Source: Nocardioides sp. | GTDB lineage: Bacteria; Actinomycetota; Actinomycetes; Propionibacteriales; Nocardioidaceae | Reading direction: 5' to 3' | Length of the DNA stretch: 64,000 bases | Assembly (NCBI RefSeq): GCF_030149505.1 | Contig: NZ_JASBRN010000053.1 | Coordinates: 62,001 to 126,000, forward strand | Part shown: positions 1-64,000 of the stretch, one piece after another | Numbering within the stretch: position 1 is the stretch's first letter | Layout: every line of letters begins with the position of its first letter | Notes under the pieces: model-generated | The model's input: only the letters and a program-made list of their open reading frames with translations | What the model was told of the DNA's origin: nothing | The model's database searches: none | Position numbers and translations under genes: made by a program

Positions 1-2
1 TG

Positions 3-839
3 GTGCCGCTCGTGGCGCCGCTGCGCCCGCTGCTCAACCTCGGCCTGACCCTGGGCGGCGGCAAGGGCGCGATCACCCGGACCTACCAGCTCATGGGCGG
101 CGCCCCGAAGCCGCTGGTCAAGTGGGCCTTCCAGCTCTCGTCGTTCCAGAAGCTGGTCACCAAGCCCCTCGCGGTGGCCACCCACCTCGACGACGCCGAC
201 TTCCTCGCGCAGGTCGAGGCGGTGGACCGGTTCACCGCGAACATGATCGCCTACCCCGGCCGGACGTTCGGGCAGCTCTACCACCGCTTCGTGAAGGCCA
301 ACGCGCTCAAGGGCGGCACGTTCGAGCTCGACGACCGCACCATCGACATCGGCTCGATCAAGGTCCCGGTGCTGGTCTTCGCCGGCGCCACCGACGGGAT
401 CGCGCCCGTCGCCGCGGTCAAGGCGGTCACGCCCCTGCTCAAGGGCTCGCGCGAGGTGCGCTTCGAGATCGTCCCGGGCGGCCACCTCGGCATGCTCACC
501 GGTCGCGCTGCGCGCGGGACGACCTGGACGGTCCTCGACGAGTGGATCGACCAGTGGTCGACCGACGCGCAGGCCGGGGGACCCGCGGAGACCGCGGGCG
601 CGTCGAAGCGCCCCGCCAGGACCGCCGCCAAGACCGCCGCCAAGACCGGCGCCAAGGGCAAGGGCGCCAAGGGCAAGGGCGCCAAGGGCAAGGGCGCCAA
701 GGCGAAGGCCGCCGGTGGGAGCACCACGAAGGCCCCCGCCCCGCGCAAGCCCGCGGACGAGGCCGCGAGCAAAGACGCCATCGGCGCCAACCCCTCGCGG
801 CGCTACTCCTCGCAGGGCTCGCGCAGCCTGGCTCGCTGA
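3..839 (+). CDS. PHA synthase-like alpha/beta hydrolase, 5' end outside window
   Basis: C-terminal 278 residues of an alpha/beta-fold hydrolase resembling class III poly(3-hydroxyalkanoate) synthase-type proteins. The beginning, with the nucleophile elbow, lies left of the window. Visible late catalytic positions are an Asp in VFAGATDGIAP (about residue 129) and the His of PGGHLGML (about residue 161), the expected spacing for the acid and base of the triad. After the domain (about residue 190) comes a roughly 60-residue low-complexity tail of Lys/Ala/Gly repeats (KGAKGKGAKG type), then a short basic terminus ending RSLAR. Such tails are typical of DNA- or polyanion-binding actinobacterial proteins and are unusual on a hydrolase. 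True PHA polymerisation is not shown, because the active-site Cys/Ser box is not visible. Confidence 0.7.
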   Translation: MPLVAPLRPLLNLGLTLGGGKGAITRTYQLMGGAPKPLVKWAFQLSSFQKLVTKPLAVATHLDDADFLAQVEAVDRFTANMIAYPGRTFGQLYHRFVKANALKGGTFELDDRTIDIGSIKVPVLVFAGATDGIAPVAAVKAVTPLLKGSREVRFEIVPGGHLGMLTGRAARGTTWTVLDEWIDQWSTDAQAGGPAETAGASKRPARTAAKTAAKTGAKGKGAKGKGAKGKGAKAKAAGGSTTKAPAPRKPADEAASKDAIGANPSRRYSSQGSRSLAR

Positions 840-1021
840 GCGCTCCCGACGTCGCGACGGAGCACCGCAGACCCGTGTCCACCAGGCTCGGCCGGGTAGC
901 CCGATCGGGCCATCCGGCGCCGTCCGCTCACCCGGCGCCCAGCACCCGACCGCGGTCCTAGATTCGTGCCCCAGGGAGCCGGACGGCGCCCGCCGGGCAC
1001 GGACACCTGGGGAGGGGTCGG

Positions 1022-2311
1022 ATGGCCACGACGTCGAGCAGCACGACGACGTCGACAGGGCCGGCCGACGAGACCGTGCACGGCGGGCGTGCGGCACCCG
1101 CACGAGTGTCCCTGCTCGAGCCGGAACGCCGGCTCGTGGGGTTCGCCCTCGACCTCCTCGAGGCGCCCGAGGGTGCCGCGGGGCGGCTGACCAGCGGCGG
1201 CGACGACGCGGCCCTGCGGGTCGTGCTCGCCGCGCGCGAGGCACGGCCCGAGCTGCGGGCGCCGAGCCTGGTGCTCCCGGACACCGGCGACCCGGCGTAC
1301 CTCCGGGCGGCGCGGGCGCTCGGCGTGCGCGCCGTGGTCGTTCCGACCGATGGCGCGGCCCGGGCGCAGGTCGGGCCGATGGCCCACGCGATGGACGAGC
1401 AGACGGTGCTGGCCGTGGTCTCGGCGCCCTCGCCGGCGCTGGGCGTCGTGGACCCGGTGACCTGGATCGGCACGGCGGCGAGCGCCAAGCGGGTCGCCCT
1501 GCACGTCGACGCGCGCGCCGGCGGCTGGTTGCTGGCGTGCGGGGAGCGGCTGGGCCGGGTGGGTCCCACGTGGGGCTTCGCGGCCCCGGGCGTCGCCTCG
1601 CTCGTGCTCGACCTGCCGCTGCAGCGCGGGGCCGCGACGCTGCTGCTCCACCGCAGCGCGGTGCCCGCCGCGCCCTGCGCTCCGCCCGGACCGGGCCACG
1701 CGTCCGCGCTCCGCGCGGTGCCCGGCGCCGCGGCCGCTTGGACCGAGGTCGCGGCCCGCGGCCTCGACGGGCACCTGCTCGCCGCGGGCTCCGTGCTCCG
1801 CGCGGTCGAGCTGCTGGCCGCCGCGGTGGACCCGCTCGCCGGCGTCCACCTGGCCGCCGAGCCGGAGGCCGGGGTCCTCGCGCTGTGGACCTCCGAGGGC
1901 TGCGACCCGTTCACGCTGGCCGAGCAGCTCACGCTGCTGGGGTGGTACGCCGAGGCACAGCCGTCGTGGTCGGGCGGCCCGGCCACGGTCCGGCTGGTCG
2001 TGGACGTCGCCGCCGCGACCGAGCCGGAGCGGCTGGTGGGGATCCTCGAGCGGGCCGTCGGTGCCGCGCGTGCCCAGGGGCCGATCTCCGTGCCGACCCG
2101 GGTGCGCGACCACCTGCCCCGGCTGGACCCGGCCCGCCTCACCACCGGCGACGTGGCGGTCCTGCTCGACGCCCTCGCCCTCGAGCCGCACACCGCTCTC
2201 GGCACCGCACGTTTCGAGGCGCTGCTCGACCTCGCCGAGCCGACCCTGCGCGCCGCCCTGCTCGCGCGGCTCGACGACCTCCTGCGCCAGCCGGTCCGCG
2301 CCGGCGGCTGA
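1022..2311 (+). CDS. PLP-dependent decarboxylase/S1P-lyase-fold protein lacking the catalytic lysine
   Basis: A 429-residue fold-type I PLP protein of the group II decarboxylase/sphingosine-1-phosphate lyase superfamily. Landmarks in order: TSGGDDAAL (phosphate-binding TSGGTE region, about residue 58), LVLPDTGDPAY, GVVDPV, and LHVDARAGGWLL (the cofactor-contacting Asp, about residue 161). In the family the last motif is followed by a D-T-H-K box whose Lys forms the Schiff base. Here the equivalent stretch reads VLDLPLQRGAATLLL, with Leu at the Lys position and a gap of a few residues. The protein is therefore probably a non-catalytic homologue or does something other than decarboxylation. ATG 1022 follows a GGGGAGGGG ribosome site. 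A 50-residue Thr/Ser-rich leader precedes the fold. It is convergent with the downstream kinase gene. Confidence 0.75.
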   Translation: MATTSSSTTTSTGPADETVHGGRAAPARVSLLEPERRLVGFALDLLEAPEGAAGRLTSGGDDAALRVVLAAREARPELRAPSLVLPDTGDPAYLRAARALGVRAVVVPTDGAARAQVGPMAHAMDEQTVLAVVSAPSPALGVVDPVTWIGTAASAKRVALHVDARAGGWLLACGERLGRVGPTWGFAAPGVASLVLDLPLQRGAATLLLHRSAVPAAPCAPPGPGHASALRAVPGAAAAWTEVAARGLDGHLLAAGSVLRAVELLAAAVDPLAGVHLAAEPEAGVLALWTSEGCDPFTLAEQLTLLGWYAEAQPSWSGGPATVRLVVDVAAATEPERLVGILERAVGAARAQGPISVPTRVRDHLPRLDPARLTTGDVAVLLDALALEPHTALGTARFEALLDLAEPTLRAALLARLDDLLRQPVRAGG

Positions 2312-2335
2312 CCCCCTGGAGTCCTGCCCGTTCGA

Positions 2336-2349
2336 CCTCCACGTGGAGG
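2336..2349. terminator. palindrome between convergent genes
   Basis: CCTCCACGTGGAGG is a perfect 14-bp palindrome in the 45-bp gap between two convergent stop codons. It could form a small hairpin and act in both directions. There is no T-run, as is usual in this G+C range. Confidence 0.35.
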
Positions 2350-2356
2350 CTGCAGG

Positions 2357-3280
2357 TCAGCGGGTGGGGGCGGTGCCCATGAACGCCTCGACCGAGGCGA
2401 GGTCGTAGGTGCCGGCGTCGGTGCCGAGGCCCGAGGCGACCTGGGCTGCGGCGGCGCAGCCGAGGCGGGCGCTGTCGGCCAGCGAGCGGCCCAGGGACCG
2501 GCCGCGGAGGAACCCGGCCGAGAACGCGTCGCCGCAGCCGGTGGTGTCGACCACGTCGACGGCGTACGCCGGGACCTCGACGACCTCGTCGGCGGTGACC
2601 ACCAGCGCGCCGCGGGCGCCCTGCGTGACGGCGACGCAGCCGGCACCGGCCGCGACGAGGGCGCGGGCCCCCTCGGCCAGGTCGGTGGCGCCGGTGAAGC
2701 CGAGCACCTGCTCGTCGTTGGGCAGGAGGTAGTCGGCGTGCGGGAGCGCGTCGGCGATCCAGGCGAGCATGTCGGGGTCGCCGGGGGCCAGCACGTCCAG
2801 GGACGTGGTGGCGCCGGCGGTGCGGGCGGCGGCGAGCAGCTGTCCTGCGGCCTCGCCGCCGAGGAACTCCGGCCCGCCGAGGTGCACGTGGTCGGCCAGG
2901 TGCGCCGCCGGGTCCAGGTCGTCCAGGGTGAAGGCGCCGTTGGCGCCGATGCAGTGCCACGCGGGGCGCTCGCCCGAAGGCCGCACCGGGATCACCGAGG
3001 CCGAGGTCTGGTGCTCCTCCTTGCGCACGAGCCCGGTGACGTCGACGCCCTCCTCGGCCAGCAGCGCCAGCAGGGTCACGGCGGTCATGTCGTCCCCCAC
3101 GGCGCCGTACGACGACACGTCGGCGCCCAGGCGGGCCAGCACGAGCCCGGTGCCACCGGCCGTGCCGGCAGCGGACATCCGGATCGTCTCGACGAGCTGC
3201 CCGTCGGATCCCTCCGGGATGGACTCGACCCCGATGACGTGGGTGTCCAGGACGTGCACCCCGACGACGCTGACCCTCAT
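2357..3280 (-). CDS. PfkB-family carbohydrate kinase
   Basis: Ribokinase/PfkB sugar kinase of 307 residues. The N-terminal strand MRVSVVGVHVLDTHV is followed by AAGTAGGTG (substrate lid region). The C-terminal signature DTTGCGDAFSAGFL (about residues 250-263) carries the catalytic Asp and the anion hole. It would phosphorylate a sugar or nucleoside hydroxyl with ATP in the cytosol. Its ATG overlaps the stop of the upstream class II aldolase gene (ATGA), so the two are translationally coupled. A kinase with an aldolase of the fuculose/ribulose-phosphate type suggests phosphorylation then cleavage of a sugar or sugar acid. The substrate cannot be read from sequence. Confidence 0.85.
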   Translation of the reverse strand: MRVSVVGVHVLDTHVIGVESIPEGSDGQLVETIRMSAAGTAGGTGLVLARLGADVSSYGAVGDDMTAVTLLALLAEEGVDVTGLVRKEEHQTSASVIPVRPSGERPAWHCIGANGAFTLDDLDPAAHLADHVHLGGPEFLGGEAAGQLLAAARTAGATTSLDVLAPGDPDMLAWIADALPHADYLLPNDEQVLGFTGATDLAEGARALVAAGAGCVAVTQGARGALVVTADEVVEVPAYAVDVVDTTGCGDAFSAGFLRGRSLGRSLADSARLGCAAAAQVASGLGTDAGTYDLASVEAFMGTAPTR

Positions 3281-3978
3281 GCCCGACCTCCGTCGTCCGT
3301 GGGCGTGACCGTGCCGCTCCCGCTGGTGCTGCTGCTGGTGCTCCCGTAGCCGCTGGCCAGCGCGGCGAGAACGACCTCGTGCTGCTGCGCCTCGCTGAGC
3401 GTGCGGACCTCGCCGAGCGCGCTGGCCCGGTGGTGCAGGGCGCACAGCCACTCCAGGAGCAGGGCCCGCTCGAGCGCCTGGTCGAGGCAGGCACCGACGA
3501 CGACCGCCCCGTGGTTGGCCATGAGGGCGGCGCTGCGCCCGGCGAGCGCGGCACGGACGCCGGCAGCGAGCTCGGGGGTCCCGAAGGTGGCGTAGGGCGC
3601 GACGCGCACCGACCCGCCGAGCAGCAGCTGCTGGTAGTGGACGACGGGCAGCTCGTCGAGCACGCAGGCGGCGGCGGTGGACCACGGGGCGTGCACGTGC
3701 ACGACCGCACCGGCGCCTGAACGAGCGTCGGTGTGCACGCCGAGGTGCAGCGGCAGCTCGGACGTCGGGGCGGGCGAGGCGGGCTCGAGCGGGGTGCCGT
3801 CGAGGCCCACCGCGACGACGTCGGCTGCGGTGCAGCGGGCCAGGTCGACCCCGCTCGCGGTGACGAGCAGCCGGTCGCCGTCGCGCACCGAGAGGTTGCC
3901 GCCGGTGCCGACGACCAGGCCCTCCTCGGCGGTGCGCCGGGCCGCGGCCGCGAGCAGGGCCGCGGGGGTCGGGCTCAC
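3277..3978 (-). CDS. class II aldolase/adducin-family protein
   Basis: A 233-residue member of the class II aldolase/adducin family (L-fuculose-1-phosphate and L-ribulose-5-phosphate enzymes). The N-terminal GTGGNLSVRDGDRLLVTASG box binds the phosphate. HVHAPWSTAAA (about residues 94-104) supplies two zinc-ligand histidines and NHGAVV another. It has a Ser/Thr/Gly-rich tail. The GTG start at 3978 overlaps the TetR stop codon (GTGA), and the stop overlaps the PfkB ATG, giving a tight TetR-aldolase-kinase operon. Cleavage of a phosphorylated sugar made by the neighbouring kinase is the natural inference. The exact substrate is unknown. Confidence 0.85.
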   Translation of the reverse strand: MSPTPAALLAAAARRTAEEGLVVGTGGNLSVRDGDRLLVTASGVDLARCTAADVVAVGLDGTPLEPASPAPTSELPLHLGVHTDARSGAGAVVHVHAPWSTAAACVLDELPVVHYQQLLLGGSVRVAPYATFGTPELAAGVRAALAGRSAALMANHGAVVVGACLDQALERALLLEWLCALHHRASALGEVRTLSEAQQHEVVLAALASGYGSTSSSTSGSGTVTPTDDGGRA

Positions 3979-4676
3979 GCGGGGACGCCCCGGAGGCCGT
4001 CCTCGGTGGCGTAGCGCTCGAGGTAGGCGGTCATCATCGTGATGCCCTCCTCGACGAGCGCGGGGTCGCCGTCGGGGTCGGACTCGTAGGCGAGCTGGAA
4101 GACCCGGTCGCCGACCTCGACGGCCAGGGTGGCGGCGTCGAGCGTGAGGTCCTCGCGGCACAGGCCACGCTCGAGCCCGAACGCCCGCAGGGCGTCCGCG
4201 ACCCGCACGTTGTGGGCGCGGCCGAACCGGGCGACCGCGACGTTGGTGCGCCCGCGCAGGTAGATCTCGACGAAGGCCGGGCGGCGGCGGTAGACGGTGA
4301 CGAAGGCCCCCATCACCGTGCGCACGATCGAGGCGATGCTCAGCACCTCGAGCCCGGCGAGGTCCTCGGCGACCTGGGCGTCCATCTCCTCCATGTCGCG
4401 ACCGGCGAGGGCGAGCAGGACCGCCTCCTTGTCGCCGAAGTACTGGTAGAGCGAGGCCACCGGGACCCCCGCCTCCGCGGCGATGGCGCGGGTCGTCAGC
4501 GCCTCGACCCCGTCGGCGAGCACCAGCCGCTCGGCCGCGTCGAGGATCGCCTCGACCCGGCGGCGGCTGCGCTGCTGGGTCGGCACCCGGCGTACCGAAC
4601 CCGTGACGGGGTCGGTCGCAGCGTCGTTGGCAGCAGCAGCAGGATCCTCGTGCTCGGCGACACGCTCCACGGACAT
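3975..4676 (-). CDS. TetR/AcrR family regulator of the aldolase-kinase operon
   Basis: A 233-residue TetR-type repressor. The DNA-binding helix-turn-helix lies at about residues 40-86: RVEAILDAAERL, TTRAIAAEAGVPVASLYQYF, GDKEAVLLA. The rest is a divergent ligand-binding domain. The start is taken at the ATG at 4676 (MSVERVAEH). An upstream in-frame extension exists but would run into the promoter region shared with the divergent amine oxidase. First gene of the TetR-aldolase-PfkB operon and transcribed away from the oxidase/propeller pair, so it is well placed to control both through the intergenic inverted repeat at 4704-4725. The effector is unknown. Confidence 0.85.
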   Translation of the reverse strand: MSVERVAEHEDPAAAANDAATDPVTGSVRRVPTQQRSRRRVEAILDAAERLVLADGVEALTTRAIAAEAGVPVASLYQYFGDKEAVLLALAGRDMEEMDAQVAEDLAGLEVLSIASIVRTVMGAFVTVYRRRPAFVEIYLRGRTNVAVARFGRAHNVRVADALRAFGLERGLCREDLTLDAATLAVEVGDRVFQLAYESDPDGDPALVEEGITMMTAYLERYATEDGLRGVPA

Positions 4677-4703
4677 GGTGGGGAGTGTAGGGTACCGATC
4701 CTG

Positions 4704-4725
4704 AAACTGACACATGTTCACGTTT
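4704..4725. promoter_or_regulatory. candidate TetR operator in divergent promoter
   Basis: Imperfect dyad in the 79-bp gap between the divergent TetR and oxidase genes: half-site AAACTGA on the left and AAACGTGAA (read on the other strand) on the right, around CACATG. Position and symmetry fit the operator of the adjacent TetR protein. It only partly resembles the KstR-type palindromes elsewhere in the window. Confidence 0.4.
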
Positions 4726-4755
4726 GCCTCTGCGGGTCGACCTGATCGGAGCACC

Positions 4756-6306
4756 ATGGCACTGCACCTCCCGCCCCCGTCGTACGCCGGCGCGCAGCGG
4801 TCCACCGAGCGGCCCACCCTGACCCGACGCAGCGTCCTGGCCGCGGGCGCGACGACCGGCGGGCTGCTGCTCACCGCCGGGGCGGCCGAGGCCGCGCGCG
4901 ACCGGTCCGCCTCCCCCGCCGGTCACCAGGGTCGGCTGCCGCGCACGGTCGACGTCGTCGTGGTGGGTGCGGGCATCTCCGGGCTCGTCGCGACCCGCGA
5001 CCTGCTGGCCCGCGGGCTGGACGTGCTGTGCGTGGAGGCCCGCGACCGGGTCGGCGGACGGGTGCTCAACCACGAGCTGCGCGCCGGCGGCGTGATCGAG
5101 GCAGGCGGCGCCTTCGTGGGGCCGACCCAGGGCCGGATCACCGCGCTGGCCGAGGAGCTGGGGGTGCGGACCTTCCTGCAGCACAACGAGGGGAACAGCG
5201 TCTACATCTCCTCGCTGACCGGGCGCCAGGAGTACGCCGGCACCGTGCCGCCGGACCCCACGATCCTCCCCGACGCCGCCGTGCTGCTGACGCGGATCGA
5301 CATGATGGCCGCCGAGGTCGACGTCAGCGCCCCGTGGTCGCACCCGAGCGCCCAGGAGTGGGACGCCATGAGCCTCGGGGAGTTCATCCGCCGCAACGCC
5401 CTCAACGCCGACGGCGTCGGCAACCTCATCAAGGCCTGGACCCAGCCCGGCTTCGGTGCCGACCCCGACGAGCTCTCGCTGCTCTTCGTCCTCTGGTACG
5501 TCGCGTGCTCCGGCGACGAGCAGAACGTCGGCACCTTCTCGCGCAACTCCGACACCGCGAACGGCGCGCAGGAGCGTCGCTTCGTCGGCGGCTCCCAGCT
5601 CGTCCCGCTGCGGCTGGCCCGGCGCCTGGGGGACGCGGTCGCCCTCGACGCGGCCGTCCGGCAGGTCGCCCAGGTCGACGGCGGGGTGCTCGTGCGCACC
5701 ACGCGCGGGACGGTCCGGGCGAGGCGGGTCGTCGTTGCCGCCCCGCCGCCGATGGTGCTCGACATCGATTGGTTCCCGCGGCTGCCGACCCGGCGCCTGC
5801 AGCTGCTGCGGCACATGGACATGGGGCAGCTGATGAAGTGCGACGCGGTCTACGAGACGCCGTTCTGGCGCGAGGACGGACTCAACGGCTTCGGCATCAG
5901 CGACTCCGGCGCGGCCCGGGCGGTCTTCGACAACTCGCCGGCCTCCGGCTCCCCCGGCGTGCTGCTGGCCTTCGTCGGCGGCTCGACCTGGCGCGAGTTC
6001 GGCGTGCTGTCGCGCAAGGCCCGGCGCGAGGCGGTGCTCCAGGGCTTCGCCGCGATGTTCGGCGAGCGGGCGCTCTTCCCGGTGGAGTACACCGAGCAGG
6101 ACTGGACCAAGGAGCGCTGGACCGGCGGCGGACCGACCGCCATCCACGCGCCCGGGACGCTGACCGACTTCGGTCCGGCGATCCGGAAGGTCTTCGGGCG
6201 GGTCCACTGGGCCGGCACCGAGACCTCGACCTACTGGTCGGGCTACATGGACGGCGCCGTCCGCGCCGGCGAGCGCGCCGCGGTCGAGGTCGGTGAGCGG
6301 CTGTGA
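4756..6306 (+). CDS. Tat-exported flavin monoamine oxidase-like protein
   Basis: FAD-dependent amine oxidase of 516 residues. The N-terminus carries a twin-arginine signal (TRRSVLAAGATTGG, then a hydrophobic stretch ending near AEAA), so the folded flavoprotein is probably exported. The dinucleotide-binding motif VVVVGAGISGLVATRDL with EARDRVGGR follows at about residues 66-95. The C-terminal GTETSTYWSGYMDGA segment is the FAD-contacting end typical of the monoamine oxidase/putrescine oxidase group. The start at ATG 4756 is preferred because CGGAG lies six bases upstream; an earlier ATG at 4714 would place the signal peptide too far in. It would oxidise a primary or secondary amine extracellularly with release of H2O2. 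Its stop overlaps the GTG of the propeller gene. Confidence 0.85.
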   Translation: MALHLPPPSYAGAQRSTERPTLTRRSVLAAGATTGGLLLTAGAAEAARDRSASPAGHQGRLPRTVDVVVVGAGISGLVATRDLLARGLDVLCVEARDRVGGRVLNHELRAGGVIEAGGAFVGPTQGRITALAEELGVRTFLQHNEGNSVYISSLTGRQEYAGTVPPDPTILPDAAVLLTRIDMMAAEVDVSAPWSHPSAQEWDAMSLGEFIRRNALNADGVGNLIKAWTQPGFGADPDELSLLFVLWYVACSGDEQNVGTFSRNSDTANGAQERRFVGGSQLVPLRLARRLGDAVALDAAVRQVAQVDGGVLVRTTRGTVRARRVVVAAPPPMVLDIDWFPRLPTRRLQLLRHMDMGQLMKCDAVYETPFWREDGLNGFGISDSGAARAVFDNSPASGSPGVLLAFVGGSTWREFGVLSRKARREAVLQGFAAMFGERALFPVEYTEQDWTKERWTGGGPTAIHAPGTLTDFGPAIRKVFGRVHWAGTETSTYWSGYMDGAVRAGERAAVEVGERL

Positions 6307-7394
6307 GGAGGCTGCTCGGCGCGGCCGCGGCCGCCCTCCTCACCGCGGTACTGGTGCCTGCCGGGCCGCTCGCCGCGGCTGATGCCCCGGCGACGTACGC
6401 CGTCCCGGGCTCGGGCTCGGGCTCGGACAAGGCCACCGTCGCCAAGTGGACCACCACGGTCTTCGCGCGGGTCCCGTCGCCGGGCGCCCCGGCGTACGTC
6501 CACGCCCACACCAACGGCCGCGTCTACGCCGGCACGTACGCCGCCCCGGACGGGCAGGCCTCGAAGGTCTTCGAGTGGACCCGGGACGGCACGCTCCTGC
6601 GGTCGTGGGCGGTGCCCGGCCAGGACCTCACCGGCGAGCACGGCGTCCAGGTGGCCGCCCAGACCCGCACGGGCCTGCTGGTCGTCCTCGACACCACGAC
6701 CTCGCGGGTCCTGACGCTGGATGTGCGCACCGGACGCTTCCGCACCGTCGCCACGCTCCCCGAGGGCTCGGTCCCCAACTACGCGACCTGGGGACCCGGC
6801 GGGCTCTACGTCACCGACTACGGCGACGGCGTCGTGTGGCGTGTGGCGCGCAGCGGCGAGGTCGCCGAGTGGCTGCGCGACCCGGTGCTGGACGGCGTGG
6901 CCGGCTTCGGCACGACCGGCATCCGCTACCTGCCCGAGGACCGGACCTTCCTGCTCACCCAGCAGACGCTGTCGACCGGCGCAGCACTGCCCACCAACGG
7001 CGCACTCCTGCGCGTGCCGCTCGAGGGCCGGGACCCCGGTGCGGCCGAGGTGCTGTGGACCTCGCAGCCGACCGACCTGCCCGACGGCTTCGGGATCGGC
7101 CGGCGCACCGGTCACGTGTACGTCGCGATGGTCGGGCCGACCAACCGGATCGCCGAGATCGACCCCGAGACCGGCCAGGAGGTCGACTCCTTCCCGGCCA
7201 CCCCGCTGACCGGCGAGAACGGCTCGGAGATCCCCTTCGACTCCCCGTGCAACGCCACGTTCCTGGGCAAGGCCGTGCTCGTGGCCAACCAGTCGGCCGT
7301 GGCGGGCGACGCCTCGCACCATGCCGTGCTGCGGGTCTTCGTCGGGGAGCGGGGCGTGGCGCCGTACCTCCCCCGGCGCGCGACCTTCCGCTGA
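6303..7394 (+). CDS. secreted SMP-30/gluconolactonase-like beta-propeller
   Basis: A 363-residue exported protein beginning at a GTG that overlaps the oxidase stop (GTGA). A Sec signal peptide ([25 protein letters not shown]) is followed by repeated beta-propeller blades: [74 protein letters not shown]. This pattern matches the SMP-30/gluconolactonase/LRE-like family. The catalytic calcium ligands are not obvious enough to claim lactonase activity. Co-translation with a Tat-exported amine oxidase suggests the two act on the same compound outside the membrane, for example on the aldehyde or lactam formed after amine oxidation; that is inference. Confidence 0.7.
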
Positions 7395-7400
7395 CCCGGT

Positions 7401-7454
7401 CTGGGGTGCCGAGCCGGCGCATCCTTCCGGAACTTCGCGCCGGCTCGACCCCAG
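7401..7454. terminator. long hairpin, probable terminator of the oxidase/propeller operon
   Basis: CTGGGGT plus CGAGCCGGCGC pairs with GCGCCGGCTCG plus ACCCCAG (about 18 bp with a 2-base bulge), starting 7 bases after the propeller stop codon. The upper 36 bases (7411-7446) are repeated nearly exactly at 7464-7499. Confidence 0.6.
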
Positions 7455-7463
7455 CCACACGCC

Positions 7464-7499
7464 GAGCCGGCGCATTCTTCCGGAAGAACGCGCCGGATC
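7464..7499. repeat. second copy of the 36-base hairpin unit
   Basis: A near-duplicate (about 31 of 36 bases) of 7411-7446. It again forms a hairpin: CCGGCGCATTCTTC (7467-7480) pairs with GAAGAACGCGCCGG (7483-7496). It ends about 20 bases before the GTG of ung, so it lies in the ung leader. Confidence 0.5.
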
Positions 7500-7521
7500 G
7501 GGGGTCGGTAGGTTCGGGGCC

Positions 7522-8217
7522 GTGGGAGCGCTGACCGGACTCGTGGAGAAGGGGCTCATGGCCCCGGACTGGGCCGAGGCACTGGCCCCAGTCGAGGAGC
7601 AGGTGGCCGCGATGGGGCGGTTCCTGCGCGAGGAGCTGGCCGCCGGGCGCACCTACCTGCCCGCCGGGGAGAACGTCTTCCGCGCCTTCCGCCGGCCGCT
7701 GTCCCAGGTGAAGGTGCTGGTCGTCGGACAGGACCCCTACCCCACGCCCGGGCACCCGATCGGCCTGTCCTTCGCCGTCGAGCGCGACGTGTGGCCGCTG
7801 CCCCGCAGCCTGGTCAACATCTACACCGAGCTGCGCGACGACCTCGGCGTCGTGCCGCCGCGCCACGGTGACCTGACCGCCTGGGCCGACGCCGGCGTCA
7901 TGCTCCTCAACCGCGCGCTCACCGTCTCCCCCGGCCAGCCGGCCTCCCACCGCGGCAAGGGCTGGGAGCCGATCACCTCCGCGGCCATCGAGGCGCTCGT
8001 ACGCCGGCACGAGGCGGGCCACCCGCTGGCGGCGATCCTCTGGGGCCGCGACGCACAGTCGTTGCGGTCGGCGCTGGGCGACGTGCCCTGCGTGGAGTCG
8101 GTCCATCCCTCGCCGCTCTCGGCGCACCGGGGGTTCTTCGGGTCCAGGCCGTTCTCCCGGGTCGACGCGCTGCTGCGCGAGCAGGGCGGCGAGCCCGTCG
8201 ACTGGACCCTGGAATAA
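7522..8217 (+). CDS. ung: uracil-DNA glycosylase, family 1
   Basis: A 231-residue family 1 uracil-DNA glycosylase that removes uracil from DNA at the start of base excision repair. The water-activating motif is [16 protein letters not shown] (about residues 70-85), with the catalytic Asp. The DNA-intercalating motif is [18 protein letters not shown] near the C-terminus. A central LLNRALTV strand supplies the uracil-recognition Asn. The GTG at 7522 gives the usual family length; a longer frame upstream runs through the hairpin repeats and is not credible. The stop codon lies inside the left arm of the AT-rich palindrome controlling the next gene. Confidence 0.93.
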
Positions 8218-8238
8218 TGTTGTAGAAACAAGCATTAT
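8214..8238. promoter_or_regulatory. AT-rich palindromic operator before the dioxygenase
   Basis: ATAATG-TTGT-AGAA-ACAA-G-CATTAT: nested inverted repeat, outer 6-bp arms and inner TTGT/ACAA, one base off perfect symmetry. Strikingly AT-rich against its surroundings, it starts in the ung stop codon and ends 6 bases before the dioxygenase ATG. It fits the operator of a MarR-, HxlR- or TetR-type regulator; no such gene is adjacent. Confidence 0.6.
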
Positions 8239-8244
8239 GGGGGC

Positions 8245-9024
8245 ATGAGCACCATGCCCGCCCTCTACATCGGCCACGGGGCCCCGCCGCTCCTCGACGA
8301 CCCGGTCTGGTCCGGGCAGCTCCGGGCCTGGGCCGGCAAGCTGCCCCGCCCCACCGCGATCCTCATCGTCAGCGCCCACTGGGAGTCGGCACCGGTGTCG
8401 CTGTCCGCCAGTGGCGCACCCCTCGTCTACGACTTCGGCGGGTTCGCACCCAAGTACTACGCCGAGCAGTACGCCACCCCCGACGCCAGCGCGCTCGCCG
8501 CGCGGGTCGCGGCGATGATGCCGAGCACCGAGCCGGTGCACCAGCACGGCTCGCGCGGCCTGGACCACGGGGCCTGGGTGCCGCTGAAGATCATGTACCC
8601 CGACGCCGACATCCCCGTCCTGCAGATGTCGCTGCCCACGCACGACCCCGAGCGACTACTGCGGCTCGGCGAGCGGCTGCGCCCGCTGCGCGAGGAGGGC
8701 GTCCTCGTGGTCGGCTCCGGGTTCCTCACGCACGGGCTGCCCTACCTGCGGGAGTTCCGGATCGAGGCGGCAGCCCCCGGCTGGTCCAGCGACTTCGACG
8801 CCTGGGCCGGCGAGGCGCTCGCCCGCGGCGACGTCGACGAGCTCGCGGCCTACACCTCGCGCGCCCCCGGCATGCCCTACGCCCACCCCACGGTCGAGCA
8901 CTACAGCCCGCTCTTCGTGACGCTCGGTGCCGCGACCGACCCGGGCACGGCGCCCGAGCAGGTCATCGGCGCGGACGGGGAGTTCTGGATGGGGCTGTCC
9001 AAGCGCTCCTTCCAGGTCGCCTGA
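8245..9024 (+). CDS. DODA-type (LigB-family) extradiol dioxygenase
   Basis: A 259-residue protein of the 4,5-DOPA extradiol dioxygenase/LigB family, a non-heme iron or zinc enzyme that opens catechol rings. Conserved features: LYIGHGAP (first metal His) and a second His in LIVSAHWES. The substrate-site segment is HGSRGLDHGAWVPL with the catalytic His, and GSGFLTHGL and YAHPTVEHYSPL follow near the C-terminus. Length and motif order match YgiD-like single-domain enzymes. The natural catechol is unknown. The AT-rich palindrome immediately upstream suggests inducible expression, perhaps by catechols or quinones. Confidence 0.88.
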   Translation: MSTMPALYIGHGAPPLLDDPVWSGQLRAWAGKLPRPTAILIVSAHWESAPVSLSASGAPLVYDFGGFAPKYYAEQYATPDASALAARVAAMMPSTEPVHQHGSRGLDHGAWVPLKIMYPDADIPVLQMSLPTHDPERLLRLGERLRPLREEGVLVVGSGFLTHGLPYLREFRIEAAAPGWSSDFDAWAGEALARGDVDELAAYTSRAPGMPYAHPTVEHYSPLFVTLGAATDPGTAPEQVIGADGEFWMGLSKRSFQVA

Positions 9025-9108
9025 GACGGCTCCCCCCTCCCCCCCGCCGCACGGTCGGCGCACGGTTGTCGCGCGGTCGGCCACCAGGCTCCTGCCAGGA
9101 TCGGGGCC

Positions 9109-10671
9109 ATGCAGCAGCGACCCGACGGCCCCGCCGAGCAGCCCGGGCCCCGGGGCGACGCTCCGGGCACCCCCGGCACGGGCATGTCGCACCGGACCGC
9201 CGTCGCCCTCGTGGCGGGCTCCTCGGCCGCGGTCCTGGTGGTGGAGATCGTGGCGCTGCGGCTGCTGGCGCCCTACCTCGGGCTGACCCTGGAGACCAGC
9301 ACCATCGTCATCGGACTGGCGCTGGCCGCGATCGCGCTCGGCTCGTGGGCCGGCGGCCGAGCGGCCGACGCCGGCGACCCGCGGCGCCTGCTCGGGCCCG
9401 CGCTCGGGATCTCCGGGGCCGCGGTCGCAGCGACCCCGTCGGTGCTGCGGGTGGTCGCCGAGGGCGCCCCCGGGCTGCTGCTGCCGGTGGCCGCGCTGAT
9501 GGTGCTCGTGCCCGGCGCCCTGCTCTCGGCCGTCACCCCGATCGCCACCAAGCTCCGGCTCAGCACCCTCGAGCGCACCGGCACCGTGGTCGGGCAGCTG
9601 TCCGGCATCGGCACGGTGGGGGCGATCGCGGGGACGGTGCTGACCGGGTTCGTGCTGGTCTCGCGCATCCCCGTCACCGCGATCCTGCTCGGCCTGGGCG
9701 TCCTGCTCGTGCTCGCCGCCCTCCCGTTCGCCTGGTCCGCGCGCCGCCACCCCGGCGCGCTGGCGACCGTGGGCGTCCTGGCGGCCGGGGGCCTGGCGGT
9801 CCCGTGGCTGCCCGGTGGCTGCGACGTCGAGACCGCCTACCACTGCGCCCTGCTCGAGGAGGACCCCGAGCGCGAGGGCGGCCGGCTGCTCGTCCTCGAC
9901 GGGCTGCGCCACTCCTACGTCGACATCGACGACCCCGAGCACCTGGAGTTCGCCTACGTCCGCGCCGCCGCGGCCGCGATCGACGCGTCGTACTCCGGCG
10001 ACGACCCGCTGGACGCCTACTTCCTCGGCGGCGGCGGGCTGACCCTGCCGCGCTGGCTGGCCGAGACCCGCCCCGGCACCACGAGCACCGTCCCGGAGAT
10101 CGACCCCGGCGTCGTGCAGATCGACCGCGAGGAGCTGCCGCTCCCGGAGGACGCCGACGTGGACGTGCGCGTCGAGGACGCCCGGCTCGGCCTGGGGCGG
10201 CTGGGCACGGACAGCGTGGACCTGGTGGTCGGCGACGCGTTCGGCGGCGTGAGCGTGCCGTGGCACCTCACCACCGAGGAGGCGCTGACCGAGGTCGAGC
10301 GGGTCCTGCGTCCCGGCGGCACGTACGTCGTCAACCTGATCGACCACGGGGAGATGGCGTTCGTCCGGGCCGAGGTGCGGACCCTGCAGCAGGTCTTCGA
10401 GTACGTCGTGGCGCTCGGCGAGCCGGGGTCCGGGGTGCGACGGGTGTCGGGATCCTCCGACACCCGCTCGCTCGACCAGGGCAACGTCGTCGTGGTCGCG
10501 TCGGACTCGGCCGTGGACCTCGACTCGGTCGCGGCCGGCCTCGAGCAGCGCGACACCGGGTGGGTCACGCTGGCCGGCGACGCGCTCGCGGAGTGGGTCG
10601 GGGACGCGATGGTGCTCACCGACGACCACGCCCCCGTGGACCAGCTGCTGACGCCGTACGCGACGGGGTAG
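9109..10671 (+). CDS. membrane-anchored spermidine synthase-like methyltransferase-fold protein
   Basis: A 520-residue two-part protein. Residues 30-230 contain about seven hydrophobic helices (e.g. AVLVVEIVALRLLAPYLG, TIVIGLALAAIALGSWAGGR), the membrane module of fused MFS/spermidine-synthase proteins. Residues 255-515 are a Rossmann spermidine-synthase-like domain. In that domain AYFLGGGGLTLPRWL replaces the usual GGGDG loop, PEIDPGVVQI contacts the nucleoside, and DLVVGDAFGG is the strand that carries the proton-acceptor Asp in true synthases. Polyamine synthesis is uncertain; many actinobacterial fused members are uncharacterised. It stands alone, with the ALDH gene convergent. Confidence 0.8.
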   Translation: MQQRPDGPAEQPGPRGDAPGTPGTGMSHRTAVALVAGSSAAVLVVEIVALRLLAPYLGLTLETSTIVIGLALAAIALGSWAGGRAADAGDPRRLLGPALGISGAAVAATPSVLRVVAEGAPGLLLPVAALMVLVPGALLSAVTPIATKLRLSTLERTGTVVGQLSGIGTVGAIAGTVLTGFVLVSRIPVTAILLGLGVLLVLAALPFAWSARRHPGALATVGVLAAGGLAVPWLPGGCDVETAYHCALLEEDPEREGGRLLVLDGLRHSYVDIDDPEHLEFAYVRAAAAAIDASYSGDDPLDAYFLGGGGLTLPRWLAETRPGTTSTVPEIDPGVVQIDREELPLPEDADVDVRVEDARLGLGRLGTDSVDLVVGDAFGGVSVPWHLTTEEALTEVERVLRPGGTYVVNLIDHGEMAFVRAEVRTLQQVFEYVVALGEPGSGVRRVSGSSDTRSLDQGNVVVVASDSAVDLDSVAAGLEQRDTGWVTLAGDALAEWVGDAMVLTDDHAPVDQLLTPYATG

Positions 10672-10686
10672 CCGCGCAGCCGGACG

Positions 10687-12282
10687 TCAGCGGATGCCGA
10701 GCCTGCGCATCATCTTCAGGCCGCCCAGCATCCCCTTGACGTACTCGTCGTAGTCCTGGCCCGGCCGGGCGCCCATGACCTGCTTCTTGAGCACCGCGAG
10801 CTGCTGCACGTCGGTGTACTTCAGCAGGCCCTGGTCGCCGTGGCGGGCGCCGACGCCGGAGGCCTTCACGCCGCCGGAGGGCGTGCCCTTCGAGGCGAAG
10901 GCCGTGGCCAGGATGTCGTTGACGTTGACGTTGCCGGACTCGATCCGCCGCGCGACGGCGGTGGCCGCCTCGACGTTACCGCCCCACACCGAGGCGTTGA
11001 GGCCGTAGTCGGTGTCGTTGGCCAGGGCGATGGCCTCCTCGACGGTGTCGTACGGGTAGAGCGACACGACGGGGCCGAAGGTCTCGACGGTGGCGTGGAG
11101 GGCGTCCGGCGGGGTGTTCTCGAGGATGGTCGGCTCGAAGAACGCCGGGCCGAGGTCGGGACGGGCCCGGCCGCCGGTGAGGACGGTGGCGCCCTTGGCG
11201 ACGGCGTCCTCGACGTGCGCGCGGACCCGCTCCATGTGGTCGACGGAGACCAGGGAGCCCAGGTCGGGTCCGAAGTCGTACGCCGCCCACACGTCCAGCG
11301 CCTCGGTGGCGGCGACGAACTTCGCCTTGAACTCCTCGTAGCGCGAGCGCGGGAGGTACATCCGCTCGATGTGCATGCAGATCTGGCCGGTGTTGCCGAA
11401 CGCGCCGAAGATCGCGCCCTGCACGACCTCGTCGAGGTCGGCGTCCTCCAGCACGATCATCGGGTTCTTGCCGCCGAGCTCGAGGCAGCAGGCGATCAGG
11501 TTGCGCCCGCAGCGCTCGCCGATCACGCGACCGGTCGCGGTGGAGCCGGTGAACATGACGTAGTTGGCGTTGTCGATGAAGGTCGGGCCGACGTCGGGGC
11601 CCTCACCGCACACGACCTGGAAGAGGCCCTTCGGCAGACCCGCGCGCTCGAGCATCTCGATGCCCCACAGCGGGGAGAGGGCGGTCTTGTTGTCGGGCTT
11701 GAGCACGATGCCGTTGCCCGCCATGAGCGCCGCGATGGAGTCGGAGATCCCGGTGGCGAAGGGGAAGTTCCAGGGGCCGATGATCCCGACGACGCCCTTG
11801 GGCATCCGCACCTCGGTCGAGGTGGTGAGGAACGGGACCGGGCCGCCGCGCGTGACGGGGGCCAGCAGCTTCTTGGCGCGCTTGAGGTAGTGCCCCATGA
11901 CCATCGGCGGGTCGCAGGTCTCCTCGATCGCCATCCGCCGGTTCTTGCCGGACTCGACCTGGATCAGGTCCGCGGTGAGCTGGGCGTTGTCCAGGAAGAG
12001 CTGGTGGGCCTTCTTGAAGACCTTCAGCCGGTCCTCGACGCTGCGACGCGCCCACTGCGCCTGGGCCGAGCGGGCCGCGGCGAACGCGCGCTCGATGTCG
12101 GCCGGGCTCGACTGCGGCAGCTCGACCAGCTTCTCACCGGTGTAGACCTCGGTGAGGTGCCAGGGAGCCATCGAGCCGTCGCTGGAGACCCGGGCGACCA
12201 GCCGCGCGAGCAGCGCGTCGGTGACCGAGGCCGGTCGCTCCAGCCGCACGGGGCCGGTCGTCGTGTCCGTGGTGGTCGTCAT
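10687..12282 (-). CDS. NAD(P)-dependent aldehyde dehydrogenase (succinate-semialdehyde dehydrogenase type)
   Basis: ALDH superfamily enzyme of 531 residues. Motifs: GPWNFPFATG (cofactor pocket, with Asn), MFTGSTATGRVIGERC (NAD-binding), ELGGKNPMIV (general base Glu), GNTGQICMHIERMYLP (catalytic Cys) and ETFGPVVSLYPY. It oxidises an aldehyde to the acid; the substrate is not predictable. The ATG at 12282 is 11 bases after the GMC oxidoreductase stop on the same strand, so alcohol-to-aldehyde oxidation by the flavoprotein followed by aldehyde oxidation here is a natural two-step path. The pair lies behind a KstR-type palindrome at 13980. Confidence 0.9.
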   Translation of the reverse strand: MTTTTDTTTGPVRLERPASVTDALLARLVARVSSDGSMAPWHLTEVYTGEKLVELPQSSPADIERAFAAARSAQAQWARRSVEDRLKVFKKAHQLFLDNAQLTADLIQVESGKNRRMAIEETCDPPMVMGHYLKRAKKLLAPVTRGGPVPFLTTSTEVRMPKGVVGIIGPWNFPFATGISDSIAALMAGNGIVLKPDNKTALSPLWGIEMLERAGLPKGLFQVVCGEGPDVGPTFIDNANYVMFTGSTATGRVIGERCGRNLIACCLELGGKNPMIVLEDADLDEVVQGAIFGAFGNTGQICMHIERMYLPRSRYEEFKAKFVAATEALDVWAAYDFGPDLGSLVSVDHMERVRAHVEDAVAKGATVLTGGRARPDLGPAFFEPTILENTPPDALHATVETFGPVVSLYPYDTVEEAIALANDTDYGLNASVWGGNVEAATAVARRIESGNVNVNDILATAFASKGTPSGGVKASGVGARHGDQGLLKYTDVQQLAVLKKQVMGARPGQDYDEYVKGMLGGLKMMRRLGIR

Positions 12283-12293
12283 GGTCGTGCCTC

Positions 12294-13925
12294 TCAGCCG
12301 CGGCCGAGCACGAGGTCGGCCCCGCGCTCGCCGATCATGATGGCGGGCGCGTTGGTGTTGCCGCCGGTGATCGACGGCATGATCGAGGCGTCGCACACGC
12401 GCAGGCCCTCGACGCCGCGGACCTTGAGGTCGGGGGTCACCACGGCGGTCTCGTCGACGCCCATCTTGCAGGTACCGACACCGTGGTAGACCGAGGTCGC
12501 CCGGTTGAGGATCGCCTGGCGCAGGTCGGAGCCCTGCAGCGACCGGCCGGGGTGGATCTCGTCCTTGACCGTGCCGCGGAAGGCCTTCGCCGCGAAGATC
12601 TCGCGGACCAGCTCCGAGCCCTCGGTGAGCAGGTCGAGGTCGGCGGACTCGGCGAGGTACGCCGGGTCGATGAGCGGCGTCGCGGTCGGGTCGGCCGAGG
12701 CCAGGCGCAGGGTGCCGCGGCTCTTGGGGTAGATCAGGGTGGTCAGGACCGTCAGCGCGGGACGCGGGTCCACGTCGTGGCGGATCGGCTCGTCCTGGTT
12801 GGGCGAGACGTAGGCCCACGGCAGCAGGTGCAGCTGCAGGTCCGGGACGTTTCCGACGGCCTGGCTGGACCTGAGGAAGGCGAGCACCTCGAAGACGGAG
12901 TTGGCGAGGAACGTCGAGCCGGGACGCAGGACCTCCTTGGCCACACCCTGGGCGAAGAAGAGCGGCTTGCCGCGCAGCTTCGACGTCGTGGTGTGGAAGG
13001 TCATCGCGTGGAACATGTGGTCGTGCAGGTTGTCGCCGACCGGGAGGTCCGCGACGACCTCGATGCCGTGGTCCTTGAGGTGCTGGGCGTGCCCGATGCC
13101 GGAGAGCATGAGGATCTGCGCGGAGCCGACGAAGCCGGCCGAGAGGATGACCTCCTTGCCCGCCCGGATGGTGCGCTCGGAGCCGTCCTTGTCACGGACC
13201 CGGACACCGGTGGCCCGACCGTTCTCGATCACGACCTTGGTGACCAGCACCTGGGTCTGGACCTCGAGGGTCGAGGGGGCCAGGTGGTGGATGTAGCCGC
13301 GGGAGGCGGAGTAGCGCAGGCCGTCGGCGGCGTTCTGCTGCATCCGGCCGACGCCCTCCTGCGAGGCGCCGTTGTAGTCGTCGAGGACCCGGCAGCCGGT
13401 CACCTCGGCGGTGGCCTGGATGAAGTCGAGCGAGCCCTCCTGGGGCGTCTTGTTGACCGTGACCCGGATCGGCCCGCCCTCGCCGCGGAACTCGTCCGCA
13501 CCGCCCTCGTAGTCCTCCATCCGGCGGTACGCCGCGTTCACGCTGTCGGCGTCCCAGCCGGTGTTGCCCTCGGCAGCCCAGGAGTCGTAGTTGGCGCGGT
13601 TGCCGCGCACGTAGACCATCCCGTTGACCGAGCTCGAGCCGCCGAGCACCTTGCCACGCGGGACGGGCATCTTGCGGTCGAGGATGTGCTTCTGCGGCAC
13701 CGAGTAGTAGCCCCAGTCGACGGTCCGCTTGATCTCGGGGACCGCGTGCATCGGCCCGATCATGCCGGGCTTCTTGGTCAGGAACTTCTCGTCGGTCTTG
13801 CCCGCCTCGAGGACGATGACGCGCGCCCCGGACTGGGCCAGGCGGCCGGCGATCGCCGCGCCGGAGGAGCCGGAGCCGACGACGACGTAGTCAGCCTCGT
13901 TGGAGTAAGGAGCCTTCTTGGCCAT
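12294..13925 (-). CDS. GMC-family FAD oxidoreductase (choline dehydrogenase-like)
   Basis: A 543-residue glucose-methanol-choline oxidoreductase. The N-terminal DYVVVGSGSSGAAIAGRLAQ is the FAD Rossmann motif and GKVLGGSSSVNGMVYVRG is the GMC signature 1. AGFVGSAQILMLSGIG is signature 2. The C-terminal SVYHGVGTCKMG holds the catalytic His, and GGNTNAPAIMIGERGADL the final FAD contact. It oxidises a primary or secondary alcohol. First gene of a two-gene operon with the ALDH. No signal peptide, so cytosolic. Similar enzymes in sterol- and alkane-degrading actinobacteria act on hydrophobic alcohols; the specific substrate is unknown. Confidence 0.9.
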   Translation of the reverse strand: MAKKAPYSNEADYVVVGSGSSGAAIAGRLAQSGARVIVLEAGKTDEKFLTKKPGMIGPMHAVPEIKRTVDWGYYSVPQKHILDRKMPVPRGKVLGGSSSVNGMVYVRGNRANYDSWAAEGNTGWDADSVNAAYRRMEDYEGGADEFRGEGGPIRVTVNKTPQEGSLDFIQATAEVTGCRVLDDYNGASQEGVGRMQQNAADGLRYSASRGYIHHLAPSTLEVQTQVLVTKVVIENGRATGVRVRDKDGSERTIRAGKEVILSAGFVGSAQILMLSGIGHAQHLKDHGIEVVADLPVGDNLHDHMFHAMTFHTTTSKLRGKPLFFAQGVAKEVLRPGSTFLANSVFEVLAFLRSSQAVGNVPDLQLHLLPWAYVSPNQDEPIRHDVDPRPALTVLTTLIYPKSRGTLRLASADPTATPLIDPAYLAESADLDLLTEGSELVREIFAAKAFRGTVKDEIHPGRSLQGSDLRQAILNRATSVYHGVGTCKMGVDETAVVTPDLKVRGVEGLRVCDASIMPSITGGNTNAPAIMIGERGADLVLGRG

Positions 13926-13979
13926 GATCCACCCTTGACATACCGACGGAATGTGTCGGCGCTCACCCTACGCCAGAAC

Positions 13980-13993
13980 TGGAACCTGTTCTA
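13980..13993. promoter_or_regulatory. KstR-type palindrome upstream of the GMC/ALDH operon
   Basis: TGGAACCTGTTCTA matches the published KstR consensus TnnAACnnGTTnnA at every fixed position. It lies 55 bases upstream of the GMC start codon. One of four related sites in the window. Confidence 0.6.
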
Positions 13994-14088
13994 GTGGATC
14001 TCGCGGACTCCTCGGCCGGTCTTCACGTGCCGGCCGGCCGCCCGCCTCCCCCGCCCCACGGCGTACGACCCGGTGACACGATGGGCCC

Positions 14089-14940
14089 GTGCGCGTCCTG
14101 TCGATCCAGTCCTCGGTGGCCTACGGCCACGTCGGCAACTCCGCGGCCGTCTTCCCGCTGCAGCGGCTCGGTCACGAGGTGTGGCCGGTGCTGACGGTCC
14201 ACTTCTCCAACCACACCGGGTACGGCGCGTGGCGCGGCCCCCTGCTCGACCCGGCCGACGTCGCCGAGGTGATCGCGGGCATCGACGACCGCGGAGCCCT
14301 CGGCACCGCGGACGCCGTGCTGTCGGGCTACCAGGGCGACCCGGCGGTCGGCGGGGTCGTGCTCGACGCGGTGGCCCGGGTCAAGGAGCTCAACCCCGAC
14401 GCGCTCTACTGCTGCGACCCGGTGATGGGCGACGTCGGCCGCGGGATGTTCGTGAAGCCGGGCATCCCGGAGTTCCTGCGCGACACCGTCGTCCCGGCCG
14501 CCGACGTCATCACCCCCAACCACTTCGAGCTGGACTTCCTCTCCGGCACCACCACCCGCACCCTCGAGGACGTGCTCGCGGCCGTCGAGGTCGTGCGCGC
14601 CCGCGGACCCCGCCACGTCCTGGTCACCTCGGTCCTGCACGACCAGGTGCCCGAGGGCCACCTCGAGGTACTGGCCGTCTCCGACGAGGGCGCCTGGGCG
14701 GTCACCACCCCGCTGCTGCCCATCACCCCCAACGGCTGCGGCGACGTCACCGCCGCGCTCTACCTCGCCCACCTGCACGAGACCGGCTCCCCCGCGGACG
14801 CGCTGGCCCGCACGACCGGCACGGTCTTCGCAGTGCTGGAGGAGACGCTGGCCTCCGGTCACCGCGAGATCCGGCTCGTCGACGCCCAGGACGCGATCGC
14901 GGACCCGCCGGCGACGTTCACGCCGCGCCAGGTGCACTGA
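14089..14940 (+). CDS. pdxY: pyridoxal kinase
   Basis: Pyridoxal/pyridoxamine kinase of the ribokinase fold, 283 residues, which phosphorylates pyridoxal with ATP in the B6 salvage pathway. It starts at a GTG and opens with the typical VLSIQSSVAYGHVGNSAAVFP, in which the conserved VAYGHVGN loop binds pyridoxal. HTGYG contributes to the pocket. YCCDPVMGD binds Mg-ATP, and PNGCGDVTAALYLAHL carries the catalytic Asp and anion hole. Stands alone before the tRNA-Thr gene, with a long inverted repeat after its stop. Confidence 0.92.
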   Translation: MRVLSIQSSVAYGHVGNSAAVFPLQRLGHEVWPVLTVHFSNHTGYGAWRGPLLDPADVAEVIAGIDDRGALGTADAVLSGYQGDPAVGGVVLDAVARVKELNPDALYCCDPVMGDVGRGMFVKPGIPEFLRDTVVPAADVITPNHFELDFLSGTTTRTLEDVLAAVEVVRARGPRHVLVTSVLHDQVPEGHLEVLAVSDEGAWAVTTPLLPITPNGCGDVTAALYLAHLHETGSPADALARTTGTVFAVLEETLASGHREIRLVDAQDAIADPPATFTPRQVH

Positions 14941-14963
14941 GCGCCCTGAGCCCGAGGTCCGGC

Positions 14964-15010
14964 GACCGGAGTGCCGACGACGTGCCTGGCGCGTCGGGCG
15001 CACTCCGGTC
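14964..15010. terminator. long inverted repeat between pdxY and tRNA-Thr
   Basis: GACCGGAGTGC (14964-14974) pairs perfectly with GCACTCCGGTC (15000-15010); the loop contains further partial pairing (CCGACG/CGTCGG). It lies between the convergent pdxY and tRNA genes and could end transcription from both sides. Confidence 0.6.
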
Positions 15011-15019
15011 CATCCAGAG

Positions 15020-15091
15020 AGCCGCGTGGGAGGGTCGAACTCCCGACCGTCCGCTTACAAGGCGGGCGCTCTACCACTGAGCTAACGCGGC
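15020..15091 (-). tRNA. tRNA-Thr (TGT anticodon)
   Basis: Cloverleaf read on the minus strand. The acceptor 5' strand GCCGCGT (15091-15085) pairs with ACGCGGC (15027-15021). The D arm is GCTCAGTGGTAGAGC. The anticodon arm CCGC-CTTGTAA-GCGG has anticodon TGT (threonine, ACA codons). The T arm is GGGAGTTCGACCCTCCC. Discriminator is T and the 3' CCA is not encoded. The loop sequence CTTGTAA is the usual one for tRNA-Thr(UGU). No integrase or att-like duplication is seen beside it. Confidence 0.93.
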
Positions 15092-15125
15092 GTGCCCGGT
15101 CACCCGGGCCCGCCGATCCTAGTGG

Positions 15126-18100
15126 TCAGCGACGCACGACCGTCGCCGGGCGCCCCTCCTGTCCGAGGGCGTCGACGCCGGTCACCACGACCTGCACCCG
15201 GTCCTTCTTCCCGACCTTGGGGATGCTCAGAGAGGTGCGCGTGGTGTCGAGCAGCAGCCGTCGGCCGTCCTCGAGGGCGACGGTGACGCGCCAGTGGTCC
15301 ACCGGCGCGCCCGCGCCCTTCCTCCACGACACCACCAGCTTGCCCTTGCCGGGCTTGGCCTTGAGGTCCTTCGCCTTGCCGGGAAGCTGGGGGCCGGGCG
15401 CGTCGTACGTCGCGACGTCCACCGTGTCCACGGCCTGGCCGCGGTCATCCACGACGACCGCCGTGACCGTGCGCGGGCCGGCGGGCCCGGACACGTCGAA
15501 GGTCAGCGAGCCGGAGGCGTCCGAGGTCTCCCCGAGCACCGCGGCGACGCCCTCCTGGCCCGTCTCCACGAAGCGCAGCGACCGCGACGCGGCACCGAGG
15601 TTCGTCGCGTCCCACGTGATCGTGCGGGTGCGCCCGGAGCCGGTCAGGGAGGCCTCCACCGAGGAGACGGGGTACGACGCAGCGACCTGGAACGCGGGGG
15701 TGCTCTCCCGACGGGAGCCGCCCGCGCCGGTCCACCGCATCGCCAGCGGACGGCTCGCGGGCGAGGCGGTGATCCGGTACGCCGAGCCGGTGACCGAGCC
15801 GGCCGTGGCGATCACGACGCGCACCGAGCCGGTCGCCTCGCTCGGCACCAGCACGACGCGCTCGTTGCTCTGCGGCTCCAGCGGCGCCGACGGGTCGGAC
15901 TCGACGACGACCGCGCCGTCGATGTCGCGCACTGTCACGAGCGGGACGCCACCCACCCCCGGCACGTCGACGTTGTAGGAGCGCGGGTCGCCCGGCGGCA
16001 GGAACACGGTGCCGTCGGGGCCGACCACGACCTCGCTCGAGGACCCGGAGCCACCGCTCTGCGGCGTGCGGTACTCACCGAGGTCGCAGGTGGTGCCGAC
16101 GTCGGGGCCGCTGGCCCACTTGTAGCCGACGAGGAAGCACAGCTCGAAGGTGAACGGCTCGATGCCGAACGGGATCGAGGCGTAGGCGCCGATCCCGATG
16201 TCGGACACGATGCCCGCGGCCTCGGCGCAGAGGATCACGCACACCTCGGCCTCGACCCCGGCGAGGAAGGTGCCGGCTTCCAGGTTGACAGCACCCTCGA
16301 TCTTGCCCCTGACGCCGAGGCGGGCCAACCCGATCGCGAAGTCGGCCATGAAGGCGAAGCGACCGTCGGTGTAGAAGTCGGCGCTGCCCCCGGCGAGGTC
16401 GAAACCGTAGAGCCCCAGCCTGCCCTCGATCCGCAGGTGGGCCGGCCCCGAGGGGGGCTGCTCGAAGAAGAACCCGCCACCGGTGCCCGGCGGGCTGCCG
16501 ATCGCGTCGAAGGTGATCGGCCCGTCGGGGGTCGGGGCGGCCAGGTCGACGCCGCCACCGAGAGCGAAGCCGTCGGTGCCGTCGTAGTCGAAGCCGGCGT
16601 CGTTGAGCCACAGGCCCGGGTAGACCTGGAAGGGGAACGGCGGCCCGCCGTAGGCGAAGGAGAGCCGGACGAGCTTGCCCTGGCGCAGCCCGAGGCTCAG
16701 CCGCGCGTACTCACCGACCGGCGGCAGCTTGAGGTCGACGGTGCCGGTCCAGGTCGAGCTCGAGGCGTCGTACGTGACCGTCAGGTCGCGCATCCCGAAC
16801 TCGCCGATCGCCAGCGAGGCCACCTTCAGCGTGATGCCGCGGAGGTCCAGCCCGCCGAGCATGGTGGTGCGCAACGTGGTCGCACCGGTGACGAGGTCGA
16901 AGGGGCGCGGCAGCGCGAGGTTCACACTGACGAACGCCTCGTCGTTGCCGAAGTCGACGCTCGCGCGCCCGAGCGCGGGCAGGTCGAGCAGCTTGATGCC
17001 GAACTTCTCCAGCCCCTCGAAGGTCGTGGGCTTGTCGACGTCCCAGGTTCCGGCGTCCTTGGAGAAGACGATCGGGCCGGCCATCTGCACCACGCCGGCG
17101 GACGCCGCGATCGTGTGGGCGACGGTGTCCACGGTGACCGTCGTCGAGGACTTCCCGCCCACGAAGCGGATGCCGTTGACGTTGACGTCGCCCTTGGTCG
17201 ACCAGCGGCCCGCACCCTTCGGGCTCTCCTCGAAGCACCCGCTGCCCTGCACCGCCGCCAGGACGCCCGGCTTCACCAGCACCTGGCGCGTGCACTTGCC
17301 GGAGTTGTCGACAGGCACGAAGCCGCCGACGGACGACGGCGGCTCCTCCGGGTCGCCGTCGGGCACGACGCCTCCGACGGGGATGACGGCGACGTACGCC
17401 GCCCCGTCCTGCCTGTTCTCGTCCCACACGACCGCGCCGCCGCCGTCCCCTGCGGTGGAGACCCGGAGGTTGAACGCGCGCACGTTCTCCACGACGGTGC
17501 CCGGGACCGTGAACCCCGCCCCGGTCTCGGAGTACGACGCGCGGATCGGCGCGAGCAGACCCTCGTCGGTCCACACCGCGGTCAGGCCGCCCGCCGCGTC
17601 GGCGGCCATGGTGCCGAACAGCGAGTCGCGGATGTCGGTGGCCAGGAAGGGCATGCCCAGCTCGCCGGTGTCGGGCGAGAGCCGGCGCACCTGGTAAGCG
17701 TCGCGCAGGGGGTTGTCGTCGTACTCGACGTGCGTCATCAGGTAGGTCCCCGAGGGCCCGCTGACGATGGTCGGCTCGTCCTCGTCGGGCAGCGGGACCG
17801 AGCCGTCCCAGTTGCCGGCGTCGTTGTAGTCACCGCCCGCGCCCCGGTCGTAGACGCGGACGTAGGTGTCCTCCAGGTTCGTGTAGGCGGTCACCGGCGT
17901 GGTGTCGTCGAGGAGCGCGACGCCGCCGGAGTAGTAGGCCCCGCCCTCGGCGGTGTCGTCGAGGGTGGCGTAGCCGGTCACCGGGGAGTCGTCGGTCGGC
18001 ATCACCTGCACACCGGCGCCCAGCGGGGCACCGGAGCCGGAGAACCCGGTCATGAGGGTGTTGAGCCCCGGCCCCTCGACCACCGACTCGGGAGCGACCG

Positions 18101-18569
18101 AGCCGATGGTCCGCGGCTCCCCGAAGGTGGTGCCGCCGTCGGTGGACTCCCACAGGGCCGTGCCCTCGTCGTCGCCGCAGCAGTAGTAGGCCAGCACGCC
18201 GATCGTCCCGTCGCGGCGCAGCACGACGCCGACCGGGCCGAACTGGAAGGTCGGGGTGGTGCCGAGGTCCTGGTAGTCCTGGCACGCCGAGGCGCCGCGT
18301 GGCAGTCGGCAGTAGACGGTCCAGGGACCGTCCGCGCGGTCCTCGCGCCAGGCGATGTGGGCGGTGCCGGCGGCGTCCACCGCGACGTCCGGGACCGAGG
18401 CCGCGTCGTCGGAGAGCAGGATCGGCGTGCCGGCGGCCTCCCGCTGCTCGACAGCGGGGGTCCCGGCGGCCGGGCCGGGCAGGGACGCTGCGGAGCCGGC
18501 GAGGGACGCGGTCAGGACGACCGCGGCGGTGCACCGGGAGACGAGGGATCGACGAATCGCACGACGCAT
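15126..18569 (-). CDS. large secreted multidomain protein, function unknown
   Basis: A 1147-residue exported protein that I do not recognise as a named family. A Sec signal peptide (RRSLVSRCTAAVVLTASLAGSAAS) leads into residues 40-380, which look like a sialidase/BNR-type propeller: DVAVDAAGTAHIAWRED, ALWESTDGGTTFGEP, GGLTAVWTDE. No sialidase active-site residues are evident. Residues 400-850 are a repetitive beta-rich region with few cysteines (CVILCAEAAG, CFLVGYKW, CDLGEY) in alternating GLxG/VDF strands. Residues 1060-1145 end in a fibronectin type III-like domain (KAKPGKGKLVVSWRKG..VDHWRVTV). An SD (AGGAG) sits nine bases before ATG 18569. It is probably a surface or extracellular matrix protein. 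Confidence 0.75.
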   Translation of the reverse strand: MRRAIRRSLVSRCTAAVVLTASLAGSAASLPGPAAGTPAVEQREAAGTPILLSDDAASVPDVAVDAAGTAHIAWREDRADGPWTVYCRLPRGASACQDYQDLGTTPTFQFGPVGVVLRRDGTIGVLAYYCCGDDEGTALWESTDGGTTFGEPRTIGSVAPESVVEGPGLNTLMTGFSGSGAPLGAGVQVMPTDDSPVTGYATLDDTAEGGAYYSGGVALLDDTTPVTAYTNLEDTYVRVYDRGAGGDYNDAGNWDGSVPLPDEDEPTIVSGPSGTYLMTHVEYDDNPLRDAYQVRRLSPDTGELGMPFLATDIRDSLFGTMAADAAGGLTAVWTDEGLLAPIRASYSETGAGFTVPGTVVENVRAFNLRVSTAGDGGGAVVWDENRQDGAAYVAVIPVGGVVPDGDPEEPPSSVGGFVPVDNSGKCTRQVLVKPGVLAAVQGSGCFEESPKGAGRWSTKGDVNVNGIRFVGGKSSTTVTVDTVAHTIAASAGVVQMAGPIVFSKDAGTWDVDKPTTFEGLEKFGIKLLDLPALGRASVDFGNDEAFVSVNLALPRPFDLVTGATTLRTTMLGGLDLRGITLKVASLAIGEFGMRDLTVTYDASSSTWTGTVDLKLPPVGEYARLSLGLRQGKLVRLSFAYGGPPFPFQVYPGLWLNDAGFDYDGTDGFALGGGVDLAAPTPDGPITFDAIGSPPGTGGGFFFEQPPSGPAHLRIEGRLGLYGFDLAGGSADFYTDGRFAFMADFAIGLARLGVRGKIEGAVNLEAGTFLAGVEAEVCVILCAEAAGIVSDIGIGAYASIPFGIEPFTFELCFLVGYKWASGPDVGTTCDLGEYRTPQSGGSGSSSEVVVGPDGTVFLPPGDPRSYNVDVPGVGGVPLVTVRDIDGAVVVESDPSAPLEPQSNERVVLVPSEATGSVRVVIATAGSVTGSAYRITASPASRPLAMRWTGAGGSRRESTPAFQVAASYPVSSVEASLTGSGRTRTITWDATNLGAASRSLRFVETGQEGVAAVLGETSDASGSLTFDVSGPAGPRTVTAVVVDDRGQAVDTVDVATYDAPGPQLPGKAKDLKAKPGKGKLVVSWRKGAGAPVDHWRVTVALEDGRRLLLDTTRTSLSIPKVGKKDRVQVVVTGVDALGQEGRPATVVRR

Positions 18570-18666
18570 GAGGGAGCACTCCTGGTCAGGAGGCGCCGGG
18601 TCGCGCCGTTCGCGAGCCTAGGGCTCATCCCCGCGGGTGAACAGTGACGGCTGGACCAGCTGCGGA

Positions 18667-19380
18667 TCAGCCCATGCCCCCGTCGAAGGCGAGGACCGAG
18701 CCGGTGATCATCCGGGCCTCGGGCGAGGCGAGGTAGACGATCGAGGAGGCGATCTCGTCGGGGGTGATGGCCCGGCCCGGCAGCATCATGAGCAGCCGGT
18801 CCTGCACGCGGGCGTCGAGGTCGGGCGGGTAGGACGCGGCGACCTGGTCGACCAGCGGGGTGGCGACGGTGCCGGGGCAGACGGCGTTGACCCGGATGCC
18901 CTCGGGCGAAAGCTCGAGCGCGAGGGCCTGGGTGAGCTGGGTGAGCCCGCCCTTGGCGGCGGAGTACGCCGCGGAGTAGGGCTGCGGGATCCGTCCGGCC
19001 ACGGACGAGACGTTGACGATGCAGCTGCGCTTGGCCGCGCGCAGGTGCGGCAGGGCGGCCTGCATGAGGAAGAACGGACCCTTGAGGTCGACGTCGAGGG
19101 TCCGGTCGAAGACCTCCTCGGTGACGGTCTCGAACCGGCCGAACTGCACCACGCCCGCCACGTTGGCCAGCACGTCGATCCGCCCACCCTCGGCGCACAC
19201 CGCGATCGCCGCGTCGACGGCCGCCTTCGAGCCGACGTTGCACTCGACGTACGTCACCCCGTCAGGGACCGTCGGCGCGATGTCCAGACCGAAGACGGTG
19301 TCCCCCAGGTCGCGGAAGCGCTCCGCGGTGGCGAACCCGATGCCGGAGGCTGCCCCGGTGACGACGACGACGCGACTCAT
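18667..19380 (-). CDS. short-chain dehydrogenase/reductase
   Basis: A 237-residue classical SDR. The NAD(P) motif TGAASGIG is at residues 8-15. An acidic residue (GLDIAPT) after strand 2 suggests NAD preference. NVAG replaces the structural NNAG, SSVAG holds the catalytic Ser, and YSAAK has the catalytic Tyr and Lys. The C-terminal SGSVLAFDGGMG is typical of cyclopentanol/hydroxysteroid dehydrogenase-like SDRs. A near-perfect KstR-type palindrome lies 11-24 bases upstream of its ATG, hinting at a leaderless or very short 5' leader and a role in sterol or lipid catabolism. The substrate is not determined. Confidence 0.88.
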   Translation of the reverse strand: MSRVVVVTGAASGIGFATAERFRDLGDTVFGLDIAPTVPDGVTYVECNVGSKAAVDAAIAVCAEGGRIDVLANVAGVVQFGRFETVTEEVFDRTLDVDLKGPFFLMQAALPHLRAAKRSCIVNVSSVAGRIPQPYSAAYSAAKGGLTQLTQALALELSPEGIRVNAVCPGTVATPLVDQVAASYPPDLDARVQDRLLMMLPGRAITPDEIASSIVYLASPEARMITGSVLAFDGGMG

Positions 19381-19390
19381 GGCGCGAACC

Positions 19391-19404
19391 TAGAACACGT
19401 TCTA
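19391..19404. promoter_or_regulatory. KstR-type palindrome at the SDR start
   Basis: TAGAACACGTTCTA, extended to CTAGAACACGTTCTAG (19390-19405): perfect 7-bp arms with a 2-base spacer, exact match to TnnAACnnGTTnnA. It is squeezed into the 25-bp gap between the kinase stop and the SDR ATG. Confidence 0.7.
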
Positions 19405-19405
19405 G

Positions 19406-20185
19406 TCAGTCGGCAACCAGGCCGCGTGCCACGGCCAGCAGCTCCTCGAGCCGGGGGCGGTCCCCGGGCCGTGGGGCGAGGGCGGCGACCAGCGTCGTCG
19501 CGAGCTCCGGCGGCGTGCCCGGCGGGCAGGCGCGGGTGATCGAGCGCCGCCACCGCGACTCCGGCACCGGGTCCCCGCGCAGCGCCTCGAGCGCGGTCAG
19601 CGCCAGCCCGTGCACGTCGGTGGCCGCGGAGGCCTCGTCGCCGCGCCGCTGCTCGGGCGCCTGGTAGCCCGGCGTCCCCGAGCCGCGCCTGGTCGGCCCG
19701 GGTCGCTGCACCAGGCTGAGGTCGATGAGCACCGCCCGGCCGTGGTCGACGACGACGTTGGCCGGCTTCACGTCGAGGTGCAGCCAGTCGTGGCGGTGGA
19801 GGTAGCCCAGCGCCGAGCCCACCTGCGCCAGCAGCTGCGCCACGTCCTCGGCGGCCAACGGCCCCTCCTCCACCACCGCCGCCAGCGTCGCGCCGCGCAG
19901 GGTCTCCAGCACGATGCCGGGCGGCTGCTCGAGCACCTCGTAGCCGCGCACCAGGTGCGGGTGCCCGACCCTGGTCACCGCCTCGCCCTCGCGCCGCCAC
20001 GCCTCCAGCACCTCGGGCTCGTGCACCCGCTCGGGCCGCACCAGCTTCAGCACGCACCGCGCACCCCGTGCCTCGTCCCAGGCGTCCCAGGTATCGAAGC
20101 GCCGGCCGTGCCCGAGCAGCGACAGCAGCCGGAAGCCCGCCACCTCCGGGGCGGGTACGACGGCGGCCGGCCCGCCCCCGGTCAC
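19406..20185 (-). CDS. small Ser/Thr protein kinase without membrane anchor
   Basis: A 259-residue protein kinase catalytic domain and nothing else. ATP-binding Lys in RCVLKLV (about residue 47); partner Glu in EAWRREGEAV. The catalytic loop is HLDVKPANVVV (HRDLKPxN with Leu for Arg, so probably not an RD kinase). The metal motif is IDLSLV, where DFG reads DLS. The activation/P+1 region GTPGYQAPEQ and the DVHGLALTALEAL helix are intact. The glycine loop (LGHGRRFDTWDAW) is loose. No transmembrane helix or PASTA domain. The GTG start overlaps the stop of the ABC exporter gene, so the two are coupled; it could phosphorylate the exporter or its cargo. Confidence 0.85.
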   Translation of the reverse strand: MTGGGPAAVVPAPEVAGFRLLSLLGHGRRFDTWDAWDEARGARCVLKLVRPERVHEPEVLEAWRREGEAVTRVGHPHLVRGYEVLEQPPGIVLETLRGATLAAVVEEGPLAAEDVAQLLAQVGSALGYLHRHDWLHLDVKPANVVVDHGRAVLIDLSLVQRPGPTRRGSGTPGYQAPEQRRGDEASAATDVHGLALTALEALRGDPVPESRWRRSITRACPPGTPPELATTLVAALAPRPGDRPRLEELLAVARGLVAD

Positions 20186-22002
20186 GACCCGGCCCCCACC
20201 GGCTCAGCGGGTCGGCACGGAGCGGCACCCCTGCGGGGGTCGGGCTCGGCGACGGCCAGGACGACCGTCCGGTCCACCCGCTCCAGCACGAGAGGGTCGT
20301 GGGTGAGCACGAGGACGGTCCGGCGCGGGTCGCGCACCGGCTGACCGGGTGCACCCAGCAGGTCGTCGAGCAGCGCCGCGGCGGTGGCGGCGTCGAGCCC
20401 GGTCGTCGGCTCGTCCAGCACCAGGAGGGCGGCGTCGCGCAGCAGGGCACGCGCCAGGACGACCCGCTGCCGCTGGCCGCCCGACAGCGACCGACCCCGC
20501 GGGCCGACGCGGGTGCCCAGTCCGTCGGGGAGGCGTCGTACGAACTCCAGGACGCCGGCGCGGCGCGCGGCCTCCTCGACCTCCTCGGGCGTGGCGCCCG
20601 GTCGGCCGTAGGCGATGTTGTCGGCGATGCTCGCGTCGAGCAGCAGCTGCTCCTGGTGGACCAGCGTCACGGCCGCGCGCAGCGAGGACCGGGTCACCGC
20701 GGCGACGTCGTGCCCGTCGACGCGGACCGCACCGGCGTCAGCCGCCACCTGGCCGGTGAGCAACCGCGCGACGGTCGACTTCCCGGCGCCCGAGGGCCCC
20801 ACGAGGGCCACCCGCTCACCCGGCCGGAGCTCGAGGTCGAGCCCGCGCAGCGCCGGCGCGCCCGCCCCGGGATAGGTCGCGCCGGCGCCGGCCAGGACCA
20901 CGTGCGCACCGACCGGCGAGCGCGGGAGCTCGACCGCGTCCGGCAGGTCGGTCTCCGCCGGCGCGTCCAGCAGCTCGACGACCCGCTCGACGCCGGCCGA
21001 GGCGGAGTAGAGCGCGGGCACGAGGTCGGCGAGGTCGCGCACCGGCCCGAAACAACGGGCCAGCAGGGTCAGGAACGCCAGCAGCCCGCCCAGGCTGAGC
21101 CGGTCCGTGGACAGCGCCCACACCCCGCCGAGCACGACCAGCAGCACGCCCGCGAGCTCGAGCAGGTCCACGACCGGTAGGAAGACCGCGCGCACGCGGC
21201 TGCCGACGAGCTCGGCGTCGGCGATCCCCTGGTTCTGCCGCTCGTAGGCCGTCAGCGCCTCGTCCCGACGCCCGTAGGTCTGCACGAGCGCGACGTTGCC
21301 CAGCGCCTCCTCGGTGACGCTGGCCAGGGAGCCTCCGCGGCGCCGCCGCTCGCGGGAGACCTCGCGGGTCAGTCGCGCGAGCGCGGTGGCGGCCCACCAG
21401 AAGAGCGGCGCGACGAGCAGCGCGAGCAGGGTGAGCTCCCAGGAGAGCCACGCCAGGGCGGCGACGGAGAAGATCAGCCGCATCACGGCACCGACCCCGA
21501 CGGAGAGCTGGCCGATCATGAAGGACTCGACCGCGGACACGTCGCTGGTGAGCCGGGTGAGGGTGTCGCCGGCACGGCGCTTGTCCGAGACCAGCGCGGG
21601 CTGGTCGAGCACCCGGGAGAAGCAGTCGCGCCGCAGCGGGACGAGGAAGCGCTGGGAGACCCAGGTGGAGGTGTAGTCCTCGGCACCGCTCACCACGCCG
21701 CTGGCGAGGTTGAGCCCGAGGTAGACCAGTGCCAGCCACAGCAGCGGCCCGGGGTCGGCGGGCACCAGCACGTCGTCGACGAGCCGCTGGAAGAGCAGCA
21801 CCTCGACCGTGGCGATGGCCGGCCCGAGGGCGAGCAGCAGGACGACGAGGAGTAGCCAGCCCCGCACCGGCCGCAGCCGCGGCCAGAACCGCCGGGCGAT
21901 GGCGACGAGCGTGAGCCCGGGTGCCGCGTCGACCAGCGGGGCGTCGTCGGCCCGCGGGCGCAGCAGGGCGCCGAGCGACCTCTTGCGCTGGGTCCCGGTC
22001 AT
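20182..22002 (-). CDS. ABC exporter, fused permease and ATPase
   Basis: A 606-residue half-transporter (type I ABC exporter). Residues 40-320 form the six-helix membrane domain (WLLLVVLLLALGPAIATVEVLL, LLWLALVYLGLNLASGV and others). Residues 360-600 form the ATPase: Walker A GPSGAGKST, Q-loop VHQEQLLLD, signature RSLSGGQRQRVVLARALL, Walker B ALLVLDEP, and the switch His in LVLTHDP. A single chain implies a homodimer or a heterodimer with another subunit. The signature directly follows GPRG as in lipid/peptide/drug exporters. It is coupled to the downstream kinase and preceded on the same strand by a 45-residue Arg-rich ORF. Cargo is unknown. Confidence 0.9.
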   Translation of the reverse strand: MTGTQRKRSLGALLRPRADDAPLVDAAPGLTLVAIARRFWPRLRPVRGWLLLVVLLLALGPAIATVEVLLFQRLVDDVLVPADPGPLLWLALVYLGLNLASGVVSGAEDYTSTWVSQRFLVPLRRDCFSRVLDQPALVSDKRRAGDTLTRLTSDVSAVESFMIGQLSVGVGAVMRLIFSVAALAWLSWELTLLALLVAPLFWWAATALARLTREVSRERRRRGGSLASVTEEALGNVALVQTYGRRDEALTAYERQNQGIADAELVGSRVRAVFLPVVDLLELAGVLLVVLGGVWALSTDRLSLGGLLAFLTLLARCFGPVRDLADLVPALYSASAGVERVVELLDAPAETDLPDAVELPRSPVGAHVVLAGAGATYPGAGAPALRGLDLELRPGERVALVGPSGAGKSTVARLLTGQVAADAGAVRVDGHDVAAVTRSSLRAAVTLVHQEQLLLDASIADNIAYGRPGATPEEVEEAARRAGVLEFVRRLPDGLGTRVGPRGRSLSGGQRQRVVLARALLRDAALLVLDEPTTGLDAATAAALLDDLLGAPGQPVRDPRRTVLVLTHDPLVLERVDRTVVLAVAEPDPRRGAAPCRPAEPVGAGS

Positions 22003-22039
22003 CGCGTCTCCTCCTCCACGCACCGGACGGTGAGCCCCA

Positions 22040-22199
22040 GGCTGTGTCCCTCGGCTCTCGGCCGTCGCGAGCGTCGTCCTGCGGAGTGCCTCGCAAGGCG
22101 GAGGAGGGAGGCGATGCGCCAGCATCGACGACCGACGACAACGCGGCGAGGTGCCCGCAGGGCGGCGCGCAGCAGGCCATGGAGCCGAGGGACACAGCC
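22040..22199. repeat. 18-bp perfect inverted repeat, 124-base spacer
   Basis: GGCTGTGTCCCTCGGCTC (22040-22057) is the exact reverse complement of GAGCCGAGGGACACAGCC (22182-22199). It lies between the exporter gene start and the small Arg-rich ORF, so it would be in the exporter leader if the two are cotranscribed. I see no ORF with a ribosome site inside. It could be a structured leader or the ends of a small degenerate mobile element. Confidence 0.55.
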
Positions 22200-22250
22200 G
22201 TGGATGGGCTCCCCGTCCGGTCGCACTCGTCGAGCGCCTGGTGCTCGCGG

Positions 22251-22388
22251 TCAGTTCGTGCGCGAGCGGGTGTTGCTGCGGCGGTTGCGACGACGGCGGC
22301 GCCGGCGGCGGCCGTCGTTGCTGTCGGTGTCGGCGCGCCGCGCGGTGGTGGCCGGCGACAGGGCGGTGATGAGACCGGAACGAGCCAT
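22251..22388 (-). CDS. 45-residue Arg-rich small protein
   Basis: A short ORF with a strong ribosome site: AAAGGA, 7 bases, then ATG 22388. The product begins MARSGLITALSPATT and continues with an Asp/Asn segment. It then has a run of eight arginines and further Arg/Asn/Ser residues to the end (about 17 Arg in 45). There is no signal peptide or membrane helix. It is unlike any family I can name; nucleic-acid or polyanion binding is plausible from charge alone. It lies 248 bases upstream of the ABC exporter gene on the same strand and divergent from the GH13 gene. Arg-rich runs can arise by chance in this G+C range, but the Shine-Dalgarno match is better than that of most genes here. Confidence 0.5.
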   Translation of the reverse strand: MARSGLITALSPATTARRADTDSNDGRRRRRRRRNRRSNTRSRTN

Positions 22389-22581
22389 GGTGGTGTCCTT
22401 TCCGAGACGGATCCCGAGACGGGTCCGAGAGGGAGCCCCGGGGAGGGAGCCCCGGGGCCGCCGGGCTGGCTGCCCGACGAGAAGAACTCTGTCCCCGGCT
22501 CGTGAGGTGACCGTGAGCCGCAGATGAGGGCCTTCTCACGGGAGTTCCGCGGGCTCGGCCGTCGCCCGCGATGATGGGCGC
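22389..22581. other. divergent intergenic region with tandem GC-rich repeat
   Basis: Gap between the Arg-rich ORF and the GH13 gene. It holds two tandem copies of GGGAGCCCCGGGG (22431-22443 and 22445-22457), each with a CCCCGGGG palindrome. Before them is a direct repeat of CGAGACGGxTCC. Nothing resembling a gene was found. Confidence 0.4.
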
Positions 22582-24405
22582 ATGAGCCTGCTGCACGAGC
22601 CCCACCACGACGGCTCCCCGCTCTACCTCGACACCGAGACCCCGGCCCTGGGCTGGCCGGTCAAGGTCCGCCTGCGCACCCACGCCGCGGACCCGGCCGG
22701 CGAGGTCGAGCGCGTCTGGCTCCGCACGACGTACGACGCCGAGCCGGTCTTCCACGCCTGCGCCCCGCACGTGCCCGACCCGGCGGTGGGCGCGGTCGGC
22801 GCGGACCCGGGCGCTCGCTGGTGGGAGGGCGAGCTGCCGGTGCACAACCCCGTCACGCACTACCGCTTCCTGCTGGCCCACGCCGACGGCACGCAGCGCT
22901 GGCTGACCGCGGCCGGCGTCGTCGAGCACGACGGGCCGGACACCTTCGACTTCAAGGTCAGCGCGCACCCGGCCGCCCCCGCCTGGGGCCGGGAGGCCGT
23001 GGTCTACCAGGTCTTCCCCGACCGGTTCGCGCGCTCCGCCGCCGCCGACGAGCGACCCGTGCCCGACTGGGCCGTGCCCGCCGACTGGGACGACGAGGTG
23101 GTCTTCGAGGGCACCGACCCGCGCACCCCGCTGCAGCTCTTCGGCGGCGACCTCGACGGGGTCACCGAGCACCTCGACCACGTGCAGGCGACCGGGGCGA
23201 CGGTGCTCTACACGACGCCCGTCTTCCCCGGCGAGAGCAACCACCGCTACAACGCCTCGACCTTCGACCGCGTCGACGACCTGCTGGGCGGCGACGCTGC
23301 CTACGCCCGGCTGGCCGAGGGGCTGCACGCCCGCGGGATGCGGGTGCTGGGCGACCTCACCTCCAACCACACCGGCGACACCCACGAGTGGTTCCGCGCG
23401 GCGCTGGCCGATCCCGACGACCCCCACCGTGACTGGTACTGCTTCCGACCCGACGGCTCCTACGAGTGCTGGATGGGCCACCACACCCTGCCCAAGCTCG
23501 ACCACACCAGCGAGGCGATGCGCGCTGCGATGGTCGAGGGGCCCGACTCGGTCGTCGCCCGCTGGATGCGCCCGCCGGTCCACCTCGACGGGTGGCGGAT
23601 CGACGTCGCCAACATGACGGGTCGACTCGGCGGGATCGACGTCAACCACGAGGTCGCGCGTGCCGTGCGCCGCACCGCCGAGCACGAGAGGCCCGACGCC
23701 TGGGTCATCGGCGAGCACAACCACGACGCGTCCGCCGACCTCGACGGCGACGGCTGGCACGGCACGATGAACTACTCCGGCTTCTCCTGGCCGGTCTGGT
23801 CGTGGCTGCGCGACCCCGACTCCCCTGCTCGTGCCTTCGGTCGCCCGCTGCCGGTCGCCCACCGCGGCGGTCCGCTCGTGCACCGCACGATCCGCGAGTG
23901 GCAGGCCCGCTACGGCTGGCGCGCCACCGCCCAGTCCTGGAACATCCTCGGCTCCCACGACTCCGCCCGCATCCGCACCCTGACCGGGTCCGGCACCCTG
24001 CACCGGGTCGCGGCCGGGCTGCAGTTCACGCTGCCCGGCGTGCCGATGCTCTTCGCCGGCGACGAGATCGGGCTCGAGGGCGTCCTCGGGGAGGACTCGC
24101 GCCGCCCGATGCCCTGGCACCGCCGCGAGACCTGGGACGAGGCCACCCTGTCGACGTACGCCGCCCTGGCGGCCGCGCGCGCCGAGCACCCCGCCCTCGT
24201 GCACGGCGGCCTGCGGTGGGCGCACGTCGACGAGGACTGCCTGGCGTTCCTGCGCGAGCACCCCGCCGGGACCGTCCTGGTCGTCGCCCGCCGGGCCGCC
24301 GGCGCTCCTCTCGAGCTGCCCCTCCCGACCACCCCCGAGCTGCTGCTGACCACCGAGCCCGACGGCCCCGTCGACGGACCGTCGGTCACGCTCTGGCGGC
24401 TCTGA
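22582..24405 (+). CDS. GH13 alpha-glycosidase (neopullulanase/cyclomaltodextrinase-like)
   Basis: A 607-residue GH13 glycoside hydrolase. Residues 1-125 are an N-terminal beta domain of the maltogenic amylase/neopullulanase type. The barrel follows from AVVYQVFPDRFARS, with DLTSNHTG (region I). The catalytic triad is visible: the nucleophile Asp in DGWRIDVANMTG, the acid/base Glu in VIGEHNHD, and the third acid in NILGSHDSARI. No signal peptide, so it probably acts in the cytosol on maltodextrins or related alpha-1,4-glucans. It may form an operon with the DUF4032 gene 20 bases downstream. Confidence 0.9.
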   Translation: MSLLHEPHHDGSPLYLDTETPALGWPVKVRLRTHAADPAGEVERVWLRTTYDAEPVFHACAPHVPDPAVGAVGADPGARWWEGELPVHNPVTHYRFLLAHADGTQRWLTAAGVVEHDGPDTFDFKVSAHPAAPAWGREAVVYQVFPDRFARSAAADERPVPDWAVPADWDDEVVFEGTDPRTPLQLFGGDLDGVTEHLDHVQATGATVLYTTPVFPGESNHRYNASTFDRVDDLLGGDAAYARLAEGLHARGMRVLGDLTSNHTGDTHEWFRAALADPDDPHRDWYCFRPDGSYECWMGHHTLPKLDHTSEAMRAAMVEGPDSVVARWMRPPVHLDGWRIDVANMTGRLGGIDVNHEVARAVRRTAEHERPDAWVIGEHNHDASADLDGDGWHGTMNYSGFSWPVWSWLRDPDSPARAFGRPLPVAHRGGPLVHRTIREWQARYGWRATAQSWNILGSHDSARIRTLTGSGTLHRVAAGLQFTLPGVPMLFAGDEIGLEGVLGEDSRRPMPWHRRETWDEATLSTYAALAAARAEHPALVHGGLRWAHVDEDCLAFLREHPAGTVLVVARRAAGAPLELPLPTTPELLLTTEPDGPVDGPSVTLWRL

Positions 24406-24425
24406 GCCGACGTAGGCTCCCCTCC

Positions 24426-25625
24426 ATGCGGATCGTCGCCGCCCGCCCCGACCCCGGCCTGGTCCGGCTGCCCTGGTCCACGCCGCTGGAGGACTGGGGC
24501 ACCGACGTCGTGGTGCCGCTGCCCCGGGGCCTGTCGCGTCACGTGGTACGGATCGTGCGCCAGGGCGAGCGGGTGTACGCCGTCAAGGAGACGGTCGAGG
24601 AGATCGCGTTCCGGGAGTACCGCACGCTGCGCGACCTCCAGCGGATGGGGCTGCCCGCCGTCGTGCCGCTCGGGGTCGTCACCGGGCGCACCGACGCCGC
24701 CGGCCAGCCGCTGCCGGCGTGCCTGCTCACCGAGCACCTGCGCTTCTCGCTGCCCTACCGCAGCCTGTTCTCCCACGGCGCCACCGCGCAGAACCTGCCC
24801 TCGCTCGTCGACGCCCTGGTGGTGCTGCTGGTGCGGCTGCACCTCGCGGACTTCTACTGGGGCGACGTGTCGTTGTCCAACGTGCTCTTCCGGCGCAGCG
24901 CCGGCGGGTTCGCGGCCTACCTCGTCGACGCCGAGACCGGCGAGCTCAAGGAGCAGCTCTCGCACCGCCTGCGCGAGCACGACGTCACCGTCGGCACCGA
25001 GAACGTCTTCGCCGAGCTGCTCGACCTGCAGGCCAGCAACGCCGTCGCCGGCGAGGTCTCGCCCCACGACGTGGTCGAGATGCTCGTGCGGCGCTACGAC
25101 GAGCTGTGGGCCGAGCTCACCGACCAGGAGGAGTTCTCCACCCACGAGATGTGGCGGATCGAGCAGCGGATCGAGCGGCTCAACGACCTCGGCTTCGACG
25201 TCGAGGAGCTCGACATCGTCACCGACCTCGACGGCGACCGGGTCCGCATCCAGCCCCGGGTCGTCGACCTCGGCCACCACCGCCGCGAGCTGCAGGCCCT
25301 CACCGGGCTCGACGTCGAGGACGCCCAGGCCCGTCGCCTGCTCAACGACATGGCCTCGTTCTCCGCCCACCACGACCTGGGTCGCGAGGACCGCGGCATC
25401 GTCGCCTCGCGCTGGCTCACCGAGATCTACGAGCCGATCACCCGCCTGGTACCCAGCGGCCTGGGCGGGCGTCTGGAGCCCGCCGAGTTCTTCCACGAGG
25501 TGCTGGAGCACCGGTGGTATCTCTCCGAGCGAGCCGGCCACGAGGTCGACATCTTCGAGACCGCCCGCGACTACGTCGACACCGTGCTGGGCTCCAAGCC
25601 GGTCGAGGTCATCCCCACCGACTGA
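24426..25625 (+). CDS. DUF4032 protein with kinase-like N-terminus
   Basis: A 399-residue protein of the actinobacterial DUF4032 type. The first 190 residues resemble a lipopolysaccharide/small-molecule kinase lobe: a Lys in VYAVKETVEEIAFREY, then the catalytic-loop-like FYWGDVSLSNVLF and a metal-site-like AYLVDAETGEL. The rest (EEFSTHEMWRIEQRIERLNDLGF onward) is alpha-helical and characteristic of DUF4032. Phosphotransfer has not been shown for the family as far as I know. It lies directly downstream of the GH13 gene, so a sugar-related role is possible. The stop is followed by the hairpin cluster at 25654-25890. Confidence 0.8.
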   Translation: MRIVAARPDPGLVRLPWSTPLEDWGTDVVVPLPRGLSRHVVRIVRQGERVYAVKETVEEIAFREYRTLRDLQRMGLPAVVPLGVVTGRTDAAGQPLPACLLTEHLRFSLPYRSLFSHGATAQNLPSLVDALVVLLVRLHLADFYWGDVSLSNVLFRRSAGGFAAYLVDAETGELKEQLSHRLREHDVTVGTENVFAELLDLQASNAVAGEVSPHDVVEMLVRRYDELWAELTDQEEFSTHEMWRIEQRIERLNDLGFDVEELDIVTDLDGDRVRIQPRVVDLGHHRRELQALTGLDVEDAQARRLLNDMASFSAHHDLGREDRGIVASRWLTEIYEPITRLVPSGLGGRLEPAEFFHEVLEHRWYLSERAGHEVDIFETARDYVDTVLGSKPVEVIPTD

Positions 25626-25653
25626 GCCCCGGCGGTGCGGGGACGGGCAGGCG

Positions 25654-25682
25654 GGCCGCTCGTGAGGGACGAGCGAGCGGCC
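25654..25682. repeat. hairpin, short relative of the giant-hairpin tip
   Basis: GGCCGCTCG pairs with CGAGCGGCC around TGAGGGACGAG. The loop is identical to that in the element at 43909-44144 and one base off the element at 25704-25890, while the stem differs by compensatory changes. Flanks (GGCGGG before, AGCGACG after) are partly shared too. It lies about 30 bases past the DUF4032 stop. Confidence 0.6.
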
Positions 25683-25703
25683 TCTCCCAGCGACGGACGG
25701 ACC

Positions 25704-25890
25704 GCGCGGCGCCGCGCTCGGCCGGGGGCGCGGCGGGGCGCGGGCCGACGACGGTGCCCCCGGAGGAGCGTGGTTGGGTCTGGCGGCCCTCCTCGTGAGG
25801 AACGAGCGAGGAGGGCTGGTAGCGACGAAGGGGGCCGCCGTCGTCGGTCCGCGCCCCGCGGCGCGTCCCCGGCCGAGCGCGGCGCCGCGC
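25704..25890. repeat. giant hairpin element, copy A
   Basis: A 187-bp near-palindrome between convergent genes. The outermost 22 bases pair perfectly (25704-25725 with 25869-25890), and the arms stay about 90% complementary to a CCCCC/GGGGG closing pair. Inside is a 78-base core (25757-25834): 30 bases starting CCCCCGGAGGAGCG, a tip hairpin (25786-25816, GCCCTCCTCG/CGAGGAGGGC around TGAGGAACGAG), and 19 bases ending GACGAAGGGGG. The core sides are identical to copy B at 43909-44144 while the arms are unrelated. A bidirectional terminator or a structured RNA/DNA element is likely. Confidence 0.75.
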
Positions 25891-25905
25891 ACCCCCGGAA
25901 GCGCC

Positions 25906-26475
25906 CTACGGCTTGCAGACCCGGCAGGCGGTGAGGTGGGCGGCGTTGGCGCCGGCGGGGCGCAGGTCGTCGCGGTGGGCGATCAGCGAACAGTCGCGGC
26001 GGTGCAGCGTGGTGCCGTCACCGGCGACGACGGGCAGCGCGTCGGTGTCGGTCTCCGGGGCGTGGATCGCCGCGGCCCGCGAGGTGACGTCGGCCAGCAC
26101 GAGCAGGGTGTCGGCCAGGCGCTTGGAGGACTCGCGACCGTCGTCGGCGATCCGGGCCAGCCACGCCCCGAAGTAGAGGAACCCGCCCGCGAAGGTCAGG
26201 CCCAGGCCGAGCAGGCCGCCGGAGACCAGGTAGGAGATCTGGTCGTACTCGAAGGGCGTGTTGGCCGCGCCGTACCACCCCAGCACGATGACGACCAGGC
26301 CGAGCGGCAGCAGCACCGCACCGGCCCAGAACAGCACGACCTGGAGCAGCTTGTAGTTGTTGTTGACCACCGGCGCGGCGCCGGAGCCACCGCCCCGGGA
26401 ACCGGCACGCGGCATCGCAGCACCCGCGCCGAGGCGCGAGCCGGAGGCGGGGGTGGAGAGGGTGGTGTCGGTCAT
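25906..26475 (-). CDS. small membrane protein with C-terminal Cys/His motif
   Basis: A 189-residue protein of no recognised family. Residues 1-40 are a Gly/Ala/Arg-rich cytosolic leader. There are two hydrophobic helices (LLQVVLFWAGAVLLPLGLVVIVLG and a second from YLVSGGLLGLGLTFAGGFLYFG). The C-terminal tail has spaced Cys/His residues (LHRRDCSLIAHRDDL ... LTACRVCKP) that resemble a small metal-binding finger as found in other actinobacterial membrane proteins. Located downstream of the transporter cluster on the same strand, 65 bases after it, so possibly part of that transcript. Confidence 0.65.
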   Translation of the reverse strand: MTDTTLSTPASGSRLGAGAAMPRAGSRGGGSGAAPVVNNNYKLLQVVLFWAGAVLLPLGLVVIVLGWYGAANTPFEYDQISYLVSGGLLGLGLTFAGGFLYFGAWLARIADDGRESSKRLADTLLVLADVTSRAAAIHAPETDTDALPVVAGDGTTLHRRDCSLIAHRDDLRPAGANAAHLTACRVCKP

Positions 26476-26540
26476 CGCGGGTCTCCAGTCGATCGTGGCG
26501 GTGGCAGGTGCTGCGGGTGGGTACGTCGGCGCGGGGCCGG

Positions 26541-28334
26541 TCAGGCCTTGCGGAGGTCGGGCAGGCCCGACTGCAGGCCGTGGGCGCAGGCGGCCCCGCC
26601 ACCGAGGGCGAGGATGCCGAGGCGTCGGAGGTAGGAGCCGAGCACCGTCGCCAGGATGATGGCGCCGAAGAACAGCGCGCCCGGGATGGAGAACAGCTCG
26701 GGGAGCCCAGCGCCGGCAGGCGCTGCATCGACCAGGGCGTCGTCGCCGATGGCGGGCTCGCCGCCGCCGGCTGCGGGGGCGTCGACCGGCGCGCCGGCTG
26801 CAGGAGCGCCGGGGACCCCGGCGGAGCCACCGGCACCGGGACCGCCGCCGGAGACCGGGCCATTCTGGCCGTTGTCGGTCTGTCCCGGCTTGACCTCAGG
26901 GATCTCGATCTCGGGGCTGGTGTCGACGGCCGAGGACGCGTTGCCGAGGGTGAGCACGATCTTCGGGGCGAGGTTGAGAGCGGCACCGAGCAGGCTCTTC
27001 AGCTGCGCCGCCTCCTCGGGGAACGGCAGGCCGCTGATCGCCTCGGAGATCTGGTCGATCGGCAGGACGTCGAGCTGACGGCGCAGGACGCCGGCGTCGA
27101 TGACGATCTGCAGTCCGCCGACGGCGACCGAGCCCTGATCCTTGTCGGTCTCCTCGGTGGGCTGGGGCAGCAGCAGCTGGATGCCCAGCGCCTCGAGCGC
27201 CTGGTTGGGGTCGGCCGGCAGGCCCGGCAGGTCCTGGCCCTGCCCGGCGGCCTCGAAGCCGTCGGACCCGAAGCGGAACTTCTGGCCGGCGATGGTGAGG
27301 GTGCCGTAGTCGGTGACGCCGCGCGTGACGGCCTTCGCACCGTCACTGGTCACGGTGGCGGTCGAGACGACCCCGTCGAGGGTGATGACGCCGCCCAGGA
27401 GGCTGATCTCGCCGAGCGCGCTGCGCGAGATCGCGCGCACCCGCTCGATCCCGTCCTCACCCTCGCCGCGGGTCACGGTGGACGTGGCCCCCATGCCGCC
27501 GACGTCGATGAGGAGCGCCAGCTGCGCGGGGATCGGGCAGGCGACCTCCTCCTCGGCGCGGTTGCCCTTGCCGCCGAGCGCGCCGGTCAGCGAGCCGAGG
27601 CCGTCGCCGAGCCCGGAGGTCACGGTGCTCAGGCCGGTCGTGAGGCCGGAGAGCCCGTCGAGACCGGGGATCGGCAGCCCGGGCAGGCCAGGCAGACCGG
27701 GGAGACCGGGGATCGGACCCTCCTCGCCGCCCTCTCCGCCCTCGGCCGCGGCCTCACCGGGCTGCCCGAGCCGGCAGTCGGTGGAGTAGCCGGCCGCGGC
27801 GGTGGTCTTCTCGGCCGAGGCGCTGGTGCGCTGGATGGAGCCCGGGAACTGCTCGTCGGACTGGGAGGCGGGGCCGGCCGGGTGGTTGGAGTTCACCTGG
27901 ACCGGGTAGCCCTGCTCGGCAATCGGCCCGGCCAGCTCCGGCGGGAGCCCGAGGTTCTCCACGATGGTCTTGAAGCCCTCACCGACGGCGGGACCCGGCC
28001 ACAGCAGCGACGCGCGCCCACGCGTGGTGGAGGAGTCCGCGACGACGGAGCTGTAGCCGATGTTGAACTCGACCTCCGGCTTGGCCGGGATCGGGATGGT
28101 CGGCTCGAAGATCTCCAGCCGGACCGGCGTGGACGTCGTCGTGGCGGCGTACCCGGCGAACTCCGGGTCCGCAGCACGCACGGACGCGGCGGCGACCGGC
28201 GCGCTCGTGGGCGCCGGCGCCGCGGTGGCGCCTCCGGCCAGGGGCAGCGCGAGGGACACGACCGCCGAGGCGGCCAGGCCGGCCCCGAGGCGACGGGCGC
28301 GCGAGCGCCGGAGGACAGTGCGACGGCCGCTCAT
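26541..28334 (-). CDS. exported, C-terminally anchored protein of the Liv-type transporter operon
   Basis: A 597-residue protein with a Sec signal (LGAGLAASAVVSLALPLAGG), a long extracellular region and a C-terminal anchor (IPGALFFGAIILATVLGSYLRRLG). Between them are a Gly/Pro-rich GLPGLPGLPG repeat (about residue 190), a beta-rich domain with paired cysteines (YSTDCRLG, VACPIPAQ) and a Pro/Gly/Ala spacer. I do not recognise a family with confidence; choice-of-anchor-type surface proteins look similar in layout. Its ATG overlaps the livF stop (ATGA), so it is made with the transporter and may help bring a hydrophobic substrate to the lipoprotein receptors. That role is inference. Confidence 0.7.
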   Translation of the reverse strand: MSGRRTVLRRSRARRLGAGLAASAVVSLALPLAGGATAAPAPTSAPVAAASVRAADPEFAGYAATTTSTPVRLEIFEPTIPIPAKPEVEFNIGYSSVVADSSTTRGRASLLWPGPAVGEGFKTIVENLGLPPELAGPIAEQGYPVQVNSNHPAGPASQSDEQFPGSIQRTSASAEKTTAAAGYSTDCRLGQPGEAAAEGGEGGEEGPIPGLPGLPGLPGLPIPGLDGLSGLTTGLSTVTSGLGDGLGSLTGALGGKGNRAEEEVACPIPAQLALLIDVGGMGATSTVTRGEGEDGIERVRAISRSALGEISLLGGVITLDGVVSTATVTSDGAKAVTRGVTDYGTLTIAGQKFRFGSDGFEAAGQGQDLPGLPADPNQALEALGIQLLLPQPTEETDKDQGSVAVGGLQIVIDAGVLRRQLDVLPIDQISEAISGLPFPEEAAQLKSLLGAALNLAPKIVLTLGNASSAVDTSPEIEIPEVKPGQTDNGQNGPVSGGGPGAGGSAGVPGAPAAGAPVDAPAAGGGEPAIGDDALVDAAPAGAGLPELFSIPGALFFGAIILATVLGSYLRRLGILALGGGAACAHGLQSGLPDLRKA

Positions 28335-29038
28335 GCGGCACCTCCCAGGATGACGTCGGACATGGTCTCGAGGATCTCGTCGGGCTCGCCGGTGGCCACG
28401 ACCCGACCGCCGGACATGACGGCGGCGTAGTCGGAGATCTTCAGGGCCGTGCGGGCGAACTGCTCGATGCACAGGATCGAGACGCCGGTCTCGGTGATCC
28501 GGCCGACGGTCTCGTAGAGCTCGTCGACGATCAGCGGGGCCAACCCCATGGAGAGCTCGTCGAGCAGCAGCAGGGCCGGGTCGGAGGCCAGCGCCCGCGA
28601 CATCGCGACCATCTGCTGCTCGCCGCCCGACATCGTGCCCGCGAGCTGCTTGCGGCGCTCCTTCAGGCGCGGGAAGTAGGCGAAGGCGGTCTCGAGGACG
28701 GCCTCGGCCGGCACCCCGGCGTACGACATGAGGAGGAGGTTCTCCTCGACGGTGAGGTTCGGGAAGACCGAGCGGCCCTCGGGAATCGTGCACAGGCCGA
28801 GGCGGGCCAGCTCCTCCGGGCCGCCGGTGCGCACGTGCACGCCGCCGAGGTGGATGTCGCCCGAAGTGGGCTTCTTCTGCCCCGAGATGACCTTGACCAG
28901 CGTGGACTTGCCCGCGCCGTTGGGGCCGAGCAGCGCCATGACCGCGCCCTTGGGCACCGAGAGGTTCACCCCCCGCAGCACCTCGATGCGGCCGTACGCC
29001 GCGTGCAGGTCGACGATCTCCAGGATCGGCACGCTCAC
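28331..29038 (-). CDS. livF: LivF-type ABC transporter ATPase
   Basis: A 235-residue ATPase of the branched-chain amino acid (HAAT) import family. Walker A LGPNGAGKST, signature MSGGEQQMVAMSRAL, Walker B ALLLLDELSMGLAP, and CIEQFARTAL near the switch position where LivF proteins carry no His. It energises uptake together with LivG and the fused permease. The GTG start overlaps the livG stop (GTGA). In this family substrates range from amino acids to amides, urea and hydrophobic acids, so the name does not fix the substrate. Confidence 0.88.
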   Translation of the reverse strand: MSVPILEIVDLHAAYGRIEVLRGVNLSVPKGAVMALLGPNGAGKSTLVKVISGQKKPTSGDIHLGGVHVRTGGPEELARLGLCTIPEGRSVFPNLTVEENLLLMSYAGVPAEAVLETAFAYFPRLKERRKQLAGTMSGGEQQMVAMSRALASDPALLLLDELSMGLAPLIVDELYETVGRITETGVSILCIEQFARTALKISDYAAVMSGGRVVATGEPDEILETMSDVILGGAA

Positions 29039-29916
29039 GAGCCCACTCCTTCGCGTGCGGCGGGGATGACCATCGTGTCGTCGGAGACGGCCGGCAGGTC
29101 GGTGACGGTGTGCGCGTCGGCGTCGGCCTCGTCGGAGTAGCCGAGGTAGGCCTTCTGCACCGCGGGGTCGCGGCGGATGGTGGCCGGGTCGCCCGAGGCG
29201 ATGATCGAGCCGAAGTCCAGGACGTGGATGACGTCGCAGACCGCCATCACCAGGTCCATGTCGTGCTCGACCATGAGGATGGCGCGCCCCTCGGCGGCCA
29301 GGTCGCGCAGCAGGTCGCCGAACGCGTCGGTCTCGGTCTCGTCCAGGCCGGAGGACGGCTCGTCGAGGAGCAGCAGCTTCGGGTCGCCGGCCAGGCACCG
29401 GGCCAGCTCGAGCAGGCGCGCGGTGCCGGTCGGGATCGAGTCGGCGCGCTCGTCGGCGTACGCCGCGATGCCGACCCGCTCCAGCAGGGCGTCAATGTTC
29501 TTGCCGTGGCCCCCGGGGAGGAAGCCCTTGAGCACGCCGCGGTGGATGTCAGCGGCGACCTTGACGTTGTCGCGGACGCTGAGCGATCCGAAGGCCTCCA
29601 GGCGCTGGAACGTGCGGCCCATGCCGCGCTTGGAGCGCCGGTGGACGGGGGTCGAGCTGACGTCCTTGCCCTGGAAGCGCACGGTGCCGCGGGTGGGCTT
29701 CTGCAGCCCGGAGATGACGTTGAAGCAGGTCGTCTTGCCGGCGCCGTTGGGCCCGATCAGCCCGGTGACGGTGCCGGGGTCGGCGGTGAAGCAGGCCTCG
29801 TTGACGGCCGTGACGCCGCCGAACTGCACGACCACGTGGTCGACCTCGAGCAGCGGCCCGTCGTGGCGGCCGCTCGCGCGGTGCGAACCCGCGAAGGTCT
29901 CGGCGAGGCTAGACAC
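29035..29916 (-). CDS. livG: LivG-type ABC transporter ATPase
   Basis: A 293-residue ATPase. Walker A GLIGPNGAGKTT, Q-loop GMGRTFQRLEAF, signature-equivalent IPTGTARLLELARCLAG (divergent: GTARLLE in place of the usual Leu-Ser-Tyr-Gly box), Walker B LLLLDEPSSGLD, and the switch His in MVEHDMDLV. The start is set at the GTG at 29916, which overlaps the end of the permease gene by eight bases; the longer frame upstream is coding for the permease in another frame. Residues 260-293 form a short acidic C-terminal tail. Confidence 0.87.
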   Translation of the reverse strand: MSSLAETFAGSHRASGRHDGPLLEVDHVVVQFGGVTAVNEACFTADPGTVTGLIGPNGAGKTTCFNVISGLQKPTRGTVRFQGKDVSSTPVHRRSKRGMGRTFQRLEAFGSLSVRDNVKVAADIHRGVLKGFLPGGHGKNIDALLERVGIAAYADERADSIPTGTARLLELARCLAGDPKLLLLDEPSSGLDETETDAFGDLLRDLAAEGRAILMVEHDMDLVMAVCDVIHVLDFGSIIASGDPATIRRDPAVQKAYLGYSDEADADAHTVTDLPAVSDDTMVIPAAREGVGS

Positions 29917-31951
29917 CGGCGGGCTCCTTGTTCTCTGCCGGTCCCTGGTCGGGGCCGGGGGTCGTGGCCGCACCGCCGCCGAGTCCGACGGTGGTCAGCG
30001 ACTGGTCGGCCGCGGCGTTGGCGTCGTGCTCGGCCCGGGCCTGCTCCCGCATCCCGCCCAGGCTGCCGCCGGGGACCGGGAGCACGGGGATCCGCTCGCG
30101 GATCCGGTTGCCGAAGCGGCGGTCGAGCAGGCGGCCGAGGCGGAAGAGCTGGTTGGCCAGGCCGTTGGGGTCGCGGGCCAGCAGGATCGCGCCCACGGCA
30201 ATGACGACGAAGAAGAGGCCGGCGATGCCCGGGTAGTCGGCCTGGAGCACCGGGAGCATCATCAGCCCGACCCCGCCGAGCGCGGCGCCGGTCACCGAGG
30301 TGACGCCGAAGACGACCGCGAGCAGCAGCAGGGTGAAGGAGCCGAAGAACTGGAACTCGGCCGCGCCCACGGTGCCGCGCAGCCCGGCGTACAGCGCCCC
30401 GGCGATGCCGGCCATGCCGGCCGAGGCGGCGAAGAGGCCGACGCGGAACCAGCGCTGGTCCAGCCCGAGGGTGCCGCAGGCGGCGGGGCTGTCGCGCAGG
30501 GCGACGAGCATCCGGCCGAGCGGGCCGGCCCGGACGACGAGCAGGGCCAGGCCCATGAGGACGAAGAACACCGCCATCACCCAGACGTAGCCGGCCGTGG
30601 AGTCGACCTGGTAGCCGAGGATCGAGAGCCGCTCGGCCGAGAGCGAGCCGTTGAAGCCGAAGGCGAAGTCGGCCTGGAAGATCATCCGGTCCATGATCAC
30701 CGCGAAGGCGAGCGTGGCCAGCGCGAGGTAGAGACCGGTCAGCCGGATCACCGGCAGCGCGACCAGCGCGCCGACACCGGCGGCGACCAGGCCGGCCAGC
30801 AGCAGGCCGACGAGGTTGGGGCTGTCGATCTTGATGTAGGCCAGAGCGCCCACGCCGACGAAGGTGATCTGCGCCAGGGAGACGTGCCCGCCGTAGCCGG
30901 TGAGCAGCACCAGCGAGAGCATCACGATGGCGTACGTCGCCGCCGTGCCGACCAGCAGCAGGTTGGCCTCGCTGAGGGCGCCGGCGACCAGGGCCACGCC
31001 CAGCAGCAGGGCACCGGACCACGACAGCGCCTTGAACGGGCTGGGCAGCGGCGCGGAGACGATGCCCTTGACCTGGCCGATGCGCAGCTGCGCCTGGGGC
31101 ATCAGCACGATGACGGCGAAGAGGAACAGCGCCGGGACGACGTTGCGCACGGAGTTGAGCAGCCCGTCGGTGGGCAGGTAGCCCGAGGCGTAGGAGGTGA
31201 CCAGGCCCAGCGCCATCGCCCCGACGAAGGTGAGCGGGAGGTTCTGCAGGCGGCCCAGGATCGCCGCGGCGAAGGCGTTGATGACCAGCAGCAGCAGCGC
31301 GAAGTAGTCCAGGCCCACGGTCGAGACGAGCAGGACGCCGGCGAGGGCCGCCAGCGAGGTGCCGATGGCCCAGGAGAGCGCGGCGACGCGCTCGGGCTGG
31401 CCGCCGAAGAGCTTGAGCAGCTCGGGGTTGTCGACCGAGGCGCGCATCGCGGTGCCGATGCGGGTGCGGTTGAGCAGGACGTAGAGCCCGACCGCCACCA
31501 CCAGGGACAGCACGATGGTGATGATCTGGTGGGCGGTGATGAAGAACCCGAACATCTCGTAGGAGGTGCCGGCGAAGAACGGCTGCACCGAGCGGGCCTC
31601 CGGCGGCCAGACCTGCTGGGCCAGGCCCAGGGTCGCCACGAGGATCGCCACGGTCACCACGAGGGAGACCGAGACGGGCGCGTCACCCAGACCGCGGGCC
31701 ACGAAGCGCTGGAGGAACCAGCCGATGGCGGGCGCGACCACGAAGAGCACCAGGAAGAGCGCCAGCAGCGTGGGCATCCCCTGCCGCACGCTGAAGTCCC
31801 AGAAGACGAAGGACAGCAGCATGCCGAGCGCACCGTGGGCGATGTTGAAGACGCGGGTCGTGGAGTAGGTCAGCACCAGCCCCGAGGCCGCGATGGCGTA
31901 CGCCGCCCCCGAGACCAGCCCGAAGATGGTGAAGGCCAGGAACGAGCTCAT
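29909..31951 (-). CDS. fused LivH-LivM permease
   Basis: A single 680-residue permease combining both membrane subunits of a HAAT importer. Residues 1-290 are LivH-like (LAFTIFGLVSGAAYAIAASG, TRIGTAMRASVDNPELLKLFG, NAFAAAILGRLQNLPLTF). Residues 310-620 are LivM-like (YAIVMLSLVLLTGYGGHVSLAQ, LPVIRLTGLYLALATLAFA, GPLGRMLVALRDSPAACGTLG). A long hydrophilic tail ends the protein. Its ATG overlaps the SBP stop (TGATG), giving an SBP-LivHM-LivG-LivF-anchored protein operon. Permease fusions of this kind occur in actinobacterial importers. Confidence 0.88.
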   Translation of the reverse strand: MSSFLAFTIFGLVSGAAYAIAASGLVLTYSTTRVFNIAHGALGMLLSFVFWDFSVRQGMPTLLALFLVLFVVAPAIGWFLQRFVARGLGDAPVSVSLVVTVAILVATLGLAQQVWPPEARSVQPFFAGTSYEMFGFFITAHQIITIVLSLVVAVGLYVLLNRTRIGTAMRASVDNPELLKLFGGQPERVAALSWAIGTSLAALAGVLLVSTVGLDYFALLLLVINAFAAAILGRLQNLPLTFVGAMALGLVTSYASGYLPTDGLLNSVRNVVPALFLFAVIVLMPQAQLRIGQVKGIVSAPLPSPFKALSWSGALLLGVALVAGALSEANLLLVGTAATYAIVMLSLVLLTGYGGHVSLAQITFVGVGALAYIKIDSPNLVGLLLAGLVAAGVGALVALPVIRLTGLYLALATLAFAVIMDRMIFQADFAFGFNGSLSAERLSILGYQVDSTAGYVWVMAVFFVLMGLALLVVRAGPLGRMLVALRDSPAACGTLGLDQRWFRVGLFAASAGMAGIAGALYAGLRGTVGAAEFQFFGSFTLLLLAVVFGVTSVTGAALGGVGLMMLPVLQADYPGIAGLFFVVIAVGAILLARDPNGLANQLFRLGRLLDRRFGNRIRERIPVLPVPGGSLGGMREQARAEHDANAAADQSLTTVGLGGGAATTPGPDQGPAENKEPAGV

Positions 31952-33441
31952 CAGGAGACCTCCGTGACGCCTGTGCAGGTGTACTTGGTCCCACCGATCG
32001 GCACCCACTTGCCACTCTTGACCTGGACGAAGCGCCAGCAGTCACCGGTGCGCTTGGGACCGACGCCCTGCGGGGCGTGCATGCCGTTGGCGGTCCACTT
32101 GTCCACACCGCGCAGCGCCTCGACCAGCGCCGGGCGGGAGAGCTTGCCGCCGAGCTTGGAGGCCTGCTCGACGAACAGCCGCGCCGCCGACCAGGCGAAG
32201 AGCCCGAAGAAGTCGGGCGTCGCGCCGGGCTTGGTCTGCTGCAGCCAGCTCGTGTAGAGCTGCATCTCGGAGTTGGTGGAGGCCTCCTCGAAGGGCACGA
32301 AGTTGATGAAGGCCACCGTGCCCTCGGCCGCGCTGCCGGCGCCCTCGAGGTAGTCCGGGTGGTAGGCGGTCGGGTCGACCACGAAGACGTCCGGCTCGAA
32401 GCCCTGCTGCTCCATGGCCTGGGCCATCCGGACGTACTGCGGGATGCCACCCAGGAACTGCACGTGCCGGGCGCCCTCGTTCTTCAGCTCCTGGACGTAC
32501 GGCGCGTAGTTGAACTCCGTGGTGTCCACGCTCTGCTGGTAGACGAACTTCATCCCGCGCGCGGTCATGGCCTTGGGCTGGATCTGACCGTTCTCGGCCG
32601 CTGCGCCGGCGCTGAGGTAGACCATCGCGGCGTTCTGCGCGGCCTGGGCGAAGTTCTTCTTCAAGAAGTCGGGGACGGCGTTCTGGAACTGGCTGGCGAC
32701 CGTCGACTGGGCACCGAAGCAGGTGCTGCACTCCGAGCGTGCTCCGGTCACCGCGGTGGAGCGGATGTCCGGCAGCCCGCAGCCCTCGGCGGTGGAGGCG
32801 CCACCGGAGTCGAAGGCCGACATCGAGCCGACCATCGCGAAGACGTTGTCGCACCCGTCGACGTAGTTGCGCTGGTCGGCGCTCGCGTCGGTGCGGGAGT
32901 CGTAGTTCTTCAGCTCGATCGAGCGGCCGCAGATGCCGTCGGGGTTGCTGCGGTTGTAGTAGGCGACGAAGGCCTTGACCGCGTCCTGGGCCGACTCGAA
33001 GAGTCCGGGGACCGGGCCGGAGATGTCGGAGGCGTTGCCGATCGTGATCGTGCTGTCGGTGATGCCGGTGGTGTTCTTGAACCCCTCGCAGCTGCCGGTG
33101 GGGATGGGCGCGTCCGCGCCGGGCCCGCCGGCCGAGCCCCCGGTGCCGCCGGTGCCGCCGGTGCCCGCGGTGCCGCCGGACCCCGTCGTACCACCCGTGC
33201 CGCCGGCGCCGCCGGTGTCCCCGCCCACCGCACCGGGGACGGAGCCGTCGGCGGCCACGACCTGGCCGTCGGGGCCGACCACGACGCCGCCTGCGCCGAG
33301 GGTGCCACCGGCGCCCGCCACCTGGCTGGGGTCCAGCTGCGAGCCGCACGCTGCCAGGAGGAGCGCCATGCTGGCTGCGACGACCGTCAGGGCCGAGCGA
33401 CGGATGTGCGTACGGGTGCGGACCGAGCGGGCCACGGGCAC
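31951..33441 (-). CDS. lipoprotein substrate-binding protein 1 of the Liv-type transporter
   Basis: A 496-residue periplasmic-binding-type receptor. The start is set at a GTG four bases after AGGAGG, an arrangement identical to that of the paralogue at 36659. The signal ends in a lipobox (LLLAACGS). A Gly/Thr/Ala-rich linker of about 90 residues links the lipid anchor to the type I receptor fold. The mature domain starts CEGFKNTTGITDSTITIG and has several cysteines (CGRSIELKNYDSR, CSTCFGAQST). It is very similar to the second SBP (SDISGPVPGLFESAQDA is shared exactly), so they are recent duplicates. First gene of the transporter operon, facing a KstR-type palindrome. Confidence 0.87.
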   Translation of the reverse strand: MPVARSVRTRTHIRRSALTVVAASMALLLAACGSQLDPSQVAGAGGTLGAGGVVVGPDGQVVAADGSVPGAVGGDTGGAGGTGGTTGSGGTAGTGGTGGTGGSAGGPGADAPIPTGSCEGFKNTTGITDSTITIGNASDISGPVPGLFESAQDAVKAFVAYYNRSNPDGICGRSIELKNYDSRTDASADQRNYVDGCDNVFAMVGSMSAFDSGGASTAEGCGLPDIRSTAVTGARSECSTCFGAQSTVASQFQNAVPDFLKKNFAQAAQNAAMVYLSAGAAAENGQIQPKAMTARGMKFVYQQSVDTTEFNYAPYVQELKNEGARHVQFLGGIPQYVRMAQAMEQQGFEPDVFVVDPTAYHPDYLEGAGSAAEGTVAFINFVPFEEASTNSEMQLYTSWLQQTKPGATPDFFGLFAWSAARLFVEQASKLGGKLSRPALVEALRGVDKWTANGMHAPQGVGPKRTGDCWRFVQVKSGKWVPIGGTKYTCTGVTEVS

Positions 33442-33566
33442 CAGACCTCCTGGGGTGATGAACAGCATTCACGTTCTGGGGAATCAACGACCACCTCAGT
33501 CAAAGGTGACGCCTCCCACACAGGCAAGGGGGTGGCGCGCTCCTCAGGCAGGACCGTCTCACCAAG

Positions 33567-33580
33567 TGGAACATGTTCTA
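33567..33580. promoter_or_regulatory. KstR-type palindrome in the transporter/sulfatase divergent promoter
   Basis: TGGAACATGTTCTA, full match to TnnAACnnGTTnnA. It sits 126 bases from the SBP1 start and 74 bases from the sulfatase ATG, so one bound repressor could control both operons. Confidence 0.65.
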
Positions 33581-33654
33581 GTTTTTCACGCGAGAGCACA
33601 GGTCGAACTGGCATCCGGCTGCCACGCGGCTCCGGCGCCGCCTACGCTCCCGGC

Positions 33655-35955
33655 ATGCCCGCGATCTCGCCGCCGCAGCACGTCGTCGACCAGGCACTGG
33701 CCTCGCAGTCGCGGCCGGTCCCCTACCCGCGGCCGGGCGCCGACGCCCCCAACGTCCTGATGGTGGTGCTCGACGACGTGGGCTTCGCCCAGCTCGGCTG
33801 CTTCGGCTCCGGGATCGCGACACCGCGCATCGACGAGGTGGCCGAGCAGGGCCTGCGCTACCAGCGCTTCCACGTGACCGCCGTCTGCTCCTCGACCCGG
33901 GCGGCGTTCCTGACCGGTCGCAACCACCACGCCGTCGGGATGGGCGTGACCGAGGAGGCCGCCATGGGCTTCCCCGGCTACACCGGGCGGATCCCGCGCA
34001 GCGCGGCGACGATGGCCCGGCTGCTGCGCGACAGCGGCTACAACACGATGGCCGTCGGCAAGTGGCACCTCACGCCACGCACCGAGACCTCCGCGGCAGG
34101 ACCGTTCGACCGCTGGCCGCTGGGCCAGGGCTTCGAGAAGTACTACGGCTTCCTCGGTGCCGAGACCAGCCAGTGGGCACCGGAGCTGGTGCGCGACAAC
34201 CACCACGTCGAGCCGCCGGCCACGCCCGAAGAGGGCTACCACCTCACCGAGGACCTGGTCGACGAGACGATCCGGATGATCCAGGACCAGCAGCAGGCCA
34301 CGACCCGCAAGCCGTTCTTCTGCTACCTCGCCACCGGCGCCGCGCACGCCCCCCACCAGGTCGACCCGGAGTGGGTCGAGCCCTACCGCGGCGCCTTCGA
34401 CCACGGCTGGGAGGCCTACCGCGAGGAGGTCTTCGCCCGCCAGGTCGCCGCCGGCGTGATCCCCGCCGACACCGTGCTGACCGACCGCCCGTCCTGGGTC
34501 CCGGAGTGGTCCTCCCTCACCGCCGACGAGCAGCGGCTCTACGCCCGCTACATGGAGGTCTTCGCCGGCTTCCTCACCCACACCGACCACCACCTCGGAC
34601 GCCTCTTCGACTTCCTCGAGGAGATCGGGATCGCCGACGACACGATCGTGATGGTGATGTCCGACAACGGCGCCAGCGCCGAGGGCGGACCCAGCGGCAC
34701 GCCCAACGAGGCCGCCGGCTGGCTCGGCCTGCAGCCCGACGCCGCGACCGCGATGGACCGGATCGAGGACCTCGGCGGGCCCAACGCCTCCAACCACTAC
34801 CCCTGGGGCTGGGCGTGGGCCGGCAACACCCCGCTGCGGCTGTGGAAGCGCTACTCCTGGCTCGGCGGGGTGCGCGCACCGTTCGTGCTGCGCTGGCCCA
34901 GCCGGGTCCCCGACCCCGGCGCCGTGCGGGGTCAGTTCACCCACGCCGTGGACCTCTTCCCCACCCTGCTGGAGGCCGCCGGCGTCGACCTGCCCGAGGC
35001 CGTCGACGGCGTGACCCAGCAGCCGGTGGACGGTGCGTCCTTCCTGGCCAGCCTGACCGACGCCGGGGCCGCCGAGCACCGGCCGATGCAGTACTTCGAG
35101 ATGATGGGCTCGCGTAGCCTCTACCTCGACGGCTGGAAGGCCGTGACCGACCACGTCGCGAACCAGTTCGGCGAGCGCGACCACGTGACCGGCAGCTTCG
35201 ACCACGCCACCGACCGCTGGTCCCTCTACGACCTGCGCTCGGACTTCTCCGAGAGCACCGACCTCGCCGACGCCCACCCCGACCTCGTACGCCGGATGGA
35301 GGGCCTGTGGTGGGCCGAGGCCGGCCGCAACCAGGTGCTGCCGCTCTTCGAGTTCCCCGGGTCGATGTTCCACCTGCACCCCGGCGAGTTCCCACCCCCG
35401 CAGGAGGCGACCTACCGTCCCGGCGGCGCCCCCGTGGTGGAGCCGATGCTGCCCGCCACCGGCGGCGGCTTCTCCCTGCGCGCCCACGTGGAGGTCCCCG
35501 ACGAGCACGCCTCGGGCATCCTGGCCGCCATCGGCGACCACCAGGGCGGCTGGGGCGTCTACCTCCTCGACGGTCGTCCGACGGCCTGCTTCGCGCTGCT
35601 CGACGCCACCGACCGGGTGCAGGCCTCTGAGCCCGTTCCCGCCGGTGCCCACGTCGTCGGGCTCGACCTGCGTCCGGCCGGCGCGGACGGGCCGCAGCGC
35701 CTCGAGCTGTCCGTCGACGACCGCGTGGTGGCCTCCGGCGAGGTGCGCGGGACGTCCTTCCTGCCGCAGCTGTCCTCGGCCGCCGTGGGACTGACCGTCG
35801 GCCGCGACCGCGGGCTCCCGCTGTGCGGGGACTACCGCCCGCCCTTCGCCTTCACCGGCCGGCTGGAGAAGGTCGTCCTGCGCAGTGGCGCCGGTGCCAC
35901 CTTCAGCGTCCCGGACACCGAGGACCGCGTGCGCGCGGCCGTCGCCGGCGACTGA
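33655..35955 (+). CDS. arylsulfatase-family sulfatase
   Basis: A 766-residue type I sulfatase. The modification motif CSSTRAAFLTGR (about residue 79) has the Cys converted to formylglycine. Metal ligands appear in VLMVVLDDVGFAQLG and in the MSDNGAS segment; KWHL and HAPHQ complete the active site. The last 180 residues add a beta-sandwich-like domain. No signal peptide, so cytosolic. It hydrolyses a sulfate ester. Divergent from a Liv-type importer and under a shared KstR-type site, so a sulfated hydrophobic compound such as a steroid sulfate is an attractive but unproven substrate. No clear SD before the ATG. Confidence 0.88.
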   Translation: MPAISPPQHVVDQALASQSRPVPYPRPGADAPNVLMVVLDDVGFAQLGCFGSGIATPRIDEVAEQGLRYQRFHVTAVCSSTRAAFLTGRNHHAVGMGVTEEAAMGFPGYTGRIPRSAATMARLLRDSGYNTMAVGKWHLTPRTETSAAGPFDRWPLGQGFEKYYGFLGAETSQWAPELVRDNHHVEPPATPEEGYHLTEDLVDETIRMIQDQQQATTRKPFFCYLATGAAHAPHQVDPEWVEPYRGAFDHGWEAYREEVFARQVAAGVIPADTVLTDRPSWVPEWSSLTADEQRLYARYMEVFAGFLTHTDHHLGRLFDFLEEIGIADDTIVMVMSDNGASAEGGPSGTPNEAAGWLGLQPDAATAMDRIEDLGGPNASNHYPWGWAWAGNTPLRLWKRYSWLGGVRAPFVLRWPSRVPDPGAVRGQFTHAVDLFPTLLEAAGVDLPEAVDGVTQQPVDGASFLASLTDAGAAEHRPMQYFEMMGSRSLYLDGWKAVTDHVANQFGERDHVTGSFDHATDRWSLYDLRSDFSESTDLADAHPDLVRRMEGLWWAEAGRNQVLPLFEFPGSMFHLHPGEFPPPQEATYRPGGAPVVEPMLPATGGGFSLRAHVEVPDEHASGILAAIGDHQGGWGVYLLDGRPTACFALLDATDRVQASEPVPAGAHVVGLDLRPAGADGPQRLELSVDDRVVASGEVRGTSFLPQLSSAAVGLTVGRDRGLPLCGDYRPPFAFTGRLEKVVLRSGAGATFSVPDTEDRVRAAVAGD

Positions 35956-35956
35956 G

Positions 35957-36610
35957 GTGCCGAGCCAGCAGACCGGCGGCGACCCCGCCGAGGACCCCGC
36001 CGAGGACCCCGTCCCGGGCGCGGACGACCCGCTCGCGCTCGGGCGCCGCGAGCAGCACAAGCGCAGCACCCGCCGCGCCCTCGAGGACGCCGCGCTGACC
36101 CTCTTCGCCCGTGACGGCTTCGACGCGACCACGGTCGAGGCGATCGCCGAGCGGGCGGAGGTCTCGCCCCGCACCTTCTTCCGCTACTTCGCCACCAAGG
36201 ACGAGGTGCTGGACATGGGCTGGGCCGCACGGCGCGAGCGGATCCTGGCGCTGCTGCTCCTCGCACCCGACGGGCTCGACGACCTGGCCGCCGCCGTGTG
36301 GGTGCTGGAGAGGATGGCGATCGAGCTCGAGCCCGAGCGGGACCGGGTCCGGCTGCGCGCGGTCGCGGCCGCCACCTCACCCGCCCTGCGCGGTCGCTCG
36401 GCGGAGGCGCTCACCGCGTGGGAGGCGGCGGTCGGCCTCGGACTGGCCCGCCGACGCGGGCTGGAACGCCCCGACGAGGCCGCCTCGGTCGCCGCCGCGG
36501 TCTCGCTCGGGTTGTGGGGCTGGGCGGCCCGGCACTGGATCCACCCGCGCTCCGGCGTACCGCTGCGGGAGCTCGTGCGCACGGCGGCCTCGCACCTGCC
36601 CGGCCGCTGA
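35957..36610 (+). CDS. TetR family regulator cotranscribed with the sulfatase
   Basis: A 217-residue TetR protein starting at a GTG one base after the sulfatase stop. An acidic, Pro-rich leader (EDPAEDPVPG) precedes the helix-turn-helix: RRALEDAALTLFARDGFDATTVEAIAERAEVSPRTFFRYFATKDEV. This resembles the MftR/AcrR-like subgroup. The ligand domain is all-alpha and Arg-rich. It is the only regulator gene in the transporter/sulfatase cluster and could bind the palindrome at 33567, though KstR proper may be encoded elsewhere. Confidence 0.85.
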   Translation: MPSQQTGGDPAEDPAEDPVPGADDPLALGRREQHKRSTRRALEDAALTLFARDGFDATTVEAIAERAEVSPRTFFRYFATKDEVLDMGWAARRERILALLLLAPDGLDDLAAAVWVLERMAIELEPERDRVRLRAVAAATSPALRGRSAEALTAWEAAVGLGLARRRGLERPDEAASVAAAVSLGLWGWAARHWIHPRSGVPLRELVRTAASHLPGR

Positions 36611-36658
36611 CGCCCTGGACGGCCCCGTGTCCCGACGGCTCAGCCTCCCGATCTGGGC

Positions 36659-38122
36659 TCAGCGCACGACGGTGGTGCCGTTGCAGGTGTAGTCGCGACT
36701 GCCGAGCGGCACGAACTTCCCGCCCCTGACCTGCAGGAAGCGGAAGCACTCGCCGGTGCGCTTGGGCCCGACGTTCTGCGGCGCGTGCAGGCCGTTGGCG
36801 GTCCAGTCGTCGGTGCCACGGATGGCCTCGAGCAGGGTCTCGCGCGAGAGCTTGCCGCCCAGGCCCGCCGCGAGCTCGACGAAGAGCCGCGCCGCGGACC
36901 ACGAGAAGACCCCGAAGAAGTCCGGCGTCGCCCCGGGCTTGGTCGTCTGCAGCCAGTCGAGGTAGAGCTTGGTCTCGGGGCTGCGGTCGGCCTCCTCGAA
37001 GGGCACGAAGTTCGTGCAGATCGTGATGCCCTCCACGTCCTCGCCGCCCTGCTCGATCAGCGCCGGCTCGTAGGCCGTGGGGTCGATCATGAAGACGTCG
37101 GGCTCGTAGCCCTGCTGGGTCATCGCCTGGGCCAGGCGCACGAACTGCGGGACCGCGGCGGTCATCTGGACGTACCCCACGCCCTCGTCCTTGAGCTCCT
37201 GCACGAACGGCGCGTAGTTGAACTCCGAGGTCTCGATGCCCCGGACGACGGTGAACCGCATCCCTCGCTGGGTCATCGCGCGCGGCTGCAGCTGGCCGTT
37301 CTCGGCAGCGGCACCGGCGTTGATGTAGAGGCTCGCGGCGTTCTGGGAGGCGTCGCGGAAGTTCTCCAGCACGTAGTCGGCGACCGCGTTGTTGACCTCG
37401 CCCGCGATCGTCGACTGGGCACCGAAGCAGGTGGAGCACTCCTGGCGGTCGCCGGTCACCCCGGCGGAGCGGATGTCGGGCAGGCCGCAGGCCTCGGTCG
37501 TGGCCGCGCCACCGGAGTCGAAGGCCGACATGGAGCCGACCATGGCGAAGACGTTCTCGCAGGCGTCGACGTGGTTGCGCTGGTCGGCGCTGGCGTCGGT
37601 GCGGGAGTCGTAGTTCTTCAGGACCAGGGTGCGCCCGCAGATGCCGTCGGGGTTGACCCGGTTGAAGTAGGCGACGAAGGCCTTCGTGGCGTCCTGGGCG
37701 GACTCGAAGAGCCCCGGCACCGGGCCGGAGATGTCGGAGGAGTTGCCGATGGTGATGGTGTCGTCGGTGATGCCGGGGCCGTTCTGGAAGCCCTCGCACG
37801 ACCCGGTCTTGATGGGTGGCCCCTCGCCCGGGCCGGCGCCGCCGCCGGTGGTGCCGCCCGTGGTGCCGCCACCGGTCGTGCCGCCGCCCCCGGTGGCTCC
37901 CGTCCCGGTGCCGCCCGTGGTGCCGCCGTCGGAGCCGGTGGTGCCTCCGGTGGTCCCACCGTCGGCGGACACCGGCTGGCCGTCGGCCCCGACCACGACC
38001 CCGCCCGGGGCCGTGCCTCCCGCCGCGACCACGTCTGCGGGCGCGAGCTGGGAGCCGCAGGCGCTGAGGACCATCACGAAGGCGACGGACACCGTCGCCA
38101 GCCTGGTGCGGGAGCGGGACAC
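36659..38122 (-). CDS. lipoprotein substrate-binding protein 2 (paralogue of SBP1)
   Basis: A 487-residue receptor of the same family as SBP1, with the same layout: GTG start after AGGAGG, lipobox (MVLSACGS), Gly/Thr-rich linker, then CEGFQNGPGITDDTITIG. Pocket segments differ (e.g. FVVRGIETSEFNYAPFVQ against FVYQQSVDTTEFNYAPYVQ), so specificity may have shifted. No permease or ATPase genes accompany it, so it probably feeds the transporter at 28-33 kb. It is separated from the sulfatase/TetR operon by a 48-base convergent gap and has its own KstR-type site about 75 bases upstream. Confidence 0.87.
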   Translation of the reverse strand: MSRSRTRLATVSVAFVMVLSACGSQLAPADVVAAGGTAPGGVVVGADGQPVSADGGTTGGTTGSDGGTTGGTGTGATGGGGTTGGGTTGGTTGGGAGPGEGPPIKTGSCEGFQNGPGITDDTITIGNSSDISGPVPGLFESAQDATKAFVAYFNRVNPDGICGRTLVLKNYDSRTDASADQRNHVDACENVFAMVGSMSAFDSGGAATTEACGLPDIRSAGVTGDRQECSTCFGAQSTIAGEVNNAVADYVLENFRDASQNAASLYINAGAAAENGQLQPRAMTQRGMRFTVVRGIETSEFNYAPFVQELKDEGVGYVQMTAAVPQFVRLAQAMTQQGYEPDVFMIDPTAYEPALIEQGGEDVEGITICTNFVPFEEADRSPETKLYLDWLQTTKPGATPDFFGVFSWSAARLFVELAAGLGGKLSRETLLEAIRGTDDWTANGLHAPQNVGPKRTGECFRFLQVRGGKFVPLGSRDYTCNGTTVVR

Positions 38123-38194
38123 CGGACCTCCTCGTGGTCGCCTGTTGCGTCTGGGGGCTCAACGAGCCCCACCCCCGGAAGTGACGCGGATCAC

Positions 38195-38208
38195 GAGAAC
38201 GTGTTCTA
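38195..38208. promoter_or_regulatory. KstR-type palindrome upstream of SBP2
   Basis: GAGAACGTGTTCTA (minus strand TAGAACACGTTCTC): 13 of 14 positions of the palindrome, only the outer T lost. It overlaps the TAG stop of the phosphoesterase gene and lies 73-86 bases upstream of the SBP2 start. Confidence 0.55.
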
Positions 38209-39960
38209 CCTGCCGTCGCGCCGATCCTGCTCCCGGGGGCGGCCGGTGGCGTCGTCGGCGTCCGGGCCCTGCTCGCGCGGGCCGGTGCCCGGACCGCTCG
38301 CCGGCCCCGGGTCCGGCGTCCCCGAGGGCGAGGGCACGAGGACCGAGCCCTGCTGCTCCTCGCCGGGCCCGCCGTCCTCCTCGGCGCCGGTGACGGTGTC
38401 GGGCCGGACCAGGACGGTGTACTCCCCGACCTCCCAGCGGCCGTTGGTCTGCAGGAAGACGCCCTGCAGACCGACCGGCCTACCCTCGCGGTAGGTCACC
38501 AGGGTCATCTGGGCCTCGCGGCGCGGCTTGGAGCCGAGCGCGATGGCGTACGCCGCCCCACCCGTCGTGCCGTTGGTGTAGCGGTAGCCCACCTGGCCCT
38601 CGGGACCGACCACCGGGTCGGGGCCCACCTCGACGTGCAGGTGCCCGCCCACCGCCAGGTCGGCGCAGCCGCGCGCGAGGGCCTCGGAGGCCAGGTTGAC
38701 GTCGTGGACGAGCAGGGTGCCGATCGGGCCGTCCTCGGCGGCCGTGTCGCAGGCCACGTCGGCCAGCCGGCTGCCGACCTCCTCGAAGGAGAGCCCGGTC
38801 TCGTCGCGCCAGCTGCCGAGGCCGGAGGACCGCGGGTCGGCGACGCCCAGCAGGGTGCTGCCGCCGGGGCCCTCGACGACCTCGCCGTCGAGCATCGTCC
38901 ACCCGTGGTCGGCGAGGTAGTCGGCCACGAAGTCGCCGCTGTCGTGGTTGCCCGCCACGCCGAAGCGGTCGTAGCCGTCGAAGGCGGCGCTGACCGAGTC
39001 CAGCGAGAAGGCCTCCCAGGTCGCTCCGGTCGAGGTGTCGTCGCCGGCGTTGAGCACGACCGTTGCGCCGGCCCGGTCGCCCACCGCGCGCGCCACGGCG
39101 TCCATCCCGATGTTGTCGTGGCGGTCGGAGACGAGGATGGCGACGGTCTCGTCCTCGGCCGGCTCGCGCAGGTCCAGCTCGAGCGCGTCCTCGGCGGCCT
39201 GGGCGTAGAACCCGCGCGACTTCTCGTAGGTGTCGACCGCGCTCTCGATCAGCCGTCGGGTCTGGCTGGTGGTGACGTCGCCGCGCACCTCCACCCCGTC
39301 CAGCTCCTCCGGCAGCGGCACCTGCGGACCCAGGAACTCCGCCAGCGGGATCCACGGCCGCGCGTCCTCGACCCGCTCGTCCGCCGGGGTCCACGGCTGC
39401 CACCAGGCCAGCCCCACCGCAGTGACGGCCGCGACGGCGACGGCCCCGCGCCGGCTCGGCACCGAGCGCAGCAGCTCGCGTCGGCGCGCCGGGCCGACCA
39501 GCACCCAGAACAGCACGGGTACGGCGCCCACGGCCGCCCCGCGCAGCGCGGCCTGCCACGCCATGTCGACCACGGCCTCGCGCACGCGGGCCCGGGCACC
39601 CTCGGGGCTGGAGGCGATCACGGCGTACCGGTCCACGAGCTCCTCGGTGCTGGAGGCGTCGGTCTTGCCGAGTCGCACGTCGACACCGAGAGGAGCCCCG
39701 GAGTCGATGCGCAGGTCGGGCAGGACCGGCCCCGTGCGCACCACGACCTGGCGCGAGAGCGTCGGCTGGAGCACGGCGTCGTGGCTGGCGAGGGTGACCT
39801 CGCGCGAGGAGCCGAGGAAGAGGGTCAGCCCGGCCAGGACCGAGAGGCCCAGCCAGGCCGCAGCCAGGGCCAGGACGTGGAGGCCGGCGCCGGTGCGTCG
39901 TGGCAGACGCAGGACGCGCCGCGGGCCCGCGGGCCCGTCGGTCACGCCCTGCGACGGCAC
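38206..39960 (-). CDS. membrane-associated metallophosphoesterase
   Basis: A 584-residue calcineurin-like phosphoesterase. Two hydrophobic helices (VLALAAAWLGLSVLAGLTLFLG near residue 30 and AAVGAVPVLFWVLVG near 145) hold an extracytoplasmic loop. Metal-binding motifs follow: VSDRHDNIG (Asp/His), NAGDDT, GVAGNHDSGD, a later VHDVN and GGHLHVEVG. The C-terminal 60 residues are a Pro/Gly/Asp-rich tail. The first metal motif reads SDRH instead of SDLH. It lies four bases downstream of rlmB on the same strand and is probably cotranscribed. The substrate, a phosphodiester or phosphomonoester at the membrane, is unknown. Confidence 0.85.
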   Translation of the reverse strand: MPSQGVTDGPAGPRRVLRLPRRTGAGLHVLALAAAWLGLSVLAGLTLFLGSSREVTLASHDAVLQPTLSRQVVVRTGPVLPDLRIDSGAPLGVDVRLGKTDASSTEELVDRYAVIASSPEGARARVREAVVDMAWQAALRGAAVGAVPVLFWVLVGPARRRELLRSVPSRRGAVAVAAVTAVGLAWWQPWTPADERVEDARPWIPLAEFLGPQVPLPEELDGVEVRGDVTTSQTRRLIESAVDTYEKSRGFYAQAAEDALELDLREPAEDETVAILVSDRHDNIGMDAVARAVGDRAGATVVLNAGDDTSTGATWEAFSLDSVSAAFDGYDRFGVAGNHDSGDFVADYLADHGWTMLDGEVVEGPGGSTLLGVADPRSSGLGSWRDETGLSFEEVGSRLADVACDTAAEDGPIGTLLVHDVNLASEALARGCADLAVGGHLHVEVGPDPVVGPEGQVGYRYTNGTTGGAAYAIALGSKPRREAQMTLVTYREGRPVGLQGVFLQTNGRWEVGEYTVLVRPDTVTGAEEDGGPGEEQQGSVLVPSPSGTPDPGPASGPGTGPREQGPDADDATGRPREQDRRDGR

Positions 39961-39964
39961 GGGA

Positions 39965-40912
39965 TCAGTCCCGGGCCCTCGCGACGGCGTACAACGCGAC
40001 GCCGCAGGCGACCCCGGCGTTGAGCGACTCCACGGAGTTGGCCATGGGGATCGAGACGAGCAGGTCGCAGGTCTCGGCGACCAGGCGCGAGAGCCCGTCG
40101 CCCTCGGAGCCCACGACCAGCACCAGCGGCCCGTCGGCCAGGTCCATCGCCGGCAGCTCGACCTCGCCGTCGGCGGCGAGGCCGACGACCATGCAGCCGG
40201 CGTCCTGGTAGGCCTTCAGCTGGCGGGTCAGGTTGACGGTCTGGGCCACCGGGATGCGGGCGGCGGCACCGGCGCTGGTCTTCCACGCCGAGGCCGTCAT
40301 GCCGGCGGCGCGCCGCTCGGGGACGACGACGCCGTGGGCCCCGAAGGCGGCGGCGCTGCGCACGGCCGCGCCGAGGTTGCGGGGGTCGGTGACGGAGTCC
40401 AGCACCACGATGAGCGGCTGCTCGCCCATCTCCGCGGCCCGGTCGAGCAGGTCGTCGGGGTGGGCGTACTCGTAGGCCGGGATGCGCGCCGCGAGGCCCT
40501 GGTGCACCGCGCCGCCGGTGTGCCGGTCGAGCTCCTGCTTGCTCACCTCGAGCAGGCTGATGCCGCGGTCGGAGGCGAGCATGAAGGCCTCGCGCAGCCG
40601 GCCGTCCCGCTCGGCGCCCTCGGCCACGTAGAGCGCGTTGACCGGCACGCCCTCCCGCAGGGCATCGACGACCGGGTTGCGCCCCGCGATCCACTCGGCG
40701 TCGCTGCTGGTGCGGCGACGCGGGCGCGAGGCCTGCGCCTGCTTCTCGGCGCGCTTGGCCGCCTTGTGCGCCTGGTGGTAGGGCCGGTCCTTCGCCTTGG
40801 GCGTCGGGCCCTTGCCCTCCAGGCCGCGACGCACGCGGCCGCCGGAGCCGGCGGTGGGGTTGCCCTTGCCGCTCTTCTTGATCGCGCCCTTGCGCTGGGA
40901 GTTGCCTGCCAC
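39965..40912 (-). CDS. rlmB: 23S rRNA (guanosine-2'-O)-methyltransferase RlmB-like
   Basis: A 315-residue SpoU/TrmH-family RNA 2'-O-methyltransferase. A 70-residue basic N-terminal extension (KGNPTAGSGG, RPRRRTSS) is typical of actinobacterial members. Next is the RNA-binding domain (WIAGRNPVVDALREGVPVNALYV). The SPOUT knot is shown by LDSVTDPRNLGAAVRSAAAFG, LVLVVGSEGDGLSRL and IPMANSVESLNAGVACGVALY, motifs 1-3 with the catalytic Arg/Asn and the SAM-binding knot. The position after cysS matches mycobacterial synteny, where the equivalent gene is also next to cysS. Confidence 0.9.
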   Translation of the reverse strand: MAGNSQRKGAIKKSGKGNPTAGSGGRVRRGLEGKGPTPKAKDRPYHQAHKAAKRAEKQAQASRPRRRTSSDAEWIAGRNPVVDALREGVPVNALYVAEGAERDGRLREAFMLASDRGISLLEVSKQELDRHTGGAVHQGLAARIPAYEYAHPDDLLDRAAEMGEQPLIVVLDSVTDPRNLGAAVRSAAAFGAHGVVVPERRAAGMTASAWKTSAGAAARIPVAQTVNLTRQLKAYQDAGCMVVGLAADGEVELPAMDLADGPLVLVVGSEGDGLSRLVAETCDLLVSIPMANSVESLNAGVACGVALYAVARARD

Positions 40913-40928
40913 GTCAGTGTCCTTCTTC

Positions 40929-41004
40929 GGTTGTCGAGCAGTGAGCGCCGGCGAGCGGCTCCACCGCTGGTCGAGCAGCGAGCGAAGCGAGCGTCGTCGA
41001 GACC
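40929..41004. repeat. intergenic REP-like repeat (GGTCGAGCAG...CGTCGTCGAGACC)
   Basis: The 36-bp unit at 40969-41004 (GGTCGAGCAGCGAGCG to CGTCGTCGAGACC) is closely related to units at 56072-56110 and, inverted, 56179-56220. A weaker copy begins at 40929. It fills the cysS-rlmB gap. Confidence 0.6.
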
Positions 41005-41011
41005 CCGGCCA

Positions 41012-42418
41012 TCAGGCGAGGCTCCACTTCTGTCCGTCGGGGGTGTCGGTGATCTCCACGCCGGCCTCCTTGAGCCGGTCGCGGATCGCGTCGGCGGTCG
41101 CGAAGTCCTTCTCCGCGCGCGCCTCGGCGCGCTGCTGGAGCAGCCCGGAGACGAGGGCCTCGACGACGGCCGCCATCCGGTCATCGCCCTTCTCCTCGCC
41201 CCACGCCGGGTCGGCCGGGTGGAGGCCGAGGACGTCGAGCATGGCCAGGACCGAGGCCAGGTTGCCGCGCAGGGCTGGGCCGTCCCCGCCCGCGAGCAGC
41301 TTGTTGCCCTCGCGGACGACCTCGTGGATCGCGGCGACCGCGGCCGGCGTACCGAGGTCGTCGTCCATGGCCTGCACGAAGTCCGCGCAGGCGATCCCGG
41401 GCTCGGGGAGCCCGCCCACCGCGTCGGCGGCACGCTCGACGAAGGCCTCGATGCGGCGGAAGGCGACCGCCGCCTCGCCGAGGGCCTCGAAGGAGAACTC
41501 GACGGTGGAGCGGTAGTGCGCTGCGACCATGTAGTAGCGCAGCTCGATACCGCGGAACCGCTCGAGCACCGCGGGGATGAGCAGGCTGTTGCCCAGGCTC
41601 TTGGACATCTTCTCGCCGGCGGTGGTGATCCAGGCGTTGTGCATCCAGTACGCCGCGAAGCCGTGCCCCGCCGCACGCGACTGGGCCAGCTCGTTCTCGT
41701 GGTGGGGGAAGCGCAGGTCGACGCCGCCGCCGTGGATGTCGAAGGCCTGCCCGAGGTACTTGCCCGCCATCGCCGAGCACTCGATGTGCCATCCGGGCCG
41801 GCCGGGACCCCACGGGCTGGGCCACGAGGCGGTCTCGGGCTCGGTGGACTTGCGCCCCTTCCACAGGGCGAAGTCGCGCGGGTCGCGCTTGCCGCGCGGG
41901 TCGGCGTCCTCGGCGGCCTCCATGTCCTCGATCCGCTGGTGGGTCAGCGCGCCGTACCCCGGCCAGCTGCGCACGTCGAAGAACACGTCGCCGGTGCCGT
42001 CCTCGGCGGCGTACGCGTGCCCCTTGGCGATGAGCTGCTCGATCAGCGCGACCATCTCGGGGACGTGGCCGGTGGCGGCTGGCTCGTAGGTCGGCGGCAG
42101 CACGTTGAGCGCGGCGTAGGCCCGGTCGAGCTCGCGCTTCATGTCGTAGGCGAGGTTGTACCAGGGGCGGCCCTGCACCTCGGCCTTGGTGAGGATCTTG
42201 TCGTCGATGTCGGTGACGTTGCGGATGAAGTCGACCGCGAACCCGCGGTGGGTCAGCCACCGGCGCAGGACGTCGAAGTTCACCGCGCTGCGCACGTGCC
42301 CCACGTGCGGCTCCGACTGCACCGTGAGCCCGCAGACGTAGACACCGACCCGTCCCTCCTCGAGGGGCACGAAGTCACGGACCTCGCGGGTCGCGGTGTC
42401 GTACAGCCTGATGCTCAC
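41012..42418 (-). CDS. cysS: cysteinyl-tRNA synthetase
   Basis: A 468-residue class I aminoacyl-tRNA synthetase charging tRNA-Cys. The HIGH-type motif is [13 protein letters not shown]; zinc ligands are the Cys in VYVCGLTVQ, the Cys in WHIECSAMA and histidines in LRFPHHENE. The KMSKS loop is [12 protein letters not shown]. The C-terminal DALR-type domain ends [12 protein letters not shown]. The GTG at 42418 is chosen because homologues begin with the [11 protein letters not shown] strand. Beside rlmB and near ispF/ispD as in mycobacteria. The other mycothiol-pathway ligase mshC, a cysS paralogue, can be excluded because the anticodon-binding domain is present. Confidence 0.95.
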
Positions 42419-42462
42419 CCGCCTCAGTCTAGGAGCGCGCCACCCCCACCCCCGATTCCCCG

Positions 42463-42550
42463 CTGAGTCGGCCCTCGTCCAACGGTGACTCGGCACCGGT
42501 TCGACGGTGACTCGGCACTGGTTCGAGCGTGAGTCGGCGCTGGTTCGAGC
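42463..42550. repeat. four tandem 22-bp repeats upstream of the C39-like gene
   Basis: Units at 42463-42484 (degenerate), 42485-42506, 42507-42528 and 42529-42550. Consensus GTGAcTCGGCaCTGGTTCGA plus two bases. The 22-bp spacing is about two helical turns, so proteins bound to each would lie on one face. They end 51 bases before the GTG of the secreted protease. Confidence 0.65.
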
Positions 42551-42601
42551 GCATCGTTCATCCTGTGACGCATGTGACAGGAGTGACGTACCCTCGATCG
42601 G

Positions 42602-43858
42602 GTGCGTCGCCTCCTCCCCTCCCTCGCGCTGGCCCTGACCCTCTCCCCGCTGGCACCCGTGACCCCGGCGGTCGCCGACACGTCCGCACCGGGTGCCCGC
42701 CGTGCGGCCGAGCATGCGGTTCAGCGTGCGGCCGCGAAGATCCAGACCGACCTGCGCGGCTGGTCCGGCGCGGACCTGGCCTCGGGCCGCACGGCCGGCA
42801 CCGAGCTGCGTCGGGGCCGGCTCTTCCTCGCCGACCCGGTCGGCACCCGCACGCTCGGCGGCACGACGTACGACGTCGGGCGCTGGGTCTCGAGGTGGGC
42901 CCGTCCCGGGTTCGGCTTCACCGAGCTCGTCGCGAGCTGGGAGGCCAAGACCCCGGGTGACTCGTGGGTCGAGGTCGAGGTGCGCGGGCAGGACGCGTCC
43001 GGGCGCCGCAGCTCGTGGGACAGCCTCGGGCGCTGGGCCTACGGCGACAAGCACCTGCGCCGCACGAGCGTCCCCGGCCAGGACGACGACCTCGCCCGCG
43101 TCGCGACCGACACCTGGCGCACCGCCTCCGCGGCCGGCCTGGACCGCTGGCGCGTGCGGGTCAGCCTCATGCGTCGTACCGGCGCCACCACCAAGGCCCC
43201 CAGCCTCGGCCACCTCTCGGCCACCACCTCGCGCCGCCCCGACACCCGCCCGCCGACCTCGAAGCCGGGCGTCGTCGCGCAGGCCGGCGGCGCGGTGCTC
43301 GACGTGCCGCGCTACAGCCAGATGGTCCACACCGGCCACTACCCGCAGTGGGGCGGGGGCGGCGAGGCCTGGTGCTCCCCGACGTCGCTGTCGATGGTGC
43401 TGGCCTTCCACGACGCCCTGCCCCCGGCCCGCGACTACGCCTGGGTCCCCGACGGCCACGGCGCGCCCTGGGTGGACCACGCCGCCCGGATGACCTTCGA
43501 CCACGGGTACGACGGCGCCGGCAACTGGTCGTTCAACGTCGCCTACGCCGCCCGCCTGGTCGGCCGGGCCGAGGTCTCCCGCCTCCCCGACCTGCGCGCC
43601 GTCGAGCGCCTGGTCGCCGACGGCCTCCCGGTCATCATCTCGATCGTCTTCGACGCCGGTGAGCTCAGCGGCGGCCCGCTCACCTCCTCCGACGGCCACC
43701 TGCTGGTCGTGGTCGGCTTCACCGCCGACGGCGACGTCGTGGTCAACGACCCCGCCGCCGACTCCCCCGCCGGCGTACGCCGCACCTACGACCGCGCCCA
43801 GCTCGAGCGGGCCTGGCTGGACGCCTCCACCGGCACCGCCTACGTCCTGCGCCCCTGA
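42602..43858 (+). CDS. secreted C39-like papain-fold peptidase
   Basis: A 418-residue exported protein with a Sec signal ([24 protein letters not shown]). Residues 70-215 are a beta-rich module ([19 protein letters not shown]). Residues 235-418 are a C39_2-type papain fold: LDVPRYSQM, the nucleophile in [17 protein letters not shown] (about residue 258), the His in [10 protein letters not shown] and the Asp/Asn in [10 protein letters not shown]. Usually such enzymes cleave peptides or act as peptidase-like wall proteins. GTG start. The tandem repeats upstream suggest dedicated regulation. Confidence 0.82.
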
Positions 43859-43908
43859 CCCGAGCCCGCCCCGCGTCCAGCCCCGACCACCAGCCACGGA
43901 GGCGGGGG

Positions 43909-44144
43909 TGCGCGGCCGCGGTCGGATGGCCCGGTGCGCGGGGCCGCCGCCGGCTCACCCGGCCTGCGGAGGCGCGGCCGGACGCAGACGCCCCCGGAGG
44001 AGCGTGGTTGGGTCTGGCGGGCTCCTCGTGAGGGACGAGCGAGGAGCCTGGTAGCGACGAAGGGGGCGTCTGCGGGAGGCGGTGCCTCCGCAGGCCCTCA
44101 GGAGGCCGCGGCACCGCGCGGCCCCACCCGACCGCGGTCGCGCA
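43909..44144. repeat. giant hairpin element, copy B
   Basis: A 236-bp imperfect palindrome filling the gap between convergent genes. The outer 17 bases pair with one wobble (43909-43925 with 44128-44144); the arms stay roughly 75-80% complementary to the CCCCC/GGGGG closing pair. The core at 43991-44066 has exactly the same 30-base left side and 19-base right side as copy A. Its tip hairpin is GGCTCCTCG/CGAGGAGCC around TGAGGGACGAG (44020-44048). Arm sequences are unrelated to copy A. No ORF with a ribosome site. Confidence 0.75.
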
Positions 44145-44173
44145 CACCCGACCGACCTACCGACGACCCACCC

Positions 44174-44914
44174 TCAGCAGCCGTAGCCCCCGTCGACGTC
44201 CAGCTTCTGGCCCGACACGAACCCGGCCCGGTCGGAGGCGAGGAAGCAGACCGCTTCGGCCACGTCGTCGGCGCTGCCGAAGCGCCCGAGCGGGATGTTG
44301 CGACGGGTGATCTCGAGGGCCTCGTCGGACAGCTCGCCGGAGCCGATGAGCCGGGCGGCCATCCCGTCGGTGAGCATGCCGGGACCGACGGCGTTGACCC
44401 GGACGCCGTACCTCCCCTCCTCGACCGCCAGCGCCCGCACCATCGCCTCGACGGCGGCCTTGGGCGCCGAGGAGAGCCCGTCGCGCTTGGGGAAGCGGGA
44501 GGTGGCGGCGGTGGTGACGGCGACGACGCAGCCGCGCGACTCGCGCAGGGCCGGGAGCGCGGCGCGCACCACGGTGAAGAAGCCGCCCGCGTCGTCGTGC
44601 AGCTGGGTGGCCATGTCGGCCGCGGAGACCCTCCCGAGGTGGACCATCGGCACGTGCGGGCCGGCGGCGTGCACGAGCGTGTGCAGGGCCCCGTGCTCGG
44701 CCAGCACCGCCGCGACGACCGCGTCGGCCTGCGCGGCCGCGTCGCCGGCCCCCAGGTCGAGCGGGTACGAGGCCACCCCCTCTGCCGGCGTACGACGGTG
44801 GGTGACGACGACCCGTGACCCGCGGGCTGCGAGCAGGGCCGCGACCCGCGCCCCGATGCCCCCGTTGCCGCCCACGACCAGGGCTGCCCCGGGGCGGCCC
44901 GCGAAGTCCTGCAT
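44174..44914 (-). CDS. SDR-fold protein lacking the catalytic tyrosine
   Basis: A 246-residue SDR-fold protein. The cofactor loop is GGNGGIG (residues 15-21); HAAG replaces NNAG, and a TTAATS segment covers the catalytic Ser region. The expected YxxxK reads SSAPK, so the Tyr is replaced by Ser while Lys remains. The C-terminus (GPGMLTDGMAARL, SGQKLDVDGGYGC) is normal. It is either an SDR with a different proton relay or a non-catalytic cofactor-binding protein. Its ATG overlaps the molybdo-enzyme stop (TGATG), so the two are coupled. Confidence 0.8.
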   Translation of the reverse strand: MQDFAGRPGAALVVGGNGGIGARVAALLAARGSRVVVTHRRTPAEGVASYPLDLGAGDAAAQADAVVAAVLAEHGALHTLVHAAGPHVPMVHLGRVSAADMATQLHDDAGGFFTVVRAALPALRESRGCVVAVTTAATSRFPKRDGLSSAPKAAVEAMVRALAVEEGRYGVRVNAVGPGMLTDGMAARLIGSGELSDEALEITRRNIPLGRFGSADDVAEAVCFLASDRAGFVSGQKLDVDGGYGC

Positions 44915-46503
44915 CAGGAGTCCTGCGCGCTGAAGTCGACCACGTGGTGGCCGGTCGCCCCGTCGGGCAGCACGTCCCGCTCGACGGGGGTCTGCACGAC
45001 CCCGTCCCCGTCGGTGGCGCGCACGCGCAGCAGGTGGTCGCCCGGGCCGACCTCGATCGAGCCGCCCCACTGCACCCACGTGTCGTCGCTGGGGACCCGT
45101 CCGAGCTCCATCGGCTGCCAGGGGCCGCCGTCCAGGGAGACCTCGACGGCGGAGATGCCGGTGTGCTGGTGCCAGGCGACGCCGCCGACCTGCACGGTGC
45201 CGCTGGGGACGCTCGACCCCGAGCGGGGCACGTCGATCCGGGAGGCGGTCTTGATCGGGCCGAGCTCGCCCCAGCCGCGCTGGGTCCAGTAGGCGTCGAC
45301 GTCGGCGAACCGCGTCACCTCCATGTCCACGACCCACTTCGTCGCCGAGACGTAGCCGTAGAGCCCGGGCACGACCATCCGCACCGGGAAGCCGTGGTCG
45401 ATGGGCAGCGGCTCGCCGTTCATCGCGACGGCCAGGAGGGCGTCGCGCCCGTCGGTGAGGGCCGCGAGCGGGGTGGCGCAGTTCCACCCGTCCTCGGAGG
45501 TCTGCAGCACCGCGTCGGCGCCGGGCAGCACCCCGGCCTGCTCGAGCAGGCCGTCGATCCGCACCCCGCTCCACCAGGCGTTGCCCACCAGCGGCCCGCC
45601 GATCGGGTTGCTCACGCAGCACAGCGTCACCCAGGCGTCGCTCAGCTCCTCGTCGAGCAGGTCCTGGTAGGTCACGACGACCTCGCGCTCGACCATCCCG
45701 TGGATGCGCAGCGACCAGTCCTCGGGTGCGATCGCGGGGGTCACGATGGCGGTGTCGATCCGGTAGAACTCCTCGTTGGGCGTCTGCCACGGCGAGATCC
45801 CCTCGACCTCGAGCCGCGACCCGGCGGGCACGCGCGGCGCCCGGACGTCGAGGCGCAGCAGCCGCCGGGTCTCCTCGACCTTGCGACGCCCGCTGCCGAG
45901 CAGCCGTCCGCTGACCCCGACGATGGCCGCGACCCCGCCGATCGCGGCGACCCTGATGAGGAACTCCCGCCGTCCCTTGACGTACGCCGGAACCGACCCG
46001 GCCCCCGGTAGCGGCCGCCCCGAGCCGGCTCCGGCGGGGGTCGCCCCGGCGTCGACGCGACGCAGGGGCTCGGTCAGCAGCGAGAGCGCGACGAGCCAGG
46101 TGACGTAGCCGATCGCCACGGGCAGCAGGTCGACGGTGGCCCAGCCCGCCGAGGAGACGACCGCGACCGCCGCGAGGACCGCGAGGAGCGAGTAGACCAG
46201 CACCGGCACCCACCAGCGGCGCCTGGCCCAGCGGCCGACGAAGAAGAACAGCGCGACCGAGAGCACCGTCATGACGCCGAGCAGGAGGGACTTGTTGTAG
46301 GCGCCGAAGAACTTCAGCGCGAACTGCACCACCGGTCCCGGGGTCGTGCGCACCACGAGCTCGGCGATCGCCACGAACGGCGCCTCGCGGATGGTGAGCA
46401 CCATGGCCGCGGCGTAGCTCGCGACCACGCCGGCTGCGCCCGCGAGGAGACCGGCCAGCGGCCACGCGAGGGCTCGACGGTCGAGGGAGGGACGCTCGGG
46501 CAC
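44914..46503 (-). CDS. membrane-anchored sulfite oxidase-family molybdopterin enzyme
   Basis: A 529-residue protein. About four N-terminal helices (LAGLLAGAAGVVASYAAAMVL, LLLGVMTVLSVALFFFVG, VPVLVYSLLAVLAAVAVVSSAGW, LLPVAIGYVTWLVALSLL) are followed by RREFLIRVAAIGGVAAIVG. The soluble part is an oxidoreductase molybdopterin-binding domain: LCCVSNPIGG with the Mo-ligand Cys (about residue 295), then FPVRMVVPGLYGYVSATKWV and a Mo-Co dimerisation-type beta domain (GVAWHQHTGISAVEVSLDGG). Probably oriented with the active domain outside. It oxidises or reduces an unknown substrate; the sulfite oxidase family includes YedY-like methionine sulfoxide reductases. GTG start. Confidence 0.87.
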   Translation of the reverse strand: MPERPSLDRRALAWPLAGLLAGAAGVVASYAAAMVLTIREAPFVAIAELVVRTTPGPVVQFALKFFGAYNKSLLLGVMTVLSVALFFFVGRWARRRWWVPVLVYSLLAVLAAVAVVSSAGWATVDLLPVAIGYVTWLVALSLLTEPLRRVDAGATPAGAGSGRPLPGAGSVPAYVKGRREFLIRVAAIGGVAAIVGVSGRLLGSGRRKVEETRRLLRLDVRAPRVPAGSRLEVEGISPWQTPNEEFYRIDTAIVTPAIAPEDWSLRIHGMVEREVVVTYQDLLDEELSDAWVTLCCVSNPIGGPLVGNAWWSGVRIDGLLEQAGVLPGADAVLQTSEDGWNCATPLAALTDGRDALLAVAMNGEPLPIDHGFPVRMVVPGLYGYVSATKWVVDMEVTRFADVDAYWTQRGWGELGPIKTASRIDVPRSGSSVPSGTVQVGGVAWHQHTGISAVEVSLDGGPWQPMELGRVPSDDTWVQWGGSIEVGPGDHLLRVRATDGDGVVQTPVERDVLPDGATGHHVVDFSAQDS

Positions 46504-46641
46504 GGACCCATCATGTCCCAGGCACGGGTGCCGGACGGGAGCGCGGCGGTGACGGTCCGGTGACGGACGACCCTGGCGCTGGTCGCGGTGCGGGCGCCGC
46601 GAGCCACGACACCCCGCCGCACCCAGGTACCTGCGACACGC

Positions 46642-46661
46642 GTCCCGGAAAAACCCGGGAC
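46642..46661. terminator. short hairpin upstream of ispF
   Basis: GTCCCGG-AAAAAC-CCGGGAC, 39 bases before the ispF start. A 7-bp stem. It could be an attenuator-like or terminator hairpin; there is no T-run. Confidence 0.35.
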
Positions 46662-46699
46662 GGCCCCGCCCGGGGCCCCGCGGCCGTTAGCCTCCGAGG

Positions 46700-47182
46700 G
46701 TGACGACCCGTCTCCCCCGCGTGGGCACCGGCACCGACGTGCACCGGCTCGCCCCCGGCGTACCCCTCCACCTCGCCGGCCTCTCCTGGCCCGACGAGGA
46801 CCACGGCCTCGAGGGCCACTCCGACGCCGACGTGGCCGCGCACGCCGCGTGCGACGCGCTGCTCTCGGCCGCGGGCCTGGGCGACCTGGGGTCCAACTTC
46901 GGCACGAGCGAGCCGGAGTGGGCCGGCGCCGCGGGCACCGCCCTGCTGGCGGAGACCGCCCGCCGGGTGCGGGCCGCGGGCTTCGAGATCGGCAACGTCG
47001 CGGTCCAGGTGATCGGCAACCGGCCGCGACTGGGTCCGCGCCGCGCCGAGGCCGAGGCCGCCCTGTCGGGCGCGGTCGGCGCGCCGGTGAGCGTCTCGGC
47101 GACGACCACCGACGGGCTGGGGCTGACCGGCCGCGGCGAGGGGGTCGCCGCGATCGCGACCGCGCTGGTGGTGCCGGCATGA
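46700..47182 (+). CDS. ispF: 2-C-methyl-D-erythritol 2,4-cyclodiphosphate synthase
   Basis: A 160-residue IspF of normal length, fifth enzyme of the MEP isoprenoid pathway. It cyclises CDP-methylerythritol phosphate with release of CMP. Zinc and substrate motifs: [14 protein letters not shown] (Asp/His), [27 protein letters not shown], and the C-terminal [17 protein letters not shown] for CMP binding. GTG start. It overlaps the following hydrolase gene by four bases (ATGA). In many relatives ispD precedes ispF directly; here ispD is 1.5 kb downstream on the same strand, with the hydrolase and nirD between. Confidence 0.95.
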
Positions 47183-48105
47183 GGACGCACGCCCTGCACG
47201 TCGACGACGGCGCCCGGCTGCACGTGACGGTCTACGGCCGCGAGGACGCCGAGCTCACCCTGCTGCTCGCGCACTGCTGGACCGCCGACGAGCAGGACTG
47301 GCACTACCAGGTGCGGCACCTGCTGGCGACGTACGGACCCGACCTGCGCCTGGTCACCTGGGACGCCCGCGGCCACGGCCGCTCCGACGTCGCCTCCGAG
47401 CGGGACTGCACCGTGCCGCGCCTGGCCCGCGACCTGGGCCAGGTCGTCGACACGTTCGCCACCGAGGGCCCGCTGGTGCTGGCCGGGCACTCGATCGGCG
47501 GCATGACGATCATGGCGCTGCCCGAGGTGCGCCCCGACGTGGTCGAGCGGGTCGCCGGACTGGTGCTCGTCGCGACGTCCTCCGGCGGCCTGGACACCGT
47601 GACCCTGGGCTTCCCCGAGATGGGGCCGCTGCTGCGCCGCCAGCTGCCGCGGGTGCTGGCGACCCGGGCCCGGCTGCTCACCCGCTCCGAGCGCCGCCGC
47701 ACTCCCTCGATCGAGCGCTGGGTGGTCAACCAGATCCTCATGGGCACCCCGCTGCGGCTGCGCGACGCCGGCCTGGTCGTCGACCAGCTCGTGAGCTGCG
47801 CGCCCGCGACGATGTCGGGCTTCTACCGCGACCTCATGGGCCACGAGCGCACCGATGACCTCAAGGCGTACGCCGGTGTCCCCACCACCGTCATGGTCGG
47901 CAGCGCCGACGTGCTCACCCCACCCGTCCACGCCCGCCGGCTCGCGTCCGCGATCGACGGGGCCCGACTGCTCGTGCTCCCGGGTGCCGGCCACTACCTC
48001 CCGCTCGAGCGGGACGAGGCCGTCTCCGCCGAGCTGGTCTCAGCCGTCGAGCGGGCCCGCGCCGGGGTGCGGTCAGCGCCGGTCGCCCTCGCGCAGCGGG
48101 GATAG
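47179..48105 (+). CDS. alpha/beta hydrolase
   Basis: A 308-residue alpha/beta-fold hydrolase. The nucleophile elbow is GHSIGG (about residue 107); the acid Asp is in [11 protein letters not shown] and the base His in [10 protein letters not shown]. The oxyanion region is [13 protein letters not shown] (HG replaced by HC). No signal peptide. ATG overlaps the ispF stop, so it is cotranscribed with an isoprenoid gene; whether it serves that pathway is unknown. Its own stop codon lies within the left arm of the hairpin at 48096-48166. Confidence 0.88.
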
Positions 48106-48166
48106 TCCGCACGCCCAGGCAGGTTCGCAGCACGCGACACCTGCGTGCGCGTGCGGACTACCCCGC
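48096..48166. terminator. long hairpin between convergent genes (GGGATAGTCCG family)
   Basis: GCGGGGATAGTCCGCACGC (48096-48114) pairs with GCGTGCGGACTACCCCGC (48149-48166), one bulged A. Within it GCAGGT-TCGC pairs with GCGA-ACCTGC. The left arm contains the hydrolase stop. Ends resemble the inverted repeat at 57560-57625. Confidence 0.7.
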
Positions 48167-48175
48167 TCCGCCAGC

Positions 48176-48523
48176 TCAGGCCGCGCCCTTGCGGTGCCCG
48201 ACCAGCACCACCCCGTCCACCACCTTGACGTCGTACGCCGGCACCGAGACGTGCTCGTCGTCCAGGCACCGGCCCGTGCGGAGGTCGAAGCCGTGCCGGT
48301 GGCTGGGCGGCGCCACGAAGGGCACGTCCTCGCGGCGGCCCACGATGCCCCGGGCGAGCATCGAGGCCTTGGCGAACGGGTCGTGGTTGCCGAGCGCGTA
48401 GACCGAGCCGTCCTCGAGCCGGAACAGCGCCACCGCCTGCCCGTGCACCAGCGCCGTGGCACCCCGCTCGACCTGCAGCTGCTCGACGCGGCAGACCGGG
48501 TGCCAGTCCTCCCGAACGGTCAT
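48176..48523 (-). CDS. nirD: NirD-like nitrite reductase small subunit (Rieske fold)
   Basis: A 115-residue Rieske-type fold protein of the NirD family. Segments: WHPVCRVEQL, ALFRLEDGSVYALGNHDPFAKASMLARGIVG and PSHRHGFDLRTGRCLD. As in other NirD proteins the Cys/His pairs that bind the 2Fe-2S cluster in true Rieske domains are missing (GNHD replaces CxH), so it probably has no cluster. NirD supports the NirB large subunit in NADH-dependent nitrite reduction; no nirB is in this window. A strong AGGAGG precedes the ATG. Confidence 0.88.
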   Translation of the reverse strand: MTVREDWHPVCRVEQLQVERGATALVHGQAVALFRLEDGSVYALGNHDPFAKASMLARGIVGRREDVPFVAPPSHRHGFDLRTGRCLDDEHVSVPAYDVKVVDGVVLVGHRKGAA

Positions 48524-48727
48524 GGCTCCCTCCTTCGGCCACCGAACCTAGGAGCGCCGGCGTACCACCCGGGTTTCGCCGTGTAACGGCCGTGAAAACT
48601 CCGCCGCTCGTCCTCCCGACGGGATCCCCCTGCGGTCACTCCCGCGAGCAGCGCCGGGGACGGGCGCGCATCGGGACCACCCCCGGGACGGCCGCGGGAC
48701 CGCGCCCCGGTCGGTAGCCTGCCGCGC

Positions 48728-49459
48728 GTGAGCACCGAGACCCCCGAGGAGGCACCTCGCCCTGGTGGCGTCACGGTGGTCGTGCTCGGCGCCGGGTCGG
48801 GGACTCGGGTCGGGGCGGACCGCAACAAGGTGCTGCTCCCCCTGCGCGACCGCCCGCTGCTGGCGTGGTCGGTGCTCCACGCCCTCGCCGCCCGCGGTGT
48901 CGACCGTGTCGTGGTGGTCACCGCCCCCGGCGAGCGGGACGAGGTGGCCGGGGCCCTGGCACCGCACCTGCCGGTCGACGGCCCAGCGGCGGAGGTGGAG
49001 GTGGCCCTGGTCGACGGCGGCCCCACCCGGCACGCGTCGGAGTGGAACGCCCTGCGAGCCGTCGCGCACCACGTGGAGGGCGGCCGCACCGAGGTGGTGG
49101 TGGTCCACGACGGCGCCCGCCCGCTCGCGAGCCCGGCCCTCTTCGACGCGGTCGTGACCGCCGCGCACGAGCACGGCGGTGCGCTCCCGGCCACCCCCGC
49201 GACCGCACTGGTGACCGGGACCCTCCGCCCCGCTGCCGGCCCGCTCGTCGGCGTGCAGACCCCGCAGGCCTTCCGCGCCGCGCCGCTGCTCGACGCCTAC
49301 CGGGCCGCCGGGCGGGACGGCTTCGAGGGCACCGACACGGCTGCGACCTTCGAGCGGTACGCCGGGCTGCCGGTGCGTGCGGTCCGGTCCACCGCCGCCA
49401 ACCTCAAGGTCACCTGGCCCGAGGACCTCGCCCTGGCCGAGACGCTGCTCGGGGGCTGA
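48728..49459 (+). CDS. ispD: 2-C-methyl-D-erythritol 4-phosphate cytidylyltransferase
   Basis: A 243-residue IspD, third enzyme of the MEP pathway, transferring CMP from CTP to methylerythritol 4-phosphate. The nucleotide loop is [21 protein letters not shown] (GAGxGxR and Lys). [17 protein letters not shown] holds the catalytic Asp/Arg, and VQTPQAFRA and [11 protein letters not shown] complete the active site. GTG start. Downstream and convergent is a shorter IspD-like gene missing the nucleotide loop. Together with ispF and carD this reflects the mycobacterial carD-ispD-ispF-cysS order with rearrangement. Confidence 0.94.
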
Positions 49460-49463
49460 ACCG

Positions 49464-49490
49464 CGGCGTGCGACCGAACGGTCCGCGCCG
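49464..49490. terminator. weak hairpin between ispD and the IspD-like gene
   Basis: CGGCG..CGACCG-AA-CGGTC..CGCCG in the 40-base gap between convergent stops; 5-bp inner and outer stems separated by mismatches. A candidate bidirectional terminator. Confidence 0.35.
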
Positions 49491-49499
49491 TCGCCGGCA

Positions 49500-50069
49500 T
49501 CAGTGCGCGGTGAACGCCTCGAGCAGCCGCACGTCGGACTCGTCGGCCACCCGGCGCCCCTCGGGCGGGGCGGTGGCGGCCACGACGGGGAACCGCTCGG
49601 CGAGCACGCCGACGAGGGTCGCGAAGTCGGTGGACGGCAGACCGTCGAGGGCAGCCACGACCGCGGCGGGCAGCACCACCGGCGAGGTCACCTGCAGGAC
49701 GGTGTCGCGGTCGACCCCCTCCCCGACGTACCCCTGCGGGTCGAGGCCCTTGAGCGTGTCGGTGACGGGTCGGGTGCCGACGACGACCGCCTGCTCGGCC
49801 TCGCAGCGCTCCAGGCAGGCGACGAGGAAGTCGGCGGGGGTCATGGGGCAGAGGGGGTCGTGCAGGACCAGCGGCTCCCCGGCCTCGACCAGCGCCTCCC
49901 AGGCGGTGCCGAGGTCGACCTGGGTCAGGCCGGCCTCCCCCAGCGCCCACGCCGCGCACGCGACGAGCGCCTCGCCGTGCAGCAGCGCGAACGGCAGCGA
50001 GCCACGGTCGGCCTCGACCAGGAGGCCGAGCGCCTCGCGCTCCTCGGAGTACTCACCCACGAGACGCAC
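49500..50069 (-). CDS. IspD-like protein lacking the nucleotide-binding loop
   Basis: A 189-residue protein similar to the C-terminal two-thirds of IspD: VLHDPLCPMTPADFL corresponds to the VHDGARPL strand, VVVGTRPVTDTLKGLDPQGYVGEGVDRDTVLQVTSP to the dimer arm, and LPSTDFATLVGVLAERFPVVA to the GTD-DA helix. The first 60 residues are present but have no GAGxGxR loop or CTP Lys, and the catalytic Asp-Gly-Ala-Arg is changed to DPLC. Probably a degenerate or repurposed paralogue of the convergent ispD. The GTG at 50069 is the best start, because upstream is the carD terminator. It may be cotranscribed with carD through terminator leak. Confidence 0.65.
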   Translation of the reverse strand: MRLVGEYSEEREALGLLVEADRGSLPFALLHGEALVACAAWALGEAGLTQVDLGTAWEALVEAGEPLVLHDPLCPMTPADFLVACLERCEAEQAVVVGTRPVTDTLKGLDPQGYVGEGVDRDTVLQVTSPVVLPAAVVAALDGLPSTDFATLVGVLAERFPVVAATAPPEGRRVADESDVRLLEAFTAH

Positions 50070-50095
50070 GCTAGCCCCTGTCTCGCCCGGAGAAG

Positions 50096-50130
50096 GACGA
50101 AGCCCCCGGGACCGTCCCGGGGGCTTCGTC
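50096..50130 (-). terminator. strong terminator after carD
   Basis: GACGAAGCCCCCGGGA pairs perfectly (16 bp) with TCCCGGGGGCTTCGTC around a 3-base loop, 37 bases past the carD stop. It would end carD transcription before the IspD-like gene. Confidence 0.8.
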
Positions 50131-50166
50131 GTGCTGCTGTGGAGGCGTTGCCTCAGCCTCGAGGGC

Positions 50167-50652
50167 TCAGGAGGCGAGCACCTCGTCGAGGATGGCCTCG
50201 GCCTTGTCCTCGTTGGTGTGCTCGGCCAGGGCCAGCTCGGAGACGAGGATCTGGCGGGCCTTCGCCAGCATCCGCTTCTCGCCGGCCGACAGGCCGCGGT
50301 CACGCTCGCGGCGCCAGAGGTCGCGGACGACCTCGGAGACCTTCATGACGTCGCCGCTGTGCAGCTTCTCCAGGTTGGCCTTGTAACGGCGCGACCAGTT
50401 GGTCGGCTCCTCGACGTGCTCGGCACGCAGGACGTCGAACACGCGGTCGAGGCCCTCCTTGTCGACGACGTCGCGGACCCCGACGAGGTCCAGGTTGCAG
50501 GCCGGCACGCGAACCACCAGGTCCTGCTGTGCGACGATCCTCAGCACGAGGTACTGCCGGTCCTCCCCCTTGATCTTCCGCATCTCGATGTCCTCGATGA
50601 TGGCGGCCCCGTGATTGGGGTAGACGACCGTTTCGCCGACGGTGAAAGTCAT
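50167..50652 (-). CDS. carD: CarD-family RNA polymerase-binding transcription factor
   Basis: A 161-residue CarD. The N-terminal RNA-polymerase-interacting Tudor-like domain is [23 protein letters not shown]..; the C-terminal helical DNA-binding domain includes [17 protein letters not shown] with the conserved Trp that wedges into the upstream edge of the bubble. It stabilises open complexes at rRNA and housekeeping promoters and is essential in mycobacteria. The ATG has GGAAGGGGAA upstream. Monocistronic by its own promoter and strong terminator. Confidence 0.95.
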
Positions 50653-50679
50653 ATGTGAAGTTCCCCTTCCTAGGCGACC

Positions 50680-50685
50680 ATCTTA
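50680..50685 (-). promoter_or_regulatory. probable carD -10 element
   Basis: TAAGAT on the minus strand (TANNNT type), 28-33 bases upstream of the carD ATG. The surroundings are GC-rich, making it stand out. No convincing -35 hexamer, which is common for actinobacterial promoters. Confidence 0.45.
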
Positions 50686-50920
50686 ACACGGGTTCTCGGC
50701 GTGTCGGCGCGCGTTTGTGCAGGTCAGAGCGCTAGGGAGGGCTTGACAGGACCGCGGTCCGCATGCTGGCGACCGCCCTCGACGACGTACGACGGCCGGT
50801 CCGCGATCCCCCGGGCCGGACGATCTCCCGGGCCAGTCGGGCGCCTGCGCGGGCGCCCGGGTCCCCGATGTCCTGCGGAAACACCCGGACGGCGCTCGTG
50901 ATCGCGACATACTGCGGGGC

Positions 50921-51922
50921 ATGGCCAGACCACACCTGCGACGACGTCGCACCGAGACCACCGACGCGCCGCCGTCGGCTGCTCCCGGCGCGGCCGAGGG
51001 AACCGGCGCAGACACCCTGACCGAGGAGCGGACCCCCGAGGAGGAGCGCCCGCGCCCCGGGAGCTGGCTGAAGCGACGCCGTGAGGCCGCCGCCCAAGGC
51101 ACGGCGGAGGGCCCCGGGACGGGCTCCGACGACGCAGCGGTCCCGGTCACCGCCGCCGGGTCGACCGGGGGCACCCGCAGCGCCGTGCCGCCGCCGCCCG
51201 CCGTCGTACGCCGTCCGGTGCTGGACGCGACACCGGTGCTGCTCCTGCGCGCGGCCCACCCCCGCCAGGCCGTCGTGACCGCGGTCCTGGTGACCGTCGC
51301 CGCGGCACTGGCCGACCGTCCCACGCGCGACCTGGGCCTGGTCCTGCTCACCGTGCTCGTCGGGCAGACCCTGCTCGGCTGGCACAACGACGTGGTCGAC
51401 CGCCGTCGCGACGCGCAGCACCAGCGCACCGGCAAGCCGGTCGCCGACGGGCGGCTCGAGCCCGGCGAGGTGTGGTTCGCGATCGCCTGCGGCGTGCTGC
51501 TCGTCGTGCCGCTGTCGCTGTCCAACGGCCTGGTCGCCGGCGGGGTCTACCTCGCCTCGCTGCTCATCGCCGGCCTGGGCAACCTCGTGCTGCGCACGAG
51601 CGTGCTGAGCCCCGTGCCCTGGGCGGTCTCGTTCGCGCTCTACCCCGCCTTCCTGTCCTACGGCGGCTGGGGCAACCACGACGGCGGCTCCGCGCCGCAG
51701 CCGGCGATGGTCGTGCTCGCCGCCCTGCTGGGCATCGGCGTCCACTTCCTCACGGCCCTGTGGGGCCTGGTGGCCGACCACGAGGACGGCTGGCGCTACC
51801 TGCCGCTGCGGCTGGGCATGAAGCTCGGCGCCGCGCGGCTGCTCGCGCTCACCACGACCTACCTCGCGCTGGTCAGCGCCGGCATCCTCGTCGCCGGCAC
51901 GCTCGTCGGCCTGGAGGCCTGA
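50921..51922 (+). CDS. UbiA-family prenyltransferase
   Basis: A 333-residue membrane prenyltransferase. A long Arg/Pro/Thr-rich cytosolic leader (residues 1-105) precedes the helices. The first Asp-rich motif is HNDVVDRRRDAQHQRTGKPV (NDxxDxxxD, about residue 155), where Mg and prenyl diphosphate bind. The second is LVADHEDGWRY. About seven hydrophobic helices (VLLTVLVGQTLLGW, IACGVLLVVPLSLSNGLVAG and so on). It transfers an isoprenyl chain to an aromatic or other acceptor in the membrane; quinone, chlorophyll-like and polyprenyl-phosphate routes cannot be told apart here. Confidence 0.85.
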   Translation: MARPHLRRRRTETTDAPPSAAPGAAEGTGADTLTEERTPEEERPRPGSWLKRRREAAAQGTAEGPGTGSDDAAVPVTAAGSTGGTRSAVPPPPAVVRRPVLDATPVLLLRAAHPRQAVVTAVLVTVAAALADRPTRDLGLVLLTVLVGQTLLGWHNDVVDRRRDAQHQRTGKPVADGRLEPGEVWFAIACGVLLVVPLSLSNGLVAGGVYLASLLIAGLGNLVLRTSVLSPVPWAVSFALYPAFLSYGGWGNHDGGSAPQPAMVVLAALLGIGVHFLTALWGLVADHEDGWRYLPLRLGMKLGAARLLALTTTYLALVSAGILVAGTLVGLEA

Positions 51923-52032
51923 GCCGCTCCGCACCGTGGCAGCCGGGGTGTGACGGACGCCCTGTCAGCGGCGGGTCACGGCCCCGCTAGGCTGTCGGCG
52001 CCCCCGTCGTACGACTCGAAGGCACTCCTCAC

Positions 52033-52578
52033 ATGCACATGCGCCGCCTCACGCCGGTCCTCGCCCTCGCGCTGGCCGCGACCCTGTCCTCCTGCGGGTT
52101 CGACAACGCCACCGACCGCGTCTACACCCCGGCCGCCGGCTCGATCGCCCGCGACGCCTCGGTCGACGTGCTGTCCGCCGTGATCGTGTCCAAGGCGCCC
52201 GGCTCCGGCACGTTCATCGCCGGGCTGTCGAACAACTCCGGCAGCGAGAGCGTGACCTTCGAGGGCATCCGCCCCGTCGGCGACGCCACGATCACCTTCG
52301 AGGACGTCGAGCCGGCCACGATCCCGCCGCTCGGCTTCTACAACCTCTCCGAGCAGGGCAACGGCATCCCCGTCACCGGCGACTTCCGCGCGGGTGACTT
52401 CGTCACCGTCGAGCTCTCCTTCGACACCGGCGAGGACGTCGAGCTGGACGTCGCCGTCGTCACCGACTGCGACGAGTTCGACGGCTTCGACATCAGCGAG
52501 GGCGGCCAGGGCGAGGAGTACGACTGCGAGGCCATCGAGCCGCTGTACGACGGCCGCTACGAGGGCTACGAGGGCTGA
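52033..52578 (+). CDS. hypothetical lipoprotein
   Basis: A 181-residue lipoprotein, signal [23 protein letters not shown] with lipobox LSSC. The mature region is an acidic beta-rich domain ([43 protein letters not shown]) ending in a very acidic tail with two Cys (TDCDEF, YDCEA). Similar lipoproteins sit upstream of phosphoglycerate mutase genes in related actinobacteria, but their function is unknown. The gap to gpmA is only five bases, so they probably share a transcript. Confidence 0.75.
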
Positions 52579-52583
52579 TCGCC

Positions 52584-53327
52584 GTGAGCCACACCCTGGT
52601 CCTGCTGCGGCACGGCGAGTCCGACTGGAACGCCAAGAACCTCTTCACGGGCTGGGTCGACGTGCCCCTCACCGAGAAGGGCCAAGGCGAGGCCCGCCGT
52701 GGCGGCGAGCAGCTGCTCGAGGCCGGGGTGCTCCCCGACGTCGTGCACACCTCGCTGCTGCGCCGCGCGATCTCCACCGCCGGGCTCGCCCTCGACGCCG
52801 CCGACCGCCACTGGATCCCGGTCAAGCGGTCCTGGCGGCTCAACGAGCGCCACTATGGCGCGCTGCAGGGCAAGGACAAGAAGCAGACGCTCGAGCAGTA
52901 CGGCGAGGAGCAGTTCATGCTCTGGCGCCGCTCCTTCGACGTCCCGCCGCCGCCGATCGACCTCGACGACGAGTTCTCCCAGGCCCACGACGTCCGCTAC
53001 GCCGACCTCGGCCCCGACCTCCCGGCCACCGAGTGCCTCAAGGACGTCATCGCGCGGATGGTCCCCTACTGGGAGTCCGACATCGTCCCCGACCTGGCCG
53101 CCGGCAAGACGGTGCTCGTCGCCGCCCACGGCAACAGCCTGCGCGCGATCGTCAAGCACCTCGACGGCATCAGCGACGAGGACATCGCCGGGCTCAACAT
53201 CCCCACCGGCATGCCGCTGGTCTACGAGCTGGACGACTCCTTCGCCCCCGTCACCAAGGGCGGGCGCTACCTCGACCCGGAGGCGGCTGCGGCTGCTGCT
53301 GCGGCCGTCGCGAACCAGGGCAAGTAG
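52584..53327 (+). CDS. gpmA: 2,3-bisphosphoglycerate-dependent phosphoglycerate mutase
   Basis: A 247-residue dPGM interconverting 2- and 3-phosphoglycerate. The catalytic phospho-His is in [44 protein letters not shown] and [14 protein letters not shown] complete the active site. Typical length. The C-terminal ends in a poly-Ala helix. GTG start. As in Mycobacterium, the gene neighbours senX3-regX3. Confidence 0.95.
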
Positions 53328-53340
53328 CGGGCCCGCGCGC

Positions 53341-53440
53341 GGACGTTTCATCGGCCGGCCGACAAACCCTGCGGTCGGCCGACAGGGCTTCATCGGCCCA
53401 CCGCAAGGTTCAGCGGCCGGCCGATGAACCTTGCAAGCCG
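53341..53440. terminator. array of TTCA-CGGCC-type palindromes between gpmA and phoU
   Basis: About four related units in alternating orientation: TTCATCGGCCGGCCGA (53347), CCCTG-CGGTCGGCCGA-CAGGG (53367-53387), TTCATCGGCC (53389), then a strong hairpin GCAAGGTTCA/TGAACCTTGC around GCGGCCGGCCGA (53403-53434). It lies between convergent genes and can act as a bidirectional terminator. Confidence 0.65.
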
Positions 53441-53457
53441 CCGGCCCAGGCCCGCCC

Positions 53458-54117
53458 TCAGGCCTCGGCAGCCGCCCGCGGGTCCTGGCCGGTGACGACG
53501 AAGACGACCCGGTTGGCGATGGAGACCGCGTGGTCGGCGATCCGCTCGTAGTAGCGGCCCAGCAGGGCGATGTCGACGGCCGCCTCGACCCCGTGGGCCC
53601 AGTCGTCACCCAGCAGCTGGGCGAAGCTGGCGCGACGCAGCTGGTCCATGATCTCGTCGTCGCGACCGAGCTCGATGGCGGCGGAGACGTCGCGGTCCAC
53701 GATGATCTGGCGGACCCGGTGGACCATGTCGCCGGCGACCTCGGCCATCCGGGCCACGGTCGGGCGGATCTCCCCGGGGACGGCCACCTCGGGCACGCGC
53801 ATGCGGGCGATCTTGGCGACGTGCACCGACAGGTCGCCCATCCGCTCCAGCTCGGTGACCATCCGCAGCGCCGCGACCACGACGCGCAGGTCGGTGGCGA
53901 CGGGCTGCTGCAGGGAGAGCAGCTCGAAGCACTTCTCCTCCACCTCGATCCGGGCCCGGTCGATCACCTCGTCGCCGGAGATGACCCGCTCGGCCACCTC
54001 CACGTCGGCCTCGAGGAGGGCCTTGGTCGCCTGGACGACGGCGGTCTCGACCTGGCCGCAGATGGTGGCCAGGTCGCCGAAGACCGCGTCGAGCTGCTCG
54101 TGGAAGACGTCACGCAT
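53458..54117 (-). CDS. phoU: PhoU phosphate signalling protein
   Basis: A 219-residue PhoU, two three-helix bundles. Each repeat carries the Glu/Asp-rich metal motif (EVIDRARIEVEEKCFELL, and ERIADHAVSIANRVVFVV at the C-terminus; the middle has ELERMGDLSVHVAKIARM). It represses the phosphate response by bridging the Pst transporter and SenX3. Divergent from senX3 across a PHO-box-like region. Confidence 0.93.
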   Translation of the reverse strand: MRDVFHEQLDAVFGDLATICGQVETAVVQATKALLEADVEVAERVISGDEVIDRARIEVEEKCFELLSLQQPVATDLRVVVAALRMVTELERMGDLSVHVAKIARMRVPEVAVPGEIRPTVARMAEVAGDMVHRVRQIIVDRDVSAAIELGRDDEIMDQLRRASFAQLLGDDWAHGVEAAVDIALLGRYYERIADHAVSIANRVVFVVTGQDPRAAAEA

Positions 54118-54155
54118 ACGGCCACCCTAGGAGAAGCGGGTGACAGGACGGGGTG

Positions 54156-54177
54156 ACGCCGTGAACGCGGGGTGAAC
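54156..54177 (-). promoter_or_regulatory. PHO-box-like direct repeats between phoU and senX3
   Basis: On the minus strand GTTCACCCCGC (54177-54167) then GTTCACGGCGT (54166-54156): two adjacent 11-base direct repeats of the GTTCAC type recognised by PhoP/RegX3 in actinobacteria. It lies 39 bases upstream of phoU and 62 upstream of senX3, fitting autoregulation. Confidence 0.55.
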
Positions 54178-54238
54178 GTTGCCTACGTCCGCGTCCAGCG
54201 GCGAACGCACGGTGTCGCCCGTGCGTACTCTTCCCTCC

Positions 54239-55387
54239 GTGGACCCCACGCTGCAGGCTGCTCTCGCGGCCGTGATCGGCGCCGTCGTCGCCGGCGGCGC
54301 GGTCCTGGCGTGGCACATCAGCGACCGCCAGCAGCACGCGGTCCCCGCCAGCGCCCAGCCGGTCGTCCCCGAGGGGGTCGGCACCGTGCTGTCGGTGCTG
54401 CGCTCCAGCGCGGTCGTCGTCGACGACAACGAGGAGGTCCTCAAGGCCTCCGCCCCGGCGTACGCGCTGGGGCTGGTGCGGGGCTCGCGGCTGGTCTCGG
54501 CCGAGCTCGCCGAGGTCGTGCGGCAGGTACGCCGCGACGGGCAGATCCGCGAGACCGAGCTGCTCATGGCGCGGCCCGGAGCGCCCTCGCGCTACGTCAC
54601 GGCGCGGGTCGCGCCGCTGGGCTCGCGGCTGGTGCTGGCGCTGGTCGAGGACCGCACCCGCGAGAAGCGGGTCGAGGAGGTGCGCCGCGACTTCGTCGCC
54701 AACGTCTCCCACGAGCTGAAGACGCCGGTGGGCGCGATCCGGCTGCTCTCCGACGCGATGCAGGACGCCGCGGACGACCCTGAGGCGGTACGCCGGTTCG
54801 CCTCCCGGATGTTCGGCGAGTCCGAGCGGCTCGGCACGCTGGTGCAGCAGATCATCGAGCTCTCGCGCCTGCAGGCCGACGACCCGCTGGACGCGCCCGT
54901 CGCGGTGCACCTCGACGACGTGATCGCCCACGCGGTGGACACCAGCCGGACCGAGGCCGAGGCCAAGCACATCCAGGTGCTCGTCGGGGGCACCCCGGAC
55001 CTGCAGGTCTTCGGCAACGAGCAGCAGGTCACCGCCGCGGTCTCCAACCTCGTGAGCAACGCCGTGTCCTACTCCGAGAACGACTCCACGGTCCTCGTGA
55101 CCACGCGCGTCGACGACGGCTCGGTCGACATCTCGGTCGTCGACCAGGGCATCGGCATCCCCGCGGACGAGCTGGACCGCATCTTCGAGCGCTTCTACCG
55201 GGTCGACCCCGCCCGCCACCGCTCCACCGGCGGCACCGGGCTCGGCCTGTCCATCGTCAAGCACGTCGCCGCCACCCACGGCGGCGAGGTCCGGGTCTGG
55301 TCGGCAGAGGGTCAGGGGTCCACCTTCACCCTGACGCTGCCCCAGCACTTCGGGGCCGAGAGGAAGACACAGGAGGACAGCCCGTGA
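54239..55387 (+). CDS. senX3: sensor histidine kinase SenX3-like
   Basis: A 382-residue histidine kinase. A single N-terminal helix (LAAVIGAVVAGGAVLAWHI), a PAS-like domain (residues 60-150), HisKA with NVSHELKTPVGAIRLLSDA (phospho-His), and an ATPase domain (VSNLVSNAVSYSEN, DQGIGIPADELDRIFERFYRVD, GGTGLGLSIVKHVAATHGG). It responds to phosphate limitation through PhoU and Pst. The GTG at 54239 is used; the in-frame upstream ATG is further into the regulatory gap. The stop overlaps the regX3 start. Confidence 0.92.
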   Translation: MDPTLQAALAAVIGAVVAGGAVLAWHISDRQQHAVPASAQPVVPEGVGTVLSVLRSSAVVVDDNEEVLKASAPAYALGLVRGSRLVSAELAEVVRQVRRDGQIRETELLMARPGAPSRYVTARVAPLGSRLVLALVEDRTREKRVEEVRRDFVANVSHELKTPVGAIRLLSDAMQDAADDPEAVRRFASRMFGESERLGTLVQQIIELSRLQADDPLDAPVAVHLDDVIAHAVDTSRTEAEAKHIQVLVGGTPDLQVFGNEQQVTAAVSNLVSNAVSYSENDSTVLVTTRVDDGSVDISVVDQGIGIPADELDRIFERFYRVDPARHRSTGGTGLGLSIVKHVAATHGGEVRVWSAEGQGSTFTLTLPQHFGAERKTQEDSP

Positions 55388-56061
55388 CACGGGTACTGGT
55401 GGTCGAGGACGAGGAGAGCTACAGCGACGCCCTCGCGTACATGCTGCGCAAGGAGGGCTTCGAGGTGGCGATCGCCGCGGACGGCAACGCCGCGCTGGCG
55501 GAGTTCGACCGCAACGGGGCCGACATCGTGCTGCTGGACCTGATGCTGCCCGGCATCCCCGGCACCGAGGTGTGCCGGCAGATCCGGGCGACCTCCAGCG
55601 TCCCAGTGATCATGGTGAGCGCCAAGGACGACGAGGTCGACAAGGTGGTCGGGCTCGAGCTCGGCGCCGACGACTACGTCACCAAGCCGTACTCCCCCCG
55701 CGAGCTGGTCGCCCGCATCCGCGCGGTGCTGCGCCGCGGCACCGAGCCCGAGGCCGCGACCTCCACGCTCGAGGCCGGGCCGGTGCGGATGGACGTCGAG
55801 CGGCACGTGGTGACCGTCGATGGCACCGAGACCAAGCTGCCGCTCAAGGAGTTCGAGCTCCTCGAGATGTTCCTGCGCAACCCCGGCCGGGTGCTCACGC
55901 GCGGGCAGCTGATCGACCGGGTCTGGGGCTCAGACTACGTCGGGGACACCAAGACCCTCGACGTGCACGTGAAGCGGCTGCGGGCCAAGCTCGAGCCGGA
56001 CCCGTCGGAGCCGAAGTACCTCGTCACCGTCCGGGGCTTGGGCTACAAGTTGGACCTCTGA
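55384..56061 (+). CDS. regX3: response regulator RegX3-like
   Basis: A 225-residue OmpR-family regulator. Receiver with acidic VVEDEES, phospho-Asp in VLLDLMLPG, Thr/Ser switch (IMVSAKD) and Lys in VTKPYSPRELVARI. The winged helix is LPLKEFELLEMFLRNPGRVLTR and VKRLRAKLEPDP..YLVTVRGLGYKL. Controls the phosphate-starvation regulon. GTG start within the senX3 stop (GTGA). The inverted REP-like pair at 56072-56220 follows and may end the transcript. Confidence 0.94.
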   Translation: MTRVLVVEDEESYSDALAYMLRKEGFEVAIAADGNAALAEFDRNGADIVLLDLMLPGIPGTEVCRQIRATSSVPVIMVSAKDDEVDKVVGLELGADDYVTKPYSPRELVARIRAVLRRGTEPEAATSTLEAGPVRMDVERHVVTVDGTETKLPLKEFELLEMFLRNPGRVLTRGQLIDRVWGSDYVGDTKTLDVHVKRLRAKLEPDPSEPKYLVTVRGLGYKLDL

Positions 56062-56071
56062 CGAGCAGGTC

Positions 56072-56220
56072 GGTCGAGCAGGCGAGCGCCAGCGAGCCGT
56101 CGTCGAGACCGCGTACGCCGGAAGCGGACCTCTGCCCCGAGCGGCTCGCGTGGGTGACGATCGGCGGCCGCCTCACGCGGTCTCGACGACGCCCTCGCCG
56201 AGGGCTCGGGCTGCTCGACC
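56072..56220. repeat. inverted pair of REP-like units after regX3
   Basis: GGTCGAGCAGGCGAGCG...CGTCGTCGAGACC (56072-56110) faces an inverted unit GGTCTCGACGACG...CTGCTCGACC (56179-56220). They could fold as a long hairpin and terminate regX3. Same family as 40929-41004. Confidence 0.65.
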
Positions 56221-56280
56221 ACCGGCACCACGTCCGAAACCCGCGCGACGCGATGCCATGGGCGTCCGTAGTCTTTGGTC

Positions 56281-57252
56281 GTGACATCGACGACCGCCCC
56301 CGAACCAGCAGCGACCGGCCCCGGCGCGACCGACCCGGCCCCGAGCGGGTCCGCCGCCGGCGTACCGACGTGGCTGCCGCTGGCGGCGGTGGCGACGACG
56401 CTGGTCTTCTGGGCCTCGGCGTTCGTCGCGATCCGCTACCTGGGTGAGGACTTCTCGGCCGGGCCGCTGTCGTTGGGGCGACTGCTCGTGGGGGCGGCGG
56501 TGCTCGGCGTGGTGGCGCTCTCGCGCGGGATGCCGCGGCCGACGCGGCGCGAGTGGGTGTCGCTGGCGGCGATCGGCGTGCTGTGGTTCGGGGTCTACAA
56601 CGTGGCGCTCAACGAGGGCGAGACCCGGGTCGACGCCGGCACGGCCGCGATGCTGATCCAGCTCTCGCCGGTGCTGATCGCGGCGCTGGCGGCGGTGTTC
56701 CTGGGCGAGCGGTTCACGACGTACCTCGCGCTCGGGCTGGCGTTGGCCTTCGCCGGCGTCGGGCTGATCAGCATCTCCACCGACGGCGCGGAGAGCCGCG
56801 ACGTGCTCGGGGTGGCGCTGGTGCTGCTCGCAGCAGCGGTCTACTCGATCAGCCTGATCCTGCAGAAGCCGCTCGTCGCGCGGCTGCAGGCGGTGCACGT
56901 GACGTGGCTGGCGTGCACGATCGGCGCAGTGGTGTGCCTGCCGTTCGCGCCCGCGCTCCTCGACGAGCTGGGCACCGCGCCGGCGTCGTCGGTGTGGTGG
57001 CTGGTCTACCTCGGCATCTTCCCGACCGCGATCGCCTTCACCACCTACGCCTTCGCGCTGCAGCACATGTCGGCCTCGTCGCTCGGCGTCACGACCTACC
57101 TCGTGCCGCCGCTGACGATCCTCATGGGCTGGCTGGCGCTCGGCGAGACGCCCCCGACCATGGCGTACGCCGGAGGCCTGCTCTGCCTGGTCGGGTTCGC
57201 CGTCGCCCGGCGCAAGCCGCGGGTGCGGGCGGACGCGGCCGCGCCTGCGTGA
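56281..57252 (+). CDS. EamA/DMT-family transporter
   Basis: A 323-residue drug/metabolite transporter with ten helices in two EamA halves. First half: WLPLAAVATTLVFWASAFVAIRYL, ALAAVFLGERFTTYLALGLALAFAGVGLI; second: VLLAAAVYSISLILQKPL, GVTTYLVPPLTILMGWLALGETPPTMAYAGGLLCLVGF. The Gly-Glu motif at each repeat end (LGERFT, LGETPP) is intact. It would move a small organic metabolite across the inner membrane. The GTG at 56281 is preferred over a TTG two codons earlier. Confidence 0.88.
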   Translation: MTSTTAPEPAATGPGATDPAPSGSAAGVPTWLPLAAVATTLVFWASAFVAIRYLGEDFSAGPLSLGRLLVGAAVLGVVALSRGMPRPTRREWVSLAAIGVLWFGVYNVALNEGETRVDAGTAAMLIQLSPVLIAALAAVFLGERFTTYLALGLALAFAGVGLISISTDGAESRDVLGVALVLLAAAVYSISLILQKPLVARLQAVHVTWLACTIGAVVCLPFAPALLDELGTAPASSVWWLVYLGIFPTAIAFTTYAFALQHMSASSLGVTTYLVPPLTILMGWLALGETPPTMAYAGGLLCLVGFAVARRKPRVRADAAAPA

Positions 57253-57254
57253 GG

Positions 57255-57266
57255 GGGGTAGTCCGA
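57255..57266 (+). repeat. 12-bp terminal repeat GGGGTAGTCCGA, left copy
   Basis: GGGGTAGTCCGA three bases past the transporter stop. Its exact reverse complement TCGGACTACCCC lies at 57614-57625. The pair brackets the EAL remnant. A related end occurs in the hairpin at 48096-48166. Confidence 0.5.
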
Positions 57267-57270
57267 CACT

Positions 57271-57546
57271 GTGAAGGTCGACCGCTCGCTCGTCAGCCGG
57301 ATCGACCACTCCCCCGCCGACCTCGACCTGCTGCGCGCCGTGCTCGGGCTGCTCGACACCGCCCCGATGGAGGTCGTGGTCGAGGGCGTCGAGAACCTCG
57401 CCCAGGCGTCCGTCCTGCGCACCCTGGGTGTCCGGCTGGCCCAGGGCTACCACCTGGGGCGGCCCGTCCCGGCTGCCGAGCTGGTGCTCGGGGGATCGGG
57501 TGGGCCCGGGGGTCCGGGTGGGGCCGCTCGGCGGGCGGCTGTCTGA
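57271..57546 (+). pseudogene. EAL-domain remnant (C-terminal third only)
   Basis: A 91-codon frame (GTG) matching the last third of an EAL c-di-GMP phosphodiesterase: KVDRSLVSRI (strand 5 with the Lys-Val-Asp), EVVVEGVE (metal-ligand Glu) and LAQGYHLGRPVPAAEL. The EAL motif itself and other metal ligands are absent, so it cannot be an active enzyme. A Gly/Pro/Ala tail follows. It may be a truncated remnant, and is set within a pair of 12-bp inverted repeats. Confidence 0.7.
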
Positions 57547-57559
57547 GGGGGCGCGGTCG

Positions 57560-57625
57560 GGATACTCCGAATCACTTCTGATCCTCAGCTCGAGCTGAGC
57601 ATCAGAAGTGATTCGGACTACCCCA
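57560..57625. terminator. long palindrome between EAL remnant and ybjN
   Basis: CCGAATCACTTCTGAT (57568-57583) pairs perfectly with ATCAGAAGTGATTCGG (57602-57617); the centre CTCAGCTCGAGCTGAG is itself palindromic. Ends are GGGATA and TACCCC. AT content is high for this genome. A bidirectional terminator between convergent genes is likely. Confidence 0.75.
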
Positions 57626-57627
57626 GC

Positions 57628-58194
57628 TCAGCCCTCGGTCGCCCCCGGCCGCTCGCCGGCCTCCAGCCAGCCGCGGAACGCCTCGAGGTTGGCGGTGGAC
57701 TCGCCCCGCTCGGTGCGCCACTCCCACTCCTTGCGGATGGCGGTGGCGAAGCCGAGCTCGAGGATCGGGTTGAACGACTCGTCGGCGTAGGTCAGGACCG
57801 AGCCCAGCAGCCGGTCGAGCTCCTCGGGGCTGGCGGCGGCCAGGGGGATCCGGCCGTCCAGGTAGATGTCGCCGGTGCGGTCGATGGCGAAGGAGACGGC
57901 GTACATCCGTAGGTTGCGCTGCAGCAGCCAGCGGTAGACGCCCTCGTGGTTCTCGTCGGGGTTGCGGGCGACGAAGGCGTGGACCCCCAGCGAGTGCAGC
58001 GCGACGTCGAGACGCACGGCGGTCTGCAGCTTCTTCTCCCCGGGCAGCGAGAAGGAGAAGACGCCCTCGGGCTCCTCCTTGAACTCCAGCTCGCTGGCCC
58101 GCAGGTGCTCGCGGACGGTCGCCAGCGCGGCCTCGCGCTCGGGCGAGGTGGTGCGCTCGGGGCCCGCGCCCTGGACGTCGTCGGTCCCGCTCAT
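57628..58194 (-). CDS. YbjN-domain protein next to mshA
   Basis: A 188-residue YbjN-domain protein (type III secretion chaperone-like fold): [12 protein letters not shown]-like strands, [33 protein letters not shown] and [21 protein letters not shown]. Mycobacteria also have a YbjN gene next to mshA. Its role is unknown, possibly stress-related. ATG overlaps the mshA stop (ATGA), so it is made with the mycothiol enzyme. Confidence 0.87.
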
Positions 58195-59465
58195 GCCGAG
58201 GCCTCCGCCCGCAGCTGCCAGCGGGCCCGTTCGTAGGTGCGCAACATCGCCGCTGCGGTGGCGTCCCAGGAGAACTGCCGCGCCTGCAGCGCCGCGCCCG
58301 CCGCCAGGCGGTCGTGCAACCCGGGCTCGGTCAGCACCCGACCCAGCGCGTGCGCCCAGTCGGCCTCGTCGTGGGAGTCGACGAGCAGCCCGCTGCGCTC
58401 GTGGCGTACGACGGTGGGCAGCCCGCCCACGGCGGCGGCCACCACCGGGGTGCCACAGGCACCGGCCTCGGCCGCGACCAGCCCGAAGGACTCGTTGTAG
58501 CTCGGCACGGCGACCAGCGTCGCGGCGGCGTACCACCGGGCCAGCTCGGCCTGCGCCACCGGCGGCACGAACCGCACCACGTAGTCCAGCCCCAGCTCCC
58601 CGGCCAGCTCGGCCAGCGACTCCGGGTGCTCCAGGCCCGACCCGGACGGTCCGCCGACGACCGGCACCACGAGCGAGCCCCGCAGCTCGGGACGCTGCGC
58701 GAGCAGCACCGCCACGGCGCGCAGCAGCACGTCGGGGGCCTTGAGCGGCTGGATCCGGCCGGCGAAGAGCACGACCTGCGCATCGGTCGGCAGGTCCAGG
58801 GCGGCCCGCGCCCGGGCGCGCGAGCCGGGCCGGAACACCTCCAGGTCGACCCCGGGGTGGACCACCTCGACGCGGCTCGCGTCGGCGTCGTACAGGTCGA
58901 TGAGCTGCTTGGCCTCGATGTCGGTGTTGGCCACGAGCACGTCGGCGGCGTCGACGACCGACTGCTCGCCGATCACCCGCGACGCCGGCTCGGGGGTGTC
59001 GCCGTCGGCGAGCGAGGCGTTCTTGACCCGGGCCATCGTGTGCATGGTGTGCACCAGCGGCACGCCCCACCGGTCGGCGGCGAGCGTGCCGACCTGCCCG
59101 GAGAGCCAGTAGTGGGAGTGCACGGCGTCGTAGTGCCCGCGCGGCTGGGCGGCCTCGGCGCGCAGCACCTCGCGTGCGAAGACGCACAGCTGGCCCGGCA
59201 GCGCGTCCTTGGGCAGCAGCTCGAACGGGCCCGCGTGCACGTGGCGCACCGTCACGCCGTCGGCGGCCTCGACGAGCGCCGGCAGCCGGGAGGAGGTCGC
59301 CCGGGTGAAGACGTCGACCTCGATGCCCTGCCGGGCCAGCCGGCGGGCGAGCTCGATGACGTAGACGTTCATCCCGCCCGCGTCCCCGGTGCCGGGCTGG
59401 TCCAGCGGGGAGGTGTGCAGGCTGATCATCGCGAGCCGGCGCATGGGCCGGGCGACAGCGCTCAC
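58191..59465 (-). CDS. mshA: D-inositol-3-phosphate glycosyltransferase
   Basis: A 424-residue GT4-family glycosyltransferase, first enzyme of mycothiol biosynthesis: it transfers GlcNAc from UDP-GlcNAc to inositol 3-phosphate. N-terminal [23 protein letters not shown] (donor loop), [25 protein letters not shown] and the EX7E-type [26 protein letters not shown]. The GTG at 59465 is preferred because AGGGGGAG stands three bases before it; ATG 59444 is seven codons in. Mycothiol is the main thiol of actinobacteria, so its presence supports the taxonomic call. Confidence 0.93.
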
Positions 59466-59764
59466 GTGCTCCCCCTGGTGGGACGGCTGGTGGGACGGTG
59501 GGTGTCTGGGCAGGTCTTCGGGCGGGTCTCTGGGTCGGGGGCTGTCCCCGGACCGGGTCTGCCGGTCAGCACCAGTGAACACCGGTCCGCCCCCCGGCAT
59601 TCCCACCCGGTCGGCTGGGGCTGCGCGCAGGGGTCGTCGGGTCGTCGACGTCCGGGGGTGCCGACCACCTGACGGACACGGCCCCTCCGCCGCCGTACGC
59701 CGCCGCCGTACGCCGCCGCAGGCAGCGGGCAGGGGACAGCGGGCAGGGGGCAGGGGACAGCGGG
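59466..59764. other. intergenic region with short tandem repeats
   Basis: No gene found. Near the right end are three CGCCGCCGTACG-type units (about 59690-59720) and repeats of GGGCAGGGGACAGC (about 59725-59765), the second running into the end of the membrane protein gene. It could be the mshA promoter region or the 3' end of the upstream gene. Confidence 0.4.
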
Positions 59765-60187
59765 TCAGCGCCCGGGGCGGGACCGGCGGTCGGCCCGGCG
59801 GCGCGGCCCGGTCGGTGCCGCCTCCTCGACGGGCGCCCGAGCCGGCTCGGCGGCCGCTCCGGCCCCGGCTCCGGCGGGACCACGCAGGGTCCGCGGGAGG
59901 GCGGCCAGGCAGCCGAGGGCGACGACCGCTCCCACCACCCCGCCCACGACCAAGGAGTCCTGCACACCGACCACGGCGGCCAGCGACCAGGCCAGCGCGA
60001 CGACGCAGGTGCCGACCACCACGCGCAGCACCACCGGCCGCACCAGGGAGGCCCCGGCGGCCAGCGCGACCACCGAGAGCAGCACCGCCCCCGGCCACAG
60101 CAGCGCGTCGACGTCGGCGACCCACCGGACCAGCCACAGCAGCCCACCGACCGCGCCCGCGATCACCACGACCGTCGACTCGCGCAC
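59765..60187 (-). CDS. small hypothetical membrane protein
   Basis: A 140-residue protein with four hydrophobic helices ([79 protein letters not shown]) and a Pro/Arg-rich cytosolic tail. The GTG at 60187 has AGGAGG five bases upstream, better than the ATG further out. No recognised family. Upstream of mshA on the same strand, so possibly cotranscribed after the 299-base gap. Confidence 0.7.
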
Positions 60188-60313
60188 ATCCACCTCCTGG
60201 GTCCGGCACATCGTGCCAGCACCGCGGCCCGCCGACCAGGACGTCTCAGCCGACACCCGGGTCGGCTGCCCGACGAGCCCGACTCGTCGTGCCACTCGTC
60301 GCACCCGCGGCCT

Positions 60314-60411
60314 CGTCGAAAGACAGACCGAAGCAGCCGGCGCTGGCCCGTTCAGCGCTCGCCCAGGCGGGGGCGGCTGCCGGTCGCATGCGTTCGGTCT
60401 GCCTTTTGACG
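60314..60411. repeat. imperfect inverted repeat between divergent genes
   Basis: CAGACCGAA (60324-60332) pairs with TTCGGTCTG (60393-60401) with further outer pairing (CGTCG-AAAG with TTTTGACGACG). It sits 47 bases upstream of the SDR gene. Could be an operator or structured leader. Confidence 0.35.
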
Positions 60412-60448
60412 ACGCCGCCCTGCTCCCCGGCCCCGCCCGAGTGGTTCG

Positions 60449-61237
60449 ATGGCGCCCATGAGCACCCCTCGCACCGCCGTCGTCACCGGCGCCAGCAGCG
60501 GCATCGGCGCCGCGACCGCCCGGGCACTGGCCGCGGAGGGCTTCCACGTCGTCTGCGCCGCGCGCCGGGCGGAGCGGATCGCGGCGCTGGCCGAGGAGAT
60601 CGGCGGCACGGCGGTGACCTGCGACGTGACCGATGCCGGCGACGTCGCGGTGCTGGCCGAGACCGTGGCCGGGCTGCGGGAGGGCGCGGGCGACGGCAGC
60701 CTCGACGTGCTGGTCAACAACGCCGGCGGGGCGTTCGGTTCGGCGCCGGTCGCACAGGCCGACGTGGAGCAGTGGCGCGCGATGTACGAGGTCAACGTGA
60801 TCGGCCTGGTCCAGGTCACCCGCGCCCTCCTGCCCGCCCTGCTGCGCGCCCGCGACCAGGCCGGCATCATCTGCAACGTCGGGTCGACCGCCGGCCGGAT
60901 CGCCTACGAGGGCGGCGGCGGCTACACCGCGGCCAAGCACGGCACCCAGGTCGTCACCGAGACCCTGCGCCTGGAGCTCTTCGACCAGCCGGTCCGGGTC
61001 ACGGAGGTCGCGCCGGGGATGGTGCGCACCGACGAGTTCGCGCTGGTCCGCTTCGGCGGCGACCGCGAGAAGGCCGCCGAGGTGTACGCCGGGGTCGCCG
61101 AGCCCCTCGTCGCCGAGGACGTCGCCGACGCCATCACCTGGGTCGTCACCCGCCCGCGCCACGTCAACGTCGACGAGCTGGTCATCCGCCCCCGCGCCCA
61201 GGCCGCCCAGCACAAGGTCCACCGCGTCCACGACTGA
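60449..61237 (+). CDS. NADP-type short-chain dehydrogenase (YdfG-like)
   Basis: A 262-residue classical SDR. TGASSGIGAATARALAAEGF, then CAARRAER with Arg residues after strand 2, indicating NADP(H). NNAGGAFG, NVGSTAGR (catalytic Ser) and YTAAKHGT (catalytic Tyr and Lys). VAPGMVRTDEF and the C-terminal VDELVIRPRAQ agree with the YdfG/serine 3-dehydrogenase-like group acting on 3-hydroxy acids. An alternative start is the ATG at 60458. A hairpin follows its stop. Confidence 0.88.
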   Translation: MAPMSTPRTAVVTGASSGIGAATARALAAEGFHVVCAARRAERIAALAEEIGGTAVTCDVTDAGDVAVLAETVAGLREGAGDGSLDVLVNNAGGAFGSAPVAQADVEQWRAMYEVNVIGLVQVTRALLPALLRARDQAGIICNVGSTAGRIAYEGGGGYTAAKHGTQVVTETLRLELFDQPVRVTEVAPGMVRTDEFALVRFGGDREKAAEVYAGVAEPLVAEDVADAITWVVTRPRHVNVDELVIRPRAQAAQHKVHRVHD

Positions 61238-61245
61238 TCCGCGCG

Positions 61246-61292
61246 GCGACGTTCGATTCGTCGACCGATCCGGATCCGGAAGCGAACGTCGC
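61246..61292. terminator. hairpin after the SDR gene
   Basis: GCGACGTTCG (61246-61255) pairs perfectly with CGAACGTCGC (61283-61292); the loop contains a GGATCC palindrome. It begins nine bases after the stop and separates the SDR from the racemase gene. Confidence 0.6.
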
Positions 61293-61376
61293 TGAGCGGC
61301 ACCCGACCGCTCCCGGACGCGACCCGCTCCCCGGACGCCCGGCCGAGCGCCGTACGCCGCGTGACAGACTCGCCGC

Positions 61377-62066
61377 ATGCAGACGATCGGCCTGATCGGC
61401 GGGATGAGCTGGGAGAGCAGCGCCGCCTACTACGAGCTCCTCAACACCGGTGTCGAGAAGCGGCTGGGCAACCTCGCCTCGGCGCGCACGATCATGGCGT
61501 CGGTCGACTTCGCCGAGGTGACGGCGCTGCAGGAGAAGGAGGACTGGGACGGCGTCGCGCGCATCCTGGTCGAGGCCGCGCAGGGCGTCGAGCGCGCGGG
61601 CGCGGACTTCCTGCTGCTCTGCACCACGACCTTCCACCGCGTCTTCGACCAGGTCGAGGCCGCGGTCTCGATCCCGGTGCTGCACCTGGCCGACGTCGTC
61701 GCCGAGGCGTGCAAGGCCGCCGGGTTGAAGGAGGTCGGCTTCATCGGCACGACCTTCGCGATGGAGCGCTCGTTCTTCACCGACCGGATCGCCTCGCACG
61801 GCCTGACGGTCCACGTGCCGCCGGCCGACCACCACGAGGTCGTCAACCGGATCATCTACGACGAGCTGGTCCACGGCCGCGTGGTCACCAAGTCGCGACG
61901 CACCGTCGTCGGGCTGGTCGAGGACCTCTGGGACGCAGGCGCCGGCGGGGTCATCCTCGGCTGCACCGAGCTCGAGCTGCTCGTGCACCAGGCGGACGCC
62001 GACATCCCGGTCTTCCCCTGCACCAGCCTGCACGTCGAGGCCGCGCTGGCCCGCGCCCTGGGCTGA
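61377..62066 (+). CDS. aspartate/glutamate racemase-family protein
   Basis: A 229-residue Asp/Glu racemase superfamily member. N-terminal IGLIGGMSWESSAAYYELLN is typical of the aspartate racemase subgroup. The two catalytic Cys are in LLLCTTTFHRV (about residue 82) and VILGCTELELL (about residue 195). Probably interconverts aspartate (or a related acid) stereoisomers, for example for peptidoglycan-type D-amino acids. Monocistronic. Confidence 0.88.
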   Translation: MQTIGLIGGMSWESSAAYYELLNTGVEKRLGNLASARTIMASVDFAEVTALQEKEDWDGVARILVEAAQGVERAGADFLLLCTTTFHRVFDQVEAAVSIPVLHLADVVAEACKAAGLKEVGFIGTTFAMERSFFTDRIASHGLTVHVPPADHHEVVNRIIYDELVHGRVVTKSRRTVVGLVEDLWDAGAGGVILGCTELELLVHQADADIPVFPCTSLHVEAALARALG

Positions 62067-62153
62067 GCCGCCCGGGGCCGTCCGACCCCGCGCGTCCTCG
62101 GTCCGCGGGGCCCCGGTCCCGTCCCGTCCGGACCCCACGCCCCCGGAGCAGGC

Positions 62154-63398
62154 TCAGGTGGCAGGCAACCGCAGCCCGACGGTCGTCCCGCGCGGACCGG
62201 TGTCGACCTCGAGCCGGGTGCCGAGCAGCTCGGCGTGCGCCCGGGCGACGCGCAGCCCCAGCCCCCGGCCTGCCGGCGGGTCGGTGGGGCGTCGCGCGAG
62301 GTCGTGCAGTACCGCCGGGGGGAGCCCGGGGCCCTGGTCTTGGACCTCGACCAGCACCTCGCTCCCCTCGCGTCGGGCCGTGAGCGCGACGTGGGTACCG
62401 GCGTGCCGCACGGCGTTGGAGACCAGGTTGACCACGATCCGCGCGAGACTCTGGGGATCCATCAGCACCACCGGCTCGCCGTGGACCACGACCCGGACGG
62501 TCTCCCAGTCGAAGTCGCGCCGCACCCGCCCGAGCAGCTCTCGCACCGCGACCTGCTCGGGACGCACCTGTACCTGACCGGTCTGCAGCCGCGACACCTC
62601 CAGCAGGTCCTCCACCACGCGCCCCAGGCGGCCGGCCTGGTCGCGGATCAGCCGCATCGGCGCGCGCACGTCCTCGGGCGCGGCAGCCAGAGTCGCGTCG
62701 TCGACCAAGCTCGACGCGGTCACCATCGCCCCGACCGGGGTGCGGATCTCGTGGGCGAGGTGAGCGGCGAAGGCCAGCTCGCGTTCCCGCGCGACCGCCA
62801 CCGCCTCCAGCCGCCGCCTCGTGAGCAGCCATCCGCTCGCCGTGAGGAGCGCGAGCAGGGCCACGGCGATGGCGCCGACCAGGACGCCCGAGCGGAGCAC
62901 CCCGCGGGCGACCGGGCGCTCGGAGAAGAAGAGGTAGGCCTGGGCGCGCTCCCCCGTGCCGGGCTCGCTCACGGTGCCGCCGGCGACGAGGAAGTCCTGG
63001 CCGTCGATCGTCGTCCGGGTCGCGGAGACCGCCTCGCCGTCGGGGGCGGTCGCGAGGACCGCGCGCTGCAGCTCGTCGGGCACGTCGCCCAGGCCGAGTC
63101 CGTCGTCGGAGCCCTCCACCTCGGCCCGGCGCACGATGACGACCTCGAGGTCGCCGGGGCGTCGCAACGCTCGGGCCAGGGCCTCCGCGCCCGACCCCGA
63201 CAGCCCGTCCGGGGCGGTCACCAGGACGCTGCGGGCCTCGGCGACGGCGCTCTCCTCGAACGCCCCGCGCCGCCAGTCGGTCACGAGGGCGAGCACGGCC
63301 ACCGCCAGCAGCGCCAGCACGGGGGTCGCCACGAGCAGGGTCAGCAGCGCCTGGCGCCGCGGCGAACGGCGTACGACGGGAGGTGCGCCGCCCCTCAC
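62154..63398 (-). CDS. two-component sensor histidine kinase
   Basis: A 414-residue membrane histidine kinase. Helix 1 (LLTLLVATPVLALLAVAVLALV), an extracytoplasmic sensor of about 130 residues, helix 2 (VLVGAIAVALLALLTASGWLL). HisKA with LAHEIRTPVGAMVTAS (phospho-His), and an ATPase with VNLVSNAVRHAG, DQGPGLPPAVL and GRGLGLRVARAHAELLG. The GTG start overlaps the response-regulator stop (GTGA). The signal is unknown. Confidence 0.9.
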   Translation of the reverse strand: MRGGAPPVVRRSPRRQALLTLLVATPVLALLAVAVLALVTDWRRGAFEESAVAEARSVLVTAPDGLSGSGAEALARALRRPGDLEVVIVRRAEVEGSDDGLGLGDVPDELQRAVLATAPDGEAVSATRTTIDGQDFLVAGGTVSEPGTGERAQAYLFFSERPVARGVLRSGVLVGAIAVALLALLTASGWLLTRRRLEAVAVARERELAFAAHLAHEIRTPVGAMVTASSLVDDATLAAAPEDVRAPMRLIRDQAGRLGRVVEDLLEVSRLQTGQVQVRPEQVAVRELLGRVRRDFDWETVRVVVHGEPVVLMDPQSLARIVVNLVSNAVRHAGTHVALTARREGSEVLVEVQDQGPGLPPAVLHDLARRPTDPPAGRGLGLRVARAHAELLGTRLEVDTGPRGTTVGLRLPAT

Positions 63399-64000
63399 GG
63401 CCGCTCCAGGCGGTACCCCACGCCACGGACCGTCACCACGAGCCGCGGCTCGGCGGGGTCGTCCTCGACCTTGCCGCGCAGGCGCAGCACCGCCATGTCC
63501 ACGACCCGCGAGTCACCCAGGTGGTCGTGCCCCCACACCAGCTCGAGCAGCTGCTGGCGCGACAGCGCCTGACCGCCGTGGCGCACCAGCTCGTCGAGCA
63601 ACCGGAACTCGGTCACGGTCAGGTCGAGCTCCTCGCCGCGCTTGTGCACCCGGTGGGCCAGGGGGTCGATGAGCAGGGGTCCGACCTGCAGCGGCCCGGT
63701 GCGCGGCGAGGCACGGCGGCGCAGCGCCCGGGCGCGCGCGACGAGCTCGGGCGCCTCGAACGGCTTGGTCAGGTAGTCGTCGGCCCCCGCCTCCAACCCG
63801 GCCACGACGTCGGCGGTCGTGTCTCGCGCGGTGATGACGATGACGGGTACGTCGGAGGCGGCCCGGACCCGGCGGCACACCTCGAGCCCGTCGACGTCGG
63901 GCAGGCCCAGGTCGAGGACCACCAGGTCCACCCCGCCCTGCTCCACCGCGCGCCGGCCGCTCTCGCCGCAGGTGTGGCTGGACACCTCGAACCCGGCGCT
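63395..64000 (-). CDS. OmpR-family response regulator, 5' end outside window
   Basis: About 200 residues of a response regulator whose start is cut off by the window edge. The phospho-Asp is in LVVLDLGLPDVDG; VIVITARD, and YLTKPFEAPELVARA follow. The winged helix is LTVTEFRLLDELVRHGG.. and AVLRLRGKVEDDP..LVVTVRGVGYRLE. Its stop overlaps the kinase GTG. Together they form a two-component system read right to left. Confidence 0.92.
   Translation of the reverse strand, partial: SAGFEVSSHTCGESGRRAVEQGGVDLVVLDLGLPDVDGLEVCRRVRAASDVPVIVITARDTTADVVAGLEAGADDYLTKPFEAPELVARARALRRRASPRTGPLQVGPLLIDPLAHRVHKRGEELDLTVTEFRLLDELVRHGGQALSRQQLLELVWGHDHLGDSRVVDMAVLRLRGKVEDDPAEPRLVVTVRGVGYRLERP

Follow-up and report, generated by a model that had tools for sequence, protein, structure and literature searches.

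A dispersed intergenic hairpin repeat of Nocardioides with a covarying tip stem, located mostly between convergent genes

The analysed stretch of DNA (the window) comprises 64,000 nucleotides of a Nocardioides sp. contig (NZ_JASBRN010000053.1, positions 62,001 to 126,000) and contains two complete copies of a long hairpin element, each located between convergent genes (Table 1). Common to both elements is the order GCCCCC GGAGGAGC GTGGTTGGGTCTGG CG, tip hairpin, TGGTA GCGACGAA GGGGGC. The arms consist of inverted repeats at 25704-25742/25852-25890 (90%) and 25728-25761/25831-25864 (88%) in element 1 and at 43961-43995/44062-44096 (86%) and 43903-43938/44115-44150 (81%) in element 2. The outer arms of the two elements differ from each other, yet each set is largely complementary. 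Terminal inverted repeats, as looked for in MITEs, are present as the arms of both elements. No terminator-like site with a T-run was found in 25600-25930 and 43850-44190 by a scan covering loops of 3-8, and the letters following the arms contain no T-run either. A promoter of the sigma-70-like type could not be detected in the two element regions. Rfam, searched for a known RNA family, gave no match to the elements at the gathering score or at E<=10.

Table 1. Coordinates of the hairpin elements, their parts and the neighbouring genes in the window.
Feature	Position	Strand	Details
Flanking gene of element 1, 399 aa	24426-25625	+	DUF4032 with weaker Kdo-kinase match (Pfam); 3' end ~80 nt before element 1; codon-usage gene call
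Degenerate core copy ("solo tip")	25634-25697	+	match to covariance model R1 of the family, model positions 18-80
Tip hairpin, copy 1	stem GGCCGCTCG 25654-25662 / CGAGCGGCC 25674-25682	+	loop TGAGGGACGAG 25663-25673; read directly
Complete element 1, arm to arm	25704-25890	+	inverted repeats; fold z -10.3
GGAGGAGC, 5' side of G.A-rich internal helix, element 1	25762-25769	+	standard pairs plus tandem G.A
GTGGTTGGGTCTGG, conserved 5' strand of asymmetric internal loop, element 1	25770-25783	+	
Tip hairpin of element 1	25786-25816	+	10-bp stem, structured 11-nt loop
Tip hairpin, copy 2 (element 1)	stem GCCCTCCTCG 25786-25795 / CGAGGAGGGC 25807-25816	+	loop TGAGGAACGAG; read directly
TGGTA + GCGACGAA, 3' strand of internal loop and G.A-rich helix, element 1	25817-25829	+	
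Gene converging on element 1, 189 aa	25906-26475	-	no Pfam match at E<=0.001; codon-usage gene call
Flanking gene of element 2, 418 aa	42602-43858	+	Peptidase_C39_2 (Pfam); codon-usage gene call
Complete element 2, arm to arm	43903-44150	+	inverted repeats; fold z -9.3
GGAGGAGC + GTGGTTGGGTCTGG of element 2	43996-44017	+	
Tip hairpin of element 2	44020-44048	+	
Tip hairpin, copy 3 (element 2)	stem GGCTCCTCG 44020-44028 / CGAGGAGCC 44040-44048	+	loop TGAGGGACGAG; read directly
TGGTA + GCGACGAA of element 2	44049-44061	+	
Gene converging on element 2, 246 aa	44174-44914	-	short-chain dehydrogenase (Pfam); codon-usage gene call

The initial annotation had described three tip hairpins whose stems differ in step. 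By direct reading, their coordinates, full pairing and matched stem differences proved correct to the base. It had further noted that the first tip stands without the giant arms and might represent the minimal unit. Outer arms are indeed not seen there, but the tip is surrounded by most of a degenerate core, which model R1 matched at 31.9 bits (E=3.4e-4 for the whole window) even though this copy was not used in the model. The G-rich strand and the 3' AGCGACG are still recognisable. We read the copy as a core that has probably decayed beside element 1, and the minimal-unit interpretation was rejected on account of this surrounding match. The solo tip occurs at the orthologous place of the sibling genome (L075), at a distance of 133 bases from the element tip (L203, L075) as in the host. 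For a 51-nt piece holding the lone tip, folding is unexceptional (z -1.8), with 12 of 200 shuffles at least as stable. A search with the 19-base tip pattern allowing up to three mismatches returned 27 places. Tips outside a recognisable core were limited to the solo tip and four three-mismatch matches (L042-L045), and a reversed-pattern control gave about as many as these four (5 matches).

The z values in Table 1 refer to stretches of 276 nt (25630-25905, element 1 with the lone copy) and 266 nt (43895-44160, element 2) compared with dinucleotide shuffles; the 86-nt core of element 1 folds modestly (z -2.2). Model R1, built from 17 cores of the host genome including copies 2 and 3, scores these two with 95.0 and 111.7 bits. 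Among the 17 cores, standard pairs fill 96.4% of the pair cells, and double changes occur at 16 of 26 pairs, amounting to 79 double-change cells compared to 10-19 in six slid-partner controls that keep relatedness. The covariation in a wider alignment on which the initial annotation had made its interpretation depend is thus present, and it was also found in 30 distinct 50-nt cores from several genomes. There the covariation score is 0.503 compared to 0.08-0.17 in the slid controls, and score and double-change cells, as expected of a structured RNA, lie above all shuffles and slides. Two further counts do not exceed the shuffles: there are 14 pair types compared to a shuffled mean of 15.1, and 107 of 500 shuffles have at least as many double-changed pairs as the 8 observed. 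A chance palindrome is ruled out by the fold z-scores, the covariation and the matches to the family model.

Complete copies combine long complementary arms with an asymmetric loop conserved in sequence (GTGGnTGGGnCTGGC / TGGTW), and in the host genome their inner helix is rich in tandem G.A pairs. Read by eye, divergent members have ordinary pairs in place of this helix. Inner-helix pair 22-75 is CG in 12 and GC in 5 of the 17 cores. The tip stem varies in sequence and mostly stays paired, and the variable positions of the cap change in step. The tip loop is therefore not open: among 62 distinct cores, one of them IS-interrupted and with related, non-independent copies counted without control for relatedness, pair 49-59 is TG in 32, CG in 19 and TA in 11, and pair 52-56 is GC in 54 and CG in 8. 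In the same set, position 54, the middle base of a presumed GNA triloop, varies freely (A in 31, G in 27, C in 3 and T in 1). The search pattern, with up to two substitutions allowed, itself imposes part of the loop-letter conservation in these cores. From our reading of the letters, we suggest a cap with sheared G.A pairs and a GNA triloop. Base 74 has at least one Watson-Crick match with base 27 or 32 in 60 of 61 intact cores, a value reached by none of 20000 shuffles (mean 38.2, sd 3.0; relatedness uncontrolled).

The host genome, 4.17 Mb in 88 contigs, gave 27 model matches at E<=1. The contig pairs C41/C77, C6/C86 and C65/C80 each look like one place broken between contigs, and about 24 family places remain, lone tip included. 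One further match beyond these, on C43, has a scrambled core. The host assembly breaks repeatedly inside hairpins, namely at the three pairs above and at C62 and C78, and some of the ends disagree in letters. C65 and C80, for example, are seemingly one place but their letters differ; assembly errors inside the hairpins are likely. The C43 core (L279, G000:C43:44414-46102) is full of changes towards G, with flanks near-identical to the clean copy of the sibling. This is probably a sequencing error in the hairpin and possibly decay. A second short intergenic repeat, approximately TCGAACCRGCGCCGAGTCA, lies beside several elements (right flank of L018, left flanks of L019 and L020).

Within the genus, own genome included, model R1 matches in 15 of 215 genomes and a smaller core model, R2, in 40 of 215 at E<=0.001. 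At least two matches occur in 18 of these 40 genomes, and many of the others have a single weak match; copy numbers from searches over more than 40 genomes are lower bounds owing to stricter filters and limited scored candidates per genome. At class level, matches occur in 6 of 394 genomes; five of these belong to the genus, and the sixth match is borderline (E=8.8e-4). In the bacterial family, 5 of 149 genomes hold the short pattern with at most one mismatch. Model support outside the genus was obtained for one of the five, G059 (L086) of another genus, which reaches 53.9 bits, the same score as its twin, the Nocardioidaceae MAG contig L074. For a further short-pattern match, L083, no model match was obtained; L084 has a twin, L077, that scored 22.7 bits. 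A Jatrophihabitans MAG contig (L059) gave 56.8 bits. These out-of-genus matches rest on MAG contigs, which may be mis-binned. With the model, 27 of the 35 exact-pattern stretches reach E 0.1; those below this level (L050, L051, L052, L057, L062, L069, L077, L081) were taken as chance. Viral contigs gave no match to one exact pattern, and plasmids and phages gave no blastn match with one 136-base query, so that with the searches used a phage or plasmid origin was rejected. Among the genomes searched, the family thus appears nearly confined to Nocardioides. Arrangements vary: three elements stand in tandem, 115 nt apart, in G139 (L166), three form a mixed-orientation cluster in G093 (L187), and G183 has paired elements. 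The first two recall BIME clusters. In titles and abstract openings of the open-licence literature on palindromic repeats and structured RNAs in Nocardioides, actinobacterial REPs, ERIC-type repeats, Streptomyces bidirectional terminators, quasipalindromes and REPs with quadruplexes, no description of this hairpin family is given, and the word Nocardioides is absent from the REP survey RepRanger (PMC12306157).

Genes were called with a home-made program based on codon usage, for which the window served as training set. Both neighbours could be called for 15 own copies, and C33 and C9 gave no row. Ten copies lie between convergent genes, two in "++", two in "--" and one in "-+" context. Compared to the 11 convergent pairs among 54 gene pairs in the window, this placement is enriched (p 1.3e-4). 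Of the 11 convergent gaps in the window, the two with elements are the longest (280 and 315 nt). A pooled context count of 35/61 is indicative only: 20 rows from sibling and other early loci are left out, and the rows from outside the own genome include several negative distances and several elements per gap, with L172 possibly counted on both strands. An element of 3' UTRs read only in sense is not supported, as the own genome shows no sense preference ("++" 2 vs "--" 2). The flanks of the single "-+" copy, C61a (G000:C61:59730-59829, L023), are found on two different sibling contigs (L066, L076), so the copy may stem from an assembly join or from a rearrangement through the repeat. The C62 flank continues one of these two contigs.

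At the place of element 1, both flanks could be aligned in 6 of 11 relatives examined, which have a short gap or other sequence instead of the element. In G246 (L213), an unrelated palindrome (GGTCTCGAGGCTCGTCGCTGGCG...) occupies the orthologous gap, as if the gaps between orthologues of 24426-25625 and 25906-26475 attract hairpins of several families. The element at the C43 place is present in G246 and absent from G139, G225 and G206. No target-site duplication could be established, as the element-less places are too diverged to fix the element ends. At C33 (L207:3100-4617), an IS110-family element coding for a 438-aa transposase (PF01548, PF02371) interrupts the tip loop, and both halves of the hairpin are visible alongside.

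The arms show a strand asymmetry. In 16 own elements, G.T outnumbers A.C by 27 to 6 (strand flips element by element, p 0.003) and purine-purine outnumber pyrimidine-pyrimidine mismatches by 39 to 10 (p 0.001); the scoring treats G.T and A.C alike, and the p values are weakened by shared ancestry of the arms. At other loci (49 elements, many related) the counts are 63 vs 14 and 121 vs 22, respectively. The effect is weak in the arms of the G183 subfamily (G.T 13 vs A.C 8). Because G.T is preferred over A.C on one strand, a single strand seems to fold, be it RNA or single-stranded DNA, and probably RNA. Such an asymmetry is not expected of a double-stranded cruciform.

Comparison with the sibling genome (G256, equated with MAG WLJH01 on the basis of identical model scores and loci that match), in which the flanks are mostly 92-98% identical, allowed the copies to be followed in place. 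Orthologous copies occur at 18 of ~23 full-element places, the compared loci being those with exact-pattern matches or fetched by the model. In 13 ordinary comparisons, changes affect 34 of 1452 paired, 35 of 656 unpaired and 292 of 6635 flank positions (15 comparisons were run and two replaced loci dropped; the replaced C33 and C6a are not in the set). The fewer substitutions at paired than at flank positions, together with the excess of G.T over A.C in the arms, support selection on the structure. Selection had already been claimed in the initial annotation from the matched stem changes; these are real and hold in the wider alignments, but by themselves they do not prove it. One pair at C48b changed on both sides from C-G to G-C in comparison to the sibling. 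Of 32 single-sided changes between orthologues, 13 leave a standard pair in place, 7 result in A.C and 12 in another mismatch, a weak preference for keeping the pair.

In 4 of the 17 own copies compared, stem and inner arms differ from those of the sibling within matching flanks. Another subtype is present at C33, C53b and C6a, and the same subtype with another stem at C13. At C62, the core is identical and the inner arm different. The sibling orthologues of C13 and C61d share one identical 50-nt core that is absent among the host cores and one letter away from the host's own C61d core. In C48c, CTACCAGGCC stands in place of the CTGGCG of the other own A-type copies and is exactly complementary to GGCCTGGTAG within the same copy. 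This copy looks as if it had been corrected from the opposite arm; with no orthologue among the fetched sibling loci, its letters may also be a sequencing error. The replacements in the sibling, its shared core and the C48c complement together indicate that conversion and hairpin-templated correction probably act beside selection.

The same observations can be taken further. According to a largely mutational explanation, which is compatible with the others, the matched changes arise mainly by template switching in the hairpin and by gene conversion between copies, selection contributing little or nothing. Compensatory changes of several bases at once through template switching are documented in the literature (PMC8794818), and C48c, the four replaced copies and the core shared by the sibling orthologues of C13 and C61d all fit. 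As a main cause it nevertheless seems unlikely to us, since it explains neither the excess of G.T over A.C and of purine over pyrimidine mismatches on one strand nor the lower divergence of paired positions compared to flanks. Single-sided steps through G.T exist as well, and the letters of C48c may be a sequencing error. A selfish, non-autonomous mobile repeat is a stronger candidate, though on balance still somewhat unlikely. In such a case a single-stranded hairpin, DNA or RNA, would be recognised and copied by an enzyme, its structure would be selected for mobility, and convergent gaps would be places tolerating insertion without any benefit to the host. The patchy spread over 40 of 215 genus genomes, the clusters and pairs in L166, L187 and G183, the relatives with element-less places and a constraint on one strand without orientation preference to genes are in accordance with mobility. 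Mobile-enzyme searches covered PF01797 and PF00078. The Y1 (HUH) transposase family PF01797 was found in 0 of 20 genomes, with 5 of 14 control genomes positive, so that no RAYT system was found in the genomes searched. RVT_1 is absent from 9 of 12 carriers; with 3 of 12 carriers compared to 3 of 8 non-matching genomes positive there is no association, and an element borne by a reverse transcriptase was rejected. The persistence of copies at most orthologous sibling places and the stronger constraint on paired positions than on flanks also speak against mobility as the explanation.

The conserved fold with its non-canonical modules and the dependence of base 74 on 27 or 32 would suit an independent small or regulatory RNA made from each element. 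This we regard as very improbable, as the two element regions lack a sigma-70-like promoter, several genomes have many copies, even E<=10 gave no Rfam match, and the elements sit at gene ends and not before genes. The same bases allow another proposal, in which the GG runs 25-26, 29-31, 35-36 and 71-72 would form a two-layer G-quadruplex and base 74 a triad with 27 and 32. The conserved loop would then be a quadruplex-duplex junction from which the tip hairpin projects with its GNA cap, and the repeat a mobile protein-recruiting aptamer at convergent gene ends. One GG run is lost in C48c, the one clear exception among the own copies. We consider this proposal improbable; if true, the repeat would be a natural mobile nucleic-acid aptamer bringing one protein to convergent gene ends genome-wide.

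ERIC or IRU sequences of enterobacteria are about 127 bp in size and, similar to the elements described here, dispersed structured intergenic palindromes without coding capacity. Compared by description only, the Nocardioides family differs in its near confinement to this genus among the genomes searched and in loop and cap modules of its own, and no Rfam family matched it. A REP is a simple hairpin of 20-40 nt, whereas the Nocardioides elements measure ~100-250 nt and have a conserved internal loop. Dispersed intergenic palindromes that are often clustered and located between convergent genes characterise REPs and BIMEs, and the hairpin family shows these properties. As with REPs, an IS110-family element has used a copy (C33) as target; IS110 elements are reported to target REPs (PMC1525189), and structured intergenic families including ERIC and PU-BIME are named in PMC2267715. 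The REP/BIME-RAYT system is distinguished by its Y1 transposase, which the 20 genomes searched lack. Gene-end hairpins with double changes and G.U intermediates are reported for intrinsic terminators of Bacillus cereus (PMC5381666). The double changes at gene ends are shared, but the Nocardioides elements have no T-run and their sequence is strongly conserved between unrelated places. The TMECO intrastrand-triplex repeats of E. coli, 23 intergenic motifs (PMC4666352), resemble the family in being intergenic, without strand bias and with a near-identical core. They have another consensus, and the Nocardioides family is built as a hairpin with internal loops and not as a triplex.

Taken together, we tentatively favour a REP/ERIC-like dispersed intergenic repeat that would insulate convergent gene ends by its RNA hairpin, at a confidence that stays short of even. 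When the flanking gene is transcribed, the arms would fold at the RNA level, terminate or protect the transcript and so shield the convergent neighbour. The fixed loop letters might be read by a trans factor, either an RNA-binding or a mobilising protein. The tip stem would be a mere spacer, which would explain why it can change as long as it stays paired, and copies would be further rewritten by conversion and templated correction. Several findings argue against such a gene-end role. There is no sense bias beside same-direction neighbours, which a 3'-end element of one orientation predicts, and no T-run terminator site at either element. The weak pair-keeping between orthologues and the small G.T excess in the G183 subfamily count on the same side. 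The conserved loop letters exceed the needs of a terminator or an RNase barrier, and C61a was called between divergent genes, at a place that may be an assembly join.

With the same element in many places and in sibling genomes, and with a measurable single-strand asymmetry, the repeat offers a natural multi-copy experiment on selection for a fold versus mutational copying in hairpins. Should a factor bind the loop, the family would illustrate how converging transcription is managed in a high-GC actinobacterium at sites without a T-run.
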